Source: Tieghemostelium lacteum
Lineage: Eukaryota > Evosea > Eumycetozoa > Dictyosteliales > Raperosteliaceae
Direction of reading: 5' to 3'
Assembly: GCA_001606155.1 (NCBI GenBank)
Contig: LODT01000006.1
Coordinates: 434,001 to 498,000 of the forward strand
DNA: 64,000 nucleotides
The position numbers and the translations under genes are program-made. Positions 1 to 64,000 of the stretch are shown here, in pieces; positions within the stretch are counted from its first letter, which is position 1; the number at the start of each line of letters is the position of its first letter. Under the pieces are notes generated by a model. It was not told the origin of the DNA. It searched no databases and saw nothing but the letters and a program-made list of their open reading frames with translations.

Positions 1-1193
1 TTGAGACTTGGTGGTAGAGGTTTAGTCAATTGACCTATATTGTAACTTATGGTGTAATGTGTTAATGAATCAGGTAAATAAACATCACCTGAAAATTTAT
101 CCAAATCCAGTTTCTTTAGATTCTTAGGTAGAACAGCTTTACCAAGTGATCCTGGTAGATAACGTACATTTAAATAGGTTAGAGAATCAGGTAAACAGTG
201 TTCTTTTAGAGGTCCAGATTTGATATTCAATGTCAAGCTCTTCAAAGACAATGGTAATGAATGTAAATCAATTATAGCTGTACATTCATATTCTGAGAGC
301 ACTAGAGTTTCTAAATTTTTAGGTAGATTACGCACTAAATTATCGTAGTTTGTGAAAATTAAAGTTTTTATCGAATCGGGTAGAACACCTTCTTCGAATT
401 GATTTTGGTAATCAATCTTTAGATATTCTAAACCATTGGGTAAAACACCAGTCCTCAGCATCTTATTATTACGAGTATATTTGATTGCTAGTGATTTTAA
501 ACCTCTTGGTATTACCCTATCACTGGTTATTTCATTTTCTATTGCTCCAATTTCAAGTTTTACTAATGAAGCAGGTAGATCTCCTTCAACTATATTTCCA
601 AAGTAATTAGGAATTATTAATGTTACCAAGTTATTTAGTACACTCATAATAGGACCACTATAAAATGGTTGATGAATATATAGGTACTCTATTTTTAATG
701 GTACATTAAAATGATCTAAATCTATGGCACCATAGATACTAATTGATTTTATAGTATCATTTGTCACTTTAAAACCTGTAAATTGCTTTCTATGACTATA
801 GATTGAACATGATATCTTTGTAATATCTAATGGCAATGATTCCAAATATTTTGTGTAAATTTGGTAATGTGTTATATCCATATTCAAACTTCTAAAATAT
901 TTGGGAAGATGTTGAAATATCTCTATAGGATTAGTTTGTTCGACTACATTCTTATCCTTTAGTGTTACTCTATAATATAGATCGGCACATTTACTCCAAA
1001 TAGATCTATTTTGTATCTCTTCCTCATATTCATCAGCTACTCTCTTGCAATAGTAAATTGGGAAATTAAACCATCTAATTCTATTTTTAAATGTATAAGT
1101 AGAACTTGATAAACTAATAAAATTTAAAATGTCTTTATTGTTATCCAATAATTCTATAATACTAGAAATCACAAAAAAATTATTTAATATCAT
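1..1193 (-). CDS. FNIP-repeat protein, partial (C-terminus outside window)
   Basis: Reading from the ATG at 1193 gives an open frame of about 397 codons with no stop before the window edge, so the 3' end is missing. The first 50 residues (MILNNFFVISSIIELLDNN...) match the start of the next gene (1302-2999) and look F-box-like: two hydrophobic helices followed by an aromatic/basic patch. The rest is a run of leucine-rich units with the recurrent LPxSLxxL core (for example VLPDSIKTL, CLPDSLTYL, YLPDSLTHY) spaced 20-25 residues apart, as in dictyostelid FNIP repeats. FNIP proteins are a large dictyostelid family thought to serve as substrate receptors or scaffolds; this member's own role is unknown. 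It is a tandem paralogue of its neighbour. There is no in-frame ATG upstream of 1193. Confidence 0.8.
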   Translation of the reverse strand, partial: MILNNFFVISSIIELLDNNKDILNFISLSSSTYTFKNRIRWFNFPIYYCKRVADEYEEEIQNRSIWSKCADLYYRVTLKDKNVVEQTNPIEIFQHLPKYFRSLNMDITHYQIYTKYLESLPLDITKISCSIYSHRKQFTGFKVTNDTIKSISIYGAIDLDHFNVPLKIEYLYIHQPFYSGPIMSVLNNLVTLIIPNYFGNIVEGDLPASLVKLEIGAIENEITSDRVIPRGLKSLAIKYTRNNKMLRTGVLPNGLEYLKIDYQNQFEEGVLPDSIKTLIFTNYDNLVRNLPKNLETLVLSEYECTAIIDLHSLPLSLKSLTLNIKSGPLKEHCLPDSLTYLNVRYLPGSLGKAVLPKNLKKLDLDKFSGDVYLPDSLTHYTISYNIGQLTKPLPPSL

Positions 1194-1301
1194 TGTCAAT
1201 GTCTCTTTAGATGGTTGTAAAATCAAAATAATTTTTTTTTATTGCCATATAAACTTTTGTTGTGTTTATTTGAAATGTGTTTAGGGAAAATGAATAATCT
1301 A

Positions 1302-2999
1302 TTATTTTAATTTCAATTTAGTTCTTACTTGGGCAATAATTATTAAAATGAGTAGAATTCCTGTTAGAATTCCCAGAGTTATTATCAAATTTCTCACTCC
1401 AAAAATCTTCAACATCATCGATATAAATCCAAAGAGTGAAACGATTTTAAAATATATCAAATCATTTGTTTTTGATGTTTTAGTTGAAAGAAATCTCTCT
1501 ACCTTGTATTTAGTAGATATATAAGGTGTATGTACACGATCATCAATAGATAGATATTTTAAAGATCTAGGTGCAAAGTCAAATAAAGAACCTGAAACAT
1601 ATTCTACAACCAATCCTTGTCTTGTGAGTGTTAAACTTGTTAAATTGGGTGGTAAGTCATTCACAGCAAATAAACAGGTTCCTCCAGACATGTTTGGTAA
1701 TGTCATTGATGTCAATGTAGATGGTAATTTAGATGGCAGAGGTTTATATATTGCACCACCTTCAATTACCAATGTCTTCAAATATTTTGGAATAATGCTT
1801 TCAGTGATTCCACATGTATAAAACGTATCACTTTTTAAAACTAAATGTTCAATAGAGTCTGGCATTGGACCATGAAAAGCACCCCCTCTGCTAAACCATA
1901 TTGTGAGTTTTTTTAATTTTTCTGGGAGAAAATGTGTATGGATATTATCGCAACGTACAGTTAGATCCTCAATGGAGACTGGTAGTTTGGGAATTGTCAA
2001 ACTCCAATTATGGGTATTAATGGTCATAATTTGTATACTATTTGGTAGTCCATTGTATTCAATAGTGTGATTACCATTAAAGTCCCAATAAAACTCTCTG
2101 ATACTATTGGGAATGACACCAATACGTGTCAATCTATTGTAAACTGAATTTGATAATGATGGCTTAAATTCCAATCTAGTGACACTTGATGGGATAGACC
2201 AAACTTTTAGATCTACATTGGAATATCTAGTATCTATATCTAGTCTGGTTAAACTAGATGGTAAAACATCTGGAGAAAGTTCCTTTACACCTCCACCAAT
2301 AATCAAATGTTTTACAGATGATGGTATATCACCTTTTATAATTTGATAACAACCAATACCCAGTACTTCTAAAGTCTCTGGTAAGTTGGTTAATGCGTGT
2401 CTATAATATGGTCCAACAACCAATTTACGTAAGTATGGTGGTAACATTCCATTTTCAAATGGTCTATTAAACTCTCGCCCAAATGTCAATTCTGTTAATG
2501 ATTCTGGAAATATTCCAATATTTCCTAAAATGGATTTGAAATAGTTTCCAATTCTCAGAGATTTAAGACCTTCTTTAAAAACACCAACTTTAAAAGTTGA
2601 TTGTATACCATCCAGTTCACAATGGACCATGTTCATTGGTAACTGCTTTTTCAGAGCCTTTACCTCTTTATCCAATATCCATGTTGGTATATTCAATCTT
2701 GCAATTACAGCTTGATCAGATAATAATTGATACTGATGATCATTTAATTCAATACTATTGAATTTGGATGGTATCTTATAGGTTACTATATCATCATTTC
2801 TATAAAATGATTTTGATGGGAATCTTCTATATCTCAATTGATTTCTAAATGAATATGAACTTTTACAAGTTCTAACCAAATTGATTATATCCCTATTGTT
2901 ATCTAAATGTTTAGAAATTTCATTTAACAAAAAAAAGTTATTTACTAATCTATTACTATTACTAATCTTAATATTCTTTTTAGTGCAATATTTAAACAT
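1302..2999 (-). CDS. FNIP-repeat protein with F-box-like N-terminus and C-terminal membrane anchor
   Basis: 565 residues. Residues about 20-60 (FFLLNEISKHLDNNRDIINL then CKSSYSFRNQ) resemble a degenerate F-box-like head. Residues about 140-490 hold many FNIP-type units such as FPESLTELTFGREFN, IPSSVKHLIIG and LPSSLTRLDI. Unusually, the tail has a strong hydrophobic segment at about 538-557 (LIITLGILTGILLILIIIAQ) followed by a short basic end (VRTKLKLK), with a weaker hydrophobic stretch just before it (about 515-533). This predicts a tail-anchored protein with the repeats in the cytosol. The arrangement would place a ubiquitin-ligase-like adaptor on a membrane, but that role is inferred. It is a tandem copy of the partial gene at 1-1193 and diverges from the plus-strand gene at 3271. 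Confidence 0.85.
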   Translation of the reverse strand: MFKYCTKKNIKISNSNRLVNNFFLLNEISKHLDNNRDIINLVRTCKSSYSFRNQLRYRRFPSKSFYRNDDIVTYKIPSKFNSIELNDHQYQLLSDQAVIARLNIPTWILDKEVKALKKQLPMNMVHCELDGIQSTFKVGVFKEGLKSLRIGNYFKSILGNIGIFPESLTELTFGREFNRPFENGMLPPYLRKLVVGPYYRHALTNLPETLEVLGIGCYQIIKGDIPSSVKHLIIGGGVKELSPDVLPSSLTRLDIDTRYSNVDLKVWSIPSSVTRLEFKPSLSNSVYNRLTRIGVIPNSIREFYWDFNGNHTIEYNGLPNSIQIMTINTHNWSLTIPKLPVSIEDLTVRCDNIHTHFLPEKLKKLTIWFSRGGAFHGPMPDSIEHLVLKSDTFYTCGITESIIPKYLKTLVIEGGAIYKPLPSKLPSTLTSMTLPNMSGGTCLFAVNDLPPNLTSLTLTRQGLVVEYVSGSLFDFAPRSLKYLSIDDRVHTPYISTKYKVERFLSTKTSKTNDLIYFKIVSLFGFISMMLKIFGVRNLIITLGILTGILLILIIIAQVRTKLKLK

Positions 3000-3270
3000 A
3001 TCAATAACAATAGAAACAGTGAATCACAAGGGAGAAATTGAAATTTTACATAATGAAAAGTGAGAAACTGTTAATAAAAAAAAAAAATCAAATCACTTTT
3101 CTGTGTTCATCAAATTGTAAAATATAAAGAAAATATATAAATATACAAATTAAAAATCAAATATAGATTTGAAATGAAATATCTTACTTTTTGAATTTAA
3201 TATTATTTATTATAAATTTTTTTTGTTTTTTATTTTATCTGCATATTTTTGTTTGATCAAATAAGATAGA

Positions 3271-4656
3271 ATGAATAAATATTTATTAAAATTCAACTCG
3301 TTTGATATTTTTAGTAGATTTTATTTGAATACCATTGTGAATAGAAGAATAGATGGCTTATATAAAAGTACACCAACAGCATTAGATAGATTAAAGAGTT
3401 TATTTATTTTCAGAATACGTAAATCGAAAGAATTGGCAATCAGCAGGAAGGGTAGTATATTATCAAATAGCAATAGTACAATAACAAATACCAGTAGGTG
3501 TTTTACAACACATAAAGATACATCAACAACATTAAATACAAGTACACAACCAACATCGATCAACAATGATAAAAGTTTCCAAGAATCTATATTTTATGAA
3601 CCTTTAGAGACACCAAAACTCAAGTTAAACCCAAAATATAAGAAATATTGTAATCTGATAGCGAATAATGTTAAATATCAGAGAGTTTTAGAGATTGCCA
3701 ATGAAGATGCAAAAAATGAACCATACAATTTTGATAAACAGTTGGATTTAGAGTTTTACAATACACTATTGTATACCTATTTACTAAAGAATGATATTGA
3801 TACTATGGATTCTATTTTACATTTATTCAAAGGTGCCTATCAGCACAAGAGTGTGTCCATAGGGGACACATTTTATCTGGTCTATTTGAATGTTTTTCAA
3901 CATTTAGAACAGGTTATACCACACAGTAAGGAATCTGAGAGACTTTTTAAGGTACTCGATCTCCTGTGGGCACAAATGAAAAATGATTCATTGGAAATCA
4001 GTAGAAAATTGTTTTTTGTTTTATTACAAGGCTTTTATAACCAGAATATGTATGCATTGGTTATAGAGCTCTACCACAACCATTGCTTTCAGTATACTCT
4101 TGATGAGCATTTTACCAATATTGTCATACATTCAATGGTAGTTTGCAAGAGTAAGTCACATGAAGTTAACAATATCATTCAGATGCAATTAAGTAAAGGA
4201 AAGAAACTGACATCGTTTCATTATGGTGTTTTGGTGAATTCTTTTGTACAAGATCAAGACCCTGTCAATGCACTTCATTTCCTAAGAGTAATGAAAGAAA
4301 AGTCAATGGATGTTCCAATGACATTGATATACAATCTCATTGACTCAATGATTGATCTACAATTGCTGTCGATTATCATAAAAAACTATTCATTTCTCTG
4401 TAAATTTCCATTAGATCATAAATATCAAATCATTCTCTCACAAATTATCGAAAAAGCTTCACCTTCAGTTACAATATCCTTATCAACTGATAATAACCGT
4501 TCTCAAGAAATTGATTTATCCAAATCACCAAAATTAAAATATCATCAAAATCAGCATCAATATCAATACCAAAATAATTCGAAATATAGTAACCTAAATC
4601 TCTTTAAACCCTACGATAAAAGCAATAATAAGAATAATAAAGATACAAATAAATAA
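3271..4656 (+). CDS. PPR-like protein, probably mitochondrial
   Basis: 461 residues. The N-terminus (about 1-90) is rich in Arg, Lys, Ser and hydrophobic residues with almost no acidic residues, as expected for a mitochondrial targeting region. Residues about 125-400 are alpha-helical and contain pentatricopeptide-like hairpins; the clearest is around 310-345 (FHYGVLVNSFVQDQDPVNAL followed by HFLRVMKEKS). PPR proteins bind organellar RNA and act in its processing or translation. The number of repeats is hard to fix by eye. The C-terminal 60 residues are Gln/Asn/Lys low complexity and probably disordered. It is divergent from the FNIP gene, with about 270 bp of shared upstream DNA, and converges on the MYND gene with only about 28 bp between stops. 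Confidence 0.65.
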   Translation: MNKYLLKFNSFDIFSRFYLNTIVNRRIDGLYKSTPTALDRLKSLFIFRIRKSKELAISRKGSILSNSNSTITNTSRCFTTHKDTSTTLNTSTQPTSINNDKSFQESIFYEPLETPKLKLNPKYKKYCNLIANNVKYQRVLEIANEDAKNEPYNFDKQLDLEFYNTLLYTYLLKNDIDTMDSILHLFKGAYQHKSVSIGDTFYLVYLNVFQHLEQVIPHSKESERLFKVLDLLWAQMKNDSLEISRKLFFVLLQGFYNQNMYALVIELYHNHCFQYTLDEHFTNIVIHSMVVCKSKSHEVNNIIQMQLSKGKKLTSFHYGVLVNSFVQDQDPVNALHFLRVMKEKSMDVPMTLIYNLIDSMIDLQLLSIIIKNYSFLCKFPLDHKYQIILSQIIEKASPSVTISLSTDNNRSQEIDLSKSPKLKYHQNQHQYQYQNNSKYSNLNLFKPYDKSNNKNNKDTNK

Positions 4657-4684
4657 CAATTTCAGTTAATCTTTATTATTAACT

Positions 4685-5398
4685 CTAACTATCATCATCA
4701 TCACTATCTATATCCTCAACCTCTGGTATATCATCATCTTTAAATAATGACCAATCCACAGTAGTTGGTGTAGTTTTACTTGATGTACTTGTAGTGGTTG
4801 TTGTTGTTGTTGCTTGTTTATCTACAATTATATTATTATTAGTTTGACCATCAATTAATTTCTTAAAGGTTTCAATTTCCTCTTGAGTTTTTTTAACTTT
4901 GTTATTGTTAATGGGTTTTGTTTGTTGTTTTTGTTCGGTAATTTCCATTAGTTTCATTGCTTTTTCTAGTGCTTCTCTATTCTCTATCTGTTTTTGTTCT
5001 TTAATTTTATTGCACGCCTCTTTGTGAGTCGGCCAATGAGAAACCTGACAATCTTTACAACAATATTTAACAGATTTACATCCACTGCATTCCAATAGTT
5101 TAAGTGTCTTCTTTTTATCTGTGGGAATTGGTGTATTGCAATCGCCATTGCAACAACCATTAGCTGCTCTACTCGATGTATTTGGTGTGGAATTCAATTC
5201 AGAATCCTCAGAGTGGTTCTTTAAAAGATTATTGTATTTGGTTGGATCAAAAAATGCAGGTGCCTCATGTACTGGTGCTTTACCTTGTGCTGATATCTTT
5301 TGAATAAGTTTATTGGCTTGATTGTTTTTGGCATCTTTACGAATACCCAATTTTGCCTTTTTCGTCTTTCCTCTCTTTGTTGTATATACTGATGCCAT
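4685..5398 (-). CDS. MYND-type zinc finger protein
   Basis: 237 residues. Residues about 82-129 form a complete MYND finger: a CxxxC pair, then LLECSGCKSVKYCCKDCQ, then HWPTHKEAC, giving the C-C-C-C-C-C-H-C ligand set. MYND domains bind proline-rich peptides in protein-protein contacts. The N-terminus is highly basic (TKRGKTKKAKLGIRKDAK), a plausible nuclear localisation signal. The C-terminal half is Lys/Gln-rich, then polyThr, then an acidic tail (DIPEVEDIDSDDDDS). No SET or other catalytic domain is visible, so an adaptor role is more likely than a methyltransferase one. Its upstream DNA is the 2.3 kb stretch at 5399-7696. Confidence 0.8.
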   Translation of the reverse strand: MASVYTTKRGKTKKAKLGIRKDAKNNQANKLIQKISAQGKAPVHEAPAFFDPTKYNNLLKNHSEDSELNSTPNTSSRAANGCCNGDCNTPIPTDKKKTLKLLECSGCKSVKYCCKDCQVSHWPTHKEACNKIKEQKQIENREALEKAMKLMEITEQKQQTKPINNNKVKKTQEEIETFKKLIDGQTNNNIIVDKQATTTTTTTSTSSKTTPTTVDWSLFKDDDIPEVEDIDSDDDDS

Positions 5399-6991
5399 TC
5401 CTCTTGAGATTACTTAAATTGTTTCTAAATTTTCGGAATATAGTTTGTATCTCAGTGTTATTGGAATATGCAAAAAAAAAATTTTTAATTTACAACACAC
5501 TTAGACATGAAAGTAAATTAATGTGATTTTCAAAAATATTGAATAACTATTTATTATTAATTATTTCTTAATTGCTATTAAGCGAAGGTATAGTTTTTTT
5601 TCAATTAATTAAGATATAACATTTCATGTTATTGTTTCTTTGAAATTGAAAAGTCAAATACAAAAATTGGAATCGAGTAAATTTTTTTTGAAAAGGAATT
5701 GGAAAGGAATTTTATTTAATGAATGATGTTCCCACTTGATTTATAGTTCAAAGAAATGAAAAATCCTAAGACAAATCTTTATTCGTGTGATAAATACAAG
5801 ATAAATCAAAAAGGTGGTTAGTTTTCATAATTTGTAGAGGTGATGGTTATGAATATTAATTTCCTTATAAACTCATATATTTTGATATATTTAAAATATT
5901 GCCCCAATAATATAAATTTACAATACCTCCACTTAAAGTGATTAAATTGATTTTTCATAAAAAAAAACAAGATCTTGTGGATGATTATATTTTAAAAACA
6001 TCCAAAGTATCTTTGAATCCGATTAAAAAAATCAAATTCACGAAAGGATTTCAGTATTTTTAAAAATGGGTGCCAAAACAGTTGAAAAGGCCTATAAAAA
6101 TTAATTTTGAAGCAATTAATGAGATTCCAATAATCTATGATTATTTGATCACATGACGAATAGGAGTTTTAATTCAAATCTTTCGATTATTAATAAAATA
6201 AATTTCTGCAAACTTTTGTAATCTAATCCATCCACTATTTTAAAATTTAATATCACTCAAATAAAAAAATTCTCTGTTATACTCTAATATAATATATAGC
6301 AATATTACAGATAATCCTATTTGTTCAACCAATCATGTAAGTGTCTTTGAATACTTAATACCAATAATTACTTTAAATAGATAAAAAAAAAAATAATAAT
6401 AATACTACTACTATTACGAAAAGACATGATAGCGATGATATGATTTGTTACATATGATACAAAATGTTAAAATTAAGATTTATGTCTATGATTTAATTTA
6501 TTTATATGTTTTTTTTGTGTGCATTTAAAATATTTTCAATAGGATTAAACCCACTTCTCTCTATCGTGTCAACACTTTTAAAAAAAAAATATAATTTTTT
6601 AAATTAAACTATCTAATCTGTTGTTGATTAGTTTACAATTATACCCACATGTACAACAAACATTGTTATTGTTATTTCGTCAATCTGCTATTAATAAATG
6701 CACATTGACTTTAGAGACACATCAAACATGTTGTTATATTTACCATTACACCACACCCCCTCATCGTACCCATTCACACACTTAATCTTTTCCATACTAT
6801 TCTTTAACTTTTTTTTTAAAAAGTGTTTCGTATATGATTTTATACACAAACCCTTTAACTTTTCAAAATAATTAAAATCTGTGAAATATTGTCAGCATCA
6901 GCACAAGAGGCATTTCACTACTGTAGTATCTACCTTAACTCTCTAATTTTCAGTGATAGCAAGTGAAGCATGTTTATTGAATGTGTAAGAA

Positions 6992-7010
6992 TGTGGGTGT
7001 GTGGGAGTGG
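6992..7010. promoter_or_regulatory. G-box-like GT-rich element upstream of the 7697 gene
   Basis: The 19 bases read TGTGGGTGTGTGGGAGTGG. This resembles the G/T-rich G-box elements bound by the dictyostelid developmental factor GBF. It is about 690 bp upstream of the ATG at 7697. The match is by eye only. Confidence 0.4.
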
Positions 7011-7191
7011 TGAGTTAGAAAAAGTTTTTTTTTAGGATGGAACATATCCCCAGTAGCAATAGAGTGTGACAGTGATATTTTTAGAAGTTTTTATTTTTAT
7101 AATTAATTAATTTACTACTGTCATTACTCCAAAACCAGTTGATACTATATATATCAAAATTGGTATAAATAACGACAAGTATGTGAATAAG

Positions 7192-7231
7192 TGTGGTGTG
7201 TGAAAGAGTGTGGGTGTGTGTGTGTGTGTTT
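7192..7231. promoter_or_regulatory. GT-rich cluster, G-box-like with (TG)n tail
   Basis: Two close G-box-like pieces (GTGTGGTGTG and GAGTGTGGGTGTGTG) run into a short TG microsatellite, about 470 bp before the 7697 ATG. It could be a GBF-type site or simply a microsatellite. A third piece, in the opposite orientation (ACACCCACAC), is at 7328-7337. Confidence 0.35.
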
Positions 7232-7696
7232 AGTGATATTAAAATTATATACATTTATTTTACAGTTCAATAGATCACAATAATCCCACATATCTTTTAA
7301 CACAACAACAACAACCAACACACAATTACACCCACACAAAAAAGAGTTTTTACTCCCCCTTTTCCTATGTTTTATTTGGATTTATCATTTTTAGAGTGAC
7401 CCACCATATCGTGAATTAATCTAAAATCTAACAAGAAAAAAACATATTATTATTATTTGGTGATGATGTTTTTTATTTTATTTAAAATAATCTCCCATTC
7501 AAAGTCACACCAAAAACTCTTATTTCATTTAATTGTTTTAATTTCTTCATTTACTTTTTTATTCAATACACACTCTCTCTCCTCTCTCACATATTTATTT
7601 TTTATAACTATTGTTATTTATAAATCTATAAAATATATAAATATTAATTAAAAAAATATCTGTACCCCCCTTTCTACAAATTATTTAATTATAAAG

Positions 7697-8452
7697 ATGG
7701 AAAATATTCTAACAGAATTAGACTCTGTAAATTTAATACATTCAACATGTCTTACCACAACCAAACACCAGTTACAACAAAGAGAGATTCTGAGTCATCA
7801 ACCTCTTATCATTGGTATTGATTTGGACGAAATTGACGATTTCATAATTACACCAATCGAATTCAATATGACACCACAAAATTCACAATCACCATCACCA
7901 TCTTCATTTTCTAAAAAAAGAAGATTTAGTTCTGAAATTAATTGGCATTTTACTTTAAGTAATAATAATATTATTCAAAATAATGAAACTTTAAAAGAAA
8001 ATGAAGAAATTGTAAATTCAGTACCATCATCAGCATCATCTTCACCAATGTTAAATTCTATAAAATTCTCATCATCACCACTACTACAACCAATAAATTT
8101 CAATATCAGTTCAATTAAATCCCAAGATGTAAATAAAAAAAGAAAAAGATCAATGGAGGACGATGATGAAGAAGATGAAGATGAAGACGATGATGATAAC
8201 AATAATAATAATAATATTAATAATAATAATAGTAATCAAAATAATAATAATTTAAAAAAGTTTCAATCAAAATTACATAGAACTGGATCATTTATAACCA
8301 TTCCAAAATTTATAAATTTAAATAATAATAGTAATAGTAATAATAATAATAACAAATCAACAGATATTTTTAACATTTCAAAAACAATGAAAGATAACAT
8401 ATTTAATTGTTTAATAAAACCAATAGAACATTCTTTATTAGTTACTCCTTAA
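7697..8452 (+). CDS. Low-complexity, probably nuclear protein of unknown function
   Basis: 251 residues; family not recognised. The first about 65 residues are ordinary in composition (PLIIGIDLDEIDDFIITPIE) and may be a conserved core. A basic patch SKKRRFSSEINWHF (about 74-87) and a second at about 150 (KKRKRSMEDDDEEDE) look like nuclear localisation signals. An acidic run and several Asn runs follow, then a final hydrophobic-mixed segment. The ATG sits after an AT-rich leader and a CT-rich tract. The long, GT-element-rich upstream region suggests developmental regulation. The downstream neighbour is convergent, with about 140 bp between the stops. Confidence 0.7.
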   Translation: MENILTELDSVNLIHSTCLTTTKHQLQQREILSHQPLIIGIDLDEIDDFIITPIEFNMTPQNSQSPSPSSFSKKRRFSSEINWHFTLSNNNIIQNNETLKENEEIVNSVPSSASSSPMLNSIKFSSSPLLQPINFNISSIKSQDVNKKRKRSMEDDDEEDEDEDDDDNNNNNNINNNNSNQNNNNLKKFQSKLHRTGSFITIPKFINLNNNSNSNNNNNKSTDIFNISKTMKDNIFNCLIKPIEHSLLVTP

Positions 8453-8593
8453 GAAAGGGAGTTATCTTAATAAATAATATAATAGTAATTGTATAGATAT
8501 AATTAACAAACTTAAGAAATTATTATTTTTTTTGGATTGTGGGGTGTGTGAGTGTTTTTATTTTAAGTGTGAGGGTGTTTATTTTTGTAATCT

Positions 8594-10396
8594 CTAGAGT
8601 AACAGTTTTGGATTTCTAATGACTTGAGAAGTAAATGAACAGGCAGCTCTAATTTTGTTAAAGAAACCTCTTTGATAAATCATAAATATTGCCTGACGAA
8701 TGATACCAACGGAATTTGGATCAATTGGATAACGAATAAGTCTTGGAACTGGTGTTCTGATTGGGAATTTATCAGTGAGAATAGAAACTTCTCTTGAGAA
8801 ACCTCTTAAACCTTCTGGACCATTGAAACGACCAAAACCAGATTCTTTACATCCACCAAATGGAAGATCTTGTACTAAATAAGAGGCACCGTAGTCATTG
8901 ATAGTCAACATACCTGTTGAGATTTGTGATCCGATTCTCTCAGCTCTCTTGAGATCTGATGTGAGGATACTGCATCCGAGACCAAAAACAGTTCCATTAG
9001 CCATCTCAATTAACTCAGCTTCAGAAGAGAACTTTACAAGTGTGCAAACTGGTCCAAAAGCCTCCTCTTGGAATATAGTCATACCAGGTTTAACATCACC
9101 CAAAATGGTTGGCATATAAAAGTTACCTTTTGGATAACTTGGATGTCTCATTCCACCAGCTAGTAATTTAGCACCTTCTTTAATGGTTTGTTGGACGAGT
9201 TGGTCTACCTTGTCAACTTGGGCTGGCATAGTCATGGATCCAAAATCAAAGTGTCCTTCCTCAGGTGGACCTTGTTTAAGTGATTTAATCTTCTTTGTCA
9301 TTTCCTGAGCAAATTTATCATAGATTCTCTCGTGAACAAATACTCTTTCTGAACTGATACAATTTTGACCGAGATTGATGAAACAACCTCTTTGGACGAC
9401 TGCAAGTGCCCAATCGATATCAATGTCATCGTAGACAATCATAGGGTCCTTTCCACCAAGTTCCAAGATTACAGGGGTAAGGTTATCAGAAGCTGCTTTC
9501 ATGACTCTCTTACCGGTTTGTGGACTTCCAATAAAGAGAATTTTGTCGACACCTGATCTGACTAGAGCCTCACCAGTCTCACCCATACCAGGGAGGATTT
9601 GAATGAGGTTTGGATCGTGTCCTCTGTTGGCGAGAACTTCTCTAATAAGACCTTCAAAGAGTACCTTACTGTGAGTTGACCATTCAGAGACCTTAACAAG
9701 TGCTGCATTTCCTGCAAATATAGCAGCAGCAGCAGCAGAAATGATTGAATGTATTGGGTAATTCCATGGAATGATAATACCAATGCTACCTAATGGATGG
9801 TATTCAAGTCTTGCTGATTTGGTACCCAAAAGCATAGGAACAATTCTCTTTTCAGTCTTTAATGCCTTCTCACCGTGTTTAATGAGATAACGTAATTTCT
9901 CACAACTTGTAAGAATCTCACCAAAAGTGGCTTCAAAACGTGTTTTGCCAGTGTCTCTCATGGAGGCTTCTACAATAGCTTTTTCATTATTGATAAACAT
10001 GTCAATGAAATCTTGCATAATTTGTCTTCTTTCGTCAAATGAAGTGGATTTCCACTCGGATTGAGCGAGTTTAGCTGATTCTAGACATTGTTTGACTTCT
10101 ACTGGTTTAAGACAGTTTATAATACCCATAGATTTTCCAGTGGCTGGATTTACACAGTCAATTGGTTGACCTGTACCTTTAGATGCTGGTGATACTCCAA
10201 CTGATCTCTTGGCTCTCTTTGGTAGGTTCTTTCTACCACCAATAAATAGTTTGTAGACAATAATGAATGCCAACAATCCAATCAAACTTTGAAATATGAA
10301 ATCATTACTATTTGCAATCAAAAACTTTTTTACAAATTGAAGACTGTCTCTATAAACACATCCACATGATTCTGTAATTTCTGTCATCTTTTTCAA
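8594..10396 (-). CDS. Membrane-anchored aldehyde dehydrogenase (MSC7-like)
   Basis: 600 residues. A transmembrane segment at about 34-53 (FQSLIGLLAFIIVYKLFIGG) precedes a full ALDH domain. Visible hallmarks are the oxyanion/Asn region GIIIPWNYPIHS (about 205-216), the cofactor-binding FIGSPQTGKRVM (about 288-299), the general base Glu312 in LELGGKDP, the catalytic Cys346 in GQNCISSERV and a conserved EEAFGPVCTLVKF near 450. The family oxidises aliphatic aldehydes to acids with NAD(P)+. The N-terminal anchor and the GQNC loop resemble yeast Msc7 and its plant/fungal relatives, which are ER-associated. All key residues are present, so it should be active; its substrate cannot be read from sequence. 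A second Met three codons downstream is an alternative start. Confidence 0.92.
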   Translation of the reverse strand: MKKMTEITESCGCVYRDSLQFVKKFLIANSNDFIFQSLIGLLAFIIVYKLFIGGRKNLPKRAKRSVGVSPASKGTGQPIDCVNPATGKSMGIINCLKPVEVKQCLESAKLAQSEWKSTSFDERRQIMQDFIDMFINNEKAIVEASMRDTGKTRFEATFGEILTSCEKLRYLIKHGEKALKTEKRIVPMLLGTKSARLEYHPLGSIGIIIPWNYPIHSIISAAAAAIFAGNAALVKVSEWSTHSKVLFEGLIREVLANRGHDPNLIQILPGMGETGEALVRSGVDKILFIGSPQTGKRVMKAASDNLTPVILELGGKDPMIVYDDIDIDWALAVVQRGCFINLGQNCISSERVFVHERIYDKFAQEMTKKIKSLKQGPPEEGHFDFGSMTMPAQVDKVDQLVQQTIKEGAKLLAGGMRHPSYPKGNFYMPTILGDVKPGMTIFQEEAFGPVCTLVKFSSEAELIEMANGTVFGLGCSILTSDLKRAERIGSQISTGMLTINDYGASYLVQDLPFGGCKESGFGRFNGPEGLRGFSREVSILTDKFPIRTPVPRLIRYPIDPNSVGIIRQAIFMIYQRGFFNKIRAACSFTSQVIRNPKLLL

Positions 10397-10524
10397 TCAA
10401 AGCGTTTGTGTGTTAGTTGAAAATGATTGATGAAATGATGAAGAAAAAAAAAAAAACAAAATTAGTATATTTTAGTTCGTATTTTCATTTTTTGGATATT
10501 TAAGTATTTTTTATAATATACAGT

Positions 10525-10869
10525 TTAAAGTGCAGTAATTAAATCACCATTTATTTTAAAATCAAAAGGTAAAAAACCTTCAGAGTGATGCTTAAATGTA
10601 ACACCAATACTGAAACTTTTAAAGTTATTTGGTGGAATTTCATTGTTATTTTCAGATAGTTCCCCCACAATTGTATTTGAATTCACATATTTAGTATTGG
10701 ATATCATTTTAAAACCCTGAATTACAGATATTCTATCAAAATATGAAATTTTAAATTCAATAGTTGGATTAACTATAACCTCAGTTGAGTTGTTGTATAT
10801 AATTATTTCAAATACTTTATACCATGCAGGACCATTTCTATTCCATTTTGTTGCTATTTGTATTGACAT
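10525..10869 (-). CDS. Small CBM49-like carbohydrate-binding protein
   Basis: 114 residues from the ATG at 10869 (MSIQIATKWNRNGPAWYKVF). The frame stays open another 32 codons upstream to an ATG at 10965, but those codons are AT-rich, hydrophobic and unlike the family start, so I prefer 10869. The pattern of a Trp start, YKVFEIIIYNNS, an alternating beta region and the late EIPPNNFKSFSIGVTF motif fits CBM49, a beta-sandwich found in dictyostelid cellulose-binding and spore/sheath proteins. There is no signal peptide from the preferred start, so it would be cytosolic or non-classically exported. A G-box-like CCCACACACACCC lies about 80 bp upstream (10951-10963). Confidence 0.6.
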   Translation of the reverse strand: MSIQIATKWNRNGPAWYKVFEIIIYNNSTEVIVNPTIEFKISYFDRISVIQGFKMISNTKYVNSNTIVGELSENNNEIPPNNFKSFSIGVTFKHHSEGFLPFDFKINGDLITAL

Positions 10870-10950
10870 ATTTATTGTTCTATAAACAAATACCTTAAAT
10901 GAAATATTTAAATATTTAAATTTAAAAAAATTAATACATTGCAAACTATA

Positions 10951-10963
10951 CCCACACACACCC
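10951..10963. promoter_or_regulatory. G-box/CA-rich element upstream of the CBM49-like gene
   Basis: CCCACACACACCC lies 82 bp before the chosen ATG of the minus-strand CBM49-like gene and about 250 bp before the plus-strand PEX5-like gene. It resembles CA-rich G-box elements of dictyostelid post-aggregation genes. It also falls in the codons upstream of the chosen start, which further argues that those codons are leader sequence. Confidence 0.4.
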
Positions 10964-11214
10964 AAAAATATAGATTCAGGTAATCTCTTTTAATTAGTCA
11001 TTAAAATTATAACTGTATATCATATTGTATACATTCAATTTTAAATCGTATAAAATTTCTAAAGATGGGTTAAGATCATAACACAAAATGTTTTTTCCAT
11101 TTCCCATCAAAATCAGATTTTTTAGAGAAAGACAACTTTTGAAAATTTAATGATAATTTTATAAACAAATTTGACAAACATTACACGTCATATTAATATA
11201 ATAATAACACAAAA

Positions 11215-12153
11215 ATGACAGATAAAGATATAGCTTCTAAAGAAGGTAGCTGGAAAGAGTTAATTAGAAAAGGCGATATAGTTGACTCTACTAAAATATT
11301 AGAAGATGAAGTTAAAAAAACACCAGATAATTCAATGGCATGGATGTACTTGGGTACTGTGTATGCAGAGGATGATAAAGATACAGAGGCACTAAGGGCA
11401 TTGGAGACATCTGTAAAATTGGATCCTAATAACCTTGCTGCTAGGGTACTGCTTTCTGTTTCACTTGCTAACGAGTTACAGTTAGAGAGGTCAATGGATG
11501 TTCTCTATCAATGGATAAAGAGAAACCCAATGTACAGTGCCATAGCAAACCAATACACATATAATGAGAAACAAAATGATACAGCACCACAATCTATGGT
11601 CAATCCATTTATTGATGAAGATAACCCATTTTTATATCAATTGGACACAATTGGTATTGAATATAAGCAAAAGACTATCATTGATATGTTTACAGAGGCT
11701 AGTAGAGTTAATCTAGAGAATCCTGATCCAGATGTACATATCATTCTAGGGATTTTAGATAATGTTAGAAGTGATTATGAAAGTGCTGTAAATCACTTTA
11801 AGCTTGCACTAGAGATTCGTCCTGACGACTACCAACTGTGGAATAAATTAGGTGCTACATTGACTAATGGTTCAAGACCTCAAGAGGCCTTAAGCTCCTA
11901 TTACAAAGCACTGGAAATCAATCCATCCTATGTAAGAGCCAGAGCAAACTTGGGTATTGCTTTCATGAATATGGCTGATTACCCCAATGCTGCTAAAAAC
12001 CTTCTACATGCCATTTCCATGCGTCCAAATGTTCCAAACCACATGTGGGATACTTTAACAAACATTTTCTTAATTTTACATCGTGATGATCTAGTAACCA
12101 AATCTAGACAAAAAGATGTATCTTTATTACAGGATGATTTAGAACTCTTTTAA
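11215..12153 (+). CDS. PEX5-like TPR protein lacking the long N-terminal half
   Basis: 312 residues made almost entirely of TPRs: an N-terminal set (about 10-95; AWMYLGTVYAEDDKDTEALR, then LETSVKLDPNNLAARVLLSV) and a C-terminal set (about 180-290; HIILGILDNVRSDYESAVNH, then FKLALEIRPDDYQLWNKLGA). Order and wording match the peroxisomal PTS1 receptor PEX5, including the WIKRNPMY segment after TPR3 and a final C-terminal helical region. Canonical PEX5 is about 600-650 residues and carries N-terminal WxxxF/Y motifs and a conserved Cys for docking and recycling; none is present here, and only about 240 bp separates this ATG from the divergent gene. It may bind SKL-type peptides without being able to dock, or it may be a specialised paralogue. 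No intron is needed. Confidence 0.82.
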   Translation: MTDKDIASKEGSWKELIRKGDIVDSTKILEDEVKKTPDNSMAWMYLGTVYAEDDKDTEALRALETSVKLDPNNLAARVLLSVSLANELQLERSMDVLYQWIKRNPMYSAIANQYTYNEKQNDTAPQSMVNPFIDEDNPFLYQLDTIGIEYKQKTIIDMFTEASRVNLENPDPDVHIILGILDNVRSDYESAVNHFKLALEIRPDDYQLWNKLGATLTNGSRPQEALSSYYKALEINPSYVRARANLGIAFMNMADYPNAAKNLLHAISMRPNVPNHMWDTLTNIFLILHRDDLVTKSRQKDVSLLQDDLELF

Positions 12154-12287
12154 ATAAATATAGTTATTACATAAAACCTGTAGATTACTTAAACCCTAGA
12201 ATAATAGTATAAAATATTGTTTTATTTAATTTTTAAAACCATTTTTAAATTTGTTATGTTGTGTTTAAAAAGTTGAAGAAATGTGGT

Positions 12288-14292
12288 TTAGTCATCACAT
12301 TGAGGTAAGATATATTGTGATAGATAGTCTTCAATCGATTGGTGGTTAGATTCTCTACATTGTTGTAAAAGAGTATCAATTTGCAGTTTCTTTTCAGGTT
12401 TAAAGAGATTAGATTTAACAAAGTAATTATAAATGGCAATGAATATCTCTAAATCTCTATTGAATTGTATAACCTGTAAGAGTATCGACAACACAGTTGT
12501 TTTAGCACCACTACTATTTGGATCTCTAAAATCTTGGTATTGTTGATGCACAAATATATAATGTGTCTTTTTTAGGATTAACTGTATAATAGACAATGGT
12601 GAGTATCTAATTGATAACTTCAATGGACTCCATCCAGAGCCATCACATTGTATCAATTGGTTGATATCCAATAGCCTATCCAAAAGATACAACAAAAAGT
12701 CGTAGGGACCATGTTTGATTGCCAATTTCAATGGATCAAAATCATCTTTAGTAACCTGATCAATTCTACTTCCACTACTAATCAGAATATTTAATGCCAT
12801 TTTTCTATTCTCCAATTCAAGTTCAGTTACAGAATGTCCATCATAGTCATTGATTGTATTAGGTTTTGGTTTGTATCCATAGATTTGACAATACATTAGT
12901 GCTGAGTAGCCTTTGTTATCCACTGCATTTACATCCATTCCTTTCTCAATAAGAATTCGCATAGAATCAGTATCACCAAGTGCTGAAGAGACCATTAAAC
13001 AGTTTGTTCCCTCCTTGTTAGTTATACTAGGATCAGCATAGTTTATCAACTTTTCTATAACACTTCTTCTGGTATTATAGCATGCAATCATTAGACATGT
13101 ATTTCCCTGAAAATTTCTTTTATTTACATCAATATTCCTATAAGCATTTTTAATATTAATATATTTCAGTTCTGGTTAACCTGTATATATATTTATAGTA
13201 TTAAAATACAACATACTTTAATTGCAAGATTAAATTTAAAGCCTCAATATGACCTTCTTGTGCTGCCAACATTAGAGGTGTCCAACCTCTAATTTTACAT
13301 TGGTAATTCATATCAGCACCAGATTTTATCATATTTTTTAAACTATTTAGATTGTTGTGAAAACAAGCAATCAAAAGTGGAATTTGTTCAAAGAGGTAGG
13401 TTTCTTTGATTGACTTTACACCTTCATATGGATGGTGATAAATACTTTGTACATAATTATTATTATTATTTTGTGTTTTTTGATTTGTATTATTATTGTT
13501 ATTGTTATTATTATTTACAGGAGATGTTTGTGATTGTGGTGGTAATAAATTAGATGAATCAAAAAATGGATTGTTGTTTATTGGTTTTTGGGATGATGGT
13601 TGTATTGTTGTTGTTGTTGGTGGTGGTGGTGGTGGTGGTGGTATTACTTGTATGGGTAGTGCTTGTGGTGTATAATTATAGGTTATTTTTGTTTTAGGAG
13701 GTTGATAATAGTTTTGAAGGTTTTGGGAATGTGTATTGTTGTTTAGGGATTGTGAGAAATCAACTAAAACTTGTGCTGAAAATCCATGAGGAGAAGACAT
13801 TGGTGAAATACTTTGAGTTGTTGGAGGTGATGGATAATGTGGAGAAGAGGTGTTGGATCGAGGTGAAGAATTTCTACTTCCACCACTACTAGATGATCTA
13901 TTGGAACTGTTTGAACTGTTAGAATAGGATATTGATGAGTTGGGAATAAGAGGTTTATTAGTGAATCTTGGTGAATAGGATGATGATCCTATTGAAGGTG
14001 GTCCTGATCTATTTCCACTGTGATCAGATGTTGGTGATTCTGGAGGACTACCTTCCATATCATTTATCGAAGGTAACTTTGACAATTGCAACAAATTCAT
14101 TTTTTTTGATAAATTTGGTGATTGATTACTTAAATTACTTTCTGCAACTGTTGATGTGTATGATTGTTTTTGTGTTTTTTGGAAAATATCTATAATCTCA
14201 CTTGCACTATTATTATTCCCTTCATCACCATAATTTAAAATATTTGATAATTTATTTTTATCACTATTTGTATAATTGTTATTAATGTACAT
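12288..14292 (-). CDS. Ankyrin-repeat protein with long disordered N-terminus (2 exons)
   Basis: Exons 14292-13217 and 13137-12288 join across a 79 bp intron with donor GTATGT and acceptor TTATAG, giving 641 residues. The join restores a full ankyrin unit (LQLKNIDVNKRNFQGNTCLM), which supports the splice. Residues 1-290 are Asn/Ser/Pro low complexity, with an SPR/SPS-rich part (about 80-165) and a polyPro run (about 220-230). Ankyrin repeats follow from about 310: SGADMNYQCKIRGWTPLMLA, then DPSITNKEGTNCLMVSSALG, then GMDVNAVDNKGYSALMYC. No kinase, SH3 or other domain is seen. This is probably a cytosolic scaffold; partners are unknown. It converges on the PEX5-like gene with about 135 bp between stops. 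Confidence 0.85.
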
Positions 14293-17200
14293 TTTTCCAT
14301 AAAATTGTAAAAATATTTATATTTGTATAAATAAATAAATAATAATAATAGGGTTGTATAAATATATGTAAATGATTATATTTTAAAATATTGTATAAAC
14401 AAAGTAAAAAAGAGTTTTAGGATATACTTTAAAAAAAAACAAAATCAAAATTAAAAATATCAAGGAAATTCCTATTATCAATATTTGGTAAATGGTTTAT
14501 ATAAAGATATGTATCTATTGTTTTATCTCTCTTCTATCTGTAGTCTCCTATGTTAAAAAAAAAAAAAATTAAAGTGAAGATACTTTTTAGTCTTTAAAGA
14601 AGAGTAGAAGTGTGATGTTGGTACTTTTGAGATCTTAAAAAAATTGGTCTTTTATTTTAAAAATTATTAATAATTTGAATGATTCAAGTCTACACAATAT
14701 CAAAAAAACTCAGATTTTATATAATCAACGAATCTTCAAAAACAGATCAAATTTTCTTTTTTAATAAATATCTTTGTTTAAAAAAAAATTTTTATTTATG
14801 AATATTGCCACCGCTCATTTCATATTTTATGCCCGAGTGTTCAATAGGAAGTATACAAATGAAGGAATTGTTTCTTATTGCGCAAAACATATCCTTTGAT
14901 CAAGATTTAATTTGAAAAGCCCCAAAATCAGAAAAATTAGGATAAAAGAAAATTCAAATAAAATATTTCACATCCTCCACAAAAAACATATATCTATTTA
15001 TTTTTTTTTTTTTCATTATCTGTTCAAACATCAAAAAGATCACATTTCTTTTTTCACCATTTTTTTTTTTTAAAAGGCACACTGTTGAGAAGGGGGGTGT
15101 GAGAATGTACAAGAAATCACACAAAATTTAAATGTACAATTTTATTAGTAAAAGCATTATCTCAATAACAATACATGATGTTGATTTTAAAAAACATTTT
15201 TGATGGTTTCTCAGGATATCTATTGTCATTGTATGGTAATATTGTTAACATGTGTTTGAGTAGTAATCATCTCAAAGGGAATGTTTATAAATAGCAAACT
15301 ACCATTTCACAACAAGCTATTGATGGAAAATACTTTTCTAGTAGGAGATTAATAACACCTGTGAGCAACTTTACTGATGCTTATTGTAGTTCTTTTAAAA
15401 ATAATAATTGTAATAATACAAGCTATAATTTTCTACATCCCTTTCACCATCCATCTTTACAAAATTCAAAAAAAAAAGTTGATTTTTCAAATAATAATGA
15501 TTTCAACAATATTTGATTTGTTAATAAATTATAACCATCTATAGAGTGAAGTATACACCAGCATCATATATAGTTAATTATATTTTTTCTTCCTTCAAAA
15601 GTTTTTTTTAATAAATCAGCAAATATTACAAAATAAAAAAAATACTAACATCAAGGTGAGAATATCTATGATACCTATTAAGCTTTTATGAAACGGTTTC
15701 TAAAGTAGTCTAATGAGAATTATTGTAAATGTACAATTTACACTTTTTTCTAGTGGGACCATTAAAAACAAAAATAAAAAGAAATTTATTTCTAAATGGC
15801 TAAGTAAACAGAAACAAAAGACGATAAATAAATCTGTCTCATAGCTTCAGTATGAAAAACAATCGATTGATCAAGTCTATATAAGGAGATAATTTACTTT
15901 ACCAAACACAAACAAACCCGATATTTAGAAAATTTCAATATGATTGGCGGAATTTTCACTTTTTTTTTTTTTTTTACTCAAATTCCAAAGGTCATTAATG
16001 TTAATTGGTCTTTTACTAAATTCAGTGAAAATTTTTTAAATATCTGAGTTTTTTTTTTCATCAAACGAAAGAAAATTTTCATTTTTCTTTTATCTAAGTT
16101 TTCATTCATCATTTTTGTTCACTCCTCACTTTCACACACTGTATCTTTAGTCTATATCACCTACTCTATCACTTCCACTCTCTACAACACCTGTATTTTT
16201 AAAATTCCACCTCATATCCAATTATTATTTGAAATCCCAAATAATATTAAATAACTAAAATAATAATAATAATAATCACAAACAAAATCATAACTACAAC
16301 GAAAAGAATCTATTCATTTAGTTTATTCTTAGACTCAAACACCATAGTAGTAGGTAAAAATAACCTTGTGATCATCAACCAATAATTAAATTTCATATTC
16401 CACGATTAAACTCCCCCCAATAATATATAAACCGAATAGGGTGAAAAGGTAAGAGAATTCTTTAAAATGCATTTTAAATTTAGACTAGTATAAAATCAAC
16501 ATTTAAGATACTTGATTATTTTATTTTTGGAAACAAATACTTTTTGTAAAAAGACCACCAATGCTATATTTAAACAATTTTTTTTTTTTTGTAAATTAAC
16601 AAGTGTATGTTTTTTATAAATCATAAAAATCGATATTTTCTATTTCATTTTTCATTTTCACGACATATATTATAAACACAACAGTGTAGGAAAAGATTTA
16701 TATAACACCTATCTCTTTGATTACATTTGTTGACTGTTTCCCTCTACTTTTTTTTAATTTATATTTTACAATATTCAAACCTTAAAATTTCCACGGTCGA
16801 TTTTGCATTGTATCAACAAAAAAACTAAAGAGTATGGTCCCAAGAAATCATGATTTCATTTTTTAAAATTAATTTTTTTTTGATTCCCCCACTAAAAATA
16901 TCTACATTTTACTTGCAATGGGGTTTATTTATTATTATTTTTGGTGGTCGAGTGTATATCTCTGATTTGAAATGGTGTTATAGAAAACCTATCAAACCAC
17001 TTTTCTTGATGGCTCAGATATACAACAAGTTTTTTTTTTTTTTGTAAAATTATTGTTATTTAATATATATATATCCGCATCTATCTTCCCACACTTATAT
17101 TATATTTATTTTAAATTCCTTTTATAAATAAAAATATATATTTATCCTCACACTATAGTTTCACACACTTTAGTTAGAGATTGCAAAAAAAAAAAATCTC

Positions 17201-17781
17201 TTATAATTGGTTGTGGTCAAATTAAAAATACCCCTCTTTCTCTACCCACACCTTCCAGCACCAACACACACTGTATCACCAATATTTTTATATATATATA
17301 TTTTATCAAATTAACGTCAAAAACATTCGTTTTTATTTATTTGAAAGTTAAATTTATAATTATTCTCATACTGAACCCCTCCAAGTTTTCATAACTCTAA
17401 ATCCAAATTGTTTCAATTCAGTGTTTTTAAAAACAATTTACTTTTTATATTCATTCTTTAGTGTTTTTAAAAAAATACAAAAAGATATTTCTCTCTCTTA
17501 TTCTCCACAAAAAAAAAAAAGATATCACATTACTCCACTCCATACTCATCCTACCTTATTTTATTTCTTTTTTTTTTTTTAATTTTTAATTTTAAATCTA
17601 AAAATCACCAATCACCAATCATAGCAATTTAATATATTAATCCAAAAACAAAAATAATTTTATTTTTATAGTAATCACAAAAAAAAAAAAAAAACAGATC
17701 AAAACCTAAACCAACTTAAACCACAATCTAATCACCTATTTAAATATTTAACAATAATAATAACATAGTAAATTATAAATC
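14293..17781. other. 3.5 kb gene-free region upstream of the winged-helix gene
   Basis: No supported coding frame on either strand. Very AT-rich, with many homopolymer A or T runs of 9-15 bases. C/A-rich patches appear towards the 3' end (for example CTACCCACACCTTCC near 17243 and CACCAACACACACTG near 17260) and a run of CT-rich short blocks lies in the last 700 bp. The last 250 bp before the ATG at 17782 are an A-rich leader. Long upstream regions of this kind in an otherwise compact genome usually belong to developmentally controlled genes. I saw no tRNA or snRNA. Confidence 0.55.
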
Positions 17782-19224
17782 ATGGAAAATATTGAAGAAC
17801 TTGCACATCAAATTCTCTTTGAAATTAAAAATAATAATAATAATAGTAATAATACAACACCAAATATTAATATAAAGAAACAAAGTTTCAACCCATTCAG
17901 TAGTAGTTTTGGTATTCCATCATCATTGTTGAATAGTCCAGATCTACCATGTGTACCAACATCACCAGTTTACTCATTTGTAAAATTAAATTTTGAAGAC
18001 TCTAGAGATCCAACCTTTGGAAATAGCTCAACATCTTCTGCACACGACAGTTTGTATAATAACAAAACCAACAGTAACTATAATCAACAACCACCTTTAC
18101 CTACCATGTTCTCCACTGGTAAGAATCTCATTCCAATTCCAAATATATCACCATCCAATTCACTCTGCAGTTCCACTGATTCATTTTTGGGTTACGATTC
18201 ACCATCACAATCAGTACCATCTTCACCACCTGCATTTTCAAAATCATATAAACATCAACCACCACAAGTACTAAAATCACAACCAATGCTCAACCAACAT
18301 CACCCAATTCACAATATTTTAAATAGTATATTTTCACAAGATTTACCACAACAACAACAACCAACTGTACAAAATAAGTCATCATCACCAATAAAAACAA
18401 ATAGTAATAATAGTAAAACCAACAAGAAAAATAATAATAATAATAATAATAATATTGTATGTTCATTAAATGAATGTCTGTTATGTAATAGAGGTCAACC
18501 AGAATTGTTAATCAAAAATCCAACTTGGGCTAGTATAATGCGTGTTGTATTCTTTACTTTACACCAAGAGAAAGATAAACCATTCTTTTCATTAAAATCA
18601 GATGTATATGATTTTATGACCTCTCACTGGGACATTTTGTGTATGAACAAGAAACGATCTGACAACTGGCACAAACAAATTCAAGATATGCTCAGTCATT
18701 CAAAGAATATCTTTGAATCTGGTATGGATAAATATAAACAAAATGGTTTCTGGAGACTGAAACAAATGAATGATCCTTGGGTGATGCCACATAAAGGTTC
18801 TAGAAAACAAGGTTCTGTATCTACAACATTTACTCCATCCAGTGCCAATGTAACTCCACTACAACAACAATCATCAACATGCTCTTCTTTATCAAGTTCA
18901 CCATCATCATTCCAGGTACCATCTATCACCACTTCACCATTAATGTTGTCTAGTTCATTACCATCATTACCACATCCAAGAATAACTAGATTATTTAATG
19001 ATGAGTTATCGAGTTCAACTGGTTCTCTAAATTCCAAAAAGAGATCTTCAATTGACATGCTAATTTCAACATCCCATGACAATGAATATTCAGTTGAAAC
19101 CAGTCCATCTCGTAAAAAGAGACTTTCTGATTCTGGTGAAATTAAAAACTATGATGATGAAAATGATGATGAATATGATCAAAGCGATGATGAAGATGAA
19201 CTATTTATTGATGATTCAAAATAA
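17782..19224 (+). CDS. Putative transcription factor with forkhead-like winged helix
   Basis: 480 residues. Low-complexity Asn/Ser/Pro/Gln regions flank one conserved block at about 225-335. The block starts with a Cys-containing lead (CSLNECLLCNRG), then helices NPTWASIMRVVFFTLHQ and FFSLKSDVYDFMTSHWDILC, then NWHKQIQDMLSHSKNIFESG and the wing KYKQNGFWRLK. The order (helix, helix, Trp-containing recognition helix with W...I..MLS, then a wing with GxWxL) parallels forkhead DNA-binding domains, although the forkhead KPPYSY start is absent. Basic patches (KKRSS near 425; RKKRLSDSGE) and an acidic tail suggest nuclear localisation and activation. The exact family is not recognised. It follows the 3.5 kb gene-free stretch. 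Confidence 0.7.
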   Translation: MENIEELAHQILFEIKNNNNNSNNTTPNINIKKQSFNPFSSSFGIPSSLLNSPDLPCVPTSPVYSFVKLNFEDSRDPTFGNSSTSSAHDSLYNNKTNSNYNQQPPLPTMFSTGKNLIPIPNISPSNSLCSSTDSFLGYDSPSQSVPSSPPAFSKSYKHQPPQVLKSQPMLNQHHPIHNILNSIFSQDLPQQQQPTVQNKSSSPIKTNSNNSKTNKKNNNNNNNNIVCSLNECLLCNRGQPELLIKNPTWASIMRVVFFTLHQEKDKPFFSLKSDVYDFMTSHWDILCMNKKRSDNWHKQIQDMLSHSKNIFESGMDKYKQNGFWRLKQMNDPWVMPHKGSRKQGSVSTTFTPSSANVTPLQQQSSTCSSLSSSPSSFQVPSITTSPLMLSSSLPSLPHPRITRLFNDELSSSTGSLNSKKRSSIDMLISTSHDNEYSVETSPSRKKRLSDSGEIKNYDDENDDEYDQSDDEDELFIDDSK

Positions 19225-19663
19225 TAATAATAATAATAATATTTAAATACAATACCAACAATATAAATATAAACAACAACACTAAATAACAAATGTATAA
19301 AATGTAATAATAACAATATATGATTAAAACTATAATAATACTTACAATATTAAATATATATAAATTTTTTTGGTTACATATACTAAAAAAAAAAAACAAA
19401 TAACAAACTAATAACATTAAATTAATAAAATATAATATAATATAAATACAAACCAAGTATATTACTTGGCTGACTGAAAAACAAAAAATTAAACCTAATT
19501 AGTATTCTTGTAATTTTATAAAAAACCTCTTTAAAAAATCACCCATTGAATCTTAATTTTACAATTTATCTAAAAGAATCTTATAATTATCACTTGTTAT
19601 CTACACAACAAGTTGGGAAATTCAAAAATTATAAATAAACATTTGTTATGATTGTATTTGTTA
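19225..19663. other. Intergenic region between convergent genes
   Basis: About 440 bp of very AT-rich DNA between two stop codons. It contains ATA/AAT repeats and A runs, with no credible gene. It is presumably two short 3' UTRs and polyadenylation signals (AATAAA-like strings are frequent). Confidence 0.5.
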
Positions 19664-21237
19664 TTATTTACAAATACGATATTTTGATAAAATGGAACTA
19701 AATTCATTATCCATATTCATGAAATAGACACTATATAGATATTGGCAATTAGATTCGATGGCTTTTTGGAATTGTTGGAGAGAACTTAAAGATGGTGGTG
19801 AAGGTGGTGGACTACTAATATAAATAGATGAAAGAGTATGATTATTTTCAATCAGATTAGAAAGTAAACTGATGTATTCGTTAAAATTCCCACTGTTCCT
19901 ACCCTCAAATGTTAGGGTTTTTAGATATGGGTTAGATAGAAGAGCTTCAGTCAAGGTTTGCATGTTGATTTCTTCCAATTCGTAAAATATAAGTTCACAG
20001 AGTGTTGGTATATTCAATGAAACCAATTTCAATGCTGTTTTCCAATTCTGATTGTAACATTCAAATTTTTTGATGTTGGTACTACTTTGTAGAATATCTA
20101 CTAGAAAAAATAGTGGTTGTAGTGGTATGCATGAGATTATTAAGTTTTCCAATCTAATGGGTTTAAATTGTATGTATTTACATAGAGGATCATCACTACC
20201 ATCAATTATATTGGTATCCAAAGACCCATAGGAGATTGTTTTTACATTGGGATGCATATTATTAAAATAACCATCAAAAGGCCACTTACACAATGGTAGA
20301 TTCATTCTTTCTAATTTTGAAGGTACTGACCAATGGGTATATATTGATGAATAGGGAAATATATATTTATATTCAGTTCAGTCAATACCTGATTGGTAAT
20401 TGATAGTTCTTGGTATCTTTTTGTATCTATTTCTGAAGGAAATAATCTCAATGCTTTTATAGAAGTGTTTTTGTTGAGTAGATTGACAATAGTAGAGTAC
20501 TGTACCTTAAAAGAACCACCTAAACTTAATTCTTTGAGATTCGTTGACCGATCTATTGAATCTAAAAATTCATCAACATTATGAATTTCACATTCCTTCA
20601 TACACACTTTAGTTAATGTTTTCAATAGTTCTGTGAGAGACAATAAATCTTCAAAATGGACAAACTCGAATGACAGAAAAGTTAGGTGTTTAAGAGAACA
20701 TAGTGATTCTACATTACCAAGAATAAAGGTAGATCTTATAGATAATCGATTAAGATTGGTTAAATTGGTAAATGAATTACAATCTACTTCACCATCTGGA
20801 CCACTAATACTGATTTTCAGATAGTTAACTTGTTCTAAATGAGGTGACTTTAACAAAAATTCATATAGATATTCATTTAAAATGTCAATGTCAATATCTA
20901 GTCTTATCAATTGAGGTGATTCTAATAATAACTGCGGGAGTTCTATAGTGGGAATTGATGCATCTATGCATAGAATTTCCACAAGCTTGTGATTTTTTCT
21001 ATAAAAATCTAACGTTTTACTGTGTAAATCTAAACTTATTGCATTTCCTCTGTATTGGCTGTTATAAAGGTCACAATGTTCCCTATTCGATACAATAACA
21101 GTTCCTTCTACTTTAGTTACTATTTGCTTCCACTTTTTAGATACCAAGGCATAACTTGGGTAAAATAATTTAGGATTTAGATTATAAAAATCTAGATTAT
21201 ATAAATAATCTATAATTTTTTTGAATAATGATATCTG
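19664..21237 (-). pseudogene. F-box-like/LRR family gene with frame break and no clear start
   Basis: Two adjacent frames encode successive parts of one family member: an N-terminal piece with F-box-like ending YPSYALVSKKWKQIVTKVEG plus LRR-like units, and a C-terminal piece (ERMNLPLCKWPFDG to SKYRICK) in another frame. The frames swap near 20330, where the paralogue at 21309 reads through (HWSTQSALREIASSELP aligns with HWSVPSKLERMNLP across the switch). No GT-AG intron fits the swap without a stop. At the 5' end the conserved F-box-like sequence (ISLFKKIIDYLYNLDFYNL) is open but lacks an in-frame ATG before a stop; an ATG at about 21255 is in another frame. It is either a decaying gene or a frame error in this assembly. 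It is the tandem neighbour of the intact copy. Confidence 0.65.
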
Positions 21238-21308
21238 ATAGATTTGGGGAGTTCATCAAATATCTGCTGATTTCAAAAAATATTTTGATTAAACAAGATT
21301 AATTTTTA

Positions 21309-22979
21309 TTAATTTTGAATTTGGTAATTATTTAGAATGGATTTAATTTGTGGGGTATTTTGTGAAACAATTCTAAGTGAATATAGCCTTTCAATGTTAT
21401 TTTTGATTGTTGTTTCAAATTGGGAGAGTAATGGTTGTGTGAGTTTGGGACTGTAAGATGGTGAGGCAAGTTTAAGGTGATTGATAGTTGGATTGTTGTT
21501 AATGATATTACAAACTTCTTGAAGATAGTCTTTCATTGATTCACGACCTTGATTGGTTATTTGTACATTGGCAATCCATATCTTATTCAAGTGGTGGTTT
21601 TGTTGAAGTGAATACACAAATGTTTTAATATCCCACCCTCTGCAATATGAAAATGATAAGTTCTTTAGAGATGCTTGATTAAATGTAATTAAATTACAAA
21701 TACTTGCGAAATCAATTGGGAAATCTAAATTGATATCATATAGATTATAATTTAATGCCATAGATGACAATAATGTTTGTACAGATCCCGAGAATTTATA
21801 TCCAATTTGCACACTGTGAATTTGTGGGAGTTCAATAATATCACATAAATTTTTGAAATTTTCTTGATGGTTGAGTTCACTGTATTTCAGGGTGTTGCAA
21901 TGTGGGTGATAGTCTTTGATATACTGTGAAGTTGGTAGTTCTGAACTGGCAATCTCTCTCAATGCTGATTGTGTAGACCAATGGAATATCAATGGTCTAT
22001 AGGTTAGTTTACTGTCAGTATTCATATAGACACTATGAATAGTAGAATTAGTTATACCCCCATTAAAACCTTGAGAATCTACAGCACCATCTATTCTAAC
22101 AGTTTCCAATGATCTACAGTTATTTATATAGTTTATAAACCTTTCTAATCTATAAGAACTAAAGGTCAACGATACTTTTTTAAGCAATTTAGATAAGTTG
22201 AGAATTGCCATAACATCATCTTCTTGGTAACCCAAAAGAGTCACTCTCTCCAGAGTTACTTCTTTCAAACTATATGAATACTCCATAAGTTGCTGAAACG
22301 ATTCCACAGTAGTTGTAATTGTACGGAGATTAATCACAGTTAATATAGGTAACCTTGCCAAATACTCTAGACCACTAACCTCCAAATAAGAAGCCAGCAA
22401 CTGAAAATCCATTAGTTTCTCTAAATTCTCTAGATTACTTAGATCCTTGGCAATATTTAATTTTCTATGTCTAACCTGTGACCCTTGTGGATTTACTGTA
22501 ATATAAAGAAGTTCTATATTCCTTACAGTATTCTTTGTAGAAATCAGTTTTTGAATAGCTTCAATCTCTTTAGGTTCATTTTCATTAACTAAATGGTTGA
22601 TCACCATTTGATAGAGTTTAGGTGAATTTCTAATTATAGGATATCTCTTATAATCAATCTCGTGAATATATATAGATTCAGTATGCTGATCCAAATCTGA
22701 AGGACCTCTATTATATAGATCTATAGTATCATTATTCAAAGTAACATCAAATCTATATCCAATATCATTATTTATAGTTTGATATTGCTTATAATCTTTA
22801 GCAGTTTCAACATAGATTAAATAACCACGTAGATTACTAATCAATCCATACCAATCTTTACAAACCAATGATATTCCTTGAATAAATTTATGATAGTAAG
22901 CTCTGTTACCATACATAAACTTTGGAATATAATTGAGTATCTTTATAACTAAATATTTTGGTATTACAATATTATCCAT
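21309..22979 (-). CDS. F-box-like/LRR-like family protein
   Basis: 556 residues. The N-terminus (IPKYLVIKILNYIPKF ... FIQGISLVCKDWYGLI, about 6-50) has the Leu/Ile-Pro start and the late VCKxW of an F-box, with a longer loop than usual. The remainder is a solenoid of irregular leucine-rich units (for example YLARLPILTVINLRTI; LKEVTLERVTLLGY; SLKNLSFSYCRGWD). Family members at 26383 and 19664 share this layout, so it is a local lineage-specific expansion. F-box/LRR proteins normally bring substrates to SCF ubiquitin ligases; no substrate can be inferred. The divergent neighbour is the CAF-1 p60 gene, with about 310 bp between the starts. Confidence 0.75.
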   Translation of the reverse strand: MDNIVIPKYLVIKILNYIPKFMYGNRAYYHKFIQGISLVCKDWYGLISNLRGYLIYVETAKDYKQYQTINNDIGYRFDVTLNNDTIDLYNRGPSDLDQHTESIYIHEIDYKRYPIIRNSPKLYQMVINHLVNENEPKEIEAIQKLISTKNTVRNIELLYITVNPQGSQVRHRKLNIAKDLSNLENLEKLMDFQLLASYLEVSGLEYLARLPILTVINLRTITTTVESFQQLMEYSYSLKEVTLERVTLLGYQEDDVMAILNLSKLLKKVSLTFSSYRLERFINYINNCRSLETVRIDGAVDSQGFNGGITNSTIHSVYMNTDSKLTYRPLIFHWSTQSALREIASSELPTSQYIKDYHPHCNTLKYSELNHQENFKNLCDIIELPQIHSVQIGYKFSGSVQTLLSSMALNYNLYDINLDFPIDFASICNLITFNQASLKNLSFSYCRGWDIKTFVYSLQQNHHLNKIWIANVQITNQGRESMKDYLQEVCNIINNNPTINHLKLASPSYSPKLTQPLLSQFETTIKNNIERLYSLRIVSQNTPQIKSILNNYQIQN

Positions 22980-23291
22980 TGGTACTCCTTACTAATCAAA
23001 CTAATTAGACTAACAAAAAAAATTAGAAATTAAATTGAATTTATAAAAAAATTGATTAAATCCACCTACAAACTAATATAAAAATAAAAATCCTATCATC
23101 ATTTAAATTATATATCTACAACATTGTTTTTAGAAAGTTTTCTAAAAATTAATTTCATGCTATGATAGTATAACAGATTTATATCTGATATAAAAAAATT
23201 TAAATATTATAATTAATCAATTTAAATCTTGGCAAATTAATAAATTTAAAATATTTCCCTCCAAAATTTTTTTATCGTTTATTTGTAAAAA

Positions 23292-25134
23292 ATGAAATGT
23301 GAAACAGTTATGATATTGTGGCATAATCAAGATCCTATTTATTCAATAGATTTTGAGAATGGCACTAATAAATTTTGTACAGCAGGATTTGATAATGAAA
23401 TAAAGATATGGAGTTACACAAAAAATAAAGAAACATCCAAATTGTCTATAGAATATCTATCAAGTTTAAAAAAACATTCTAAACCTGTAAACATTGCTAG
23501 ATTCTCACCATGTGGTAATCTATTAGCATCTGGTAGTGATGATGGTAATATTATAATTTGGAAATTAAATACATCAACAACTAGTACAACCAATATTATT
23601 TCAACTACAACTACAACAATAAGTACAAGTGCAACACCTACTAAACCTGCACAAAATAGGTCTAGACCAAACCCACTTGTTGCATCTGATGATAACTATA
23701 TAATGAAAGAACAGTGGTCAATGGTTAATTCATTGATGGTACCTAAAGATGTATATGATTTAGCATGGTCTAGTGATGGTCAGTATCTGTCATCTGCCAG
23801 TACTGATAATACTGTAATTGTATGGTCACCATTATCAAAGTCTTATGATCAAGTTATTATTGATCATTCTCATTACGTTCAAGGAGTATCATGGGATCCT
23901 CTAGGTGACTATCTATTGACACAAAGTTCTGATGCAACTTGTAGACTTTACACAACAAACAAAGCAAGAAAAGAAAAAAAACTAATCAAAGAAAAAGTTA
24001 CAACAACAACAGCAGCAGCAACAAAAATCAGATGAAATGGAAGTTGATGTTCAACAAGCTAAACAACAAACTATTAAAAAACAAAAAATCAATTTAACTC
24101 TGTCTACATTGATTTCAAAGAGAATGTACAACAATAGTAATACTAATACTAATAATAAAGAAACAACAGGTACAGTACCTGCTGTAAATACAGATACCAT
24201 TAATCAGGAGAAAGAGACTGAATCTGAAAATAATAATAATAATAATCAAACTGAGGAAGATCAAGAAAAAGAAAAAGAAAAAGAAAAGGAACCATTACAT
24301 CACAAGATGTATTACGATGAAAGATTTTCAACATTTTTCAGAAGACCTTCTTGGTCTCCTGATGGATCTGTATTCATTACACCAACTGGTAAATTTAAAT
24401 CCAGTTGTACTGCACAGAAATACAGTAGTACCAGTTATATATTTTCAAGATTTAACAAAGATAGACCAATTGTACATTTGCCTACCAATATCCCATCTGT
24501 AGTTGTAAAATTCAATCCAATTCTCTACCAATTGAGACCTATTGCTGTCGATCAACAGTCTTGTAATCTTTTGAATCTTGAATATAGAATGATATTTGCC
24601 ATCTCAACACAAGAGAGTATCATTCTATATGACACACAATCACTTAAACCTATTATGGTAATTTCTAATATCCACTATGCGAATATTACCGATTTATCAT
24701 GGTCACCTGATGGCAGTATACTTTTTATCACTTCTGAAGATGGATTTTGTTCATATATATCATTCTCAGTGGATGAACTGGGAATAGAATTACCAGAATC
24801 TCAATTACCTACACCAATGAAACAAGTAAAGAAATTAAAAGAATTCTCACATATAATCTCTACTGAGATTATAGAACGTAATAGTCAAAAATTATCATTG
24901 AAAAGAAAAGGTTTGCCAACTTCAGAATCCGCAAGTGATACCACAAATACTGATGAAATTGATTCTCAACATGACGATAAGAAAATCAAGTTGGATACAC
25001 AATCTGAGACAACAAATGTTACATTAAATAATCAAGTTACAACTACAGTATTAGACATCGAAGGTAAAGTTGAAATTAATCCAGCAACTGGTAAACCAAT
25101 AAGAAGAATACAGCCAAATGTCATTTCAAAATAA
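23292..25134 (+). CDS. Chromatin assembly factor 1 p60 subunit (CHAF1B/Cac2-like), frame break mid-gene
   Basis: The first frame (23292-24035) carries WD40 repeats in CAF-1 p60 order: ILWHNQDPIYSIDF, KHSKPVNIARFSPCGNLLAS, VYDLAWSSDGQYLSSASTDN and HYVQGVSWDPLGDYL. The second frame (to 25134) continues with the family-specific YYDERFSTFFRRPSWSPDGS and later WD40s (ITDLSWSPDGSILFI), ending in a low-complexity tail. Together they give about 610 residues, the expected size. The frames switch by one base between about 23985 and 24012, in an A-rich then CAA/CAG-rich stretch; the second frame there reads polyGln then EMEVDVQQ. CAF-1 deposits H3-H4 behind replication forks. A sequencing indel in an A-run is the simplest explanation; a real shift or population variant is possible. 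Confidence 0.85.
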
Positions 25135-25161
25135 ATATAATCCTTCCCAAAAGTAGTAGTT

Positions 25162-26284
25162 TTATTTTTTAACCACATTAAAGAAGGATGTAATTTTTGA
25201 GCTACCATGACTTTCAATGGTTTTAATTTTTTTGGTTTTGGAAGTAGAGGTGGTTGTAGTTGGAGAAGAACTGGCAGATGTTGTAATCTGTCTATTATTA
25301 GCTTCAAATTGTTTTTGTTGTAATTCTAATTTCTTTTTATCATCAACCCCAAAAAAAGTCTCTAGTAATTTAATGTGGTTAGTCGATAGGTATTCACCTA
25401 AGAATCCTATTGACATTGTCATTAATGCCTCTTTTGAAACCTCTTTTGGAACATTTGCACTGACTTGGTTAGATGAACTTGTATAGATATTGGTATTGGT
25501 CTCCTTAAGATGTAAAGATAACTTTGAAACCTTACATCTCAACCATAACATTAATTTAGTGTCATCTAATCTGTACATTGGATGTCCACATATATCTTTA
25601 ACCTGACAAATCAGTGACAATTGATCATTATTAAATGATAATCTTGTCAATTGTGAAAATGATTCATCATTCTTTGCACTAGATAACTCACCAAACATTC
25701 CACCGTCTTTCTCTACATTACCTCGAAGTTTTTCAAGAAAAGGTAATATTAAAAATAAGGGATCTATTGGTGATGCTAAGTATAGTGATCCATCTGTTTA
25801 TATGAATTAGATATTAGATAAATATCATATCATTATGTGTTACATTGTACATACCATGTCTTACTGAATTATTAATAAACCAAGATGATGGTTTACTTAA
25901 AAATTTATTAATCTCTAATAGGGTGTTGGTTGAAGGGTGATGTATAAATCTAGTAAGTTCTAATGTTTTTGGGTGAGGTAAACTAATTATTTTGTAATCT
26001 ACAGTTGTTTCTTTGTTATTGTTATTATTATTATTATTTGATGTGGTATCAGACACCTCTAACCATTTATTAGGTAAATATATTACAAATACTCTATCAA
26101 TATAGGGTAATGAAGCAACAGGGGGAGGTGGTTCTTCTGTTTTAATTTTTCTTTTGTTGGTAGTTGCTTTTGCAGTACTCTTTTTAGAACTCTTTTTCTT
26201 TGTTTGTTCCTCCTCTTCATCATCAAACTCATCTAATTCCTCATCTTCTTCAATATCTGAAAATTCATATTCCACATCTGACAT
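25162..26284 (-). CDS. Ribonuclease H2 subunit B (2 exons)
   Basis: Exons 26284-25855 and 25793-25162, with a 61 bp GTATGT...ACAG intron, give 353 residues. The splice rebuilds the family signature GMYNVTHNDM-side context RHDGSLYLASPIDPLFLILP (about 142-161), typical of Ydr279/RNASEH2B proteins. The N-terminus is strongly acidic then Lys-rich. The C-terminus ends ITSFFNVVKK, a PCNA-interacting (PIP-box-like) motif found at the same place in animal RNASEH2B. RNase H2 removes ribonucleotides from DNA and cuts RNA:DNA hybrids; subunit B scaffolds the complex and tethers it to PCNA. It is convergent with the CAF-1 p60 gene (28 bp between stops), another replication-fork factor that binds PCNA via its large subunit. 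Confidence 0.9.
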
Positions 26285-26382
26285 GTTGTTATGAAATAGT
26301 TGTAAAAATTAAAAAGGCGGTTTTATTTTCTATAAAATTGGAAAATATGTTCAATAGGTCTTTAATATTAAAATTTAATTTA

Positions 26383-28128
26383 TTAATATTCGTTTATTAG
26401 ATAATGTCTAAGATAATGTTTTAATTCGACATTTTCACCAGGTAGAGAAACAAAACATAGTGTTTCAGAGTGCTTTTTGATTACTGATTTAAAATTATTA
26501 ATCAGCTCAGGAGATAGGATATTTATCCAATTTTCTCTATTTGATAATCTTGGACCTGGTATAGCTATATTTATAATTCTTTCATTTGTATTCAAAAGTT
26601 TAGTAAATAGAGTAAAATACTCAATAATTTGGATTTTAATCAAATCGGGATTAGTTGGTTGATTGACATTATACCTATATGAATAAAAATAAATGTTTTC
26701 TAGTGTGGGGTTGGATATAAGTGAATTGAATAAACCAACTTGATTAAACCCGTTAATGACTTCACACTGAATGGTTCTAATGGTTGGATGGTTGAGTTGA
26801 ATTAGTGAAATGATATCGTCAATGGGGAAATCCTTTTTGAAATTGATTGATGTTAATGTGTGATTATTTAATAGTGATTGAAAGATTGGCGAATAATTGA
26901 TTTTGGTGTAACTAACTGCTACCAATTCCAGGTTGTGAAGAAATGGTGGTTTGGAATTGATAATATTCACAATTTGTTGAATAGTGGTATCTTTCAACAT
27001 TAGTGATAAAAAGTAACATTTCTTGTGACATTGTAGAATGTAATCAATGTTACTATCATCTGATGTGATTGTAATAGCTTTCAAATTAGAAGGAGTTTTC
27101 CATAATTTAGAGATATTAAATCTATTCTCTATAGGAGTCATTGAAAAATTCAAATTTTCAATAGTGTCATTGACTATATATTTAGTGTTTTCAACAACCA
27201 CTATCTGATAACATGATATCCTCTTTACCGTCTTATTACTATTTAACATGTTAACTAGCTCATTGAGTTGTACTGAAATATAGTATAGTGATACATCAGT
27301 TATAGTTTTACTTTCTGATAAACCCTCTAATACTTCACTACTAATACTTTTATCAATAGAAGCATAAAATAGTTTTTCAACTGATAATGTTACCAAACAC
27401 TCTGACTTCACTAAAAGATCTTTAATAGATCCAGGTGTTATATATAAATTAGATAAATGTAGTTTCTGTAAGGACCGTAGTTTATCAAAACTATCAAATA
27501 TCTCCCAATGGTTTACTTTTACATTTTTTTGTGAGTTGGTACTCTCTGTTTTAGGACCTGATAAACTGAGCTCTCCAATTGAATGTCCTTTAAAATAGTT
27601 GGTGATTGAATCTATTCTATTTGTACCTCTCCATATATTACTTGTAAAATTAATTGAAAGTGTATCTAGATGTTTTGGAATAGAAGGTATCTCTGAAATG
27701 TGTCTAGTCAGTAACTCATCCTGCTCATCTTTAGTAGAAGATATACCCAATTCTTTTAGATTTGGTAGAGGTAGTAGATTAGCTAGGTAATTCGAATTCA
27801 AAAAGATATATTCAACTCTTTCAAAAATTGATTCATTTATTACATTTAGAAAATAGGTCTCTAAATACAATAAAATCTTTACACCTTTTCCTGATTCCTT
27901 TTTAATAATGTTATTGATCAAGTTAAACTTATCCATTAGAGCAACAACTGCAGTGTAGTGCTTTATGGATGGTAAAATCTTCTCATTCCATTCTTTTGAA
28001 ACTGTTGCAATACTCTGTATAAATTGAAAGTAATTAAACTTTGCAATTTTAAATCTAGCTATTAAGAAATCTAATATATAAATTATTAAATATCTGGGCA
28101 AAATAGGGTAATTTTGTTTAATCAACAT
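26383..28128 (-). CDS. F-box-like/LRR-like family protein
   Basis: 581 residues with the same plan as the genes at 21309 and 19664. The F-box-like head is ILPRYLIIYILDFLIARF ... FIQSIATVSKEWNEKI (about 9-55), followed by leucine-rich units such as LQKLHLSNLYITPGSIKDLL and FLHNLELVAVSYTKINYSPI. The conserved closing region near 430-480 (NHTLTSINFKKDFPIDDI; FNSLISNPTLENIYFYSYR) is also shared with the 21309 copy. The overall divergence suggests an old duplication. The frame is intact. A likely SCF adaptor by family; no target known. Confidence 0.72.
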   Translation of the reverse strand: MLIKQNYPILPRYLIIYILDFLIARFKIAKFNYFQFIQSIATVSKEWNEKILPSIKHYTAVVALMDKFNLINNIIKKESGKGVKILLYLETYFLNVINESIFERVEYIFLNSNYLANLLPLPNLKELGISSTKDEQDELLTRHISEIPSIPKHLDTLSINFTSNIWRGTNRIDSITNYFKGHSIGELSLSGPKTESTNSQKNVKVNHWEIFDSFDKLRSLQKLHLSNLYITPGSIKDLLVKSECLVTLSVEKLFYASIDKSISSEVLEGLSESKTITDVSLYYISVQLNELVNMLNSNKTVKRISCYQIVVVENTKYIVNDTIENLNFSMTPIENRFNISKLWKTPSNLKAITITSDDSNIDYILQCHKKCYFLSLMLKDTTIQQIVNIINSKPPFLHNLELVAVSYTKINYSPIFQSLLNNHTLTSINFKKDFPIDDIISLIQLNHPTIRTIQCEVINGFNQVGLFNSLISNPTLENIYFYSYRYNVNQPTNPDLIKIQIIEYFTLFTKLLNTNERIINIAIPGPRLSNRENWINILSPELINNFKSVIKKHSETLCFVSLPGENVELKHYLRHYLINEY

Positions 28129-28588
28129 TTTAAAAAATGATGAAAAAATTTATATAACAGGTATTCTTAAATGTCAGTAGATCAAATCAATAATCTATTT
28201 ACAACAATAATTAAAGTATTCTATATCTATCTACGCTATAAAGTAAATACAAGTCCTGATATCCAATTGGTACCCAAACACCTTAATTAGTTACCCAATA
28301 GAACAATTTTCTTATTTTTTTTTGATCCATTTACAAGAAAATATCTGTATAAATTGATATACCCTCTAGTCATCCAGAGTAAAATTACCACTATACGATT
28401 CGACGCATATCACTACCATACCATTAGGAGTATGTTTCAAATGAGCCTCCCCAGTTTTTTTAATATCAAAAAAGCAACTCTTAGACTGTTTAGTGATAAT
28501 AATAGCACAATAACAATAGAAGAACACATGTCTGTAAAACAGGAAATCAGGAAGCAACCCTTGTGGAGATTTTTTTATTTTATTGACC
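28129..28588. other. Intergenic region with an unexplained coding-like patch
   Basis: About 460 bp between two minus-strand genes. The part at about 28370-28560 is less AT-rich than ordinary spacer and is open in two frames on opposite strands. The minus frame reads TGEAHLKHTPNGMVVICVES and then stops at 28366. No GTATGT/GTAAGT donor links it cleanly to the small gene at 28589, so I left it unassigned. The rest looks like ordinary AT-rich flank. Confidence 0.4.
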
Positions 28589-28804
28589 CTAAAAATAATC
28601 TTTAAAGTCTTCATAATCATAATCACCACTACCACCATCATAGTCACTATCATCGGTGTCATCTTTTGGTTTTTGAACTTCATCTCTGTCTCTAAATGTC
28701 TTATCATCATAATCGACAGCAATGTCTTTGAGAGATATGTCGGGTCTGTTTTTTAATAAGTAACTAGGACCCGCTATTCTTATTTCCGCAGGTATGTTAC
28801 CCAT
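28589..28804 (-). CDS. Small acidic protein of unknown function
   Basis: 71 residues: MGNIPAEIRIAGPSYLLKNR, then a mixed region DISLKDIAVDYDD, and an acidic Asp/Gly/Tyr-rich tail ending DYEDFKDYF. The composition of the first 45 residues is non-repetitive and codon use looks real. A Gly at position 2 raises possible N-myristoylation, but the position-6 residue (Ala) is not favourable. I do not recognise the family. A downstream exon is possible, because a coding-like patch lies just past the stop (28366-28560), but no good splice donor is visible. Confidence 0.5.
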   Translation of the reverse strand: MGNIPAEIRIAGPSYLLKNRPDISLKDIAVDYDDKTFRDRDEVQKPKDDTDDSDYDGGSGDYDYEDFKDYF

Positions 28805-28858
28805 ACGTTGTGAATTGTTTAAATTGAAGAAAGTTTAAATCAAATATTTATTTCTTTT

Positions 28859-30628
28859 TTACATTAATAATATAAATGATAGTAATAAAATAGTTAATGA
28901 TAATGATGATACCAATGAAGATGCAATATCTACATCTGGTGGTGTATAGGTAGAAGACAGTTGTGAACTTAGTGTTGGTGATGAAATGGATTGAATATAG
29001 AATGTACCATCTAGATTGGATGGATCAAAATCACATTCTACTTCCCAGTGATTGTTTGCAAATTGTTCTTTACAGTTGGTCAATGGTATCTTTTCATCAC
29101 CTGGGTTCTTGAAATATACATAATCATTATTACCAAGATAATCACCTTGGAATTTAATAGTTTTAGAATCAGCATTTAATGCATCAATATTTGTAATTTT
29201 TGGTTGGAATCTGATATTGGAAACAAAAGATTGTTGACCAATGTTAATTGAATATTGACCATTTTGAGCACTTGGTCCAAAGGTAAATGTCAAATAAGTA
29301 CCATTAACAAAGTTAATAGTTGTTTCTACAGTTTGTCCATTGTAGGTAATGGAAACATTCTCACTGTATTTATCTAATTCAGTACCTTCAATTTTAATGA
29401 AACCACTTGAATAGTCTACATTTACTTTAGTTACATTTAATTGTTGTATAGTTCCACAATTGATGCCTTCAGCAGGTAGTGCACATTGACATGATTTATA
29501 CACACAAAGACCATTTCCAGAACAGTCATTTGGACAGGTACTATGATATGTGACTAAATGACTGGATTGAGCTCTGGTAATCAATAAAAGACCAGCACTA
29601 ACAACCTTTAAACCAACAATTGGATTATCACTGCTACCATCCAATTTATTCATTCTTGGACTAGTACCATCATAAGCAACACTGAAAACGGATAAAATAC
29701 CATTAAAAATAACTGGAACGAATATTTGACCTTGTGTATAATCCATCTCAATTTTACCACAACTTGTTACACCAGTAGGCATTGGAATAGCTCTTATATA
29801 TCCCAAAACACCACCAGATTGGAATACATCGATATAATATTTACTATCAGTGTGAGTAGTACACATGAATACAGATGAATGAGCAGCATCACCTAGACCT
29901 TGAGATTGATATGTTGAGATATTCTGGGTGGCACCATCGTAAGGTGAAGAATAAAACTTAAATAACATCAAAGTTGTACCATCATTGGCGTAATAGTATG
30001 AACCAACGTCACGGTTAGTTTCCCATGCATAGCCATTGTAATTGTAATTTCCTGCAACTGAATTTCCAGCTCCTACCTGAACACTAGTGCCACCTGGTAA
30101 ACCTGGTCTTGCTACAAACCATATGTTTCCACTACCTGTAGAAACCAAAGTGTAAATACCATTTTCTCCATTTGAACCTCTGAAATAGTAATAAACTTTG
30201 GCAGGTTGTAGAATAGTTCCGTAGGTTAAGGTTTTTGTTTGGAGACCATTTCCATATGATTGGTAATATTGAGTAGTTGGCGAATAGAAACCAAATGATC
30301 TTTGGTCTTCTGGATTATGGAATAAAGTAGTTTCAATTGGAGCAACTGAGAGTGTAAATGGACCATTTCCAGATTCATATTCCAGCTGTGCATTTGTTTC
30401 ATTTGAATTCCAAAAATCCAATAACAATTGCCAACTAAAGAAACCATAGGTTTTGTCAGAATTAGCATATACAAATCCAAAATCAGCAGCATAATAAGAT
30501 GTTGTTGTAATTGGTCTCCCTTCACCAAAGTTTCCAAATGTAAAATTCTTAAAAGCTATAAATTGGCATTGAACATTACTAAAATTTAAAATTAAAAAAC
30601 AAATAATTAAATAAATATATAATTTCAT
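28859..30628 (-). CDS. Secreted or GPI-anchored surface protein with EGF-like and IPT/TIG-like regions
   Basis: 589 residues. A signal peptide covers about 1-21 (KLYIYLIICFLILNFSNVQC). The next about 340 residues are a Tyr/Gly/Ser/Thr-rich extracellular domain with propeller-like spacing, no family recognised. An EGF-like module follows at about 365-390 (CPNDCSGNGLCVYKSCQC ... GINC), then two beta-rich IPT/TIG-like repeats (about 395-475 and 478-545), each opening with a PxIxxI/V-type strand. The C-terminus (SSLVSSLSLTILLLSFILLM) is hydrophobic with small residues before it and nothing after, as in a GPI-attachment signal. EGF plus IPT/TIG is the plan of dictyostelid adhesion and recognition proteins; the exact ligand is unknown. 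Confidence 0.8.
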   Translation of the reverse strand: MKLYIYLIICFLILNFSNVQCQFIAFKNFTFGNFGEGRPITTTSYYAADFGFVYANSDKTYGFFSWQLLLDFWNSNETNAQLEYESGNGPFTLSVAPIETTLFHNPEDQRSFGFYSPTTQYYQSYGNGLQTKTLTYGTILQPAKVYYYFRGSNGENGIYTLVSTGSGNIWFVARPGLPGGTSVQVGAGNSVAGNYNYNGYAWETNRDVGSYYYANDGTTLMLFKFYSSPYDGATQNISTYQSQGLGDAAHSSVFMCTTHTDSKYYIDVFQSGGVLGYIRAIPMPTGVTSCGKIEMDYTQGQIFVPVIFNGILSVFSVAYDGTSPRMNKLDGSSDNPIVGLKVVSAGLLLITRAQSSHLVTYHSTCPNDCSGNGLCVYKSCQCALPAEGINCGTIQQLNVTKVNVDYSSGFIKIEGTELDKYSENVSITYNGQTVETTINFVNGTYLTFTFGPSAQNGQYSINIGQQSFVSNIRFQPKITNIDALNADSKTIKFQGDYLGNNDYVYFKNPGDEKIPLTNCKEQFANNHWEVECDFDPSNLDGTFYIQSISSPTLSSQLSSTYTPPDVDIASSLVSSLSLTILLLSFILLM

Positions 30629-31013
30629 TTTTATTTGTTCCTATGAGAAAAAAGTAGTAAAAAGAAAAAATTAATGTGATAAAACTAATATTTATTGAAT
30701 TAATCTAATCTATTTTAGATTTTTTAAAAAATTCAAAGTTTTTCTGTTAGCTTGTAAGAAAAAAAATCTTCTGATTTCTGTGAACGAAATTAAATCACCC
30801 ATATAATCTAAAAATATAAAATAATTATTATTATTAAAAATTCTTAATTCAAAGTAATCGTACCACTTTCAAATAATAGATCATAGTGTGGGTTAAAATA
30901 TCGCAATACATTTTAATATTTATTATAAAAACAATGAATTGTGGTTTATTTTGTTTTAAAGTCTAGATTTGGGTAGTTCGATAAATAATATAAATATTTT
31001 GAATGTGGAAAAT
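30629..31013. other. Intergenic spacer
   Basis: About 385 bp of AT-rich DNA between the start of the surface-protein gene and the stop of the Rv3378c-like gene (both minus strand). It should hold the surface-protein promoter: T-rich runs lie around 30650-30770. No gene or structured RNA is evident. Confidence 0.5.
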
Positions 31014-32470
31014 TTAAGATGGTTGTAGGAAAGGTTGGATTCTTTTTAAGAGAGCTGGTGACAGATGTTTACTGACAAGTTGTGGAGAGATTACACTTGC
31101 AGATCGTGGTGATGATTTACCACTACTGTGATCGTCGTCACTGCTATTGATACTAATAGGTACTAATGATATAGAAGATGGAGTTGAATCGATGGTAGGT
31201 GAAGAAGGAGCAGAATCTGCAGAACAGGAATTGGTTGATAACTTTCTTTTTAGTTTTGGTGAATGTGGAGGTGAAGTGAAATTGTGATCAGTCGAAGACA
31301 ATGCAAATTCAATAAATGAATCTGATTTCTTATCACTATTGCTATTTACATTAAATGGTGGTGTTGATGATGCTGATGATATATTATGTACATTTAAATA
31401 AAGTTTACTTCCTGGAGATGATGTTAGTTTATTAGTATCTACAGAAGAACAGGATTGAATTTGAACTTGTGGTAATGGGTGCCAGAAATTTGGACCACTT
31501 TGAATGGCGCCAACACCCATAACGGATAGACTATTAATTTGGTAAAATTCTTTCATTAATTCGACATCAGACAGTGTAAGTTCGTATTCCTTTGCATTGG
31601 TAACAGTTCTCTGATATAAATGGTCAAATAGTATCTTTCTAAACTGACTCTCACTAAGGAAACTGTGTGGAGAAACTGTATAATATAAATCTTCATTTCC
31701 CTTGTCGCTTATTAGAATTGGTCTACCATCAGTTGAAAATCTATCAAAACCAATATACATGGATACATCTTCAACTTCAACACCATAATATTGCATAATT
31801 AATTCATTTTTATTTGGTTCTATATAAATATTAGTATATTGTTTTTTTTTAGGTTTTGGTAGGTATACATACGTCTATTGTATTTATTATAAAATAAAAG
31901 TGTATTTTTAATGATTGTATTTGATGGTTCATCGATATTAGTTCCAAATAGGACAACTCTTTTTGTATTTTGTTTAGTCTTTTCCATGATTAATTCAAAT
32001 TTATCTAGAAGAGCTTGATCATTACCTCGTAGTAAAAGCTCACGATATTCACCGTAGAATATAACCCTGATACCTTCAGATTCGTATAGTCTTAATAGAG
32101 ATTCATCTTCGAGTAAATGAACGACACCCCATAGATATTGAATGAACTTTGGTAAATACTCTGGACCTCTTTGTTCAAGTGTACAGAACCACATTGGATA
32201 GACTATAGTTTGGATACCATGTTGAAACATCATTACTAAGTGATATAGTAATTTCTTGAATGCAACTTTACTGTATTGGTTATAATCAATTTTCATTGTT
32301 GACGATCCATGGTTATTACCCATTGACTTTATACCCTCTTCAATTAGAAAACTTCTTCTTGTACCATCGTAGGCATAGACAATAGTGTTATTTTTACCTT
32401 TTTTGGTTTCAACAATATCTTTAATTGTTTGTGTTGATATTTTTAAAAATTCTGAAATGTCCATTGTCAT
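31014..32470 (-). CDS. Homologue of mycobacterial tuberculosinol synthase Rv3378c (cis-prenyltransferase-like), 2 exons
   Basis: Exons 32470-31873 and 31819-31014, with a 53 bp GTATGT...ATAG intron, give 467 residues. The first about 310 align end to end with M. tuberculosis Rv3378c (296 residues, recalled from memory): TIVYAYDGTRRSFLIEEGI with FPFDGTRRWF, MMFQHGIQTIVYPMW with MLFEHGIETVISPIF, RVIFYGEYRELL with HVLFYGDYKKRL, and YIGFDRFSTDGRPIL then LYYTVSPHSFLSESQFRKIL with the matching bacterial blocks. Asp35 and Arg38-Arg39 of the DGTRR motif are kept; Asp34 is catalytic in Rv3378c, which has a cis-prenyltransferase fold and converts tuberculosinyl diphosphate to tuberculosinol or its adenosine conjugate. 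Residues about 315-467 are a Ser-rich tail absent from the bacterial protein. The splice rebuilds RQPNKNELIMQYYG, matching the bacterial EIIEGYYG region. Substrate here is unknown. Confidence 0.88.
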
Positions 32471-35359
32471 GGTTAATTATTATTATTATTATTATTATAA
32501 ATTATTATTATTATAAAATAAATAAATATTAAATTATTATTATTATAAAATTAAAAATATTGGAATATTGGTATGAAATATAATGACAATAGAGAGTAAA
32601 AAAAAAAAATAAATAGTTATATATAGGTAAATGTCCTATTGGATATTATTACAGTAGTAGGAATAATAGTATTGATTGTTGTTATTGGTGATTGAGTTAT
32701 ATTTCTATTTTTATAACTTTTTGTCAGAAGACATCTAAAAACAAACCCCTGCTACTTTAAATATTGTTGTTTTCAAAAACACAATACTGATGATAAAACA
32801 GGTGCTTCTAGATATTTGTGAAAACAGTTTCTATAATAAGTTATTGATGTAGATAATATGATACAATGGCGATTTCAAAAAACACTGTTACGAGTGCTAG
32901 AGTGTTTGTGAAATTTGGTGTTGGGGGGGGGAGGAAAAAAAATAAATTCAACAACTCGTGGTGATGTTATGGTGGTTGTTGTTACACTTTGGTGGGGTGT
33001 TGGAGGTAGGGGTATATTATAACAGTTATAAAATTACAATGTTTAATAAAAAAAATAAAAATTAAAAATAATAATAATAATTAATAATATTATATAATGG
33101 ATATTTAGAATATTTTCAAAATTAGTGGCACACAAAAGACAGTGAGTAGGCTATTTTTTTGAAAATACACAATTACACAATAATTATTGGTGATTGGAAA
33201 TTTATAGAAAAACACACCAAAAACAACTAGAAACTAAATTTGATTTGTTGTTGGAGGTGTAGTAGTTAATCAAAGAAATTTCAAAAATTTGAAAAACAAA
33301 AAATTAAAAAACTTTTTGTTGATTAAACACAAATGGTTGGTTAGGATCCCTATTCCTAATGTTTGAGTTATTATATGAATACAAATATTTGTTTGAAATT
33401 GAAAACTGAATATGGTAAATCAATTTTTAGGCACAAAACACATCCCCATTTATAAAAACAAAAAAAAAACAAAAACACAAATACATGGTGCGAGATTTGG
33501 TAGTGTGATTGTCAATTTTTAAAAAATCAATGTAAAAGACAAGATGAGAGAAAAAATATTTAACACACAGATGTCAATATCCAAAAATGATCAGTGTGTT
33601 TAGTGTGTGTTTAGTGTGATTCGCATAAGAGTTTTTAATGATATTGAAAAATGTAAAAACAAAATTTAAAAAAAAAAAAGAGTATATATTAATATAACAT
33701 GTCCCATTTCTGAAGTGTAGTGAGATGTTTCACCAGTACACTATCTTAAATTATACCAACCAATTGTATATAATCAATTAAAGTAATGATGTTATATGTT
33801 GTGTTATTTTATAGATTATTACGATTTAGAGTAGAGAAGCAGCCCACACACACACAAACAAAAATTTTGTTCAGATGGTTATGTTAATGTTTTAGTGAAA
33901 AGCTATCTTTTTTAAAATGTCTCTTCTTTTTAATTTAATACTATTTTAAAATATATATTTATATATATATCTAAATATGAAATATAAAAAAAAAAAGGAA
34001 CAAAACCAATGAATTTATAAAGGTTTAAAGAGACATGCAATGGAAAAATATTTTACAAAAATTTGGTTATACTTCACGAGATCTTAAACATATTAAAGAC
34101 ATCAGATATTTATTGGATTTTTTCTTTTTGCTTTTGGTGTTTTTTTTTTTTACAAATAAAATTGCAACAGAAGTGACTTATAGTTTTTAAAAATTTTGTT
34201 TAAATGTATACCACCTAGATCATATAGCAATGTATCAAAAACAATGATGAATGAAATTCCACGTTTGGAAATTTTGCGTCGTGCTCTTAAATCTAATTTC
34301 ATTGCCTTTCATTTTGATTGATTCAACACATACCTTTAAAACACAAACTGTTTTACAAAACATCTGTTGACCAACCGACAGTCTTGTGATGTTTCTGAAA
34401 AAAAGATCATCAAACCAAAAAAAACAAAATTAAAATTAAAATCATAGTTTTATAAATATCTAGTTTTTCTATAATTTCTACAAATATTCCCTCCTCTCTT
34501 CCCGATATTCCATTGCTTAACCAATCATGTCCACTACCTTTTTTGCAATAAAATTTGATAGCATTGTTTCTCAATAAACCCTCATAAATCGTCGTAAAAG
34601 GCTAACGGATAATTTTTAAAAAATCTTCATTGGGGTAAAATCTTGATTAGAATGTGGTAGATGTTGATTATCATAATTAACAAGGAGGAAATTGTCCAAA
34701 ATTTCGTATTGAGATTGAAATGTCAGTAAATCTTGACGATATTTCACTTCTTTGACTTCCCACATAACTTGTGGTTATATCCATGACTTTTAAACACCTC
34801 TTCTCTTCTTTGAAAAATATTGTTGTGCCCCATCATTTCAAAGTACCACAATCTTGTTAGGGTTATGATCATAAACAGATAATGACTAAATCAAAGAATA
34901 CTAGCGGAATAAATTGAAAAAAAAAAATATCCATCAAATCTGTTTATACTATTGTGACAAACTAAATAGATTTAAATAAAACTTAGAAACCTAACTGCTA
35001 AAACACTTTTCTAGATTTTAGTCGTTGTATCCTATTTGAAAATCTGTTTTCACTCTGTTGGGGGTGTAATAGTGTGAATTTAAACATTATTTGAAAAGTA
35101 ATTAGTGTTTAACAAAGTGTTTTTAGATTCAAATAACAGACTTTTGTGTTAACTTATAAAATTGTTATTTGAACTTGTCATGGTGTTGTGATAAATGGAG
35201 TTTATATTCAAACTTTTTGTAATTTTCTATATCTAAATAATATCTTTTCTTTTGTTTTCAAACATGTTACTTTCTCTTTCCCTTCTCACTATATTTTGTA
35301 TTATGAGATGATGATAATTATTGATTTGGGTTTTAATTATATTAATGTTACTATTATAT
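32471..35359. other. 2.9 kb gene-poor region upstream of the Rv3378c-like gene
   Basis: No supported gene on either strand. Features noticed: TTA/ATT triplet repeats directly upstream of the minus-strand ATG (32475-32550), a G-run and GT-rich blocks (32921-32931 and 32991-33012, GGTGGGGTGTTGGAGGTAGG), GT-rich TGTGTTTAGTGTGTGTTTAG near 33597, and a CA tract CCCACACACACAC near 33843. Reading frames in 35188-35475 are not protein-like outside the NDUFB8 exon. For a compact genome this is long, so it may hold the enhancer of the 31014-32470 gene. Confidence 0.5.
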
Positions 35360-35901
35360 TTATTTTCTGGAGTTATTATAAATTGCTATTCTATCACCAT
35401 GTTTCACTCTCCATTCTTGTTCTGGAGGTGGTTGTTTGTTTGGATCACCACCATATTCTAAATAGAGATTATTAAATGGTAAATCTCTTTCAACCTTTAA
35501 TAAAATATTGGTATTATTGTTTCAGTCAGTTAAATGTTCTATATTCCTATTCTATGCTCTCAATCTATTCTAATATCCTCCAATAATCTAGAATATATGT
35601 GATTGTATATACATACTACTTGTTTGTTATTTGGATTTGAAAATATATAAACAGTGAAACCAAATAGAAATAGTGTACCAAAGAATTTTAAAAAGTAAGT
35701 TGAATATTTTGGAATATCACGTTCCAATTGTTCATCAGCATCAGGTGCCATCATATCTGGCTCTGATTCAATAATCTCTGTTTTGAATTTACCATCATAT
35801 TTTCCATCTTTAAAATATATTGGGTCTCTGTGTGCTCTTGTGAATATAGATTGTTTTGAAAGAATTGTTCTTCTCAATAAACTCTTTGATAGATGATTCA
35901 T
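35360..35901 (-). CDS. Mitochondrial complex I subunit NDUFB8 (2 exons)
   Basis: Exons 35901-35617 and 35494-35360, with a 122 bp intron (donor GTATGT, acceptor AAAG), give 139 residues. The N-terminus (NHLSKSLLRRTILSKQSIFT) is a typical mitochondrial presequence. A single membrane helix lies at about 71-88 (FLKFFGTLFLFGFTVYIF). The second exon holds the diagnostic block RDLPFNNLYLEYGGDPNKQP, close to the human NDUFB8 end YPYNNLYLERGGDPSKEP. NDUFB8 is an accessory membrane-arm subunit of NADH:ubiquinone oxidoreductase. Only the second exon makes the family clear, so it would be missed without the splice. It is divergent from the MRPL47 gene. Confidence 0.85.
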
Positions 35902-35958
35902 TTTTGAAAATGATTATCTATTGCAAAAAATGAAATAAAAAAACAATAATAATAATAA

Positions 35959-35967
35959 TATATATAT

Positions 35968-36050
<83 letters not shown>
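35959..36050. repeat. (AT)n microsatellite in a divergent promoter
   Basis: About 92 bp of nearly perfect AT dinucleotide repeat with one or two register slips, followed at once by a run of ten or more T. It fills half of the 190 bp between the divergent NDUFB8 and MRPL47 genes. Frames read through it (poly Ile-Tyr) are artefacts. Confidence 0.95.
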
Positions 36051-36058
<8 letters not shown>

Positions 36059-36091
36059 TTCATCATTTTGTCAAAAAACGAGGTTGTGAAA

Positions 36092-36857
36092 ATGAATTCA
36101 TTACTGTATAATTCACTTCGATTCAATATATGCAAATCAACTACAAATTACTTTAGTCATAGTAATAGTATTGGAAATGTACTAAAAAGATTTAAAACAG
36201 ATGTAAATAACAATAATAATAATAATAATATAAATGAAAATATAGAAACCACTCAATTGGTTAAAAACAATATTGGAAGCGGTGGATTAAAAGATCTATT
36301 TGAACATAAATATCCTAAAGGTACATTCCCAGTTGCTGGTAGATCATGGAGAGCATCTGATCTTCGTGGAAAATCATTTTCAGATCTTCACAAGTTATGG
36401 TTTGTCTTATTAAAAGAGAGAAACAAGTTATACTCTGAAAGAGAAAATTCAAAAAATAACCAATTAATCAATCCACTTAGATTGAAAAAAGTAAGTTTTG
36501 TTTCACATTTCATTTGAGTTCAGAGTTATCTGTTCATCAAATATTTGTAGAATACAAGATAGCAGGTTAGAAACTAATACAAGTTTTTGAAACTATTGTT
36601 AACAGGTTAGAAAATCAATGGGAGCAATCAAAACAGTTTTAGGAGAAAGAGATCTATTGAGAAAGAATCTTTATATATTGGCAAATTGTGATGAACAATC
36701 TAGACCAAAATATCAGGAGAAAGTGGAAAAACTAACTAAACTTGTTGGTGCAGTTTCCCTATCTCCAGGATTAAAAGAATTGGAAAATTACCAATCATCA
36801 CTTAAAGTTCTAGAAAATATTGAAAGCTCAATTGATAAAATTGAACAAAAGCAATAA
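36092..36857 (+). CDS. Mitochondrial ribosomal protein L47/uL29 (2 exons)
   Basis: Exons 36092-36490 and 36606-36857, with a 115 bp intron (GTAAGT...ACAG), give 216 residues. The start is the ATG at 36092 (MNSLLYNSLRFNICKS), a mitochondrial-type presequence. The family block GRSWRASDLRGKSFSDLHKL followed by WFVLLKERNKL is the conserved core of MRPL47/uL29m, and exon 2 continues with VRKSMGAIKTVLGERDLLRK. A short Asn run lies at about 37-47. The protein belongs to the large subunit of the mitochondrial ribosome near the exit tunnel. It shares a divergent promoter with a complex I gene. The intron contains a second acceptor-like CAGGTTAGAAA about 40 bp upstream of the used one. Confidence 0.88.
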
Positions 36858-37059
36858 ATGATTCAAGAATCTTATATTTCATTCCACACCAATTTTTTTT
36901 TTTTTTTTTTTAAGAAAGAATAAGTCCAAACCTCCCCGAAAAACCCTCCAATTCCAAAAATTGCGAAAAAAAGTCCCTTTTTATTTTATAAAGAAGACTT
37001 TTTAATTGTGGAATCTGCACAATTACAATAGCAGAGATATTGTAAATCCTAGGCGTAGA

Positions 37060-40000
37060 ATGGACAGTGATATTAATTTGTATACTTCTGCTGGAAGTGT
37101 ACCTGTATATGTACAGCCACCACAACAGACACCAGTGAATGGTTATAGATATACATTTGTAGGTGAGGCTTTAGATCAGAATTCCGAAGTAGATAAACTA
37201 TCTGAAACTTCAGAGACATCATTTACTTCTAAATCTAGTTATAATGCCAACAAGGTGATATATTCACCAGATAGCTCTGGTAATCAATTATATTTTGGAG
37301 CTGCTATAAATAACATTTATTCAGCTGAAAATGACGAAGTAACAACAGTTCAAGAAGAAAGAGCTTGGGGTGACAATCTATCTGTTAGTGCACTTAGAAA
37401 TATTGAGGATTTTGAATTTTCAAGTAATTATTAAATATTCTATTAAAATTTTAATTCAAATAATATTAATTATTTGTAATTAATGTAACATAGAGGAGAT
37501 TGTGCATTGGAATGAAGAGTTTCAAAGTTTATTGGATCAAGAAGATACACCAGAGAGATTTCAGAGATTATCATCAATGGCCAATGATTTTGTATATTGT
37601 GCGGATATATTTGGAAAAATTATCATTTCCGAGTTACATTTACCATTTGATGAAAAGACTATTAAACCTTCTTTGGATTTAGGTGGTGTTGCAGGTGGTC
37701 AGAAATATAAATGTCGTGATATCATTTTTAAATTTGCAGCAGATACTGAAGTGACACCTGGACTCTGGATGTATGGTGGAACTGGTAAAGCTGACAGTTT
37801 TGCTCAAAAATCTACAAATCATGAATTAAACGGTCTCAATCATGTGATGGATATATATGGTGGCAAAGGAGGTCTTATTAGATTTCCTTTGATTGCAATT
37901 ATCGATTATAGAGGATACAGATTATTGGCATTATCTCAATTACCAATCAACAAATCTACAATTGTCTATGGAAGTTGTGATGGTGGTAAAACTGTTCATT
38001 CATCAGTTCCTGAAATCAACAAAGAAATGGAAAGAATTGCAGGAATATTGAATTTGAAAGGACATATTGTGGGTTTACCAAAAACGACTATATTCGGACC
38101 AGGAGATATTGAAGTACATAAAGGAACTGATGGAAGATATTACATGTTAGATTTCGCCAGAATGTTTCCACCAGAGTATCCTTTGATATTTAATAACAAA
38201 GCTGGTCAGAAAATTGGAAGAGAGATATTTTATAATATGCTCAGACCAGAATTAGTTAAATTTTATCCACAAGCATTGAGTAGTGATGGTTTCTCAGGTT
38301 GGCAGACATGTTTATTTACACAAGATGAACTAAATCGTGATATTACAAAGGCTACAGATTACCTTCATAGTCAGGTAATACCCAAAGTCATTCAAAAATT
38401 AAATGAGATTCCTGAAGAAGACTATTCACCAGCACCACATAAGGCACATGAAATCATTAAAATCAATAATTTGATTCATATCGCTGGTGTAAATTTCAGA
38501 TATCTTGGTGTGATATGTAGAGATATCAAAGTACCTTGTGTAAAGGAAATTTTGATTACTGAAATTATTGCAAGAGTTTGGAAGAGAATAACCAGATCTA
38601 GGTTGAGAAAACTGATGGATATCACCAGAAGACCATCTGAAGATCCATATAAACTAATAATAGCTGATATCTTTAAAGTTCTCTTAGATCCAACTCAACC
38701 AAATCAAGATAGATTCTGGAGTGAATCTTCACCTGGAAATCTAAAATACATTGCAATGGAGATATTCCCTCGATGTCTCAACGATGAAGAAAAGAAATCG
38801 AATGTAGACCTTAGAAATCTTATTGATATTAAATTATTGGTTATAAGATTAACTCAAATGCTGAATATACGTATTAGTTTGAGTACTTTAAATCAATTCC
38901 TTCTCACACCAGATTCAAGACCATTTGTACAGATTGGGATCAGCGATATTGATGAAGTTGGATCTACTATTAAATACCCATACATAATTGATTTCAGTTG
39001 TGGTAGTAATAATCTTAGAGAGACTAGAAAAATTGTTGATAATCCTAACAAAGAGATTGATGTTCTCGAAGCTGATAGATGGGTTGATGATACCAAGCTC
39101 AAACTCAATGATGCGTTGGCTAGTATACCATCATCCTATCAGGTTCAGTTACAATTCCTTCGAGCACTTTATATAAAGTCATCGGTAATTAAGGCTCCAA
39201 ATGAACCATTTAGAATTCTCACTCTATTACTATCAATGGTACCCTCATTGGACATTACACAACAAAAATCACCATTACTACAGTCACTTGTTGGACTCTA
39301 CCATTTGAAATTGGCTTCTAGTAACTTGTTTTTTAGAGAATGCTCTTCTTGTGAGAAATTCCATAAAGAGTTGGAAATGGCAAAGAATGCATTCGAAAAG
39401 GCACTCAGTCAAGACGAAGAATGTTTACATGAACTGATTTCCAATTCTCTACCAACTAGACACTTGTATACTCCAGATTTACTTTCAATAGACCCTGTTG
39501 AGCCTCACGAGAGATTAGTGGAATACAAGACTAGAAAACTCTATGAACTCTTTACTCTTATATATATGCTGAACCATCTACAAGACCCTGACTCTATTCT
39601 TCACGACGTGTTCCAAGATTACATCTCCCAAATACAACAAATTGACAATTTTGAACTCTCTGAAGAGCTATCAGTCATCAATGGCAACAATAATGTTCTG
39701 TATGGGTTTTTTGATAGATTAGAGAACCTAAAACTATTGGTACTAAATCCATTTAATATGGATCAGGTGATATCAAATCACATTTCAAAAATGAACTCGC
39801 TTCAGTACTTGACATTAAATGGCGTGAATTTTAATATGCTTCATAATAAGTCTAATACATTCTTTAAATCTCTTCTAGGGAATTGTAAATTGGTCCAATT
39901 ATCTATTAATGATTGTGAATTAGATAAAAATTCCTTCGATGGATGCTTTGAAAATCTAAATTCACTAGTATCATTAGAGGTGGTAAACTGTCAACTTCCA

Positions 40001-40405
40001 GATACAGTATTACTACAAATCAGTAAAAATCTATCGAATATCAAAAAATTAGTTCTCAAACAATCTAAAGAGTTCACTGATTCCACTATTTGTCAATTAT
40101 TGATAAATATTAAATCTAGATTAGAAATTCTCAATTTGAATGATTGTTTTAATCTCACTGATAAAATTGTATCTGTATTGATAGAAAACCAACCAAAATT
40201 AAAAAACCTATCATTAGCATTACCATTGTTAACTCAGGAGTCTAAAAATCATCTACAAAAAACATTTCCAGTGGTATTATTTATCTCTAAAAAGAGGCGA
40301 AATACATCTTCTTCAGGTAGTAAAAGTGGAAATATTAAAAATAGTTATGGTATATTAAGCTTTTCACATGAATATATATTGACATATAAAAGTCTACGGT
40401 CATAA
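37060..40405 (+). CDS. CLU-like/LRR protein, tandem copy A (2 exons)
   Basis: Exons 37060-37423 and 37494-40405 (70 bp intron) give 1,091 residues. The small first exon ends with the module VQEERAWGDNLSVSALRNIE. Exon 2 carries a region like the CLU domain of clustered-mitochondria proteins: GGLIRFPLIAIIDYRGYRLL, SQLPINKSTIVYGSCDGGKT and GPGDIEVHKGTDGRYYMLDF followed by ARMFPPE (about 230-390). A helical middle follows (RVWKRITRSRLRKLMDITRR near 490), then a C-terminal leucine-rich region (about 870-1060; LVQLSINDCELDKNSF, RLEILNLNDCFNLTDKIVSV). CLU proteins act in mitochondrial distribution and bind mRNAs; this shorter CLU plus LRR form is a separate family and its role is unknown. Its neighbour 40766-44028 is a tandem duplicate with the same intron position. 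Confidence 0.82.
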
Positions 40406-40765
40406 ATAAATTAAGTGAAAATTCATATGGAATTCTGATTTTTAAAATGTGATATCATTAAGTCTATTTTTACCATAAGGTTTTTTAAAGTAATTTATTA
40501 TTAAAATTGAATATTTTCAATTAATTTATTATTAATTATTTTCAAACAATTCAGAATTGGGACTTAGAGGTGAAGATTTTTTTTTTTTTTTGTAAAGGTC
40601 TTCGGGTCTAATTCCACAGATCAAAAACCTGAAAAGATTCTTTAAAGGAAAGAAATAGTATTTTTAAATTTAGAATATAATAGAATAAACTTCTATTTAT
40701 TTTTAAAAAATTTTATTATATCATCGAAAGGCCAATACACTTAGGTGTACATAGATATAGAGAAT
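40406..40765. other. Spacer between the tandem CLU-like genes
   Basis: 360 bp, AT-rich with a T13 run near 40580. It is the probable promoter of copy B. No similarity to the region before copy A was evident by eye apart from the general base composition. Confidence 0.5.
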
Positions 40766-43700
40766 ATGGATTATAAAAATAGTGGATATGCCGATGAAGT
40801 AAATTTATACACAACCGAACCACAAACTCAAAACTATAGATATACATTCAATGATGATATCTCAGAATCATCATCATTGGGATCAGTTAGTAGTTATAAT
40901 CCAAATGTTGTAGTCTATTCTGAGACCTCTGGAAATAATCTATATTTTGGTGCGGAGGTCTCTAATGTCTATGGATCAAACGAACAAATTACAACCATAC
41001 AAGAGGAAAAGGCTTGGGGTGACAATTTAGCAGTCAGTACACTGAAAAATATCGAAGATTATGATATTTCTAGTAGGTATAGTTTAATAAATCAAAATGA
41101 GATATGAGTGTGATATTAATCTTGATTGTTAATGTAGGAGAGATTTTACATTGGAATGAAGAGTTTCAAAAAATTCTAGATGAGGAAGAGACCCCAGAGA
41201 GACATCAAAAATTATCAACTATTGCCAATGATTTTGTATATTGTGCTGATATTTTTGGAAAAATTATCATTTCCGAATTGCATCTACCTTTGGAAAATAA
41301 AACTATAAAACCTTTGGATTTAGGTGGTGTTGCAGGGGGTCAGAAATTTAGATGTCAGGATATAATATTTAAATTTGCAGCAGATACTGAAGTGACACCT
41401 GGACTCTGGATGTATGGTGGCTGTAATCAAGCTGATAGTTTTGCTCAAAAATCTACAAATCATGAATTAAATGGTCTCAATCATGTGATGGATGTATATG
41501 GAATGAAAGGTGGTCTTATTAGGTTCCCTTTAATGGCAATTATTGATTATAGAGGATACAGATTATTGGCATTATCTCAATTACCAATAAATAAATCTAC
41601 AATTGTCTATGGAAGTTGTGATGGTGGTAAAACTGTTCATTCATCAGTTCCTGAAATCAACAAAGAAATGGAAAGAATTGCAGGAATATTGAATTTGAGA
41701 GGGCATGTTGTGGGTTTACCAAAGTCATTTATATACGGTCCAGGAGATATTGAAGTACATAAAGGAACTGATGGAAGATATTACATGTTAGATTTCGCCA
41801 GAATGTTTCCACCAGAGTATCCTTTGATATTTAATAACAAAGCTGGTCAGAAAATTGGAAGAGAGATATTTTATAATATGCTCAGACCAGAATTAGTTAA
41901 ATCTTATCCACAAGCATTGAGTAGTGATGGTTTCTCAGGTTGGCAAACTTCATTGTTTGAAGATGACCTCAATCGTGATATTACAAAGGCTACTGATTAC
42001 CTTCATGGAAAGGTTATACCTAATCTAGTACATAATCTAAATCTGACACCTGAAGAAGACTATTCACCAGCACCACATAAGGCACATGAAGTTGTTAAAA
42101 ATCTAAATATAATCCACCACACTGGTGTAAATTTCAGATATCTTGGTGTGATATGTAGAGATATCAAAGTACCTTGTGTAAAGGAAATTTTGATCACTGA
42201 AATTATTGCAAGAGTTTGGAAAAGAATAACCAGATCTAGGTTGAGAAAACTGATGGATATCACCAGAAGACCATCTGAAGATCCATATAAACTAATAATA
42301 GCTGATATCTTTAAAGTTCTCTTAGATCCAACTCAACCAAATCAAGATAGATTCTGGAGTGAATCTTCACCTGGAAATCTAAAATACATTGCAATGGAGA
42401 TATTCCCTCGATGTCTCAACGATGAAGAAAAGAAACCGAATATTGATCTTAGAAAACTAATTGATATCAAGTTACTGGTGATAAGGTATATTCAAATGAT
42501 GAATATACGTATAAATCTAAGCACATTTAACCAATTCCTTCACACACCAGATTCAAGACCATTTGTACAGATTGGGGTCAGCGATATTGATGAAGTTGGA
42601 TCTACTATTAAATACCCTTATGTAATTGATTTCAGTTGTGGTAGTCAGTTTATGAAAGAAACTAGAGCAATTGTTGATAACCCTCACAAGGAGATTGATA
42701 TACTAGAAGCCGATAGATCTGCTGATGATGCAAAACTAAAATTTAGTGAGGCCATTATTAAACTGCCATCAGCCTTCCAAATCCATTTACAATTCTTTAG
42801 AAGTTTATACTTCAAATCCACTGTAATCAAGGCTCCAAATGAACCATTTAGAATTCTAAATGTGCTTTTGACTTTGGTTTCTGTCTCCAGAGCTGAGTTA
42901 CAACAAACTACCGATATCCAATCACTTGTTGGACTCTACCATTTGAAGTTAGCTTGTAGTCATTTGTTTTTTAGTGACCGTCCATCTATTGAAACATTCG
43001 AAAAGGAACTAGATTTGGCCAGAGAAGCTTTTGAAAACGCACTTTCCAAAGACCCAACATGTATAGATGATCTTATTATCAACTCTATACCAACTAAACA
43101 TGTATATCCACCTAATTTACTCTCAATTGCACCTATCGATCCTCATGAGAGATTAGTTGAATATAAAAAGAGAAAACTCTATGAATTATTGACTCTGATC
43201 TATCTTCTAGAACGTGTAGAGTCACAATCAGTCTTACACACTGTATTCCAAAGATTCATCTCCCAGATACAACAAATTGATAATTTCGAAATATCTGAAG
43301 AGTTTGCATCAATCAATGCCGACAATAGTCTATTACATAGTTTCTTTGGTAGACTTAAAAATCTGAAAATTTTACACCTCAACCCCATTAATATGGATCA
43401 TGTAATATCAAATCATATTGCTAATATGTCTAAACTACAGTACCTGTATCTAACTGGTGTAAATTTCTTGCCACTTGCTAATAAGTCCAATACATTCTTT
43501 AAATCTCTTCTAGGGAATTGTAAATTGGTCCAACTATCAATTAATGATTGTGAATTGGATGAAAATACATTCAAATGGTGCTTTGAACATCTAAATTCAC
43601 TAGTATCATTTGAATTGGTAAATTGTCAACTTCCAGATGTAGTATTACTACAAATCAGCAAAAATCTATCGAACATCAAAAAATTAGTTCTCAAACAATC

Positions 43701-44028
43701 TAAAGAGTTCACTGATTCCACCATATGTCAATTATTGATAAATCTTAAATCTAGATTAGAAATTCTCAATTTGAATGATTGTTTTAATCTCACTGATAAA
43801 ATTGTATCTGTATTGATAGATAACCACCCTAAACTAAAGTACCTATCACTAGCATTACCATTACTAAGTGAAGAATCTAAAAGTAAATTAACAGCATCAT
43901 ACAAACACATTCACCTACTATTTGCCAAACCAAAAACAATAAGTTTTTCAAAAAGTAATAGTTTCTCAAGTTTTAATAATTTAACACATCAAGAATATGT
44001 ATTAACTTACAAGAGCCTAAGGTCATAA
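40766..44028 (+). CDS. CLU-like/LRR protein, tandem copy B (2 exons)
   Basis: Exons 40766-41072 and 41138-44028 (65 bp intron, same phase 1 position as copy A; splice yields YDISREILHWNEEF against FEFSKEIVHWNEEF in A) give 1,065 residues. Domain order is as in copy A: WGDNL module, CLU-like block (GGLIRFPLMAIIDYRGYRLL; GPGDIEVHKGTDGRYYMLDF), helical middle, then LRRs ending EYVLTYKSLRS, a C-terminus shared exactly with copy A. Some stretches of 150-240 bp are nearly identical to copy A while others, such as residues for 42700-42900, have diverged strongly. This is either differential constraint or gene conversion. The final LTYKSLRS motif is conserved and may be functional. Confidence 0.82.
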
Positions 44029-44493
44029 ATAAAATTAAATTAATTGTGTAAATATTTAAAAAATAGTATATCTTGATTTAGTGTGTAACTCATAAATAAA
44101 ACATACAAAAAATACTCTAAATCGTCTACAGAAAATCAAAATATCTAATGATTAAAAAACTAGAGTGTATTGATTCACAAGATATAAATCTCTAGATGTT
44201 TGTTATAATATGTAAGAAATATCTCTATTTTTAAGACTTGTCGTTTGTTTTTTTTTTTTTTGATTGAATATGCAGTTCTCTTGTCCAATCATCGATTGAT
44301 TTTCCAAACCCTCCAATGTTCATTATCAGAAATTTTTCTATTGAAATGAACAAAAAAAACAATTTAAAGAATTAACATAATAAACTAATTTTCTATATTC
44401 ATTTTTTTAAAACCTTAATTACCTACCTTTGTATTATTCTGTATCAAGTAAATTTTTATCTGTATAATTAAATAATAATTTCACCTTTTTAAA
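44029..44493. other. Intergenic spacer
   Basis: 465 bp, AT-rich, with a T12 run near 44250. It contains the 3' end of CLU-like copy B and the promoter of the thioredoxin-like gene. No gene is seen. Confidence 0.5.
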
Positions 44494-44936
44494 ATGTCAC
44501 ACTCATCATTCCCAAGATTAGAATCAGCTGCTGCTCAAAGAGACATTTACAATAGAGACGATAACAATATTGTTAGTATATTTCAATATAGTTTTAAATA
44601 AATAAGTATTCTAACTTAAAACATTTTGTTTTAAATTTATAGATTGTATTCTACTATACCAAAAATGATTCACCTCAATCTGATTTAATCAGAAGTGAAG
44701 TTGATACATTATCAGCTTCATACCCAGGTGTATTATTCTTTGAAGTTAATCTAGATGTCAATGACAATATCTTAGATAGTGAAGCTGCCAGAGTTGTATT
44801 TACACCATCTATTAAAGTATTCCAAAGATATGCCTCAATTCAAATGCCAATTCAATTCATTACTACAGGATCCACCATGGATTTCAACTTTGCTCTTCAA
44901 TCAGTTAGTGCTGGTGTTGCTAAACCATTGGTTTAA
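44494..44936 (+). CDS. Thioredoxin-fold protein without the CxxC pair (2 exons)
   Basis: Exons 44494-44571 and 44643-44936 (71 bp intron, donor GTTAGT, acceptor TATAG) give 123 residues. After a short N-terminal helix (RLESAAAQRDIYNR) the core reads IVFYYTKNDSPQSDLIRSEV, FFEVNLDVN and ARVVFTPSIKVFQRY, matching the thioredoxin beta-alpha-beta order with the conserved cis-Pro in VFTPSIKVF. Where thioredoxin has WCGPC this protein has DSPQS, that is Ser-x-x-Ser, so no dithiol chemistry is possible. It may be a redox-inactive chaperone or binding protein. The family level is inferred from fold pattern; no clear named orthologue. Confidence 0.7.
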
Positions 44937-45168
44937 ATATTCCTACACTATTAATACCCAAATTAATTAAATCATTAATGATTAATTTTCATTAACATCA
45001 TCTAAATGTTTTTTTAATTTTTTTTAAAGATTATTTTTCGAGTGATATTTCGTGTCCGACCACTAATTAATATCTATTTTCATTTTTCGTGCAAAAAATC
45101 TGAATGCATCACTCATTTACATCATGTTAATAAAAAAATTAGTTGTAAAAATTAATAAATAATATATA

Positions 45169-45471
45169 ATGGAAGCTATTACATCCAACATTATTGGTCA
45201 AAGATTAAGAGTATTATTCCCAGATATAAATGCATATTCAATTCAAATTCAAGACTGTTCAGCAATTGGTCAAGAAGGATTCTTTGTAGTTATTGCATCT
45301 GACAATTTCCCAGCTGGTAAAGCTGCCCAAACCATGAAAGATATCCAAGTAAGAGACCCATTCTTTACCAATAGACTTATTAATTTAAATGTTTGGAATA
45401 ATACAGTTTATCAAAATAATAAGAAATCTGATGAAGAGATTGCTAGAATTCCAGGTCTTTCCAATTATTAA
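45169..45471 (+). CDS. Small protein, possibly BolA-like
   Basis: 100 residues, single exon. The middle (SIQIQDCSAIGQEGFFVVIA then SDNFPAGKAAQTMKDIQV) has the strand-loop-strand-helix order of BolA proteins (VxDxS, then FFxVxIxSxxFxGK), and the length is right. The usual invariant His of the Fe-S-binding BolA families is not obvious, so the assignment is tentative. If it is BolA-like it would partner monothiol glutaredoxins in Fe-S handling. The final 25 residues are polar. It converges on the BEACH gene with only about 60 bp between stops. Confidence 0.5.
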   Translation: MEAITSNIIGQRLRVLFPDINAYSIQIQDCSAIGQEGFFVVIASDNFPAGKAAQTMKDIQVRDPFFTNRLINLNVWNNTVYQNNKKSDEEIARIPGLSNY

Positions 45472-45530
45472 TGCAAAGTGATACAAATAGGTTTAATATA
45501 ATATATATAATAAAAAAAAAGAAAGGATAT

Positions 45531-48500
45531 TTATTGTGACAGGGACTTTAAATTACCTTGGTGATCAATAGTATAGATTAATAATTGACATGATTCTAAA
45601 AGAACCATTAAGGTTGCAGTGGTAGATGATGGATCATAATCATTCCAATTGGATAGATAAAGATCAGTAATTCTATTGGAATTTTGGAAACAGGAGAGAT
45701 CTCTGATATCATATACATGTACAATTTCAAGATTCAAAAGATCTCTGACTACAATTTGATAACCACCAGCTGTTAATAGGAAACTGCTCCCTGGTGATTT
45801 AGTGTAGATCATTTTGACAATGGTAGGTTGAACATCATTAGCAGTGGTTTGTATCAATGGACCATTGATTGAGTATCTGTAAATGATATTGAGTTTATCA
45901 TAGTAATTGTCACCGTCTGGTGTTGAGCCTTGTATTTCATCTTCTAGTTTAATTGGAGATATTCTACCATTATCACTACCAGAGAGACATGTAACAGGTG
46001 CCAATGAATTAGAGTATATAAAGAAACTACCATCATCTAATAGTAACATATTATGTATTGGTAGTGAGGATGGATGTTTAAATGATCTAATAAATTTACC
46101 ACTACTGACACAGTGTAAGATAACAGTTCCATCTTTACTGGCACTCAGACATAGATCATTATCAATACTCATTTGGATTTGAGTGATTCCATAATCATGT
46201 CCTCTCAATAAATGAATTGGTGTGAGAGAGTATTGGTCAGTACTCAATTGCCATAGAATTACAGTAGTATCATCAGACCCAGTTGCAACTAATTTCCTAT
46301 CAATTGAGACACCTCCTTGACCACAACAACCTATTTGAGCTTCATCATAGTTTATACATGTTATAGGACCTTTATGTCTTTGAGTACCTACAACCAACTT
46401 ACTGTCATTATACAAAAGAACCAATGAATTATCACTTTTTCCACATGCCAATATCATACGAGGTTGATTAGGTACCTGACAAAAAGGTTTACCTATTCTA
46501 CTTTTTACTGCATTACTTAGTATACATAGATTCTGAAGATCTTTACCACTATTAATCTGTGAGAGACTAGGTTGTTGAAGTCCACAACCTCCATCAAGAT
46601 ACTTGTAGTATTGGAACTCATTTAGTTCACCAATGATTAATACCTTATCGTAGAACTGTGATTGAGTATTTGCATTCTGGTTATTAGATGCACCAGAACT
46701 TAGTGGACTGATATAATAGAATAGAGATAATGGTGAGAATGACAGATTTTGCATGGTAAATGGTGTGAGTTTCTTTAGAACTGATAATCTAGTCCATGTA
46801 GATCTTGGAGGATCTCTAGCTGGATGTGCGCTAGTAAACAACTGTGAAGGAGTAACACCAAAGTTATTAATTTGTACACGAGTTGCTTCTCTGAGAATTG
46901 GATCATTCATAGAACTTATATCTACACTACCTTCATAGGTGAGATGATAGAATATATTATATGCTTTAATTGCTTCTTGACCTCGTTGTTTATAACCAAA
47001 GATCAAGTCAATCCAATGTTGAAGGTTCTGTGAGACGTACTCACTCTCCAATGCCATTCTCTGTATAGCAATGAAATGGTAAGGTGATTTAGCCCATGGA
47101 GGTAACACAACATCATCCATAATCTTTCCATTCTGTTTAGTGCCAAAGTTGACACGATTAGAGTTTATCAGGAATGATGGTTGGTAAAAGAATTCTGGAG
47201 TGAGTTCCTTTACATCACTACTGGAATTCAAACAGTTTCTCCAGCAGTCAATAAGAGAATCAAACATTCTATCAGCATGATCAAAGTGACCTGATTGCAG
47301 TTTGATAAAGTCACTTGTCATAGGTTCGTTTCTCATGAGGAAGAACATGACACTACCACTACTACTGTAATGTGTGCCATACATAAAAGCAGGTATATCA
47401 GGTGGACACTGACTCATTCTCTCAATGAACAGTTCTAATCTTGTAGGGTTAAGTGCACCTATCGGTTTAGTAAGATCTCTGTAGATACTAGTATCCTCTA
47501 ATGAAAGTGTACTGGATGTATAATCAGTTATAATCCAAGGGAATACAGGATATTGATTCAGATCATTAAAAGTACGACCAGCAATAGTATTCAGTGTCAT
47601 TAGATATTCAAAATTACTAATTTCTCTACGTTTCCATCTGGTAGTTGGATTTAAGAATTTAATAATTCCATCATATGGTGAGATATGGTCATGATGTCCT
47701 TTGGTGTTATCTAATTGTTTGAATATTACAGAACTGTCACCATAGAGTTGTGACAATAGTTTCATAATCTGATTTACTATAGACACCTTAGGATAGTTTA
47801 CCAACAAACATATCTGATCCTGGAAAAAGAATTCCAATGCAGTAGGTAATAGTAGATATCGTCTATGGTGAATACCAATAAGCTTCTTGATATCAAATTG
47901 TGATGGTTTCAATAGTTTCTCAGCTATACCATGATCCTCTTGAATAACATTAGGAACTAATCTAATAGTGTCTTGATAGATTGAAAATGAACTTCTTACA
48001 GTCAACATTGGTCTGATAATCTCACAATAGGTAGTAAACAGTTGGTTCTGTGCAATGTTACTGTTAGATCCTGTTCCACCCAAAGAAGATACGGTACTTC
48101 CTGCATAGGAATGGTTTGTTGATATGGAATTTGAAGAATGTGTTGATGAATAGTAATTAAACTGTTTCAATTGTTGTTTAATTGAATTGATTTGGTTTTG
48201 CATTCCAGTTTGTTTCTGGTTCATAAAATTCATAAAATTATTACTATGAAAGTTTGTGGTGCCCTGTTGTTGTAGTTGCTGTGTACCAGATGCATTTGAA
48301 GGATTCTGAGACTCATCCAATACACACCAATCAAGTGATTCATAGACTTCTTCCAATATAATACCACTAGTGGAAGTCTGTTGTTCTTCTGAAATCTCAA
48401 ACCCAATCAACTCGTCACCATTGATTATAGAATTCAGTTCATCACTGCTATTTAGATTCTGAGTATTAGCCAGATTGCTATTAGACTGATGTTGATTGAG

Positions 48501-51500
48501 TTTACGTAGAATTGAGTACTCTTGTGATGTCTTTGCATTATTTATAGGTGAGGTATTCAATGACGATTGATAGGATATAGAAGCATCTGGATGATCAGTA
48601 CCATTGTAATCTCTCTTTAGTAATAGATTCATTCTAGAACCATTAGACAACTGATACAACTTTACAATTGGTTTCTGGCCGTATCCTTCTTCCATATAGA
48701 ACCAAGGACCACTAGAAATCAATAGCTGTTTAAATAACTTTCTATACCACAACTCTTGAGTTGCTTGATACTTTAGTAATAGTGATTCGAAATCAGTTCG
48801 ATGTTGTAACTCTAAAAATTCAAGTTTCTGTGATATAGATATAGACTTTGTCAAAATCTTTTCCAAATGGAACCCAAGTAGTTCTTGTGATTTCTGAAAT
48901 GTGAATTTCAAAGACTCAGTAATCTTATTTCTACGAGTTTGTGTGAATGCTGATGATATATTTACAGATTCTACCAAATCCTTAATTTCATGTAGTTTAT
49001 CAAGTAGAGGAACCTTCTTTAACAGTTTATCATTGAAATACAACATAAACTCTCTGTGGTTATTATCATGATGTTCGTTTAATGACAATACAGAATGTAC
49101 TTGAAATAGTAGATTATTATTAGCATTACCACTAGTTCCCAATCCAATAGTTTTACTAATCTGTTCTGTTATAGGTGACAGTAACCCAGGTGGTAATATA
49201 AACTGATCAATTACATCACCATAAGTTTTCAACAGTGACTTTAACAGTAATATTATTGTTGATTTACTATTCTTTAATATTACTAAATTATTATTATTAT
49301 TGTTATTGCTATTGATATCTTCTAATAAAGATGTATCATCTTTAAAATTACGAATAATAGTAATGAGATTGGAAATGATCCACATCACATGTCGTACCTG
49401 TTCTTTTGGATCTTTTTCAGAGGCTAATATAGTTTGAATTCTAATTGAATTCTTTTGAATTATCTGATCTAGGTTATCACTGATTAGTGGTAGTCCCCAT
49501 ACTCTAATAGTAATGGGTTTAAGTTTTTCTAATTCCTTTTCATCGTCAATGTCATCTTCTTCTAGTGAATTAGATTCACCATAGAAACATGATTCAGCCT
49601 CTTGAAATATACATATTGACATTCTAAATATACTGTGAATTGTTGACTTTGATTTGTTACTACCAGGTAACAGAATCTCTGAATTTGGTAACTCAAATAC
49701 ACTGCCACTTCCATCATTGCTATTAGTTGGACTATTTGGTTGAGATGGTTGAACTTGTTGTTGACTCTGATTTATATACTGTATAGGTTGAACCAAGTCA
49801 AAAATGTCAAGTAACTTATTTACCAGACTAAAGTCTTCCCATTGTAACTGGGTATTTCTGTGTGATAGTATATTCATAGTATGTGAGAACACAAAGTCCT
49901 CAATAATCGATATTAAATTGACATAGTTTTTCAAAAGTATCAACAAGTCTTGTTGTAGTTGTTGTTGCTGTTGTTGGTTTGCTGGATTAGTTGATATTAC
50001 TACTTTTAATTCACGTTCTAAATGGCAGAGACACTCATAGAATATTCTTCTTTCTAAAGGAACACCATTTGATAGTAATGTAAATATCCAAGCTTCAGTG
50101 TCTTCTATTGATTTCCAACCGTCTTTCTTTACAATACAATCATAGAGAACAATCTTAATGATACCAGTAAGAATTTCTTTGATTCCAGATTGGAAATGTC
50201 TATCACCTAAAGCCAATGGAGGAATTTGTCTACTTAGAGGTTGCGATCCACTCAGTAAAGGAGAGCTATTCATTTGGTCAGAGTTCATGGGATACGCTGA
50301 CATTAGAGACATTGGAGATTGTGGAGGTGACCATAGAGGGGACCCTGTAGCCTGAGGCCACAGAGAAAGAAGCCAGAATTGCCAACCTTCATTCTCAAGT
50401 AACATAGTTCTGAGAGTAGGTAAATGTTTCATACACAATAACAGTTCGTTTAGAATCTGTTGTTGAAGTGGTGGATCAGCTTTTTTACCTAACATTAACA
50501 AGATTTGAATAGCTTTAATATTCAATCGAATGGATAGACTTTGTTGGTAACCACTAGTTGTCAAACTATTAATTTGACCTACTAGATCTAGTAATGGTGA
50601 AACAGGCATTAAATGTATAGATCTACTGACATCATCAGTGATCAATTCACTTATAGATCGGTAGAGAAGCTCAGTCATTGCAAACTCTTTAAGTGATTCA
50701 CCAATAAATAGCACCATGTCTTCTAATGTACTTTTAGATCTTACATAACGTTTCAAAGAAGATCCAAGATATTTACCAATGATCTTTATGACTAATACTT
50801 GAATTTCATCATTATTTCTCTTAAGTAGACCTAAAAGAGATCGAACATCACCACTGGATTCAAAGGACTGTAGGAAAGCTTTAGGTGAATCGACATAAAA
50901 GTATTTTAAAAGAATGGATAGTGATTCCGTCAGTATATCATTCTCTAAACTAGAATCTTGTATAAACTGAACTAGTTCCTGTATCTCTATAATCTCCTTT
51001 TGATTATCATTATTATTGATACTGAATTTAATAATAATATCAACCAAATCAAAAAGATACGATATAATCTCTTTTCTATTCGATTGGATACTCTGAATGT
51101 TATTGTTATTGTTGTAATAGTATTTTATAAGGTCAAGTATCGTTCGTAACCTTATATTTTCTCTAATATATTGTGTATAGACTGTGGTTTTAAATATCAA
51201 AAATTTCAAAAAACTGATTTGAAATTCCTTGCCCAAATATATCCAGATATTGAAATTAAATATTATCTCTTTGTAAATTGAAAGCTTTAGATTATTGCTA
51301 TTGGCATTACACTGTTGTTGATGACTACTAAGTTTAATGATAATACTCGAAGGTGATGCCTGTAAAAGTTCATCCAATGACATTATAATTGCATCTGAAT
51401 CGTCATCAAATGCACCTTGGGGATTGGATTTAAATATATTAATCAACAGTAACGATAGTGTTGATATACCTTGTCCTTTAATCAACTCCTCTTGGTTATA

Positions 51501-53159
51501 TCTGTCATTGACAATCAAATGACTGAGTAGCAGTAAGATATTGGAGAGTTTAGGGAACTTTACATTAGGAAATGATGCAGGTTCTGCAAGTAATCGTAGT
51601 AGAGGGAATATCACTTGTGGTCCACCAACCAAATATATACTATCCTTCAGTGAAAATGTCGAATAAATTTTCAAATCACCAATAGAAAATGCATTTATCG
51701 TATCCTGGTTTACATCAGTCTTGTTACTACTCGATCCAATTCCATAACATACACTATTATGAAAACTCTTTGGACAAAATGTAAATAACAAATTCTTGTG
51801 TTTTTTAATCACATAATTTGACCCTTTTTTAAAAATTTCCTGAACTTCTTGGTCTGTAAGACTACTGTTAATCATTGAAAATGATCCCATTTGACATTTC
51901 AAACAACTGTTTTCTGAGATTTTAGATAGAATACCAGGTGAACTATTGGTATTACTTGTACCACCACTACTTAATGCACTGAATATCGAGGTTCCAAACG
52001 ATGAAGTAGGGGTTAAAGAACCTGATACACTAGCTCCTGAATGTACAGTAGCTATAGAACACAGATTCAAAGGTTTATTGGTTGAAGGGTACTTGATCTG
52101 ACATGCATGTACCATTTTACCATCTATATAAACCTTAAGTTCAGTATCACCCATCAGAGATGACATGGGGTTCAAACTCCACTTTTTATTGTGGCTTATA
52201 ACTAGATGATGCCACTGGTTTCTGGGGAACCCTTCTTCGAGATGAACCTGTGTTTTTAGTGTACTGTTTACACGTATTGTTAAATGAGCACCTTCAAAGT
52301 ATGCTTCTATACCTGACCCTTTATCAGAAAGGAAGCTGTATAGTCTAGGTTCGTAAACTCTCTTGTCTTGTATTGCGTTATTAAAAGTCTCTATATTAAT
52401 CCATGTGCATATGCTATATCCGGTATTTGAAAGTTTTCCTAAAGGATCCACAATCAATCCCGAATTAATTCCATTAAAATTAAATGTAGAAGAAGGTGCT
52501 TTTCTAAATGTCATAGAATCTATAGTTTTTAAAAGGTTTGGTAGATACTATATCGGTATTGTATTAGTATAAAAGTACAATATACAATTTCAATGAATAG
52601 GATATCCTACATTTTCAATGAAAACTCTATTTGTATTGATATATTTTAATTGGTGGGGGTTGAATAATTGAAAAAGGGATTTTAGTTGGTGAACTGAAAT
52701 ATGTTGTGTACCCAGTATCTCAATGAGATGTAATGATTTAAGTATGGTATCCTGATCGTTATCATTATGATTCGACAGTGAATCTATAAGTTGATTGAGG
52801 AGGAATAGACTTTTGTTTATATATAATGTCGAAGATTTCCTAATATCAATTGAATTGTTATTGTTACTTATACCACTAATACTACCACTTCCACTATTTT
52901 GTAGATTATTATTATACAATATCAAATTCATAATATTACTTGAAGAGTGTGTAAAAGTAGTTATAAGTCTATCCAATATCTTTACTCTGCCAATACTGGA
53001 TATAGAATCTTTTCTCAACAGATCCACTATATCATTTAACCTGTTGAAATGTTTAATTAATCCTGACCCATTATTACCAAGAAACAATTGATCAAAAAGT
53101 AATTTAATTTGATTACTTTCAATTTGTATTGGTAATTTATTATCGTTATTCATTTTCAC
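45531..53159 (-). CDS. Large BEACH/WD40 protein of the Lvs family (2 exons)
   Basis: Exons 53159-52611 and 52547-45531, with a 63 bp intron (donor GTAGGA, acceptor ATATAG), give 2,521 residues. The splice joins RVFIEN to YLPNLLKTIDSMTF. Order: a ConA-like (LamG-type) domain near 200-440 (ICTWINIE; HHLVISHNKKWSLNP); a long helical region; a PH-like domain near 1695-1790 (IKKLIGIHHRRYLLLPTALE); a BEACH domain near 1820-2095 (REISNFEYLMTLNTIAGRTF; YGTHYSSSGSVMFFLMR; YHFIAIQRMALESEYVSQ); and WD40 repeats to the end (VATGSDDTTVILWQLS). Lvs proteins of Dictyostelium control contractile vacuole, lysosome and cytokinesis membrane traffic. The length is nearest to LvsC, but I do not assign an orthologue. 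Confidence 0.9.
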
Positions 53160-53733
53160 ATCGATTACTTTTTTTTTTTCAAAATAACTAAAAGCTTAAA
53201 AAGAAACAGATAAAAAAAAAATATAAAATAAAATTAAAAATTAATTAATTTAGATTTTAAAGTTCACAAAAATATAAATATTTTTAGAACTACTCATCAT
53301 TTGACTTAAAAATTCAAATCAATTTGAAACTAATTTTATATTCAAAACTGATTTTCAATTTATTTAAGATTTGTAAAATTGAAATATCTTATTTTGAAAA
53401 TGGATTGATTGGAATGTTAATTCTGACAAGAATCTACAATTATATTGTTTATAAATGATACTATGAATGGAGATATATTTAAAATAGAATTAACACTATA
53501 ATTTTTTCCTTTTTATTTTTTTAAAATACATTTTCGATCAACACTTACAATATAGGGTTATTTTACTAATAAAATGAAATACTACATTAACACTGGCTAA
53601 ATGGGGTTTAATATGAAAAATATCAATTTATTTTTTTATATTTTATTTCTACTTGTATGCAATTAAATCAATTTTGTTCATTTATTTATTCATATTCAAA
53701 ATTGGTTATTTTAATTACATTTTGAAACTAATT
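53160..53733. other. Intergenic region between divergent genes
   Basis: About 570 bp between the BEACH gene start and the Cys-rich secreted protein start. AT-rich with short T and A runs. The frame open at 53653-53733 upstream of the chosen ATG is hydrophobic and begins at a TTG, so it is treated as leader. No other gene seen. Confidence 0.5.
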
Positions 53734-55510
53734 ATGATAAAAAACAATTTAATAGTATTTATTATAATTTTTATAAGTTTTAGTGGGGTGATGGTAGAGG
53801 TTTACGGTGAAGAAGAAGTTGATTTCTATCAATGTCAGGATTTGAGTGCAGATCAATGTAAATCCTCATGGCCACAATGCAGATATTACCCATTTGTTTC
53901 CTGTTGTGGTCAAAAGAAATTCTTTTGTGTCTCTGCTGGAAAGAATATGGATTGTCATGACACCCTTTCATGTGGTACCGAAATCAAAACTGGTCAGATT
54001 TATGAATTCTGGTCAAGTTGTAAACCCTCCCATTCCCTCTTCCACGATTACCATGTACCAAACATTACCTGTGAGGATCTAGATTGTGAGAAAAATGGTC
54101 TATATTGTCATTGGGTTCCAACTAAACCATGTTATGGTACCAGTTGTTGTCCAAGAGTTCCAAAATGCATTGATTCACCTCGTTTAGTGCTACGTGACTC
54201 CAGTGACTCAACTGAACCTTCAAGCTCCCAATCCTCTGAATCCTCGGAGTCCTCAGAGTCCTCAGAGTACACAGAGTCCTCAGAGTCCTCAGAGTCATCA
54301 GATGTCCCCATAGAAGCATCAAGTAGTTCCAATAGCGATGGAGATTGTAAGTTTTACATTCATTCTAGTATTTTAAAATATATTATTTACATTATTTTTA
54401 CACATGTGTATAGTTAAATGTGAGAATATACAAGATCAGAATCAATGTAATACTCTATGGCCAGGATGTAAGTGGTTAACATTTGTTGGCTGTTGTGGAA
54501 AATCAATTAGTGTGTGTATGTCAGATTCAGAGAATAGATGCTATGGTAATGACATTTCATGTGCTGTTCATGAACCATCTGGTGAGATTTACGAGATTTG
54601 GAGTGTATGTAAGCCAAAGATTAATTTCACTGAATATCACAGACCAAATAAATCATGTGAACAATTACAATGTGAAAAGAAAGGTATGGCATGCTCTTGG
54701 GAAAAAACAACTCCATGTCTAGGTACTTCGTGTTGCCAAACTCATCCAGTTTGTAAGAAACCTGATGGTTCTATTGCCACTGATAAACCTTCACAACCTA
54801 CTGTTAAGCCAACCAGAAAACCAACTGAAAAACCAACCAGAAAACCAACTGAAAACCCCACTGTAAAACCTACTGAGAAGCCAACAGAGAAGCCAACAGA
54901 AAAACCTACTGAGAAACCAACTGAGAAGTGTACTGATAAGCCAACTGAAAAGCCAACAGAAAAACCTACTGAGAAGCCAACAGAAAAACCAACTGAGAAG
55001 CCTACTGAGAAGCCAACAGAAAAACCAACTGAGAAACCTACTGAAAAGCCCACTGAAAAGCCAACTGAAAAGCCAACTGAAAAGCCTACTGAAAAGCCCA
55101 CTGAAAAGCCTACTGATAAGCCTACTGAAAAGCCTACTGAAAAGCCTACTGATAAGCCTACTGAGAAGCCAACTGAAAAGCCAACTGATAAGCCTACTGA
55201 AAAGCCTACTGAAAAGCCAACTGATAAGCCAACTGATAAGCCATCAAATTCAGGAGATAAAACTAATGAATTGAAGGCAACAGATGGTGATAAGACAGAT
55301 CATCAGAATGGTGTATGGCATACAGATCCATCAAAATCACATCCACCAGATTCAGTTCAAACTGGTGCGGAAACTACAAAAACAAATTTACCAAATATAA
55401 TTGACTTTTTCCATCATAAGCCAAAAACCACAGCATCATCTACATCTACAACAGGTTCATCTTCATCTTCACCTACAACATCAACAGCATCTACAACTGT
55501 AATAGTTTAA
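53734..55510 (+). CDS. Secreted two-domain Cys-rich protein with Ser/Glu linker and PTEK repeats (2 exons)
   Basis: Exons 53734-54346 and 54414-55510 (67 bp intron, GTAAGT...ATAG) give 569 residues. The ATG at 53734 starts a signal peptide ([20 protein letters not shown]). Two homologous Cys-rich domains follow (about 33-160 and 205-325), each with the order CxDLxxxQCxxxWPxC, VSCCG, then EIYEIWSxCKP, a Cys-pair region, and a final TPCxGTSCC; the intron falls between them. The linker (about 165-200) is SES-rich. About 336-480 is a near-perfect tetrapeptide array of Pro-Thr-Glu/Asp-Lys. The end is Ser/Thr-rich without a hydrophobic tail, so it is probably soluble. Likely an extracellular matrix or slime-sheath/spore-coat component; the precise family is not recognised. 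Confidence 0.8.
54809..55240 (+). repeat. Coding tandem repeat (PTEK unit, 12 bp)
   Basis: About 36 copies of a 12 bp unit encoding Pro-Thr-Glu-Lys, with variants Arg-Lys, Val-Lys and Asp-Lys. Codons vary (CCA/CCT/CCC; ACT/ACA; AAA/AAG), so the array is not brand-new. It sits in the second exon of the Cys-rich secreted protein and probably forms a stiff, highly charged stalk. Unit number may differ between strains. Confidence 0.9.
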
Positions 55511-55925
55511 TTAGTAATAAATCTTAATTGTAAATATTTAAAATATTGGAATAAAAATAACACAATCAGAATAAGATTATCTTTTTTAATCAATACAATT
55601 AATTATAATTTAATATTTAATCCATATTTGAAAATTAAAAATTTGATGAACTCCAATTTGTTTAGACAAATCTCTTGAACATTTTAATTTTATAAATTCA
55701 ATTAGATTTAAATTTAGATTTATATTAACTGTTAAATTCATAAGTATCTGTATGTAAATTTCATCATTGTATACAGGTAATAGAATAAATTAAATTTTGA
55801 GAACTTACTTATAAATAACGAAGTCAGTTTGTAACTGGAAGTGGGGAAATTAAAATTTTTTTTTTTTAGATTTCTTTTTTCAGTCATTTGATACAAAGTC
55901 ATCAATAAACACACATTTTTAGAAG
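55511..55925. other. Intergenic spacer
   Basis: 415 bp of AT-rich DNA between the Cys-rich secreted protein and seryl-tRNA synthetase, both on the plus strand. A T-rich run precedes the synthetase start by about 60 bp (55857-55867), a common arrangement at dictyostelid transcription starts. No gene seen. Confidence 0.55.
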
Positions 55926-57263
55926 ATGGGTTTAGATATTGTACAATTTAGAGCTGAAAAAGGTGGAAATGTAAATGAAATTATTGAATCACAAAAAGCT
56001 AGAGGCAAATCACCAGATACAGTTCAAGCTGTAATCAATGCAGATAAAGCACATAGAGAAACCAGATATAAATTAGATCAAGCCAATGCAGAACACGGAA
56101 AAATCAGTAAGAGTGTAGCAATGAAGAAGAAAGCCAACGAGTCAATTGATGACTTGCTCAAAGAGGCTGAGAAATTGGATGTTACAATCCAACAATTGAA
56201 GAAAGAGGTTGTAGAATCTGAACACAACTTGCAGAAGGTTCTCAAACCCATCGGTAACATTGTACACAAATCAGTGGTTGTAAGTGACAATGAAGATAAT
56301 AATCAAATCACTAAGACATGGGGTGAATGTAAACCATTGGGTGAGGGGCTACATCATCACGAGCTTCTCGAGATGATTGACGGTTATGATGCTGAAAGAG
56401 GTTCAAATGTCTCTGGTCACAGATGTTATTTCCTTAAAGGTGTTGGTGTACTTTTGAATCAAGCCATTATCAACTTTGCCTTGTCCACATTGTACAAGAA
56501 GGGTTTCACTCCATTGCAAACCCCATACTTTATGCGTAAGGACGTTATGGCTGAGACTGCCCAACTCGAGCAATTCGATGAGGAACTCTACAAAGTCTCT
56601 GGTCAAACTGATCAAGCCAATGAAGATAACGAGAAATACCTCATTGCTACCAGTGAACAACCAATCTCTGCATTCCATCGTGGTGAATGGTTAGAAGAGA
56701 AACAACTTCCACTTAAGTATCTAGGTTACTCTACATGTTTCAGAAAGGAAGCTGGTTCATCAGGTAAAGATACCTGGGGTATCTTTAGAGTTCATCAATT
56801 TGAGAAGATTGAACAATTCTGTATCACTGAACCTGAGAAATCATGGGATATGCACGAAGAAATGTTAGCCAATGCCGAAGCTTTCTACCAAGAGTTAGGT
56901 CTTCCATACAGAGTCGTCTCTATTGTCTCTGGTGCTTTGAATAACGCTGCTGCCAAGAAATACGATTTGGAAGGTTGGTTCCCAGGTTACGGAACCTACA
57001 GAGAATTAGTCTCATGTTCCAACTGTACTGACTACCAATCTCGTGATTTAGAAATCCGTTGTGGTACCAAGAAAGCTGGTCAAACTCAAAAGAAATACGT
57101 TCATATGCTCAACAGTACTTTGGCTGCAACTACCAGAGTCATTTGCTGTATCTTGGAAAACTATCAAACCGATAAAGGTATCAATGTACCAAAGGCTTTA
57201 GTTCCATATTTGGGAATGGACTTTTTACCATTCGTCAAACCAAAACCAAAACCAAAGAAATAA
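55926..57263 (+). CDS. serS: Seryl-tRNA synthetase, cytosolic
   Basis: 445 residues. The N-terminal about 30-110 is the helical arm (coiled coil) that binds the long variable arm of tRNA-Ser. Class II motifs are clear: motif 1 GFTPLQTPYFMRKD (about 195-208), motif 2 CFRKEAGSSGKDTWGIFRVH (about 271-290) and motif 3 LNSTLAATTRVICCILENYQ (about 395-414). A zinc-free serine/ATP site is suggested by TSEQPISAFH. The basic C-terminus (KPKPKPKK) is typical of eukaryotic cytosolic enzymes. It ligates serine to tRNA-Ser (and tRNA-Sec). Single exon, more GC-rich and codon-biased than its neighbours, consistent with high expression. Confidence 0.96.
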   Translation: MGLDIVQFRAEKGGNVNEIIESQKARGKSPDTVQAVINADKAHRETRYKLDQANAEHGKISKSVAMKKKANESIDDLLKEAEKLDVTIQQLKKEVVESEHNLQKVLKPIGNIVHKSVVVSDNEDNNQITKTWGECKPLGEGLHHHELLEMIDGYDAERGSNVSGHRCYFLKGVGVLLNQAIINFALSTLYKKGFTPLQTPYFMRKDVMAETAQLEQFDEELYKVSGQTDQANEDNEKYLIATSEQPISAFHRGEWLEEKQLPLKYLGYSTCFRKEAGSSGKDTWGIFRVHQFEKIEQFCITEPEKSWDMHEEMLANAEAFYQELGLPYRVVSIVSGALNNAAAKKYDLEGWFPGYGTYRELVSCSNCTDYQSRDLEIRCGTKKAGQTQKKYVHMLNSTLAATTRVICCILENYQTDKGINVPKALVPYLGMDFLPFVKPKPKPKK

Positions 57264-57379
57264 ATTATTTTCTAAATCCCCACACTTATCATTTATTAAT
57301 AATTTACTTTAAAAAAATCAATCGAGTAATTTAAGTATTCTCTTTTCTTTTAAAACTGTATATACATATGTGTGTGTGG

Positions 57380-57871
57380 TTACCACACTTTATTTTCAAA
57401 TAATGTTTGCATTATTATTTTGAATGTGTCTTTGGATTTGTCTTGTATCGATATGGATAATAAAAGAGTTTTGTTACTAGATTGTCCAATGTTTTCAATT
57501 AATTGTCTTGCGTAAATCATTAATAGTTGATCTTGATTGTTTCCAAGTAAAGTTTCAACTGTGTAACAAGGTTCATCTGAAAATGTAGATTCTTGTTTAT
57601 ATCCTTGTATCTTTATATTCACTAATTAATATTTACTTTATATGCCATTTATCATAACTAAACATACCCATGTGTTAAACTTTTGATTTTGTGAAATGGT
57701 TATAAATATCTGATTTGAAAATGATGAGATTACTATATCGGTTTGTATATTATTTATCAATTTTGAAATATTTTTGGTTTTAACGGGAAAATTCTTTTCT
57801 ATTCTATTATTTTGTAATTTTAAATCCTCTAATTGATTACTTATATTAATTGCATCTTCTGAAAGTGACAT
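57380..57871 (-). CDS. Proteasome assembly chaperone 3 (PSMG3-like), 2 exons
   Basis: The ATG at 57871 starts [13 protein letters not shown]. Exon 1 carries the first half of the small beta-barrel fold ([20 protein letters not shown]) and exon 2 the second ([20 protein letters not shown] and [20 protein letters not shown]), ending VW like human PSMG3. The exact splice is uncertain: a GTATGT donor after NTW (57667) with an AAAG acceptor near 57611 keeps the frame and gives about 144 residues (human 122); alternatives change a few residues. PSMG3 and PSMG4 chaperone assembly of the 20S proteasome alpha ring. Confidence 0.78.
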
Positions 57872-58147
57872 TTTCAAATAAACTAGTACAAAAAACCAAA
57901 AAAAAAAAATTAAAATTAGATCACTTTGAAATTTATTCATTTAAACAATTTGAACAAACAGTTATAATTATTTATTTACTTTTATTAGTAACTAAGCAAT
58001 TAAAATTTTAATCTAGATTTTAGGTTTTAGAATTTTTAACTACCTATTTTTTTATTTTTATATTTTCTCAGATATTTTTTTCACTGTTGTAATAACCAAT
58101 CCCACGCAAATCGCAAAATTATTGCTCTTACAGATATCAATTAAAAA

Positions 58148-60436
58148 ATGGGAGGAAATTGTAATATTTGCGATTGTAAGACATTTGATCCTAATCCATT
58201 TAAACCATTGTATTGCTCAGGATGTTTACACAATCACACTGCTAAAAGACAAGCAGGAGCAACTACATCCTCTGCATCTTCTATAAATGTATCAAATAGT
58301 AATAATAATAGTAGTAAGGCAACATTAACTAAACAAACTTCAAAATCAACATTGGCTGTATCTAGTAGTACTCCACCAAAACCACCTACAAAACCAGCAA
58401 CAGTTACTTCACCTTCATTAACTAGTTCTACAAAGACAACTCCAAAATCAACAGCTACCTCTTCAAAAGGAGATTCAGGAATTTCATTTGCATCAATTAA
58501 AAAGGACAAAGAAAAGTCAAAGGACAAAGAAAAGAGTTCAAAATCTTCACTAATGATGAAATGGACTTCAATGAAAGATACTTTGACTGAAAAAGTGAAT
58601 AGTTTCATGGATGGAGGAGAGAGTGAAGGTGAAACTAAAGGTTTGGAAATCTCAGGACCTACAGATTACTACCATAACACTCATATTGGTATTTCCAATG
58701 ATGGTAGTATTTCAACTAGAAATGTTCCACCTGAATGGAAAACACTATTCCAACAAGTGGATTCAGCATTGAAATCTAGAGGTAAAAGAGGTGTAACTAA
58801 AAAAGAAGCAACTATAATTCTAAATGCAGTGTTAACTGGTGGAGGTATTCCTAAAGTTGGTCCAACTGAAACCAGTCCAAATGCACCTGCTTTACCACCT
58901 AAACCCAATGGTAATAGTTTAACTAGTTCACAGACATCTAAACCATTACCACCTAAACCCGCTGTAACAGTACAACAACCACAAACACCTACAGTCACTC
59001 CAACTGTAGTCAAACAACCACAGTATGTAGCAACACAACCACCACAATATACAAGTGTTACAAGTAGCAACAGTAACAGTAGTAATACATTGGAACTTAA
59101 TGAATTGAAGGAAAAGATAAAATCTTTAGAATCAAAATTGAAAAACACAGAGTTCCTATTAAACAATTCAGAGAAGGATCACACTCAAATTTCAAATAAA
59201 TTCAAAGCTTTAGAGAGTAATTATCAATTACTAAATAATGAAAATAAGAGTCTGGAGACAGAGATCGCAAGTATAAAGAAACTTTTGGCAGACACTGAAA
59301 AGAGTAACAGCTCAGGAAAGACTCCATTGTTAGATAAAATTCAAAAATTGGAAAACCAAGTATCATCTCTTGAGAATGAAAAGAAATCTATTCAAACTCA
59401 ATTAACTGATCAGGAAAAGAAACAAAAAGAACTACAAACACTATCCAAAGGCCAAGAAGAAAAGAATTTTGAATTGTCAATTAAAAACAAGGAATTACAA
59501 TCCCAATTGGAGACACTTAAAGAGTCAATGAATTCATCTAGTAATGCCACTCAGAATGACTTTTTAAAGAAAGTTCAAGATCTCTCTAACCAATTCTCTC
59601 AGAAAGAAAAAGAAATTAGAGAGACCTATGAAAAACAGTATCAGAGTAAAATGACATCACAGAAATCTGAAATTGATCAATTAACCTCTAACCTCTCTAA
59701 AGAGAGCACCAAAGTGAATAAATTAGAAGTAGATCTAACTAATAAGACTAGAGAGGTCGAGTCTCTACAAAAACAAAAAGAAGAAATTAGAAAACAGCAA
59801 GAATCATCATCTTCTCAACATGTAGATCTGCATTCACAAATTGATCAGTTAAATAATACCATAAAATCACTAAAACTTAACCAGGCAACAAATCAAAATC
59901 TAATTGATTCCAATAGTAAACAACAGCAAGATACCATTAAGAATCTCAATGACCAATTGAATAAATCATCACAAAAGAATGATGAGCTTAATTCCATTAT
60001 TGAAAAACTAAAGAAACAATTACAAGATTCCGATAAAATCAATCAATCCAATGAACAAAAAATACAAGAACTTAAAAAGAATGCCAGTAGTGTTTCTCCT
60101 ACTCCTATTGTTTCTACACCTTCAGTTGTTCCAACAAATTCAGGAGTTACAACACCACCTCCTCCACCTCCTCCAGGTCCACCACCTCCACCTCCACCAA
60201 TGCAGTTATCTAAACCATCTAGTGGACCTGTGAATGCAGCACTATTAGATGCCATTAAGAAACCAGATATTGTATTAAAGAGTGTCAGAGACTCAATGAT
60301 GATAAAATACGATCCAACCGAAGATGACCCTAATAATATGGTTAATATTCTTGTTAAAGCTTTGATATCTAGACGTGAGGGTATGAACGAAGAGGAACAA
60401 GATGAGGATGAAGAAGCTTGGGATGATGATAACTAG
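58148..60436 (+). CDS. WASP-like Arp2/3 activator with CRIB, coiled coil and VCA, no WH1
   Basis: 762 residues. It begins MGGNCNICDCKTFDPNPF ... YCSGCLHNH, a short Cys/His motif (C-x2-C-x-C ... C-x2-C-x2-H) that could bind zinc. A CRIB motif lies at about 167-182 (ISGPTDYYHNTHIG) followed by NVPPEWKTLFQ, as in PAK/WASP GTPase-binding regions. A Pro-rich part (about 235-310), a long coiled coil (about 315-645) and a polyPro stretch (about 668-684) follow. The end has the WH2 motif (AALLDAIKKPDIVLKSVRD, about 695-714), a connector-like helix (NMVNILVKALISRREG) and an acidic end with Trp (DEDEEAWDDDN). This order (CRIB, coiled coil, polyPro, VCA) predicts Rac/Cdc42-controlled actin nucleation. 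There is no WH1 domain. Confidence 0.82.
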   Translation: MGGNCNICDCKTFDPNPFKPLYCSGCLHNHTAKRQAGATTSSASSINVSNSNNNSSKATLTKQTSKSTLAVSSSTPPKPPTKPATVTSPSLTSSTKTTPKSTATSSKGDSGISFASIKKDKEKSKDKEKSSKSSLMMKWTSMKDTLTEKVNSFMDGGESEGETKGLEISGPTDYYHNTHIGISNDGSISTRNVPPEWKTLFQQVDSALKSRGKRGVTKKEATIILNAVLTGGGIPKVGPTETSPNAPALPPKPNGNSLTSSQTSKPLPPKPAVTVQQPQTPTVTPTVVKQPQYVATQPPQYTSVTSSNSNSSNTLELNELKEKIKSLESKLKNTEFLLNNSEKDHTQISNKFKALESNYQLLNNENKSLETEIASIKKLLADTEKSNSSGKTPLLDKIQKLENQVSSLENEKKSIQTQLTDQEKKQKELQTLSKGQEEKNFELSIKNKELQSQLETLKESMNSSSNATQNDFLKKVQDLSNQFSQKEKEIRETYEKQYQSKMTSQKSEIDQLTSNLSKESTKVNKLEVDLTNKTREVESLQKQKEEIRKQQESSSSQHVDLHSQIDQLNNTIKSLKLNQATNQNLIDSNSKQQQDTIKNLNDQLNKSSQKNDELNSIIEKLKKQLQDSDKINQSNEQKIQELKKNASSVSPTPIVSTPSVVPTNSGVTTPPPPPPPGPPPPPPPMQLSKPSSGPVNAALLDAIKKPDIVLKSVRDSMMIKYDPTEDDPNNMVNILVKALISRREGMNEEEQDEDEEAWDDDN

Positions 60437-60463
60437 TATGATAATATCAATTTATTTTAACAC

Positions 60464-61904
60464 CTATTTAGAATAAATGCTATATATATAGGCAATTAAT
60501 AATATTCCAATAGCAATAGCAACTAATATATTAGTATTGTTGTTATTGTTTGTTTTAGTTTTTGGTGGTTGTGTTGTTGAATTATTATTATTATTTATAG
60601 GTTTTGTAGAACTAGTTGATTTTGATGTTGATGATTTTGAAGATTTAATTAAAGAGTCAACTGAATCATTTTCAACTGACTTAATGGAATCAATTAAGGA
60701 ACTTTCAGGTAACTGCAAAAGATCTAATATTCTTGATGATATATCTTGATAAGTTTCTTTTGTTAATAAATAGTCACACAATATTAATGAGGTTGGTAAT
60801 AATTGAATTTCAACTCTTTGTGGTAATGTAATGGTCTTGTTTTGCAGATTCAATTCATTACTATTAGATGAATCTGTAAGAATATCAATTCTATTATTCA
60901 TAGTCTGAATGATATCAGATTTCAAATCACTAATTATTTTAGAGATTTTTGATTTCTTATAGACTACTATCTGACAATCTATTGTACCTTGACTAATTAA
61001 AATTTGATCCGAATCTTTTGAAACTACATTATCATTCATTTCATTTATTATATCTATATTCACAATTTTATCATTCTTTTAATATATTAATATTAATATT
61101 GATTTCAATTCACACAAATATAATATAATATAATATTACATACTTTAAAAGTATCTTTTATAACTAAATCATTATTATATTGTTGATTATCAATTAAAAA
61201 TATTGAAGATTTAAATAATGATTCTGTGAAATCTTTAATATCTTTAAATAATTTCAATTTAATGTCACTGAGGTTCCCTAACTTTTCAACTTTTAATTTT
61301 AATCCTAAATTTAAGTTACATTTAAATCTTTGAAATGAATCTCTATATAATCCCTCTTGAACTTTAAAAGAATTACTTTTTAATTTATACTAAAAGAAGT
61401 ACAGATTAGATTTCAAAAGAGCTTTTTTGGAGTGTAGAAATTACATACTTTGAATTTATCATTTGTCATTTTAAGATCCAATGTCTTTTGATTGTATAAT
61501 AGAATAGGTATGGCTTTGGTTGCATTTGAGTATTCTTTTATATAGGATTTTAAGAGAGTAGATAGATGTGATTCAGTGTTATCATTAATTGCATTTTCCT
61601 CTGGAAACAATAGATAGAATCCTAATACTATATTACCACCATACATCATTCTAGATATCTGATGCATATGTTCCAATGTCCAATCAATATTCACATCTTG
61701 TATACTATTCATAATCTGTACTTGATTGTTCTTATCTTGATCGACAAACTTTGGTGTTGCTATTGATCCCAATACCAAATATTCTTCATTATTATCTTCA
61801 CCAATGTACTCTTGACCTACTAATAATCCGATTTCAAACTTTTCATTTCTTTTTCTTAACAGTTGATCTTCAACTTGTTTATCAACAATAAAATTAATTA
61901 CCAT
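60464..61904 (-). CDS. ODR-4-like protein with C-terminal membrane anchor (3 exons)
   Basis: Exons 61904-61449, 61389-61144 and 61075-60464 give 437 residues (human ODR4 454). Exon 1 has an MPN-like fold region (FEIGLLVGQEY ... YLVLGSIATP ... EHMHQISRMMYGGNIVLGFY); exon 3 has CQIVVYKKSKISKIISDLKS and LPQRVEIQLLPTSLILCDYL, both close to human ODR4, and ends in a tail anchor (ILVAIAIGILLIAYIYSIYS). Introns are 59 and 68 bp, with GTATGT donors and acceptors TTTTAG and AAAAG. ODR-4 works in the ER on folding or trafficking of receptors and, with the UFSP2 peptidase, in UFMylation. The three-exon structure explains why no single open frame covers it. Confidence 0.88.
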
Positions 61905-62070
61905 TTTTACCAAACCTTTCGAAATTAAAAAAAAAAAACTATCAAATTTCCATTTAATTGCATAAATCCCATACCGCCAAAAATTTTTTAAATGTTAATT
62001 CAAATATTCAAATAGATTGTAAATATCTATAGACATAGAATCTTTGTGAATTATATCTGACCAATGAAAA

Positions 62071-63807
62071 ATGAAGCAAAATACATTAGTGATTTTCAAT
62101 GATATATATCAACGATTACATAAGGAATTAGATAAAAATGAAATTCCATTTAATATCGATACACACTTTATAGAAAACAGTATATTCAATTCTATTAAGA
62201 CTCCTAGTAATTCAACACTTAATCAGTTGAATAATGAAAGTGGATTTAACCGTTTTACAGAGTATTGTCAGGGATATAATATACTAAAGTCGTATTTAGA
62301 GGAAAGGATATTCCATGGGAACAATGAATGGTACCAAACAGTAGCACCAGATTCACAGGATAAGGCATTTTCAAATCTTAGAGAATTGTACATTGATGAT
62401 AATACACCGGTGGCTAAGAAAGACATTAAAATCTGGGCACCTAACAGTCTTGATCCTCTTCCCATAATGTTGGCAAAAAAGATTCTTTCAGAGTCTGCTA
62501 AACTTGGTCTATGCGAATCACAGTTGATTCCTCATGCATGGTTCTTTGTATTTGATGAGCGAAGTTCTGTTACAAAGACTCTAGGATTTAATACACTTAC
62601 ACTCATTCCATGTACATATTGGGATTGTCTAATAAGTATCCTACACATTCATTTGGATGCAACCTATATCTCACCACCTCAGAACCTATTACCAAATCAT
62701 ATGTCATTGATGAATGCCAAAAATACATTATCAAAACTCTGTATTACTTGGCCTAGAATGGACCAAGATGTGATGGTTATCCTTCACAATCATTGCAGTT
62801 GTTATAAAGCTAACAAAATTGAAACTCATTCTAATTTCTCTAAACAAGATAAAACCAGTCAATCTAAGCTCCTAAAGAGACAATTTCAAGATTCCAGAAC
62901 GGATCTAAATATAGTCATTAATCTTGACACTCCAATGAATATTGTCAATGAAAAAGACTATCATCTTCTAGATAAATCACCTCTATTAAAACTTGAAAAC
63001 AAGAAAGAATTTCCTCCAATGCCTGAACTTATTCCCTCTCTTCCTTCTCCAATTGACAACAACCTCCCACCTCAACAACCAACTCTCAAAAAAAAAAGGT
63101 ACTCAAAAAAAGTCTCAAACAAATACCAAAAGAACAAAAGGAGATCAAAACATAGTAGTAATAATGATAATAATAATGATACTGATAAAATATATATTAA
63201 TAACAACAGACATATAACCTGTAGCAATAACAGTAATTTATTTAAAACCAATAATAATAATGAAAATAATAGTATAAATGAGTTTATAGTTGAAAATAGT
63301 AGTTTAAATAATCATTCACTTAGTGATTTAGATATTGATTTAGATTTTCCAAATAATATAAGCCCGAGTGTATTGGGGAATTGTAAATATAAGGTTGGTC
63401 AGAATATAGAAATTTTTAATAATGATAATAGTTTTGATGATACATTTCATTCTATTAGTAGTGCATCATCAGATGATAGTAATTCAGATATAATAATAGA
63501 ATCACCAATTAAACAATTAGAGCCACCACCAGTGATTGTATCATTACAACCACCAAAAGCATCGCATATGGATAAAAAGAGAAAGTTTGATCAAATTCAG
63601 GATTTACAAACAATCTCCTCACAGGATGTCTTTAATGTACTCACTAAAAATAATTTTGTATTAATCTTAGAAAGTTTGTCTCCAAATATCGGGGATATTC
63701 CTACTCCTTCTACCCTGAATCTAAATGAATTACTGGATGCCTCAACAAATTCTCCTCCAACCATTGTTTTGAATGGTTCTGTTTTTAGGATCCTAAAAAA
63801 ACTTTAA
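62071..63807 (+). CDS. Probably nuclear protein of unknown function
   Basis: 578 residues; family not recognised. Residues about 1-250 are well-mixed and likely folded (FNDIYQRLHKELDKNEIPFN; LIPHAWFFVFDERS; GFNTLTLIPCTYWDCLISIL), with a conserved-looking TWPRMDQDVMVILHNHCSCYK near 225-250. A basic, Lys/Arg-rich tract (KKKRYSKKVSNK ... KNKRRSK, about 340-370) and KKRKFDQIQ near 505 suggest nuclear localisation. Asn/Ser/Asp low complexity fills 360-480. The C-terminal 80 residues (VFNVLTKNNFVLILESLSPN) are ordered again. The ATG is at 62071; the downstream stop is followed by the edge region. Confidence 0.65.
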   Translation: MKQNTLVIFNDIYQRLHKELDKNEIPFNIDTHFIENSIFNSIKTPSNSTLNQLNNESGFNRFTEYCQGYNILKSYLEERIFHGNNEWYQTVAPDSQDKAFSNLRELYIDDNTPVAKKDIKIWAPNSLDPLPIMLAKKILSESAKLGLCESQLIPHAWFFVFDERSSVTKTLGFNTLTLIPCTYWDCLISILHIHLDATYISPPQNLLPNHMSLMNAKNTLSKLCITWPRMDQDVMVILHNHCSCYKANKIETHSNFSKQDKTSQSKLLKRQFQDSRTDLNIVINLDTPMNIVNEKDYHLLDKSPLLKLENKKEFPPMPELIPSLPSPIDNNLPPQQPTLKKKRYSKKVSNKYQKNKRRSKHSSNNDNNNDTDKIYINNNRHITCSNNSNLFKTNNNNENNSINEFIVENSSLNNHSLSDLDIDLDFPNNISPSVLGNCKYKVGQNIEIFNNDNSFDDTFHSISSASSDDSNSDIIIESPIKQLEPPPVIVSLQPPKASHMDKKRKFDQIQDLQTISSQDVFNVLTKNNFVLILESLSPNIGDIPTPSTLNLNELLDASTNSPPTIVLNGSVFRILKKL

Positions 63808-64000
63808 TAAAAATGGTTTATTGGTTTCGTTTTCACTGCTAGTGTCTAATATGTCATCGTTGATGTCCATTGACTCTCGTTTAAAAAAAGAAGATATTGA
63901 TTTGAAAATTCAATTCGGTTAAAAAATGTTGCAATATTTCACTGAATTTCCTTACTAGTTTACTATGTGTTCTCTTTTTAACGTAGATAGTTTGGTAAAT
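63808..64000. other. Window-edge region, no supported gene
   Basis: About 190 bp. A minus-strand frame reads MDINDDILDTSSENETNKPF and ends at a stop at 63793-63795, overlapping the end of the gene at 62071-63807. It could be the last exon of a gene beyond the window, but a stop upstream and no clear acceptor leave this open. Confidence 0.3.

What the first reader, a model, noticed from the sequence alone, without database searches (positions are those of the whole stretch)
31014..32470. Spliced social-amoeba homologue of M. tuberculosis tuberculosinol synthase (Rv3378c)
Seen in the sequence: after removing a 53 bp intron, about 310 residues match Rv3378c block by block, including DGTRR, HGIxT, FYGxY, IGFxRFST and YxTVxP. 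Asp35 and both Arg of DGTRR are kept. Known: Rv3378c has a cis-prenyltransferase fold and makes tuberculosinol/tuberculosinyl-adenosine, M. tuberculosis terpenoids that affect phagosome acidity; it was long thought restricted to that lineage. Inference: an amoeba with this catalytic core could make a related prenyl alcohol or nucleoside, perhaps a defence or signalling metabolite against phagocytosed bacteria. The intron and Ser-rich tail show it is a settled eukaryotic gene, not contamination.
Basis: partly seen in the sequence, partly recalled or inferred. Interest (0 to 1): 0.88.

Follow-up and report, generated by a model that had tools for sequence, protein, structure and literature searches.

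The report
Social-amoeba relative of a tuberculosis enzyme
A social amoeba carries a genuine, spliced gene for a relative of the tuberculosis enzyme that makes a phagosome-disabling terpene, but no sign of the usual partner enzyme was found in the amoeba, so it probably makes a different and still unknown terpene product.

Summary
Two corrections. Relatives are not confined to tuberculosis bacteria: 17 of 400 Chloroflexota genomes match, usually beside an Rv3377c-like cyclase, and a 2022 survey had noted bacterial equivalents (PMC9814783, passages). The amoeba genome shows no such cyclase, so tuberculosinol itself is unlikely. Best reading: an orphan Rv3378c-type enzyme that ionises a linear prenyl diphosphate and passes the prenyl group to water or another nucleophile. 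Substrate and product are untested. The novelty is the eukaryotic, apparently cyclase-less branch.

The parts
31014..32470 (-). whole gene, T. lacteum DLAC_01649, Rv3378c-family protein of 467 residues
   Evidence: splice model; identity to public protein; PDB match
31873..32470 (-). exon 1 (598 nt, residues 1-199 and the first base of codon 200)
   Evidence: genome match G000:C4:465871-466470
31820..31872 (-). 53-bp intron, GTATGT...ATAG
   Evidence: resulting protein identical to DLAC_01649
31014..31819 (-). exon 2 with stop codon
31470..32470 (-). catalytic core, residues 1-316 (span includes the intron); cis-prenyltransferase fold
32354..32368 (-). DGTRR, residues 35-39: predicted metal/diphosphate-binding P-loop (role inferred from cis-prenyltransferases, recalled)
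   Evidence: aligned to Rv3378c D34-R38; conservation
32273..32275 (-). Tyr66, counterpart of Rv3378c Tyr51
   Evidence: alignment; Y51F crystal forms named in PDB titles; conservation
32156..32158 (-). Tyr105, counterpart of Rv3378c Tyr90
   Evidence: alignment; Y51F/Y90F substrate complex named in PDB titles; conservation
31017..31469 (-). Ser/Pro-rich tail, residues 317-467; residues 330-449 below pLDDT 50
31026..31061 (-). C-terminal motif SPxLLxR[MI]QPFL, residues 453-464, short predicted helix; shared by 4 dictyostelid-type proteins

Best explanation
The gene encodes an active dictyostelid member of the Rv3378c family: a cis-prenyltransferase-fold enzyme that does not lengthen chains but ionises an allylic prenyl diphosphate and hands the allylic cation to water or another small nucleophile. 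Mg2+ and the DGTRR loop (Asp35, Arg38, Arg39) would hold and pull off the diphosphate; Tyr66 and Tyr105 line the reaction site. Because no class II diterpene cyclase was found in the amoeba but trans-prenyl diphosphate synthase loci were, the likeliest substrate is a linear C15-C20 diphosphate (FPP or GGPP), giving a prenyl alcohol such as a nerolidol- or geranyllinalool-type compound, or a prenyl conjugate. Shown: gene, homology, fold, kept motif, no matching cyclase at the sensitivity used, presence of polyprenyl synthase loci. Inferred: activity, substrate, product, role. The Ser/Pro-rich tail and its terminal helix are probably for regulation or localisation (inference).
Against: No activity, expression or metabolite evidence. 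Bacterial relatives mostly sit beside a cyclase (17 of 24 frames within 600 bp), so the ancestral substrate was probably cyclic, and the amoeba might get a cyclic diphosphate from an unrelated cyclase (for example a HAD-type one, not searched). Introns could hide a split cyclase gene from six-frame searches. The P-loop Asp is not a family constant (Asn in 30 of 30, Gly in 2 of 3), so its presence is weak evidence for activity. Dictyostelid-specific W94, R232 and H251 (16 of 16; F, mostly M/V/T and S in the 30 bacterial rows) may mean a changed reaction.
Confidence: 0.58

Rival explanations
1. It is a nucleoside or purine prenyltransferase that makes a linear-terpene adenosine or adenine, an amoebal counterpart of 1-tuberculosinyladenosine, perhaps feeding the prenyl-purine signals that dictyostelids use (discadenine and cytokinins, recalled).
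For: Rv3378c joins tuberculosinyl diphosphate to adenosine (PMC11476799, passages). The core is kept over its full length. Prenyl-purine biology in dictyostelids is recalled, not looked up.
Against: The adenosine site of Rv3378c was not identified here, so its conservation is untested. The Herpetosiphon relative is described as hydrolysing its substrate (PMC8131916, passages), so transfer to adenosine is not known to be general. Dictyostelid-specific W94, R232 and H251 differ from the bacterial rows.
Confidence: 0.22
2. It uses a cyclic prenyl diphosphate made by an unrelated cyclase and so is the second enzyme of a two-step diterpene or sesquiterpene pathway.
For: Partner cyclases are common in the bacterial loci examined (19 of 24 frames have one on the same strand in the fetched locus, 17 within 600 bp).
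Against: No squalene-hopene-type cyclase besides one 705-residue frame read as the sterol-pathway cyclase; none of the 19 window frames scanned has a terpene-family match.
Confidence: 0.12
3. It is a pseudoenzyme or regulatory protein that keeps the fold but not the chemistry.
For: A lineage within Dictyostelium has lost the arginines and Tyr66 (6 of 6 rows) yet the proteins persist; the window protein carries a long disordered tail.
Against: The window protein keeps the motif residues counted; loss is confined to one branch of the tree.
Confidence: 0.06
4. It is an ordinary chain-elongating cis-prenyltransferase.
For: Same fold superfamily.
Against: No PF01255 match at E up to 1; a separate PF01255 gene exists (E 7.3e-69); fold and sequence are much nearer to Rv3378c.
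Confidence: 0.02

Closest known systems
Rv3378c, tuberculosinol synthase / adenosine tuberculosinyltransferase of M. tuberculosis
   Different: No Rv3377c-type cyclase found in the amoeba genome; net 14 extra residues between DGTRR and Tyr66 and a tail of about 150 residues; W94, R232 and H251 stand where the Rv3378c row has F, F and S; eukaryotic and spliced.
Chloroflexota relatives of Rv3378c with an adjacent Rv3377c-like cyclase
   Same: Same family, 29-37% identical to the window protein (bacterial-type rows); neighbouring branch in the tree.
   Different: Asn instead of Asp in the P-loop (30 of 30); cyclase next door and, in L036, FemAB-like, ICMT-like, kinase and response-regulator genes. 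Two of them score nearer to Rv3378c (262.7 and 256.5 bits) than the amoeba protein does (138.3 bits).
Kolavelool synthase of Herpetosiphon aurantiacus (HaKS; the name Haur_2146 is recalled)
   Same: Known cis-prenyltransferase-family enzyme that hydrolyses an allylic diphosphate (PMC8131916, passages). That L051 is a Herpetosiphon is inferred, not shown.
   Different: Much more distant than the main Chloroflexota group; P-loop reads GGSRR in L051.
D. discoideum DDB_G0275279
   Same: Paralogue in the same dictyostelid clade; nearest solved structure 3wqm by I-TASSER (PMC8280847) and Rv3378c by sequence, E 1.3e-31.
   Different: Lost both P-loop arginines and Tyr66; probably not catalytic in the same way.
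Ordinary cis-prenyltransferases (UppS, DHDDS; PF01255)
   Different: No PF01255 match; T. lacteum has a separate one.

Membership tests
Rv3378c-type family (tuberculosinol/kolavelool synthase-like, cis-prenyltransferase fold) | Sequence homology over the whole domain | tested here: met
   residues 6-309, E 2.4e-39; join amoebal and bacterial relatives by profile
Rv3378c-type family (tuberculosinol/kolavelool synthase-like, cis-prenyltransferase fold) | Rv3378c is the nearest solved fold, above other cis-prenyltransferases | tested here: met
Rv3378c-type family (tuberculosinol/kolavelool synthase-like, cis-prenyltransferase fold) | Two consecutive P-loop arginines and active-site tyrosines | tested here: met
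   alignment. That Tyr51/Tyr90 matter is read from PDB titles of mutants; the mutational paper is not held
Tuberculosinol synthase / adenosine tuberculosinyltransferase (function) | Partner class II cyclase supplying tuberculosinyl diphosphate in the same genome | tested here: not met
   one 705-residue cyclase frame, read as the sterol-pathway enzyme; caveats: six-frame search blind to introns, no positive control
Tuberculosinol synthase / adenosine tuberculosinyltransferase (function) | Turnover of tuberculosinyl diphosphate to tuberculosinol or 1-TbAd | not testable with these tools
   needs an assay
Ordinary cis-prenyltransferase (PF01255) | Match to PF01255 | tested here: not met
   no Pfam family at E up to 1; one search finds a different gene

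The most novel reading that the evidence does not exclude
Social amoebae, which are phagocytes themselves, have kept since before their radiation an Rv3378c-type enzyme that makes a terpene nucleoside or prenyl alcohol acting on phagosomes or as a developmental signal. The bacterium's phagosome-disabling chemistry would then have an ancient counterpart inside professional phagocytes.
Probability: 0.15. Interest if true: 0.88.

Novelty: new member of a known kind. Interest (0 to 1): 0.6.

Why it matters
It places an enzyme type studied as a tuberculosis virulence determinant inside phagocytic eukaryotes, in a genetically tractable group, without a detectable cyclase partner. That makes a simple question testable: what does this fold do with plain prenyl diphosphates, and does the product affect phagosomes or development? 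The RR-less paralogues give a natural contrast for the P-loop. [quoted passage not shown]

Tried and rejected
Ordinary cis-prenyltransferase: rejected. Contamination: rejected (intron, 1.03-Mb contig, ordinary neighbours). Terpene gene cluster in the window: 19 open frames of the 44 listed were scanned with Pfam and none has a terpene-family match; four of the 19 match nothing; the other 25, which include the finding's two exons (scanned spliced), were not scanned. tRNA scan: none. NCBIfam: no meaningful family. One search used a Pfam accession chosen wrongly from memory (it is CNOT1_1st) and says nothing. Papers: 'tuberculosinol' with 'Dictyostelium' 0; 'tuberculosinyl' with 'Chloroflex' 0; 'tuberculosinol' with 'Anaerolinea' 0; six dictyostelid gene ids 0; DDB_G0275279 1 paper. 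Only open-licence PMC papers are searched. The structure paper on Rv3378c is not held.

Results against the reading, and limits: the P-loop Asp is Asn in 30 of 30 Chloroflexota-type rows and Gly in 2 of 3 remote rows. The bacterial branch is 92/92, the larger of the two old amoebal branches only 89/47, and the root rests on three long branches, so whether the amoebal genes nest inside bacteria is not settled. Rv3378c itself was not placed in the tree. One search had no positive control. The intact and RR-less groups were set by the P-loop, so their arginine counts hold by construction. Rows dropped: 25 dictyostelid-type proteins were found; P0013 (no P-loop segment in the model), P0017 (C-terminus missing) and P0022 (RR-less, internal segment missing) were left out of tree and site counts; 22 were used. 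The 30 bacterial rows are 21 proteins (20 of the 120 listed, where 2292 matched, and one) and 9 loci; 3 remote loci come on top. The 17 of 400 genomes include G001, from which the draw was made, and three matches weaker than 1e-15 or near it. In one search, 24 homologue frames were taken from 26 loci; L010 and L043 gave none because of my frame-picking rule. Ten of the 19 cyclase frames found there were themselves rows of the profile and match by construction; three of those ten were confirmed by Pfam. Whether D. discoideum AX4 also has an intact copy was not determined.

Full report
What is there. The minus strand of 31014-32470 holds a two-exon gene. Removing the 53-bp intron at 31872..31820 gives 467 codons and a stop. 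The product is identical over its full length to the public T. lacteum protein DLAC_01649 (P0001). No Pfam family matches it at E up to 1 and no NCBIfam family does. The genome (23.3 Mb, 43 contigs) shows only this copy at the sensitivity.

Active site. In the alignment the window residues Asp35, Arg38, Arg39, Tyr66 and Tyr105 face Rv3378c Asp34, Arg37, Arg38, Tyr51 and Tyr90. The two tyrosines are the ones mutated in solved forms with the substrate, by the PDB titles. A site count over 55 aligned rows gives all five in 16 of 16 dictyostelid-type rows with an intact P-loop. In 30 Chloroflexota-type rows both arginines are always kept but the Asp is always Asn; Tyr66 is kept in 29 and Tyr105 in 29. 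In three remote rows the arginines are kept and the Asp is Gly in two. Six Dictyostelium rows, one of them AX4 DDB_G0275279, lack both arginines and Tyr66; three of the six keep Tyr105. The grouping was made on the P-loop, so the arginine contrast holds by construction, but the loss of Tyr66 does not.

Distribution. A search with the single protein gave 23 hits: 22 dictyostelid-type and one metagenomic protein. A profile of eight dictyostelid-type cores gave 25, among them Cavenderia fasciculata and three bacterial-type proteins. No other named eukaryote appeared, but the tool needs shared five-residue words, so absence elsewhere is not shown. A mixed profile gave 2292 matches, 120 listed; 30 of those 120 carry the source names 'tuberculosinol/isotuberculosinol synthase' or 'adenosine tuberculosinyltransferase', and the four with an organism name outside Dictyostelia are Chloroflexota. 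In 400 genomes drawn from that phylum 17 match at E 1e-10 or better.

Tree. With 55 rows the 22 dictyostelid-type proteins are one clade (100/100) next to 30 bacterial rows (92/92), rooted on three long, remote rows. Inside the amoebal clade one branch holds Cavenderia, Heterostelium and Acytostelium proteins (100/99); the rest, with Acytostelium, Tieghemostelium, Polysphondylium and Dictyostelium, hold together only at 89/47. A later Dictyostelium duplication produced the RR-less lineage (100/100). This fits presence before the dictyostelid radiation; an ancient transfer from bacteria is likely but not proved. Rv3378c was not put in the tree. By score it is nearer to two Chloroflexota-type proteins (262.7 bits for P0023; 256.5 for L036) than to the amoebal one (138.3 bits).

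Bacterial context. In most Chloroflexota loci examined the family member has a class II cyclase of about 490 residues beside it. The L036 cyclase matches 6vpt at E 1.3e-133, which is Rv3377c (PMC9814783, passages). Of 24 homologue frames, 19 have such a cyclase in the fetched locus on the same strand, 17 within 600 bp; of the five without, one lies 35 bp from the end of its locus. Ten of the 19 cyclases were rows of the profile used and match by construction. In L036 the order is FemAB-like protein (weak, below Pfam's cut-off), ICMT-like methyltransferase, family member, cyclase, PAS histidine kinase, response regulator; in L005 a FemAB-like protein (above cut-off), family member, cyclase and kinase. 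The remote locus L051 has cyclase, family member and methyltransferase, as one would expect of the O-methylkolavelool cluster whose title is cited in PMC8131916 (passages).

No partner found in the amoeba. The L036 cyclase finds nothing in the genome even at E 10 (without positive control). PF13243 and PF13249 both find the same 705-residue frame on C30, read here as the sterol-pathway cyclase; the other PF13243 place, on C11, lies in a PF00432 protein-prenyltransferase frame. PF13243 recognises three bacterial partner cyclases at 4.3e-14 to 1.7e-13, so a like enzyme should have been seen unless introns cut it up. The genome has an ordinary cis-prenyltransferase on C42 and four polyprenyl synthase loci. 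The 19 window frames scanned by Pfam include no terpene-family match.

Interpretation. The protein most likely works like Rv3378c in its chemistry: metal- and arginine-assisted loss of diphosphate from an allylic prenyl diphosphate, then capture by water or another nucleophile. Without the cyclase the likeliest substrates are FPP or GGPP. Membership in the Rv3378c family is met by sequence, fold and motif; the label tuberculosinol synthase fails the partner-cyclase test and cannot be tested further here. Adenosine transfer is possible but the adenosine site was not mapped.

Literature. PMC11476799 (passages and section 12) says initial efforts to find orthologues outside mycobacteria failed. 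PMC3470408 (passages) holds none of the words searched for amoeba, Dictyostelium or eukaryotes. PMC9814783 (passages) already reports Rv3378c equivalents in 44% of clusters with Rv3377c homologues. PMC8131916 (passages) names the Herpetosiphon enzyme. PMC9440906 and PMC11070974 (passages) report substrate breadth of that enzyme. PMC7180734, PMC7587436 and PMC7321100 (passages) add background. PMC8280847 (part 1 of 2) found 3wqm as the nearest structure to DDB_G0275279. The searches returned no paper linking these terms; subscription papers were not searchable.

Verdict. Observation confirmed; interpretation partly supported. It is a new, eukaryotic and apparently cyclase-less branch of a known enzyme family, with an open and testable product.

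Noticed in passing
L036:5347-11441; L005:6809-12086: Chloroflexota gene row: Rv3378c relative beside an Rv3377c-like class II cyclase and a PAS histidine kinase, with FemAB-like, ICMT-like methyltransferase and response-regulator genes in L036. Such gene pairs may be nearer to the source of the mycobacterial terpene-nucleoside genes than the plant-plasmid donors proposed in print (PMC11476799).
   Followed up: partly
P0018, P0019, P0020, P0021, P0024, P0025 (Dictyostelium): A Dictyostelium branch has lost both P-loop arginines and the Tyr66 counterpart yet keeps much of the rest of the family signature; AX4 DDB_G0275279 is in it. Candidate pseudoenzymes.
   Followed up: partly
31026-31061 (minus strand): C-terminal motif SPxLLxR[MI]QPFL after a disordered tail is shared without mismatch by P0001, P0002, P0003 and P0009, though the tails between are unlike; possible docking or targeting helix.
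   Followed up: partly
Chloroflexota-type rows: Asn replaces the P-loop Asp in 30 of 30 bacterial rows while both arginines stay; two of three remote rows have Gly. Metal use may differ across the family.
   Followed up: partly
37484-40402 and 41101-44025 (plus strand): Two neighbouring long frames each with a CLU (clustered mitochondria) domain: an apparent tandem pair.
   Followed up: no
3-3023 (minus strand); P0013: Two FNIP-repeat frames side by side. The Heterostelium protein P0013 is a family member whose gene model runs on into a part with a precomputed FNIP domain (PF05725) and lacks the P-loop segment, possibly a modelling error.
   Followed up: no
L046 and L049 (genome G077): One genome of the phylum carries two very different family members, one with a cyclase in its locus and one beside ABC-transporter and KAP-NTPase/FGE-sulfatase frames.
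   Followed up: no
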